This document shows positions 1 through 19,805 of a stretch of 19,805 nt of DNA, one piece after another; position 1 is the first letter of the stretch; every line of letters starts with the position of its first letter. The notes below the pieces were generated by a model. The model saw only the letters and a list, made by a program, of their open reading frames with translations. It was not told the origin of the DNA and made no database searches. Both the position numbers and the translations under genes were made by a program. Source of the DNA: an uncultured Polaromonas sp. (GTDB taxonomy: Bacteria > Pseudomonadota > Gammaproteobacteria > Burkholderiales > Burkholderiaceae); assembly GCA_946479075.1 (NCBI GenBank), contig CAMLDT010000044.1:1-19805 (forward strand). The letters are read 5' to 3'.

Positions 1-788
1 TCCAGCGCGCTGCGGCCCAGCGGGGCCAGCGCCTGCTGGCCGATCATCTGCTCGGCCAGACGGGTCTGCCCGCTGCGCAGCCAGGCCACTTCCTCCAGCA
101 CGCCGGCGTCATCGGCCTGCTGCTGCAGGGCGACCGCGTAAGTCCCCGACAGGCGCAGCAACTCGCGGCGGCCAAAAAAGGCCAGCAGGCCGCTGATGCC
201 GAGCGTGAACACCAGATAACCCGCCACGCTCCACAAGGTCGTGCTGCGGGCGTCTTCGCCGCGCTGCTGCAGCAGGCGCTGCTCCGTCACGATAAAGCCG
301 CTGAACTCACGGCGGATCTCGTCGGTCAGGCCCTTGCCGCGGCCGACCCGGATGTCCTGAGCGTAGTCCTGCTTGCTGCGGCGCTTGTCGATGACCTCAC
401 GCGCAAATTCGTTCCACTGCTTTTGCAGGCCTTCAATGCGGTTCAGGCGGTCGAGCTGCGCGTCGTTGTCTGTGACCATGCCCTTCAGGCCGGCCAGCTC
501 CGTCATCATGCGCGAGCGCGCAATTTCGTAGGGCTGCAGGTAGGCTTCGTCACCGGTGATCAGGAAGCCGCGCATGCCGGTTTCCATGTCGATGCTCAGC
601 TTGATGGTTTCGTTGGCGTTGCTGACGACCCGTTGCGTGTGGTCCACCCAGTTGAGGGTGGACAGCAGGGAAAAAATCAGGCCGACAAACAGCAGTGCGC
701 TCAGTGCCCCGATGCCCAGCGGCCAACTGATGTTGCGTTTGAGGATGTTGCGAAAATTTTCCTGATCGATGGAAGCGGTTCCGGGCAT
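1..788 (-). CDS. CHASE3-domain membrane sensor protein (N-terminal part, cut by window edge)
   Basis: The reading frame is open from an ATG at 788 to the left edge, giving about 262 residues of a longer protein. A transmembrane segment at about residues 22-45 is followed by a periplasmic helical region with the CHASE3 hallmark ETGMRGFLITGDE at about 69-81, and a second transmembrane segment at about 184-206. After that comes a cytoplasmic, Gln/Leu-rich helical stretch. An AGAGGA ribosome site lies about 5 bases before the ATG, which fixes the start. CHASE3 proteins are usually histidine kinases, diguanylate cyclases or chemoreceptors that sense unknown extracytoplasmic signals. The output domain is outside the window, so the class cannot be decided; a (hybrid) histidine kinase is my guess. 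The gene follows the alpha/beta hydrolase on the same strand after a 70-base gap, so the two could be co-transcribed. Confidence 0.8.
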   Translation of the reverse strand, partial: MPGTASIDQENFRNILKRNISWPLGIGALSALLFVGLIFSLLSTLNWVDHTQRVVSNANETIKLSIDMETGMRGFLITGDEAYLQPYEIARSRMMTELAGLKGMVTDNDAQLDRLNRIEGLQKQWNEFAREVIDKRRSKQDYAQDIRVGRGKGLTDEIRREFSGFIVTEQRLLQQRGEDARSTTLWSVAGYLVFTLGISGLLAFFGRRELLRLSGTYAVALQQQADDAGVLEEVAWLRSGQTRLAEQMIGQQALAPLGRSAL

Positions 789-858
789 CGGGATCCTCTT
801 GTGGACGCTGCAAAAAGCGTCAAGTTTGCCCTAAAACCCGCCAAATTCGTGTAGGCCG

Positions 859-1830
859 TCATCCCGACAGGAAGTTTTCGATCAGGCTGGCAAGCTGTTC
901 CGGCTGGTCGTGGTGCAGCATGTGGCCGGCGTCCTGAACCAGGGCTGTGGCCAGTTGCGGGACAGACTTCAGGCGCTCGTGGTACTCGGCCAGCGTGTAT
1001 TTGCCCTGCCACCATTTGCCCAGCGAATCGTCCGACGCCTCGATGGCCAGCGTCGGCGCGCTGATGCAGCGGTAAATCTCCAGGACTTCATCGACACGGT
1101 AAAGCTGGGCGTTGGTGATCTTGTGGGCGGCGTCGCCCAGGATGTTCCATTGGCCCTGGTCGTCGGGCGCCGCCCATTGCCGCGCCAGCCAGTCGGCCTT
1201 GTCCTGCGTCAGGCGCGGGTTGGTGCGCATCAGGCGCCGCGCCACGCCGTCGGCATCGGCATAGGCCTTGAGCGCCATGTCGCCGCGGTGCAGGCTTTTG
1301 AGTTCGTCCATCCACTTGGCATAACGGCCGGGCGCCTGGCTGGCCCGCGTGGCCGGCATGCCAAAACCTTCCAGGTTGACCAGCTTGCGGATGCGCGCGG
1401 GCCGCACACCGCTGTAGAGCATGGCCACATTGCCGCCCATGCTGTGGCCGACCAGGTCCACCGGCTGGGCGCTGGCGTAGTGGTCCAGAAGGAAATCGAG
1501 GTCGGCCAGGTAGTCGGGGAACCAGAAGTTATCCGGTGCCCCCACGCTTGACGCTGCATTCGCCTGTTCGTCCTGAGCTTGTCGAAGGATGCCCCGGGTC
1601 CCGGTTTTGCCATAACCGCGCCAGTCGGGTGCAATGATGCTGCGCCCTTGCACGAAGGCGTCGGACAGGGCATCAACAACAAACTGGTAGGACGCGGCCA
1701 CATCCATCCAGCCGTGGACCAAAACAAGGGGGGGCAGGGTGCTTATGGCCTCGCCCCAGTGGCGCACGTGGTAGTTGATGCCGCGTATAGGGACAAACTC
1801 GCTGCGGGAGAGGCGTTTTTCTTTGTACAT
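859..1830 (-). CDS. Alpha/beta hydrolase fold protein
   Basis: About 323 residues. The fold's marks are visible in order: the oxyanion-hole region LVLVHGWMD near residue 40, the nucleophile elbow GHSMGG with Ser near 130, a candidate acid in EASDDS near 266, and the catalytic His in AGHMLHH near 303. The substrate is unknown; it is probably a soluble esterase- or epoxide-hydrolase-like enzyme. Residues about 79-98 are unusual: between the conserved GYGKTG and FWFPDYLADLD blocks sits a segment encoded by a short repetitive DNA element (see the repeat at 1538-1590). ATG at 1830 is chosen; a GTG at 1836 would add two residues. Neither has a clear ribosome site. The start faces the synthetase start with 7 bases between them. 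The pairing with an acyl-CoA synthetase suggests a role in acyl ester or lipid metabolism, but that is inference. Confidence 0.85.
   Translation of the reverse strand: MYKEKRLSRSEFVPIRGINYHVRHWGEAISTLPPLVLVHGWMDVAASYQFVVDALSDAFVQGRSIIAPDWRGYGKTGTRGILRQAQDEQANAASSVGAPDNFWFPDYLADLDFLLDHYASAQPVDLVGHSMGGNVAMLYSGVRPARIRKLVNLEGFGMPATRASQAPGRYAKWMDELKSLHRGDMALKAYADADGVARRLMRTNPRLTQDKADWLARQWAAPDDQGQWNILGDAAHKITNAQLYRVDEVLEIYRCISAPTLAIEASDDSLGKWWQGKYTLAEYHERLKSVPQLATALVQDAGHMLHHDQPEQLASLIENFLSG
1538..1590 (-). repeat. Short dispersed repeat inserted in frame in the hydrolase gene
   Basis: Positions 1566-1590 carry GTTCGTCCTGAGCTTG followed by TCGAAGGAT, a sequence I recognise as a frequent intergenic repeat in proteobacterial genomes (on the other strand it contains TTCGACAAGCTCAGGA). 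Positions 1538-1549, read on the minus strand, are AAGCGTGGGGGC, the same 12 bases that end the repeat inside the neighbouring synthetase gene at 3139-3150. The whole stretch is translated in the hydrolase as about 20 extra residues and keeps the frame open. Confidence 0.65.
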
Positions 1831-1837
1831 TGACACG

Positions 1838-3799
1838 ATGATAAAGAGACTTACCCCGCGGCGCAGTCAAGGCAGGGACAAAGCCGCCGCGCCGGCCACC
1901 GATGCGTATGCCGCCCTGCACCAGGGCTTTCGCTGGCAGGTGGACACCCACTTCAATATCGCGCAGGTCTGTTGCCGGCGCTGGGCCGATGCGCCGGATG
2001 CTACTGAAAGAATAGCTGTCCACGCCCACCAGCCGGGGGCTGCGGGAACTTTTTATACATATTCACAATTGCAGCAGGCGGCCGATGCGCTCAGCCACGC
2101 GCTGGTGCAGCTCAGTGTGAAGCGCGGCGACCGCGTGGCCATCGTGATGCCCCAGCGGTTCGAAACGGCGGTGGCCTACATGGCGGTGTTCCAGATGGGC
2201 GCGGTGGCGATGCCGCTGTCCATGCTGTTCGGCCCCGAGGCGCTGGAGTACCGCCTGCAGGACAGCGACGCGGTGCTGGCGATCTGTGACGAAAGTTCGA
2301 TGGACAACATCCAGGCGGTGCGCAGCCGTTGCCCGGCCCTGCGCACTGTGATGGCCGCCGGTTCGGCCGTGGGCCAAGGGGATGTGGACTACGCCACAGC
2401 CCTGGCCGCGCAGCAGCGCGCCTTCACCGCAGTTAAAACCAAAGCCGATGACGCGGCCATCCTGATCTACACCAGCGGCACCACTGGCCCGCCCAAGGGC
2501 GCGCTGCTGGCGCATCGTGCGCTGATCGGCAACCTGCCGGGTTTTGTCTGCAGCCAGAACTGGTTTGGGTTCAACCCTTACACGGACCGCCAGACTCCCT
2601 CCCCCGTGCGGGGGAGGGCAGGGGTGGGGGCGAACACAAAAAGGGCAACGCCCAGCAAGGGTGACCAGAACACGTCAGTGTTCTGGTCACCCGCAGACTG
2701 GGCCTGGACCGGTGGTCTGATGGACGCCCTGTTGCCGACCCTGTATTTCGGCCGGCCCATCGTGGCCTTCAACGGGCGCTTCAGCCCGGAGCTGGCTTTC
2801 AGCCTGATGCAGCAGCACGGCGTGACCCACACGTTTTTGTTTCCGACGGCGCTCAAGGCCATGATGAAGGCCTACCCGCATCCGCTGCGCCACTTCCGGC
2901 TCCAGCTGCAAGCCATGATGAGTGCCGGTGAGGCAGTCGGCGACGCGGTGTTTGCCTGGTGCCGCGATGAGCTCGGGGTCGTGGTCAACGAGATGTTCGG
3001 CCAGACCGAGATCAACTACATCGTGGGAAATTGCAGCATGAATCGCTCCCTGCCGGAGGCAACTGCTGCCGCCGCAGCGCAGGGCCGCCCCAAGCAAGGC
3101 ACGGCCCCCTCGGGAGGCAGCGCATTACACGAAGTGAAAAGCGTGGGGGCTGTCGGATGGCCAGCCCGGCCGGGCAGCATGGGCAAGGGCTACCCCGGGC
3201 ACCGGGTGGCGGTGATCGATGACGACGGCAAGGAGTGTGCGGTGGGCGTGCCGGGCGATGTGGCGGTGAACCGCTTCGACATCCACGGCGATCCGGACCC
3301 GATTTTTTTCCTGGGGTACTGGAAGAAAGACGAGGCCACCCAGGCCAAATTCACCGGCGACTGGTGCCGCACCGGCGACGTGGCCACACGCGACGCCGAC
3401 GGCTACCTCTGGTACCAGGGCCGCGCCGACGATGTGTTCAAGGCGGCCGGCTACCGCATCGGCCCCGGTGAAATCGAGAACTGCCTGGTCAAGCACCCCG
3501 CCGTGGCCAACGCCGCGGTGGTGCCCAAGCCCGACCGCGAACGCGGCGCACTGGTCAAGGCCTATGTGGTGCTTGCTCCTGATTTCATAGCTGCTCGCGC
3601 CCGCCAGACGGGGGCTGAGGCCCGATTTGATGCTGAACTGGTGGTCCAGTTGCAGGATCACGTGCGTGGCCTGCTGGCACCGTATGAATACCCCAAGGAG
3701 ATCGAATTCATCGACGCCCTGCCGATGACTACCACCGGTAAGGTCCAGCGCCGCGTGTTGCGGCTGCAGGAAGAAGAGCGTTTCCGCCGCGCAGGCTGA
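1838..3799 (+). CDS. AMP-dependent acyl-CoA synthetase (ACSM/acetyl-CoA synthetase-like) with in-frame repeat insertions
   Basis: An adenylate-forming enzyme of about 653 residues that should activate a carboxylic acid with ATP and join it to CoA. The AMP-binding loop YTSGTTGPPKG is at about 211-221, the NEMFGQTE block near 388, GDWCRTGD near 507, the hinge region GYLWYQGRADDVFKAAGYRIGP just after it, and the C-terminal catalytic Lys in TTGKVQRR near 635. All core motifs are intact, so the enzyme is probably active. It is about 100 residues longer than I expect for this family. The excess falls in three blocks (about 250-286, 401-438 and 579-595) that are encoded by repetitive, hairpin-forming DNA. 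The native flanks can be read around each, for example NYIVGNCS before and GWPARPGSMGKGYPGH after the second. ATG at 1838 is chosen because family homology begins about 25 residues later; no strong ribosome site is seen. The gene ends in a strong terminator shared with the convergent lipoprotein gene. Confidence 0.9.
   Translation: MIKRLTPRRSQGRDKAAAPATDAYAALHQGFRWQVDTHFNIAQVCCRRWADAPDATERIAVHAHQPGAAGTFYTYSQLQQAADALSHALVQLSVKRGDRVAIVMPQRFETAVAYMAVFQMGAVAMPLSMLFGPEALEYRLQDSDAVLAICDESSMDNIQAVRSRCPALRTVMAAGSAVGQGDVDYATALAAQQRAFTAVKTKADDAAILIYTSGTTGPPKGALLAHRALIGNLPGFVCSQNWFGFNPYTDRQTPSPVRGRAGVGANTKRATPSKGDQNTSVFWSPADWAWTGGLMDALLPTLYFGRPIVAFNGRFSPELAFSLMQQHGVTHTFLFPTALKAMMKAYPHPLRHFRLQLQAMMSAGEAVGDAVFAWCRDELGVVVNEMFGQTEINYIVGNCSMNRSLPEATAAAAAQGRPKQGTAPSGGSALHEVKSVGAVGWPARPGSMGKGYPGHRVAVIDDDGKECAVGVPGDVAVNRFDIHGDPDPIFFLGYWKKDEATQAKFTGDWCRTGDVATRDADGYLWYQGRADDVFKAAGYRIGPGEIENCLVKHPAVANAAVVPKPDRERGALVKAYVVLAPDFIAARARQTGAEARFDAELVVQLQDHVRGLLAPYEYPKEIEFIDALPMTTTGKVQRRVLRLQEEERFRRAG
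2591..2692 (+). repeat. Palindromic repeat element in the synthetase gene, insertion 1
   Basis: This stretch has two hairpins. Positions 2597-2605 (CCCTCCCCC) pair perfectly with 2610-2618 (GGGGGAGGG) around a GTGC loop, followed by GGCAGGGGTGGGGGCG, a motif I know as a common proteobacterial intergenic repeat. A second, perfect 15-bp inverted repeat lies at 2659-2692. The element is read through in frame as roughly 35 residues with no similarity to the family, between FGFNPY and VFWSPADWAWTGG. Confidence 0.75.
2659..2692. repeat. Perfect 15-bp inverted repeat with 4-base loop
   Basis: GGGTGACCAGAACAC at 2659-2673 is the exact reverse complement of GTGTTCTGGTCACCC at 2678-2692, with GTCA between. 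It lies at the right end of the first insertion in the synthetase gene. No T-run follows, so it is not a standard terminator, and it sits in the middle of a coding region. Confidence 0.85.
3045..3150 (+). repeat. Palindromic repeat element in the synthetase gene, insertion 2
   Basis: Between codons for NYIVGNCS and GWPARPGS lies a GC-rich stretch with at least two hairpins: GCTGC (3065-3069) with GCAGC (3074-3078), and GGGCCG (3082-3087) with CGGCCC (3102-3107). CTGCCGGAGGC near its left end and CCCTCGGGAGGCAG near its right end are features of a repeat that I recall as frequent between genes in Comamonadaceae. It adds about 37 residues, rich in Ala and Gly, and keeps the frame. Its end AAGCGTGGGGGC (3139-3150) is shared with the repeat in the hydrolase gene. 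Confidence 0.7.
3575..3625 (-). repeat. Dispersed GCCC-N9-GGGC repeat, copy C (inside the synthetase gene)
   Basis: On the minus strand this reads AGCCCCCGTCTGGCGGGC, then GCGAGCAGCTATGAAATC and AGGAGC. It is nearly identical to copy B at 17040-17090 and clearly related to copy A at 13697-13744. The hairpin arms are 3599-3602 and 3612-3615 with a 9-base loop. Here the repeat is translated on its opposite strand as APDFIAARARQTGAEAR, an insertion near residue 585 of the synthetase. Confidence 0.85.
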
Positions 3800-3815
3800 A
3801 CAGCGCGACCCAAAG

Positions 3816-3843
3816 AAAAAGCACCCCGAGGGGTGCTTTTTTT
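3816..3843. terminator. Bidirectional intrinsic terminator
   Basis: AAAAAGCACCCC at 3816-3827 pairs with GGGGTGCTTTTT at 3830-3841, continuing into a T-run. An A-run on one side and a T-run on the other make it work in both directions. It lies between the convergent synthetase (+) and OmpA-like lipoprotein (-) genes. Confidence 0.92.
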
Positions 3844-3861
3844 CCGGCTGAGGTGAACCGA

Positions 3862-4521
3862 TCAGCGCGGCGAAGCCTGAACCGGCTCGGCAACGTAAAT
3901 CTCGACGCGGCGGTTCTTGGCGCGGCCGGCTTCGGTGCTGTTGTCAGCCACGGGCTGGCGTGAGCCGGCGCCATCGGTGCCGATGCGGTTGGCGGCCACA
4001 CCGCGTGCCACCAGGTAGTTGCGCGTGCTGTTGGCGCGGTCCATGGACAGCGGGTTGTTGATGGCATCGGTGCCGGTGCTGTCGGTGTGGCCGATGATGG
4101 TCACGGTGGTCACCGGATTCTGGTTCAGACTGGTGGCGAACTGGTTCAGGATGGGCGCGAAGCTGGCGCTGATGTCCGAACGGCCGGTGGCAAACGAGAT
4201 GTCCGAAGGAATGTCGAGCTTGAGGCGGTTGTCCGCGGTCTGGCTCACGGCCACACCGGTGCCGACCGTGGCCTGCTCCATGGCGGCCTTTTGTTGCTGC
4301 ATGCGCTGCGACCACAGATAGCCGCCGCCTGCGCCCACCGCGCCGCCGAGAACGGCGCCGGTGGCTGCACCTTTGGAGCCGCCCGTGGCAGCGCCGAGGA
4401 CGGCACCGGCCACTGCGCCGATGCCGGCGCCCTTGGCTGTGCCTTGCTGGGTTTCACTCATGTTGGCGCAGCCTGTCATCAGGAGGGCGGCACAGGTGAG
4501 GGAGGTGAGGGCGAGTTTCAT
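3862..4521 (-). CDS. OmpA-family outer membrane lipoprotein with glycine zipper (YiaD-like)
   Basis: A 219-residue lipoprotein. A signal peptide ends in the lipobox LMTGC with the lipidated Cys at 18; the next residue is Ala, so outer membrane sorting is expected. Residues about 33-75 are a Gly/Ala-rich glycine zipper (GAGIGAVAGAVLGAATGG and a second run). Residues about 105-215 are an OmpA C-terminal domain with GHTDSTG and NRRVEI, which carry the Asp and Arg that bind diaminopimelate in peptidoglycan. The layout matches E. coli YiaD. The start at 4521 is preceded by CAGGAG at normal spacing and makes the signal peptide begin at MKLAL; a longer upstream frame has no support. It likely links the outer membrane to the cell wall. 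Confidence 0.92.
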   Translation of the reverse strand: MKLALTSLTCAALLMTGCANMSETQQGTAKGAGIGAVAGAVLGAATGGSKGAATGAVLGGAVGAGGGYLWSQRMQQQKAAMEQATVGTGVAVSQTADNRLKLDIPSDISFATGRSDISASFAPILNQFATSLNQNPVTTVTIIGHTDSTGTDAINNPLSMDRANSTRNYLVARGVAANRIGTDGAGSRQPVADNSTEAGRAKNRRVEIYVAEPVQASPR

Positions 4522-4750
4522 GGAGTTCTCCTGGAAAGTTTTTTGGGGAAAGCACGCGAAGCGGCTTGGTGTGCACGGATGGTAGAACGGGCAGGGCGCC
4601 AGGCATGTAAGGCAAATGCCCGACACGCTGAGCGGCGGCGACCTATCCCGGCAGCCTTCACCGCCAGCCTTTAAACTAGTCCCGATGCGCCCGGCGTCTG
4701 GCCTGGCGCGCCTTTTTTTCATCTGTTTTCATCTGTCTTCCACACCATCC

Positions 4751-5815
4751 ATGAACAAAGTCCAACTCGGCAGCAGTGAGCTGCAGGTCACCCCCATTTG
4801 TCTCGGCACCATGACCTTCGGCGAGCAGGTCGATGAAGCCACGGCCCACGCCATTCTTGACCGCTCGCTGGAGCGCGGCGTCAATTTCCTCGACGCGGCA
4901 GAAATGTATTCGGTGCCGGCGCGCGCTGAAACCTTTGGCGCCACGGAAACCATCATTGGCCGCTGGCTGGCCAGCCGGCCCGGGGCCCGCAGCAACATGG
5001 TGGTGGCGACCAAGGTGGCCGGCCCGGCGCGCGGCATGGACTGGATTCGCAAGGGCAGCCCGGACCTGACGGGCCAGGACATCGTGCAGGCCTGCGAGGA
5101 CAGCCTCAGGCGCCTGCAGACCGAGACGATTGATCTCTACCAGATCCACTGGCCCGCGCGCCATGTGCCGGCCTTCGGCATGGCCTACTTCGATCCGGCC
5201 AAGGACAAGCCGGTTACCAGTATTCACCACCAGCTTGAAGCCCTGTCCGGCCTGGTCAAGGCCGGCAAGGTGCGCGCCATCGGCCTGTCCAATGAAACGC
5301 CTTATGGCGTGCACGAGTTTGTGCGCCTGGCCGACCAGCATGGCCTGGCCAAGATCGCAACCGTGCAAAACCCGTTCTGCCTGGTCAACCGCACGGTGGA
5401 AAACGGCCTCGACGAAACCATGCACCGGCTCGGGGTGTCGCTGCTGGCCTATTCGCCGCTGGGTTTCGGCCTGTTGACCGGCAAGTACGACCAGAGCGGA
5501 ACCAGCGGCGATGGCGCCCCCGGTGATGCGCGCATTGCGAAGTACGAGTCGGTGCGCAAGCAGCGCTGGGGCCGGCCCGAGGCGCTGGCGGCCGCGCGCC
5601 GCTACAACGCGCTGGCGCGCGAGCACGGCCTGACGCCCACGCAACTGGCGCTGGCCTTTTGCTACACCAAATGGCAGGTCGCCAGCACCATCATCGGCGT
5701 GACCTCGGTCGCGCAGCTCGACGAGAACCTGGACGCCTGGGGCACGACACTGTCCCCCGAACTGCTGGGTGAGATCGACAAAATCCGCTGGGACGCGCGG
5801 GACCCCGCGCTCTGA
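4751..5815 (+). CDS. tas: Aldo/keto reductase, Tas family
   Basis: A 354-residue NADPH-dependent oxidoreductase of the aldo/keto reductase superfamily. It follows E. coli Tas closely by eye: LGTMTFGEQ near residue 17, AEMYSVPARAETFGATE near 55 with the catalytic Asp and Tyr (DAAEMY), LDLYQIHWP near 133, SNETPYGVHEF near 181, and the cofactor-binding C-terminal part with LLAYSPLGFGLLTGKY. Its physiological substrate is not known; E. coli Tas was found as a suppressor of tyrosine starvation. The start MNKVQLGSSELQVTP is chosen because family homology starts there. No good ribosome site is visible. The gene is divergent from the lipoprotein gene and upstream of ybaK. Confidence 0.9.
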   Translation: MNKVQLGSSELQVTPICLGTMTFGEQVDEATAHAILDRSLERGVNFLDAAEMYSVPARAETFGATETIIGRWLASRPGARSNMVVATKVAGPARGMDWIRKGSPDLTGQDIVQACEDSLRRLQTETIDLYQIHWPARHVPAFGMAYFDPAKDKPVTSIHHQLEALSGLVKAGKVRAIGLSNETPYGVHEFVRLADQHGLAKIATVQNPFCLVNRTVENGLDETMHRLGVSLLAYSPLGFGLLTGKYDQSGTSGDGAPGDARIAKYESVRKQRWGRPEALAAARRYNALAREHGLTPTQLALAFCYTKWQVASTIIGVTSVAQLDENLDAWGTTLSPELLGEIDKIRWDARDPAL

Positions 5816-5818
5816 ATA

Positions 5819-5896
5819 TGACTTCCCCCGAAGCGCCTTCGGCGCCTCCACCCAGGGGGCGCCATCTGCGGCCCGGCAAAGCCGGTTCCGCGCTGG
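5819..5896 (+). repeat. GC-rich repeat with two hairpins between tas and ybaK
   Basis: GCGCC (5833-5837) pairs with GGCGC (5841-5845) around TTC, CCCCC (5825-5829) can pair with GGGGG (5855-5859), and CCGGC (5873-5877) pairs with GCCGG (5881-5885) around AAA. I recognise the overall sequence as a repeat that recurs between genes in Comamonadaceae. It fills the gap after the tas stop and ends just before the ybaK ribosome site. No T-run follows, so termination would be weak. Confidence 0.7.
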
Positions 5897-5917
5897 CACT
5901 TGAACGGAGGCGGCGCA

Positions 5918-6409
5918 GTGAGTAAGAAGGACCACGTGTCTGAGACCCCGGCGACGCAGATGTTGAAAGCGGCGGGGGTCGCCTTCACCGAACACCCCTA
6001 CGAGTACCTGGAGCACGGCGGGGCGCAGCACAGCGCCGAGGTGCTGGGTTTTGATCCTTTCACCGTGGTCAAGACGCTGGTGATGCAGGACCAGGATGCC
6101 AGGCCGCTGCTGGTGCTGATGCACGGCAACCGCAAGGTCTCGACCAAAAACCTGGCGCGCCAGATCGGCGCCAAGTCGGTCGAGCCCTGCAAGCCCGAGG
6201 TCGCCAACCGCCACAGTGGTTACCTGGTCGGCGGGACGTCCCCCTTCGGCACGCGCAAGGCCATGCCGGTGTATGTCGAGGAAAGCATCCTGGCGTTGCC
6301 TAAAATTGCGATCAATGGCGGGCGGCGCGGCTACCTGGTCGGCATCGCACCGCAGGCTTGCGTTGATCTGCTGGGTGCAAAATCCGTCCACTGCGCGCTG
6401 GAAGACTGA
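5918..6409 (+). CDS. ybaK: YbaK/EbsC-type aminoacyl-tRNA deacylase (Cys-tRNA(Pro) deacylase-like)
   Basis: A 163-residue protein of the YbaK/ProX editing family. Family members hydrolyse mischarged tRNAs such as Cys-tRNA(Pro), acting in trans with prolyl-tRNA synthetase. Visible blocks are TPATQMLKAAGVAFTEHPYEY at the N-terminus, FDPFTVVKTLVM, VSTKNLARQIGAKSVEPCKPEVANRHSGYLVGGTSPFG, and NGGRRGYLVGI near the C-terminus. GTG at 5918 is chosen because GGAGG lies 7 bases upstream; a TTG at 5900 has no such signal. plsY follows after 35 bases on the same strand, so the two are probably co-transcribed. Confidence 0.9.
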   Translation: MSKKDHVSETPATQMLKAAGVAFTEHPYEYLEHGGAQHSAEVLGFDPFTVVKTLVMQDQDARPLLVLMHGNRKVSTKNLARQIGAKSVEPCKPEVANRHSGYLVGGTSPFGTRKAMPVYVEESILALPKIAINGGRRGYLVGIAPQACVDLLGAKSVHCALED

Positions 6410-6444
6410 CGTCGATAAAAAACAGGCTTTGTTGAGGAGACACC

Positions 6445-7077
6445 ATGGACTACCTTTATCCCGCCCTTGCCGTGCTTGCGGCCTACCTCTTAGGCTCGCT
6501 GTCGTTTGCCGTCATTGTCAGCCGGGTGATGGGCTTGAACGATCCGCGCAGCTACGGCAGCAAGAACCCCGGCGCCACCAACGTGCTGCGTTCAGGCAAC
6601 AAGGCGGCGGCCGTGGCGACCTTGCTGCTCGATGCACTCAAGGGCTGGCTGCCGATGGCGCTGGTCAGCGCCTTTGGCCGGGATCACGGCCTGCACGAAG
6701 GCACGCTGGCGGCGGTCGGCCTGGCGGCTTTCATCGGCCACCTGTACCCGGTGTTTTTCAAATTTGAAGGCGGCAAGGGCGTGGCCACGGCCGCCGGCGT
6801 GCTGTTTGGTGTGCACTGGGTGTTGGGGCTGGCCACGCTGGCCACCTGGGTGATCGTGGCGTTTTTCTCGCGCTACTCGTCGCTGGCCTCGCTGGCCTGC
6901 GCCCTGTTTGCGCCCTGGTACTACCTGGTGGGCGACCGGGCCTTCTGGTATGTGGACAAAACCATGGCGCTGGCGATTGTGGTGATGAGTGCCTTTCTGT
7001 TTTTCCGGCACCGCGAAAACATCAACAAGCTGCTCAAGGGCAAGGAATCCAGGCTGGGCAGCAAGTCCAGGGGCTGA
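6445..7077 (+). CDS. plsY: Glycerol-3-phosphate acyltransferase PlsY
   Basis: A 210-residue polytopic inner membrane protein that transfers an acyl group from acyl-phosphate to glycerol-3-phosphate, the first step of phospholipid synthesis. Family motifs are present: [11 protein letters not shown] near residue 18, the glycine-rich [14 protein letters not shown] near 40, DALKGWLP near 65 and [21 protein letters not shown] near 95. About five hydrophobic segments can be seen. The length is normal. GAGGAGA just upstream of the ATG is a good ribosome site. It converges with the protease gene at 7111. Confidence 0.95.
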
Positions 7078-7085
7078 GCCTGGCC

Positions 7086-7105
7086 GCGGGCGCGGGCGCG
7101 GGCGC
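7086..7105. repeat. Short GCGGGC tandem repeat
   Basis: About 3.3 copies of the hexamer GCGGGC lie in the 33-base gap between the convergent plsY and protease genes. No clear terminator is seen in this gap. Confidence 0.7.
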
Positions 7106-7110
7106 AGGCC

Positions 7111-7785
7111 CTAGTAGCGCCTGACCAGAATCATCTGCTCGTTTTCGCGCAGCATCTGAAAGCGCGTCAGGAAGCTGTTACCGAGCAGTATGTAAGGCAT
7201 GGGCTGCGGCGACACGATGGCGTCCACGTCATGGACTTCCACGTCGCCGACGCGCACGGAATCAAGCTTCACGCGGTAGGCACTGGTCACGCCGTTGGCG
7301 GTGGTCATGCGAACGGATTGCCCGTCCCGGTACCTCAGGCCCATGCGGTCGGCATCGCCTGCGCTCATCGCGACGCTGGTGGCGCCGGTGTCCACCATGA
7401 ACTGCACCGAGCGGCCGTTGATCTGGCCCGGCGTCATGAAATGCCCGCCGCTGCCCGCGTTCAGCACAATGCGCTGGCTTTGCCCCGCAGCCCCGGCTTG
7501 CCCGCCTGCGCCGACGCTGACTGGCGCGTCACCGACCCGCAAGGTGTGGCGCTTGCCGTTGAGCTCCAGGACCGCCTGGTCGCCCGAGGTCGAAATCACT
7601 TTCACGTTCATGTGCGTGTCGCCGCTGGCCACCGTTTTGGGCGGTGCGCCGTTGACCACCAGCAGGGCCTTGTTGCCCAGCGTGCCGGCCAGCGCGACGC
7701 TTTGCGCATGAACGGGCGTGGCGAAGGACAGAAAGGCCCCTCCCAGCATGGCTGCAACAACTGCTGTGAGCGGCTGCAGCGCCAT
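7111..7785 (-). CDS. Retropepsin-like aspartic protease, secreted (clan AA, TIGR02281-like)
   Basis: A 224-residue protein with an N-terminal signal peptide (MALQPLTAVVAAMLGGAFLSFATPVHAQS). The C-terminal half has the retroviral-type aspartic protease signature VDTGATSVAMS near residue 133, followed by the second flap-side block and YILLGNSFLTRFQM near the end. Such single-domain proteases act as dimers; their substrates in proteobacteria are unknown. The N-terminal half (about 30-95), with KTVASGDTHMNVKVI and KRHTLRVGD, resembles the short beta domain often found in front of this protease domain. The start is 2 bases after the yajQ stop, so the pair is an operon with likely translational coupling. 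Confidence 0.85.
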   Translation of the reverse strand: MALQPLTAVVAAMLGGAFLSFATPVHAQSVALAGTLGNKALLVVNGAPPKTVASGDTHMNVKVISTSGDQAVLELNGKRHTLRVGDAPVSVGAGGQAGAAGQSQRIVLNAGSGGHFMTPGQINGRSVQFMVDTGATSVAMSAGDADRMGLRYRDGQSVRMTTANGVTSAYRVKLDSVRVGDVEVHDVDAIVSPQPMPYILLGNSFLTRFQMLRENEQMILVRRY

Positions 7786-7787
7786 GT

Positions 7788-8273
7788 TCAGTCGCGCCGG
7801 TTGTCGAAACTCAGCGGGAAGTCTTTCATCTCGGAAACAATCAGCGCCATGGCGGCCTGCAGGTCGTCCCGCTTGACGCCGGTCACGCGCACTTTTTCTT
7901 CCTGGATGGCCGCCTGCACCTTGAGTTTGCTGGCCTTGATGGCGGCCTGGATTTTCTTGGCGGTTTCGGTGTCGATGCCGTTGCGCACCTTGTTGGTCTG
8001 CTTGACCTTGTCGCCGCCGATTTTCTCGATCTTGCCCACTTCGAGGAAACGCGCGTCCACACCGGCCTTGGTCAGCTTGCTGCGCAGGATGTCGTTGATC
8101 TGCTCGATCTGGAAGTCGCCATCACCAATCAGGATGATGTCCTTGTCCTTCAGCTCGATGGAGGCAGAGGTTCCCTTGAAATCGAAGCGGTTGCCAACTT
8201 CCTTGGCGGTGTTTTCGACGGCATTTTTGACCTTGACCAGGTCGGCTTCGAGGACGGTGTCAAAAGAGGGCAT
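7788..8273 (-). CDS. yajQ: YajQ family nucleotide-binding protein
   Basis: A 161-residue cytoplasmic protein that matches the YajQ (UPF0234) family along its length: MPSFDTVLEADLVKVKNAVENT, RFDFKGTSASIEL, DILRSKLTKAGVD, VGKIEKIGGDKVKQTNKVRNGID and PLSFDNRRD at the end. Members bind nucleotides, and one Xanthomonas homologue binds cyclic di-GMP and acts with a transcription factor. The function here is not otherwise shown. The gene is divergent from murB with a 53-base gap that must hold both promoters. Confidence 0.95.
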   Translation of the reverse strand: MPSFDTVLEADLVKVKNAVENTAKEVGNRFDFKGTSASIELKDKDIILIGDGDFQIEQINDILRSKLTKAGVDARFLEVGKIEKIGGDKVKQTNKVRNGIDTETAKKIQAAIKASKLKVQAAIQEEKVRVTGVKRDDLQAAMALIVSEMKDFPLSFDNRRD

Positions 8274-8326
8274 GGTGTGTGGCTTTCTGATGGGCGCCCG
8301 GCGGGACCGGATGAGACAATCTGTGG

Positions 8327-9379
8327 ATGTTAGTCGAGAAAAACGTCCCCCTGCAGTTTTCCAACACCTTCGGCATCATGGCCAAAGCCCTGACGCTGGT
8401 GCGCATCGCCAGCGAGGAAGACGTAGCCGCCGTGCTGGCCGATCCGGCGCTGCGCGATGCCCCCAAGTTTGTGCTGGGGGGCGGCAGCAACATCGTTATC
8501 ACCGGCGACGTCAAGCCGGTGGTGCTCAAGGTCGAGATCAAGGGAAAAAAGCTCGTCAGCGACACACCCAAAGCCTGGATCGTCGAGGCCGGCGCCGGTG
8601 AAAGCTGGCACGACATCGTGGACTGGACCGTGCACCAGGGCTACCCGGGCCTGGAAAACCTGGCCCTGATCCCCGGCACCGTCGGCGGCTCGCCAGTGCA
8701 AAACATCGGCGCTTATGGCGTTGAGCTGCAGGACCGCTTTGACTCGCTCGACGCGGTGGACCTGACGACCGGCAAGACCTTCACGCTGGACGCCGCGCAA
8801 TGCGCCTTCGGCTACCGCGATTCGGTGTTCAAACACACAAGCACCGGACCGAACGGGCTCGGCCTGGCCGGCAAGGCGCTGATCACGCGCGTGCGCTTTG
8901 CGCTGCCCAAGGCCTGGAAGCCGGTGCTGGGCTACGCCGACCTCGAAAAGAAGATGGCCCAGTCGCCGGACAGCCAGCCTGATGCGCTGCAGATTTACAA
9001 CTGGGTCTGCGAAATCCGGCGCGCCAAGCTGCCCGACCCGCAAGTGATCGGCAACGCCGGCAGCTTCTTCAAAAACCCGACCGTCTCACCCGAGCAGTGC
9101 GCCGACATCATCCAGCGCGAACCCAAAATCGTTCATTACCAGCTCGACGACGGCTCAGTCAAACTCGCGGCCGGCTGGCTGATCGACGCCTGCGGCTGGA
9201 AAGGCAAAACCATAGGCAATGCCGGCGTGTACGAACGCCAGGCGCTGGTGCTGGTCAATCGCGGCGGCCGCGAAGACCCGGTCACCGGCGGCGAGGTCAT
9301 GACCCTGGCCAAGGCGATCCAGACCAGTGTGTATGAACGGTTCGGCATTTTGCTGGAGCCGGAGCCGGTGGTGGTATGA
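8327..9379 (+). CDS. murB: UDP-N-acetylenolpyruvoylglucosamine reductase MurB
   Basis: A 350-residue FAD enzyme that reduces UDP-GlcNAc-enolpyruvate to UDP-MurNAc in peptidoglycan synthesis. The FAD-binding part has LGGGSNIVI near residue 50 and LIPGTVGGSPVQNIGAYGVEL near 113-133. NAGSFFKNP near 242 carries the catalytic Ser, and a C-terminal Glu (LLEPEP) near 345 fits the second catalytic residue. The tyrosine-loop (type I, E. coli-like) form is indicated by its length. ATG at 8327 starts just before the conserved N-terminal LQFSNTFGI. Its stop marks the left border of the accessory region: the next gene starts 16 bases later with a different base composition. Confidence 0.96.
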   Translation: MLVEKNVPLQFSNTFGIMAKALTLVRIASEEDVAAVLADPALRDAPKFVLGGGSNIVITGDVKPVVLKVEIKGKKLVSDTPKAWIVEAGAGESWHDIVDWTVHQGYPGLENLALIPGTVGGSPVQNIGAYGVELQDRFDSLDAVDLTTGKTFTLDAAQCAFGYRDSVFKHTSTGPNGLGLAGKALITRVRFALPKAWKPVLGYADLEKKMAQSPDSQPDALQIYNWVCEIRRAKLPDPQVIGNAGSFFKNPTVSPEQCADIIQREPKIVHYQLDDGSVKLAAGWLIDACGWKGKTIGNAGVYERQALVLVNRGGREDPVTGGEVMTLAKAIQTSVYERFGILLEPEPVVV

Positions 9380-9395
9380 CCTGACCGGAGTGGTT

Positions 9396-10763
9396 ATGAA
9401 TGAAGAACTTCAGGAATTGGTTCGCTCGCCTCGGGAGGATCTTGGTATTGAGCTTAAGCGGTGGATGGATCCCGCAGACAAAGTTGTCCAGGCAAAATTT
9501 GTTAAGGAATTGTTAGCGCTTCGCAATCACGGAGGAGGATATTTGGTTATTGGGTTCAAGGATGAACACCCTCCGATGCCCGACCCCAATCGTCCTGCCG
9601 ATTTAACCGGGTTCAGCTCTGACTACTTCAATAACATTCTCAAAAAATACGCCGAACCACCATTTCATTGCGTTTCGCACGTTGTTGAGCATCCCGTGAC
9701 GGGTGAGTACTACCCTGTTGTTGTCGTTCCCGGCGGAGCCAAGGTACCGGTGAGATGTAAAGCTGACTCGCCAGATGGTGGGAAGAGCGCAAAAATTGAC
9801 ACCTACTATATTCGTCGGCCCGGGCCCGAAAGTAGCCCGCCCCAGTCTGGCTCCGATTGGGATAGCCTACTTGAAAGATGTCTGCTTGGTCGAAAGGAAG
9901 AGCTACTGTCTGCTTTGGCTAGCATGCTTGGCGCGGGCAGTGTTAGCCTTTTAGGTGGAGGCTTGCCGCCTGCGGCACCTGCCCATCCGTTCGCGGATCT
10001 ACTGGCATTTCGCGATGCTGCAGTAAATAAGCTCGAAGCTTTGCAGAAAGAAAAACTAGCGGAAGGCGACCCTGCGAGGCATGTGCATGGTCGCTATGTG
10101 CTCTCAGCTCGAATTGTCGGAGAACTCAAGCAGGTAGCACCAAAAGAGATGCTGGACTTACTGACAGGATTGCGGCGCTACACCGGATGGTCTCCAATGT
10201 ATGTTTTTACGCGACCCGAACTCGAACCTTACCCGGTTCAAGACAATGTCATCGAGTGCTGGCTCGGACGCGATGAAGATAGAGATGTAGCGCATTCGGA
10301 TTTTTGGCGAGTATCGACTGATGGAAAGATAACTCTTGTCAGAGGTCACCAGGAGGACTCTCCTGAGATTGCAAATAATGAGAATGGGCGAGTCGCTGGT
10401 ACAGGCATTGAGGTCACGCTCCCTGCCTGGCGCGTCGCCGAATTCCTACTTCGCGTCAGGGAGCTTGGTGGAAAGCTGGCATTGGGTCCGTTTCGACTGC
10501 AGCTAGTTGTCCAATGGGAAGGGCTCGAAGGGCGCCAGCTATTTAGTTACGGCAGACGGCGAGCAATCTTCGAAAACTATATTTCTCACGATCCCAGTTA
10601 TCAAACTGAAATCGAATTAACCCCGGATGAGGTCGATGCGGCACTCCCTGCCGTTATTGCGAAAGTTGTGACACCTCTTTTGCGGAAATTTTCCTTCTTC
10701 GAGCCCCCGAGAGGTTTTTACGAGGAAGAACTGGCCAAAATGATGGGTCGAGAATTTGCTTAG
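9396..10763 (+). CDS. AlbA_2/Schlafen-like domain protein of unknown function
   Basis: A protein of about 455 residues. The first 90 residues look like the AlbA_2 (Schlafen AAA_4-type) putative nucleic-acid-binding domain: LGIELKRWMDP, KFVKELLALRNHGGGYLVIGFKD, and later HPVTGEYYPVVVVPGG and KIDTYYIRRPG. I recognise no domain in the remaining 350 residues; there is a Leu/Glu-rich helix near 210-230. The codon use is clearly more AT-rich than that of murB or argG (many TTA, GTT, AAA and AGA codons), which suggests acquisition by transfer. ATG at 9396 has a GGAG ribosome site 7 bases upstream. The gene lies in the murB-argG gap beside rhuM, so a defence or regulatory role is possible, but this is inference only. 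Confidence 0.8.
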   Translation: MNEELQELVRSPREDLGIELKRWMDPADKVVQAKFVKELLALRNHGGGYLVIGFKDEHPPMPDPNRPADLTGFSSDYFNNILKKYAEPPFHCVSHVVEHPVTGEYYPVVVVPGGAKVPVRCKADSPDGGKSAKIDTYYIRRPGPESSPPQSGSDWDSLLERCLLGRKEELLSALASMLGAGSVSLLGGGLPPAAPAHPFADLLAFRDAAVNKLEALQKEKLAEGDPARHVHGRYVLSARIVGELKQVAPKEMLDLLTGLRRYTGWSPMYVFTRPELEPYPVQDNVIECWLGRDEDRDVAHSDFWRVSTDGKITLVRGHQEDSPEIANNENGRVAGTGIEVTLPAWRVAEFLLRVRELGGKLALGPFRLQLVVQWEGLEGRQLFSYGRRRAIFENYISHDPSYQTEIELTPDEVDAALPAVIAKVVTPLLRKFSFFEPPRGFYEEELAKMMGREFA

Positions 10764-10848
10764 CGTTATCCTAGTTTGCCCGGGTTGGAAGCACACAATC
10801 AATCGCTTCCCGTTCTTGCTGCTCAGTTGCAGAAGCGAGTCGCTTTCA

Positions 10849-11196
<348 letters not shown>

Positions 11197-11271
11197 ATAC
11201 CAGTTACCAATAGGTGAAGCATCTTTACGCCTGCACAGCCGTCAGTCAGCACAAGCCCCACGACATTGGCA

Positions 11272-12300
11272 ATGAATATGAGTAAATCAAGACCTTCATT
11301 AGCCCGATCTTCAACCGCCGAGTACCTGACCTTCATTGCTGCTAGCGGCCAAGGGGGCGTGGAGGCTGTGTATGCCGACGAAAACGTGTGGCTCACGCAG
11401 AAGATGCTCGGGCAGTTGTATGACGTAGAGACCCACACCATCAACTATCACTTGAAGAAAGTGTTTGCGGACAGCGAATTGGAGGCCGCTTCAGTTATTC
11501 GAAGTTTTCGAATAACTGCTGCCGACGGCAAAACCTACAACACACAGCACTACAACCTGGCCGCTATCATTTCCGTAGGCTACAAGGTGAACTCCGAGCG
11601 GGCAGTGCAGTTTCGCAAGTGGGCCACGGACGTCATTGAATCGTTCACCATCAAGGGCTATGCGATGGATGACGAGCGCCTCAAGCGCGGCGGTTCTGTC
11701 CTGACCGAGCAGTATTTTGAAGAGCAGCTTGCGCGCATTCGTGAGATTCGCCTCTCGGAGCGCAAGTTCTACCAAAAAATCACCGATATCTACGCCACGT
11801 CTCTCGACTATGACGTGACCGCCCAGGCCACCAAGCGTTTCTTTGCCACGGTGCAAAACAAGCTTCATTGGGCCATTCACGGGCAGACGGCTGCAGAGGT
11901 GGTGTACCACCGCGCGGATGCGAGCAAGGAGCACATGGGGCTGACCTCCTGGACGGATGCGCCAGCGGGCAAGGTTCAGCGGTTTGATGTGGTGGTGGCC
12001 AAGAACTACCTCACAGACGACGAACTGGCCCAGTTGCAGCGGCTGGTATCTGCTTACCTGGATGTAGCTGAGAGCATGGCGCTGCGCAAAATCCCTATGA
12101 CCATGCAAGACTGGGAGACACGCCTCAACCGCTTCATCGAAGCAACCGACCGGGGCGTGCTGCAAGACGCTGGCAAGGTCACCGCCGAAATCGCCAAGGC
12201 CCATGCGGAAAGCGAATTCGAAAAATACCGCATTGTGCAGGACCGGCTGTTTGAAAGCGACTTTGATCGACTCTTGCTGCAGCTACCTGCCAAGCCCTGA
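11272..12300 (+). CDS. rhuM: RhuM family protein (Virulence_RhuM)
   Basis: A full-length RhuM family protein of about 342 residues. Family blocks are clear: VWLTQKMLGQLYDVETHTINYHLKKVF near 40-65 (helix-turn-helix-like), AADGKTYNTQHYNLAAIISVGYKVNS near 85-110, LSERKFYQKITDIYATSLDYD near 160, FFATVQNKLHWAIHGQTAAEV near 195, and SEFEKYRIVQDRLFESDFDRLL near the end. RhuM was named from Salmonella pathogenicity island 3; its molecular role is not settled, and relatives are common on mobile islands. ATG at 11272 is chosen; TTG at 11266 and ATG at 11278 are alternatives. No strong ribosome site is near, although AGGTGA lies at 11212-11217. The gene converges with argG and shares its terminator. The promoter suggests SOS induction. 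Confidence 0.9.
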   Translation: MNMSKSRPSLARSSTAEYLTFIAASGQGGVEAVYADENVWLTQKMLGQLYDVETHTINYHLKKVFADSELEAASVIRSFRITAADGKTYNTQHYNLAAIISVGYKVNSERAVQFRKWATDVIESFTIKGYAMDDERLKRGGSVLTEQYFEEQLARIREIRLSERKFYQKITDIYATSLDYDVTAQATKRFFATVQNKLHWAIHGQTAAEVVYHRADASKEHMGLTSWTDAPAGKVQRFDVVVAKNYLTDDELAQLQRLVSAYLDVAESMALRKIPMTMQDWETRLNRFIEATDRGVLQDAGKVTAEIAKAHAESEFEKYRIVQDRLFESDFDRLLLQLPAKP

Positions 12301-12305
12301 ATAAG

Positions 12306-12337
12306 AAAACCCGCGAGGCTCTCACCAAGCGGGTTTT
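12306..12337. terminator. Bidirectional terminator between rhuM and argG
   Basis: AAAACCCGC at 12306-12314 pairs with GCGGGTTTT at 12329-12337 over a 14-base loop. It can serve rhuM (+) and argG (-), with A/T runs at both ends. Confidence 0.85.
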
Positions 12338-12357
12338 GTCTTTTGGCTTGAACCGTT

Positions 12358-13744
<1,387 letters not shown>

Positions 13745-13769
13745 GAACCTGGGAGGAGCCGCCTGCGGA

Positions 13770-14087
13770 TCAGCCGAAGTGGCAGATGTAGTGGTAGGCC
13801 TCGGTGACGCGGATGTCGAATTTCGAGTTGCCCGGCACGCTGAACTTTTCACCGGCGGCGGACTTGACCCAGGCATCGCTGCCGGCGAGTTTGTATTCGC
13901 ACGAACCGGCCACACATTCCATGATCTCGGGCGCACCGGTATTGAAGGTCAGGGTCGAAGGCAGCACCACACCGACCGATTTTTTGGTGCCGTCGGCAAA
14001 GGTGATGCCGTGGCTCACGCACTTGCCGTCGAAATAGACGTTGGCTTGGGTGGTGACGCTGACGTTGTCGATTTTTTCTGTGGTCAT
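13770..14087 (-). CDS. ppnP: Pyrimidine/purine nucleoside phosphorylase PpnP
   Basis: A 105-residue cupin-like protein of the PpnP (DUF1255, formerly YaiE) family. It splits several purine and pyrimidine nucleosides with phosphate into base and ribose-1-phosphate. Family blocks are NVYFDGKCVSHGITFADGTKKSVGVVLP, FNTGAPEIMECVAGSCEYKL, and GEKFSVPGNSKFDIRV near the C-terminus. The length is normal for the family. It lies upstream of argG on the same strand, with an 80-base gap that is largely filled by repeat copy A. Confidence 0.95.
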   Translation of the reverse strand: MTTEKIDNVSVTTQANVYFDGKCVSHGITFADGTKKSVGVVLPSTLTFNTGAPEIMECVAGSCEYKLAGSDAWVKSAAGEKFSVPGNSKFDIRVTEAYHYICHFG

Positions 14088-14189
14088 GATGCTTTGGGGA
14101 CGGGTGAGGTTTGAAACCGCCCGGCAAGGCGCCCGGCGTGCAAAATCGTCGATTTTAGGTCACCCCGGCGGCCCGGGGCGCCGGTTGCA

Positions 14190-14216
14190 TGAATCCATAG
14201 ACCCGTTTCGGGCGTA
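14190..14216 (+). promoter_or_regulatory. Candidate ECF-type promoter of the sigma factor gene
   Basis: TGAATCC at 14190-14196 and CGTAT starting at 14213 are 16 bases apart. ECF promoters often have a -10 box with CGT and a 16-17 base spacer, and many ECF genes control themselves. The motif was found by eye and only once in the window, so it is tentative. Confidence 0.3.
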
Positions 14217-14232
14217 TAGGGAATGCAGGACA

Positions 14233-14817
14233 ATGGCGTCCATGAATGCAGAAAGCCCGGATACCCACCTGATCGCGCTCATCGAACGTGTCGCCCAGGC
14301 CGACGAGTCGGCCCTCCGGGAGCTGTACGAGCTGAGCTCGTCCAAGCTTTACGGCGTGGCGGTGCGGGTGGTCAGCAACCGCAACTGGGCCGAGGACGTG
14401 CTGCAGGAGGCGTTTCTCAACATCTGGCGCATTGCCGGTGACTACAAGGCCACCTTGTCGCCGCCCATGGCCTGGATGTGCCTGATCGTGCGCAGCCGGG
14501 GCCTGGATTTTCTGCGGCGGCGCACTTCCGAGCGGGCCGATGCAGCGCTGGAGCTCGACGATGTGATGGCCGAGACGGTGGAGGGCGATTCGCCCAACCC
14601 GATGGACACCGCGCTGGCCGGGGAGCAGGCCTGGGCGCTGCACCAGTGCCTGAGCCAGCTCGACAACAAGCAGCGCGAGGTGGTGAGCCTGGCCTACATG
14701 CGGGACCTGAGCCACGGCGAGCTGGCGGAACAGCTCAAGTTGCCTCTGGGCACCGTGAAGACCTGGATACGCCGCGGGCTGGAGCAACTGCGCGCCTGCA
14801 TGTCGCGCTTTGCGTGA
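14233..14817 (+). CDS. ECF (sigma-70 family) RNA polymerase sigma factor
   Basis: About 194 residues with sigma region 2 at about 25-95 (ALRELYELSSSKLYGVAVRVV, WAEDVLQEAFLNIWR, RGLDFLRRR) and region 4 at about 130-190 (LDNKQREVVSLAYMRDLSHGELAEQLKLPLGTVKTWIRRG), joined by a short acidic linker. There is no region 1.1 or 3, as usual in ECF factors. ATG at 14233 has AGGA close by; ATG at 14242 is equally possible, and a longer upstream frame is not supported. The anti-sigma gene follows 69 bases downstream. The pair resembles SigK/RskA-type ECF systems. The stress it answers cannot be told from the sequence. Confidence 0.93.
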   Translation: MASMNAESPDTHLIALIERVAQADESALRELYELSSSKLYGVAVRVVSNRNWAEDVLQEAFLNIWRIAGDYKATLSPPMAWMCLIVRSRGLDFLRRRTSERADAALELDDVMAETVEGDSPNPMDTALAGEQAWALHQCLSQLDNKQREVVSLAYMRDLSHGELAEQLKLPLGTVKTWIRRGLEQLRACMSRFA

Positions 14818-14886
14818 ACGCCGCATGGATTTGATTTTGTTTGTTCCCGTCAATGGTGGCGGGAAACTTCTGGAAGAAGGTTTGTC

Positions 14887-15663
14887 ATGAATATCACGCG
14901 TAACCCCTCGCTGGTGGAGCAACTGGCCGCCAGTTATGCGCTGGGCACGCTGCGTGGCGGCGCCCGCCGCCGCTTTGAGGCGCTGGCGCGCACACACGCC
15001 TCGGTGCGTGCGGCCGCGCTGATCTGGCAGGGGCGGATGGCTTCCGTGGCTGAATTGCAGCCGCAGGCCGCGCCCAGCCCGGCGGTGTGGAAACGCATCG
15101 AAAACCTCGTGGCTGCCGACAGGCAGGCCAAGGCCATGCAGGCTGCGCGAAGTGCACCGGTCCCCGCGACAGGCGGCTGGTGGGCCAGTCTGGGCCTGTG
15201 GCGCGGTGCCACGGCCGCGGGTGCCATGGCCGCCGTGGTGGCGGTGGTCACCGGCCTGAACCTGAACACCGCGCTCAACGGTCAGGTGCAGCAGCTCAGC
15301 GCCCGCCTGGCTGCCACGCCCGAGATCCAGTACGTGGCGGTGCTGGCCGATGACAAATCCGCACCTTCGGTGCTGGTGACCTACGACCCGAAACACAGCC
15401 AGCTGCAGCTCAAACACGTGGGCCAGTTCCATCCTTCGCCCGACAAATCGCTGCAGCTCTGGGCGCTGCCGCAGGGCGGCGGTGCCAAGTCACTGGGTGT
15501 GTTGGGTGACGGCACGGTGGTGCGTCTGCCGGCCGGCAGCGATGCCGTCAATCAGGTGCCGGCGCTGGCCATCAGCCTGGAGCCCAAAGGCGGCGTGCCG
15601 GCAGGCAGCGGGCCGAGCGGGCCGGTGTTGTTCAAGGGCGCGCTGATCCAGACCACGCTCTGA
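14887..15663 (+). CDS. Anti-sigma factor, RskA-like, membrane-anchored
   Basis: A 258-residue protein. Residues 1-80 form the cytoplasmic sigma-binding part (SLVEQLAASYALGTLRGGARRRFEALA), without the HxxxCxxC zinc motif of other anti-sigma factors. One transmembrane helix lies at about 105-125 (TAAGAMAAVVAVVTGLNL). The extracytoplasmic domain at about 150-258 (QYVAVLADDKSAPSVLVTYDPKHSQLQL, KSLQLWALPQGGGAKSLGVL, LAISLEPKGGVPAGSGPSGPVLFKG) is typical of RskA. It should hold the upstream sigma factor at the membrane until released by regulated proteolysis. AGAAGG precedes the ATG. A strong terminator follows the stop, closing a two-gene operon. Confidence 0.93.
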   Translation: MNITRNPSLVEQLAASYALGTLRGGARRRFEALARTHASVRAAALIWQGRMASVAELQPQAAPSPAVWKRIENLVAADRQAKAMQAARSAPVPATGGWWASLGLWRGATAAGAMAAVVAVVTGLNLNTALNGQVQQLSARLAATPEIQYVAVLADDKSAPSVLVTYDPKHSQLQLKHVGQFHPSPDKSLQLWALPQGGGAKSLGVLGDGTVVRLPAGSDAVNQVPALAISLEPKGGVPAGSGPSGPVLFKGALIQTTL

Positions 15664-15672
15664 GCCCGCCAC

Positions 15673-15713
15673 CCCACAAAAAAGGGCTGCATCTGCAGCC
15701 CTTTTTTTGTGGG
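15673..15713. terminator. Bidirectional intrinsic terminator
   Basis: CCCACAAAAAAGGGCTGC at 15673-15690 pairs almost perfectly with GCAGCCCTTTTTTTGTGGG at 15695-15713 around ATCT. It lies between the convergent anti-sigma gene (+) and the glycine-zipper gene (-). Confidence 0.93.
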
Positions 15714-15739
15714 TGACGTGATGTCGCCTGCGTAACCGC

Positions 15740-16477
15740 TTAGCGCCAGTGGTGATGTCCGTAGCCGCCGCGGCTGTAGCCGAAGTTGAGCGACAGGCCG
15801 ACCGGCGGGTAGTAAGGCCGCGAGTAATAACCATAACCGGGGTAAACCACCGGCGCCGGCTGCACATACACCGGTTGGGCGTACACCGGCTGCACCGGCT
15901 GCGAATAGACCGGCTGGCTGTACACGGGCTGGCCATACACCGGCTGGGCCGGCTGCGGCTGGGTAAAGCCAGGCTGAACGGAGGCTTGCGGGGCAGGCAT
16001 GGCACCGACCGGGCTCACCTGCAGCCGGACGTAGGCGCCGGGGTCGTTGGGCATCTGGATGGTGTACTGCTTGTCGGCGTATTCGTACACCACGTTGTAG
16101 TGCGTGGTGCGGTTCTCATAGGTCGTCTGGGTGCCGCACTGCTGCACGTTCTGCACCTGGTTGCGGTTGCCCTCGATGTTGTTGCCGACCAAGGCGCCGC
16201 CGGCCAGGCCGATCATGGTGGCCAGCGCACGGCCGCCACCGTCACCGATGGCATTGCCCATGGCGCCACCGGCCAGGGCGCCCAGCACGGCACCGGCGCC
16301 AGAGGGCGGCGCCTGCGTGATCATGGGCTGGGTGCTGCAGACCTGCTGCGGCACGCTGACTTGCTGGACCACTGGCGTGCTGGAAATCACGCGCGCCAGG
16401 ATGTCCATGGCCGAGGCGTTGACGGCAAACAGGCCGGAAGCCGCGGCAACCGACGATAAAACAAGTAATTTTTTCAT
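15740..16477 (-). CDS. Secreted glycine-zipper protein with QPVY repeats
   Basis: A 245-residue envelope protein. A signal peptide (MKKLLVLSSVAAASGLFAVNASA) is followed by a region with two Cys. A glycine zipper of the 17-kDa antigen / 2TM type lies at about 60-100 (GAGAVLGALAGGAMGNAIGDGGGRALATMIGLAGGALVGNNIEG). A beta-rich segment with YENRTTHYNVVYEYADKQYTIQMPNDPG follows, then a Pro/Gln/Tyr-rich tail with QPVY repeats, ending in an aromatic, His-rich GYGHHHWR. It has no lipobox. Such proteins are probably in the periplasm or outer membrane; the role is unknown. It shares a terminator with the anti-sigma gene, and its leader contains a long inverted repeat (16501-16552). Confidence 0.85.
   Translation of the reverse strand: MKKLLVLSSVAAASGLFAVNASAMDILARVISSTPVVQQVSVPQQVCSTQPMITQAPPSGAGAVLGALAGGAMGNAIGDGGGRALATMIGLAGGALVGNNIEGNRNQVQNVQQCGTQTTYENRTTHYNVVYEYADKQYTIQMPNDPGAYVRLQVSPVGAMPAPQASVQPGFTQPQPAQPVYGQPVYSQPVYSQPVQPVYAQPVYVQPAPVVYPGYGYYSRPYYPPVGLSLNFGYSRGGYGHHHWR
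15855..15962 (-). repeat. Tandem QPVY-coding repeat in the glycine-zipper gene
   Basis: The plus strand shows repeated TACACCGGCTGG-like units (for example near 15866, 15881, 15920 and 15935), which encode QPVYGQPVYSQPVYSQPV and related units. Repeat number in such low-complexity tails can vary between strains. Confidence 0.8.
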
Positions 16478-16500
16478 GGTTCGAATCCTTTTTCAGCCTG

Positions 16501-16552
16501 CTGGGAGCCCGGAAACGGCCCTGATCGGGCTGGCCAGATCAACAGCTCCCAG
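16501..16552. repeat. Nested inverted repeat in the leader of the glycine-zipper gene
   Basis: CTGGGAGC (16501-16508) pairs perfectly with GCTCCCAG (16545-16552). Inside it, TGATC (16522-16526) pairs with GATCA (16537-16541). It starts 24 bases upstream of the ATG on the minus strand. It could form a structured 5' leader or be an operator; no T-run adjoins it on either side. Confidence 0.6.
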
Positions 16553-16656
16553 TTTAATGATTCAGAGCGTTTCCGGTGGACACAAGTTCAGGTAAATCAC
16601 TGTAAAGCTGGCGCTGCTCCGGCTTTACAAAGCCGTGCGGAAGGCGCCGTGCCGGT

Positions 16657-17004
16657 TCAGGCCCGGGCCGCCCAGGCCGCGGCATCGAAGCCCACCGTGA
16701 CCTGTCCGTCCGGCCACTCGACCACCGGGCGTTTGATCACGCTGGCATGGTCCCGCATGATGGCCAGGGCGCCGGCCGCATCCGTCCCCCCGGCCTGCAC
16801 GCTGGCGTCGAGCTTGCGCCAAGTCGTGCCCTTGCGGTTCAGCAACTTTTCCCAGCCGACGGCTTTTTCCCAGGCGGGCAGGCGGTCTGCCGGCACGCCC
16901 AGCTTCTTGAAGTCGTGAAACTCGTGGCCCAGGCCCTGGTCTGCCAGCCAGGCGCGGGCCTTCTTGACGGTGTCGCAGTTGGAAATGCCATAAACGGTGA
17001 TCAT
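16657..17004 (-). CDS. yffB: ArsC/Spx-family protein, YffB-like
   Basis: A 115-residue thioredoxin-fold protein. MITVYGISNCDTVKKARAWL has the single N-terminal Cys in the NCDTVKKA context typical of YffB, followed by HDFKKLGVPADRLPAW, LLNRKGTTWRKL and IKRPVVEWPDGQVTVGFD. YffB-like members resemble arsenate reductase in fold but have no proven role in arsenic resistance; glutathione-dependent thiol chemistry has been proposed. The start at 17004 matches the family N-terminus; an ATG at 17028 would add eight residues. Neither has a clear ribosome site. It is divergent from folC. Confidence 0.88.
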   Translation of the reverse strand: MITVYGISNCDTVKKARAWLADQGLGHEFHDFKKLGVPADRLPAWEKAVGWEKLLNRKGTTWRKLDASVQAGGTDAAGALAIMRDHASVIKRPVVEWPDGQVTVGFDAAAWAARA

Positions 17005-17039
17005 GGGCTGATTTTGCCATGAATTCATGCATCAAAAGT

Positions 17040-17090
17040 GGCCCCAGCCCCCGGCTGGCGGGCGCAAGCAGCTATGAATTCAGGAGCAAA
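17040..17090 (+). repeat. Dispersed GCCC-N9-GGGC repeat, copy B (yffB-folC gap)
   Basis: GGCCCCAGCCCCCGGCTGGC, GGGC at 17060-17063, then GCAAGCAGCTATGAATTC and AGGAGCAAA. Arms GCCC (17047-17050) and GGGC enclose a 9-base loop. It is nearly identical to copy C in the synthetase gene (reverse orientation). It occupies much of the divergent gap between yffB and folC. Confidence 0.88.
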
Positions 17091-17167
17091 ATACACCCTG
17101 GGCGACCGCGGAGACAGGCCGGCAGCCGGCGCGGGCTTGGGCGCCAGCGGCGACAATAGCGCCCTCT

Positions 17168-18496
17168 ATGGACAAGCTCAACACCCTGGACGACTGGCTC
17201 GCCTACTGCGAGCGCCTGCATCCCACCGCCATCGCCCTCGGGCTGGACCGCGTCCGCAGCGTGGCCCGGACCATGAACCTGGCCTTCGACTGCCCGGTGA
17301 TCACGGTGGCCGGCACCAATGGCAAGGGCTCCAGTTGCGCCATGCTGGAGGCCATCCTCGGCCAGGCCGGTTATCGCACCGGGCTGTACACCTCGCCGCA
17401 CCTGGTGCATTTTCAAGAGCGTTGCCGGGTTCGCGGCGAAAACGTGCAGGCGCAAGCGCTGCTGCCGCATTTCGAGCGGGTCGAGGCCGCGCGCGGCCAG
17501 ACCTCGCTGACCTATTTCGAATTCACCATGCTGGCCATCTTCAGCCTGCTGGCCGAGGCGAAGCTGGACGTGGTGATTCTCGAAGTCGGCGTCGGCGGGC
17601 GGCTCGATTCCGTCAACATCATCGACGCCGATTGCGCGCTGATCACCAGCATCGACATCGACCACACCGAGCTGCTGGGCGTTGACCGCGAGGCCATCGG
17701 TTTCGAAAAAGCCGGCATCATGCGGCCCGGCAAACCGGTGGTGGTGGGCGACCCGGTGCCGCCGCAAAGCGTGCTGGACCACGCTGCCGAAGTGGGCGCT
17801 GACCTGTGGCGGCTGGGCCGCGACTTCAATTTTTCCGGCGACAAGCTGCAATGGGCCTGGGCCGGACGCGGCAGGCGTTACGCCGGCCTGGCTTATCCGG
17901 CGCTGCGCGGCGCCAACCAGTTGGTCAACGCCTCGGGTGTGCTGGCGGCGCTGACGGCATTGCGCGACCGCCTGCCGGTGACCGCGCAGGCGGTGCGCAA
18001 CGGGCTGGGCATGGTTGAGCTGCCGGGACGCTTCCAGATCATTTCGGGCCAGCCGACGCTGGTGCTGGACGTGGCGCACAACCCGCACTCGGTCGCGGCG
18101 CTGACCGAAAACCTCGACGCCATGGGTTTTTATCCGTGCACCCACGCCGTTTTTGGCGCCATGGCCGACAAGGATCTCGCGGCCATGCTGCAGCGCGTGG
18201 GCCCCCTGGTGGACCGCTGGTACTTCACCGATCTGCCGACGCCGCGCGCAGCCAGTGGCGCCGGTTTGATGGCGCGCTGGCAGGCCGGCAACCGCCGTCC
18301 GGACGTGTCTGCGCAGGTGTTCGGCAGCCCGGTCCAGGCCCTACAGGCCGCGGTGGGTGCTGCAGACCCCACTGATAGAATTGTGGTGTTCGGATCGTTC
18401 TACACGGTGGGGGCTGTGTTGAAAGATGGTTTGCCCCGTCTTTTTGCCCCCCATGCCATGCCGGGGGGTCCCGCTTCCTCATCCACCGATACCTGA
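17168..18496 (+). CDS. folC: Bifunctional dihydrofolate/folylpolyglutamate synthase FolC
   Basis: A 442-residue Mur-ligase-type enzyme that adds glutamate to dihydropteroate and to tetrahydrofolates using ATP. It has the N-terminal LDDWLAYCERLHP block, the P-loop VAGTNGKGSSCAMLEAIL near residue 48-60, GLYTSPHLVHFQER, FEFTMLAIFSLLAEAKLDVVILEVGVGGRLDSVN, ISIDIDHTELLG, and LVLDVAHNPHSVAAL near 300. The length is usual. The gene heads the folC-dedD-cvpA order, which is conserved in beta- and gammaproteobacteria; dedD starts 15 bases after its stop. Confidence 0.96.
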   Translation: MDKLNTLDDWLAYCERLHPTAIALGLDRVRSVARTMNLAFDCPVITVAGTNGKGSSCAMLEAILGQAGYRTGLYTSPHLVHFQERCRVRGENVQAQALLPHFERVEAARGQTSLTYFEFTMLAIFSLLAEAKLDVVILEVGVGGRLDSVNIIDADCALITSIDIDHTELLGVDREAIGFEKAGIMRPGKPVVVGDPVPPQSVLDHAAEVGADLWRLGRDFNFSGDKLQWAWAGRGRRYAGLAYPALRGANQLVNASGVLAALTALRDRLPVTAQAVRNGLGMVELPGRFQIISGQPTLVLDVAHNPHSVAALTENLDAMGFYPCTHAVFGAMADKDLAAMLQRVGPLVDRWYFTDLPTPRAASGAGLMARWQAGNRRPDVSAQVFGSPVQALQAAVGAADPTDRIVVFGSFYTVGAVLKDGLPRLFAPHAMPGGPASSSTDT

Positions 18497-18511
18497 CGGG
18501 CCGCCACCACC

Positions 18512-19297
18512 ATGCCGTTTTTCAACTTTCGTCGGAGCCCATCCCCTGCTGCAGCCGGAGCGGCCGGCCCCTCCGAGAGTGTCGAAGCCATGCGCAAGCG
18601 CGCCAAACACCGACTGATCGGCGCGGTCGTGCTGGTGCTGATCGGCGTGATCGGGTTTCCGCTGCTGTTCGACACCCAGCCGCGGCCTGTGGCGGTGGAC
18701 ATTCCGATTGAAATCCCCGGCAAAAACACGGTCAAACCGCTGGTGATGCCGGCGCCTGCCGTGGCGCCAGCGCCCAAGGTCGCCGCCAGCGCCCCCGTGG
18801 CCGCGAGCGAAAAAGTGGCGGCGCCGTCCAGTCTGGAGCCCCGCGAAGAAATTGTGTCAGAAAAGGCTGCAGCCCTCGCCACACCTGCGCCACCTGCTAC
18901 CAAAACAGAAGCAAAACCAGAACCCGCAAAACCAGAACCCACAAAAACAGAGCCCAAATCGACGGCCAAGACACCGGTCTCCAGTGACGACGCAGCGCGC
19001 GCCAAGGCGCTGCTCGAAGGCAAGACGGTGGCACCGGCCGCGGCCAAGGTCGCCAGCGCCGAGGCCGAGGGCCGGGTGGTGGTCCAGGTCGGCGCGTTTG
19101 CTGATGAAAGCAAGGCGCGCGAAGTGCGGCAAAAGCTGGAGCGTGCGGGCCTCAAAACCTACACCCAGGTCGCCGAGACCAAAGACGGCAAACGCATCCG
19201 GGTCCGGGTCGGGCCGTTTGCCACCCGGGCCGACGCCGACAAGGCAGCCAGCAAGATCAAGGGCCTTGATTTGCCCGCCGCCATCCTGACCTTGTAG
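18512..19297 (+). CDS. dedD: SPOR-domain cell division protein, DedD-like
   Basis: A 261-residue inner membrane protein. A basic cytoplasmic start (EAMRKRAKHR) precedes one transmembrane helix at about 34-52 (LIGAVVLVLIGVIGFPLLF). A long periplasmic linker rich in Ala, Pro, Lys and Glu (about 70-170) leads to a C-terminal SPOR domain at about 185-258 (VVVQVGAFADESKAREVRQKLERAGLKTYTQ, GKRIRVRVGPFATRADADKAASKIKGL). SPOR domains bind denuded peptidoglycan at the septum, and DedD supports septal wall synthesis. The place between folC and cvpA supports the DedD assignment. Confidence 0.92.
   Translation: MPFFNFRRSPSPAAAGAAGPSESVEAMRKRAKHRLIGAVVLVLIGVIGFPLLFDTQPRPVAVDIPIEIPGKNTVKPLVMPAPAVAPAPKVAASAPVAASEKVAAPSSLEPREEIVSEKAAALATPAPPATKTEAKPEPAKPEPTKTEPKSTAKTPVSSDDAARAKALLEGKTVAPAAAKVASAEAEGRVVVQVGAFADESKAREVRQKLERAGLKTYTQVAETKDGKRIRVRVGPFATRADADKAASKIKGLDLPAAILTL
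18898..18958 (+). repeat. A-rich low-complexity repeat in dedD
   Basis: About three imperfect copies of AAAACCAGAACCC/AAAACAGAGCCC units encode the KPEPAKPEPTKTEPK part of the periplasmic linker. This is a common feature of DedD/TonB-type linkers. Confidence 0.7.
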
Positions 19298-19313
19298 AAG
19301 GTAGTGGCACGGC

Positions 19314-19799
19314 GTGGGCGTTGTCGATCTGGCGTTTCTGGGGGTGCTGGTGCTGTCGCTGCTGATCGGCGCCTGGCGCGGCCTGGTGTACGAGGTGTTG
19401 TCGGTGCTGGGCTGGGCGGCGTCGTTTTACCTGGCGCAGTGGTTCGCGCCAGCCGTGGCGCTGATGCTGCCGCTGCAAAGCGTGTCGGAGCCGGTGCGTT
19501 ATGCCGCAGCGTTTGTGCTGATTTTTATTGTGGCAGTGTTTGCCGCGGGCCTGCTGGCCGTGTTGATCAAGAAGCTGGTGGAGGCCATTGGCCTCAGGCC
19601 GGTGGACCGCACACTGGGCGCTGCTTTTGGCCTGGTGCGCGGCGTGATCTTGCTGCTGGCGGTGACGGTGGTGATCAACATGACGGCTTTCAAAAGCGCC
19701 GTGTGGTGGCAGGCGTCGGCCGGCGCCGAGGTGGCGACTGCGGCGCTCAAGGGTTTGAAGCCGGTGCTGCCTGAGCAGTTCGGAAAGTATCTCGGCTAG
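19314..19799 (+). CDS. cvpA: CvpA family membrane protein
   Basis: A 161-residue inner membrane protein with about four hydrophobic segments (about 2-20, 25-45, 63-85 and 100-122). It matches CvpA: VDLAFLGVLVLSLLIGAWRGLVYEVLSVLGW, LLAVLIKKLVEAIGLRPVDRTLGAAFGLVRGVIL. CvpA is needed for colicin V production in E. coli and is linked to envelope stress tolerance; its biochemical role is not settled. GTG at 19314 is the best start, as the family N-terminus begins there. The gene is 16 bases after dedD, and purF is expected just beyond the window's right edge. Confidence 0.92.
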   Translation: MGVVDLAFLGVLVLSLLIGAWRGLVYEVLSVLGWAASFYLAQWFAPAVALMLPLQSVSEPVRYAAAFVLIFIVAVFAAGLLAVLIKKLVEAIGLRPVDRTLGAAFGLVRGVILLLAVTVVINMTAFKSAVWWQASAGAEVATAALKGLKPVLPEQFGKYLG

Positions 19800-19805
19800 T
19801 CAGGT

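Follow-up and report, generated by a model that had tools for sequence, protein, structure and literature searches.

Palindromic repeats lying in frame within proteins are already known, from the Rickettsia palindromic elements (RPEs), from REPs and from the repeat BRE. Published accounts describe RPEs as ~100-nt hairpin repeats found between genes and in frame within conserved proteins, a tagged Gmk being both made and active (PMC2229807); REPs in genes as short palindromes within ORFs, with double insertions and many DNA repair genes among their hosts, in O. terrae, Thauera and others (PMC3733652); and BRE as a repeat of about 90 bp that forms tandem copies, counts 29 copies in Polaromonas JS666, and in some cases lies entirely within coding sequences (PMC3110155). 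Template switching is described as homogenizing the arms of short inverted repeats in coding DNA (PMC8604942), and coding inverted repeats are reported from mitochondrial genes (PMC6649704). The first-pass annotation of the DNA studied here knew of no description of such repeats for this betaproteobacterial group. For betaproteobacteria, intragenic repeats had been reported earlier, as BRE, with counts for Polaromonas and others (PMC3110155), and as REP-tagged genes of Thauera (PMC3733652).

We analyzed a 19,805-nt stretch of Polaromonas DNA (the window) in which one acyl-CoA synthetase gene carries three in-frame repeat blocks, A, B and C. Blocks A and B resemble RPEs in being hairpin repeats in frame in protein genes and missing in many orthologues; they differ in host and presumably in sequence, in that several families occur at one site, and in that the first part of block A, here called element E, was found only in genes and with an inverted copy of host-gene flank. 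E also sits in recG, which encodes a repair helicase, and in this it resembles the short intragenic palindromes among REPs, from which it differs in that inspection by eye shows neither a GTAG nor a CGTC tag and that no RAYT (REP-associated tyrosine transposase) was seen beside it. In the REP report, moreover, intragenic copies are a minority of large families (PMC3733652). Block B may belong to BRE: going by description only, the two are alike in length, in forming tandem arrays and in occurring in JS666; an insertion hotspot and host-flank copying go unmentioned for BRE in the accessible part of its description (PMC3110155). Unlike in the known template-switch systems, one arm here is an inserted repeat that becomes a new protein loop. 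A cross-family hotspot, a flank copy and a distribution like that of E over three genes were not found in the literature searched, which took in little subscription literature. Our reading, to which we give a probability of roughly 0.68, is that tolerant loops are colonized in frame by several hairpin families, three at once in the window, with the flank of E copied by fold-back and the arms matched by template switching.

The synthetase gene (1838-3799, plus strand) is an uninterrupted ORF of 653 aa of the AMP-forming type, with both AMP-binding (PF00501) and AMP-binding_C (PF13193) domains. Among the matches listed, the closest protein, from a Polaromonas sp. metagenome assembly, has 87% identity, and the best 120 listed relatives range from 567 to 702 residues. 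The alignment comprised the window's gene and its counterparts on 80 named genome contigs (81 loci); one open frame is kept in 81/81, these orthologues having been picked by protein similarity, so that broken copies may have been missed. Length variation falls mostly in a few gaps flanked by conserved stretches: site A (residues 246-281; 9 to 82 residues across the 81 loci), site B (residues 400-440; 3 to 96 residues) and site C (residues 580-604; 13 to 34 residues), with smaller variable gaps at residues 51-77, 169-200 and 348-352. At site A (2573-2680, plus strand) the window has 36 residues against a commonest insert-free length of 11, at site B (3035-3157, plus strand) 41 against 3, and at site C 25 against the 13 of a shorter form, so that blocks A, B and C add 25, 38 and 12 residues, respectively. 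The first-pass annotation had described an open synthetase gene with its catalytic domains and three blocks, each from a different repeat family, that keep the frame and fall between conserved motifs, and the domain search and the alignment bear this out; its estimate of about 100 extra residues was too high, the excess being ~75 over the short state at each site and 58 over the insert-free relative P0021 (595 aa). It had also treated all three blocks as extras of this one gene; A and B are indeed missing in many orthologues, whereas C is old and not peculiar to this gene copy, 58/81 having the same length there. An AlphaFold model built on 33 close orthologues had a mean pLDDT of 36.7 and was left unused. 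The window had no Rfam match at gathering thresholds.

Block C is old and widely shared. It belongs to a repeat family, family C, whose profile we built from 23 copies taken outside the synthetase, leaving out loci known to hold it, and this profile matches 3573-3633 (plus strand) at 56.8 bits (E 2.8e-17). Site C has the window's length in 58/81 orthologues, the window counted, and a 13-residue form in 10/81; as DNA, 28/81 loci score at least 20 bits for family C. The solved homologue 5u2a, on which insert positions were placed by sequence alone, is without the 12 residues of block C. Family C also lies between genes in the window, as had been claimed for one of the blocks, at 13686-13746 (52.1 bits) and 17028-17089 (60.1 bits), both on the minus strand. 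Overlooked at first was a fourth repeat match within the synthetase, at 1999-2057 (plus strand; 25.1 bits, E 2.3e-7), which adds no length and is 77% complementary to 17027-17088. GACG is present in block C only within its hairpin. A weak family C match (18853-18914, minus strand, 20.8 bits) lies inside ORF 18512-19297, and the family is read in frame (APEFIA) in three ORFs, from L147, L165 and L166, that share an AFGCE...WINLEYLSAE motif and that we take to be EarP, so a further gene is hit by family C in several genomes.

Families B and C, counted in the genomes of ten relatives, both have many copies in most of them; at most 40 candidates were scored per genome. For family C, a first look gave 77-157 candidates per genome in six Polaromonas and 20-32 in the remaining four genomes, of which two are also Polaromonas. 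For family B it gave 116-139 candidates per genome in five Polaromonas, then 40, 83 and 69 in three more (69 in JS666), 29 in a Ramlibacter and 36 in a Curvibacter genome. The family B repeat lies within block B at 3070-3150 (plus strand); at E<=1, every one of the eight Polaromonas genomes has between 36 and 66 matches to it, the Ramlibacter 18 and the Curvibacter 32. In the nearest relative, the same gene has a copy sharing 98% identity with block B, and a further copy in that genome shares 95% (E 5e-31). Block B shows neither a GTAG nor a CGTC tag (by eye). Family B fills site B in 15/81 loci, in tandem in L013, L016 and L060, and in L053 and L072 the site B peptide resembles a reading of the opposite strand of the repeat.

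Family B also enters other genes in frame, and the earlier comparison with RPEs is sound in this respect, as it is for palindromic repeats in frame within the synthetase. We sampled 44 family B places in three Polaromonas genomes: 15 lie within a spanning coding-like frame, of which 12 use the same strand of the repeat (11 sharing a phase) and 3 the opposite one, and 29 have no such frame; the rule for a coding-like frame is rough and the places were drawn from high-scoring matches, so that 15/44 is no genome-wide rate. Ten ORFs with family B inserts, nine from this sample and one from a Curvibacter genome (L117), all match Pfam families, and in six of the ten (L246, L252, L268, L257, L272 and L240) the insert splits, stretches or truncates the matched domain.

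Block A combines two parts, E and an inverted copy that fits the codons of its own species better than those of others. E is a 44-nt hairpin repeat (2595-2638, plus strand), delimited by alignment and pattern searches, whose consensus has no stops in any of six frames. It is followed by the inverted copy (2650-2673; 21/25 aligned bases, with a 15-bp perfect core), a 4-nt loop (2674-2677) and the native palindrome arm (2678-2703, codons V-F-W-S-P-A-D-W-A), all on the plus strand. The claim that block A is repeat DNA thus stands for 2595-2638 and falls for 2650-2673, where codons of the gene itself are copied in inverted orientation. Across loci the copy spans ~23-30 nt of the downstream codons F-W-S-P-A-D-W-A. 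When the tail of the insert is compared with the reverse-complemented flank of the same locus, 16/16 loci fit (mean z 7.4, range 4.0 to 10.8); the corresponding score is 0.5 for the 50 insert-free loci and -0.07 for 15 others. Nine further E-bearing orthologues fit their own flank too, making 25/26, with 23/23 positions fitting in L068; the sole exception, L075, has E in a truncated insert with the inverted copy missing. On the 5' side, the best palindrome scores lie at 14-19 for seven of the eight loci examined; the window reaches 24, at a distance of 136 nt.

Several comparisons, in none of which kinship was controlled, indicate that the copy tends to match its own locus. Folding with the own flank gives -26.2 kcal/mol against -21.7 with shuffled flanks (16 loci, permutation p 1e-5), the own flank ranking best in 8/16 loci, and base matches to the own flank total 427 over 19 loci, where shuffling gives 395 on average (0/20,000 shuffles as high, permutation p<=5e-5). 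Of 479 comparisons in which two loci have different flank bases, the arm has changed with the flank in 267, is unchanged in 133 and shows another base in 79, and it mostly fails to follow in two columns, 3 and 12. Among near pairs, seven have differences and only L063/L080 shows good following (4/6), the others giving 1/2 (L213/L215 and window/L002), 1/3 (L050/L051), 1/4 (L001/L003 and L035/L044) and 0/2 (L003/L004), some of these differences being arm gaps. By eye, L295, L296 and L298 have GAT where others have GAC, and their inverted copy reads accordingly. The question whether relatives hold the same blocks has a divided answer: the same E lies at the same site in several genera, but the flank copy tends to follow each species' own codons.

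E has a distribution unlike that of families B and C, which are abundant in relatives' genomes. The E pattern, taken from the synthetase copies, matched 4/299 genomes of the family at up to 2 mismatches and 8/16 insert-bearing genomes at up to 3; it was present in 5/7 genomes in the genus of genome G080 and 8/50 in that of G009, a slightly shorter pattern matched 2/399 genomes of the order, both already found, and a backwards control pattern had no matches in the searched genomes. These searches, which would miss more diverged copies, gave 30 distinct places, all in frame within three genes (synthetase 18, recG 7, glpK 5), 30/30 stop-free and 0/30 outside genes. The genome of Ramlibacter lithotrophicus has E in all three. 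An 18-base pattern of the 3' part of E found 9 places in 7/10 genomes, all of them known E places. The host assignments are backed by NCBIfam matches above cut-offs for 3/3 glpK and 5/5 recG proteins tested. E is itself a subtype of a wider CCCTCYCC repeat family, which does occur between genes. We considered flank copying as a general property of CCCTCYCC repeats and rejected it, as only 5/56 places in two genomes are followed by a palindrome, which in three cases is the hairpin of another repeat and in two a flank palindrome (glpK and synthetase, in G009), and the background is 5/400 windows. A phage origin of E was ruled against by the lack of any exact match to its pattern in viral_contigs.

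The other two genes repeat the arrangement in part. Three of the five E copies in glpK have perfect inverted copies of 15, 17 and 19 bp, and the other two score at most 1 above the best shuffle. In recG, 5/5 antisense E copies have a palindrome, which in L224 involves a second copy of the recG motif, and two sense copies have no clear one. Where clear, the palindrome is at the 3' side of E, which for antisense E in recG means upstream in the gene. It is a tentative idea, and on balance a doubtful one, that E is a gene-resident, site-preferring mobile palindrome, confined across the Comamonadaceae to particular loops of three conserved proteins (the synthetase, RecG and GlpK), that copies 15-30 nt of host flank inverted at its 3' end on entry and has no intergenic reservoir; if so, it would persist as harmless coding sequence.

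Some loops of the synthetase seem tolerant of extra residues, and different families occur at the same sites in relatives. At site A, with families assigned by eye, the CCCTCCCC-type (E-type) repeat is found in 17/81 loci and the NPLPQAGEG and CTTCGAC types in 3/81 each; 50/81 loci have at most 13 residues and 8/81 are longer and were assigned to no family. Among close relatives, L005 and L008 have NPLPQAGEG, L006 and L009 no insert, and the window and L001-L004 E. A motif count over the best 120 proteins listed, used for the length range only, gave 36 E-like site A inserts and 18 others, of which the 12 inspected look E-derived by eye. In L061, L067 and L079, which we take to be Limnohabitans-like, site A has 34-35 residues ending PEPLVPSV/TV before FWSP, possibly decayed E (by eye). 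The neighboring alpha/beta hydrolase gene (859-1836) has a CTTCGAC-type in-frame insert at about 1534-1590 (minus strand), also found in L007; at this site L001 has family B, and the other 13 of 15 relatives inspected have neither type. In an informal check of 17 loci over 92 flanking codons, nearest neighbors were often insert-free and we saw no sign of local transfer of insert-bearing alleles.

A serious competitor, at somewhat less than even odds, is that a single entry of E into each of the three genes, in an ancestor within the family, was followed by many losses, copies elsewhere having decayed for want of a protein constraint, so that its patchiness would reflect loss. Several genera do have E at one and the same synthetase site, recG and glpK each add a further shared site, L075 has the look of a partial loss, and the three Limnohabitans-like loci may by eye keep decayed remains. 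Many insert-free loci from several genera, however, share a DGxxNxxSxAV-like stretch that repeated excision would hardly restore, and close relatives differ in both state and family at site A. On a synthetase tree made from insert-free columns by a quick method, with 25/78 inner branches weak, the E-type insert at site A requires at least 9 changes against a shuffled minimum of 11 and mean of 15.7, and gain and loss look alike in this count. Family B at site B requires 14 changes against a shuffled mean of 13.9, its presence thus tracking the tree no better than chance. As far as alignments can tell, the native stretch shared by insert-free species would speak for gain, and the shared sites for inheritance.

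Under the reading we prefer, colonization of tolerant loops by several families, hairpin repeats would go into genes and persist wherever they leave the frame open and the added peptide is tolerated by the loop, and the inserts would most likely be translated as loops, judging from their open frames. On entry of E its 3' end may be extended back along the flank, by snap-back or template-switch synthesis. The parts follow one another as E, an inverted copy that begins with the far end of the flank, a loop of 3-4 nt and the native codons, which is the arrangement expected from extension of the 3' end of E along the same strand, turning at the junction. Later template switching between the arms would keep them matched, with the protein-constrained native arm as the usual template. 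Selection on mRNA or DNA structure would also yield matched changes in both arms, and could keep the hairpin in place of template switching; we think this improbable, since in recG, where E is antisense and the palindrome upstream in the gene, the palindrome still stays at the 3' end of E itself whatever the gene direction, and most orthologues do without the hairpin. Movement of E and the other repeats by a RAYT is equally improbable: a single Y1_Tnp gene above cut-off, presumably a RAYT, was detected in all 8 genomes searched, yet none of the four repeat motifs lies around it in 7/8 loci, L238 having one family C motif, and the tags are absent from E as noted. That the ribosome skips the insert, or that it is excised from the RNA and never reaches the protein, might be suggested by the strong hairpins at the insert end, but is highly improbable because 81/81 orthologues and all 30 E places are in frame and without stops, which skipping would not require.

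With these inserts, the range of bacteria whose proteins have been invaded by palindromic repeats comes to include Polaromonas and its kin, where unrelated enzymes have them and three families meet in a single gene. In block A, inverted copying of a flank and matching of the arms are naturally recorded, readable codon by codon, and this readability across species makes fold-back insertion and template switching testable on sequence data. If E is truly confined to three genes, it raises the question of how a transposase-free repeat without intergenic copies spreads or persists. In-frame inserts of this kind can also mislead gene models and structure prediction.

Two other repeats were seen in the window. 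A direct repeat of ~270 nt (10885-11146 and 12427-12697; 92% and 88% identity in two pieces) is a second copy, at 10885-11146, of the 3' part of a gene that we take to be argG-like (12358-13689, minus strand), and between the copies lies ORF 11266-12300, presumably RhuM-like, as if an element had inserted. Directly after ORF 14887-15663 there is a terminator-like, near-perfect inverted repeat (15667-15718) with 25-nt arms, 84% matched, and a 2-nt loop.
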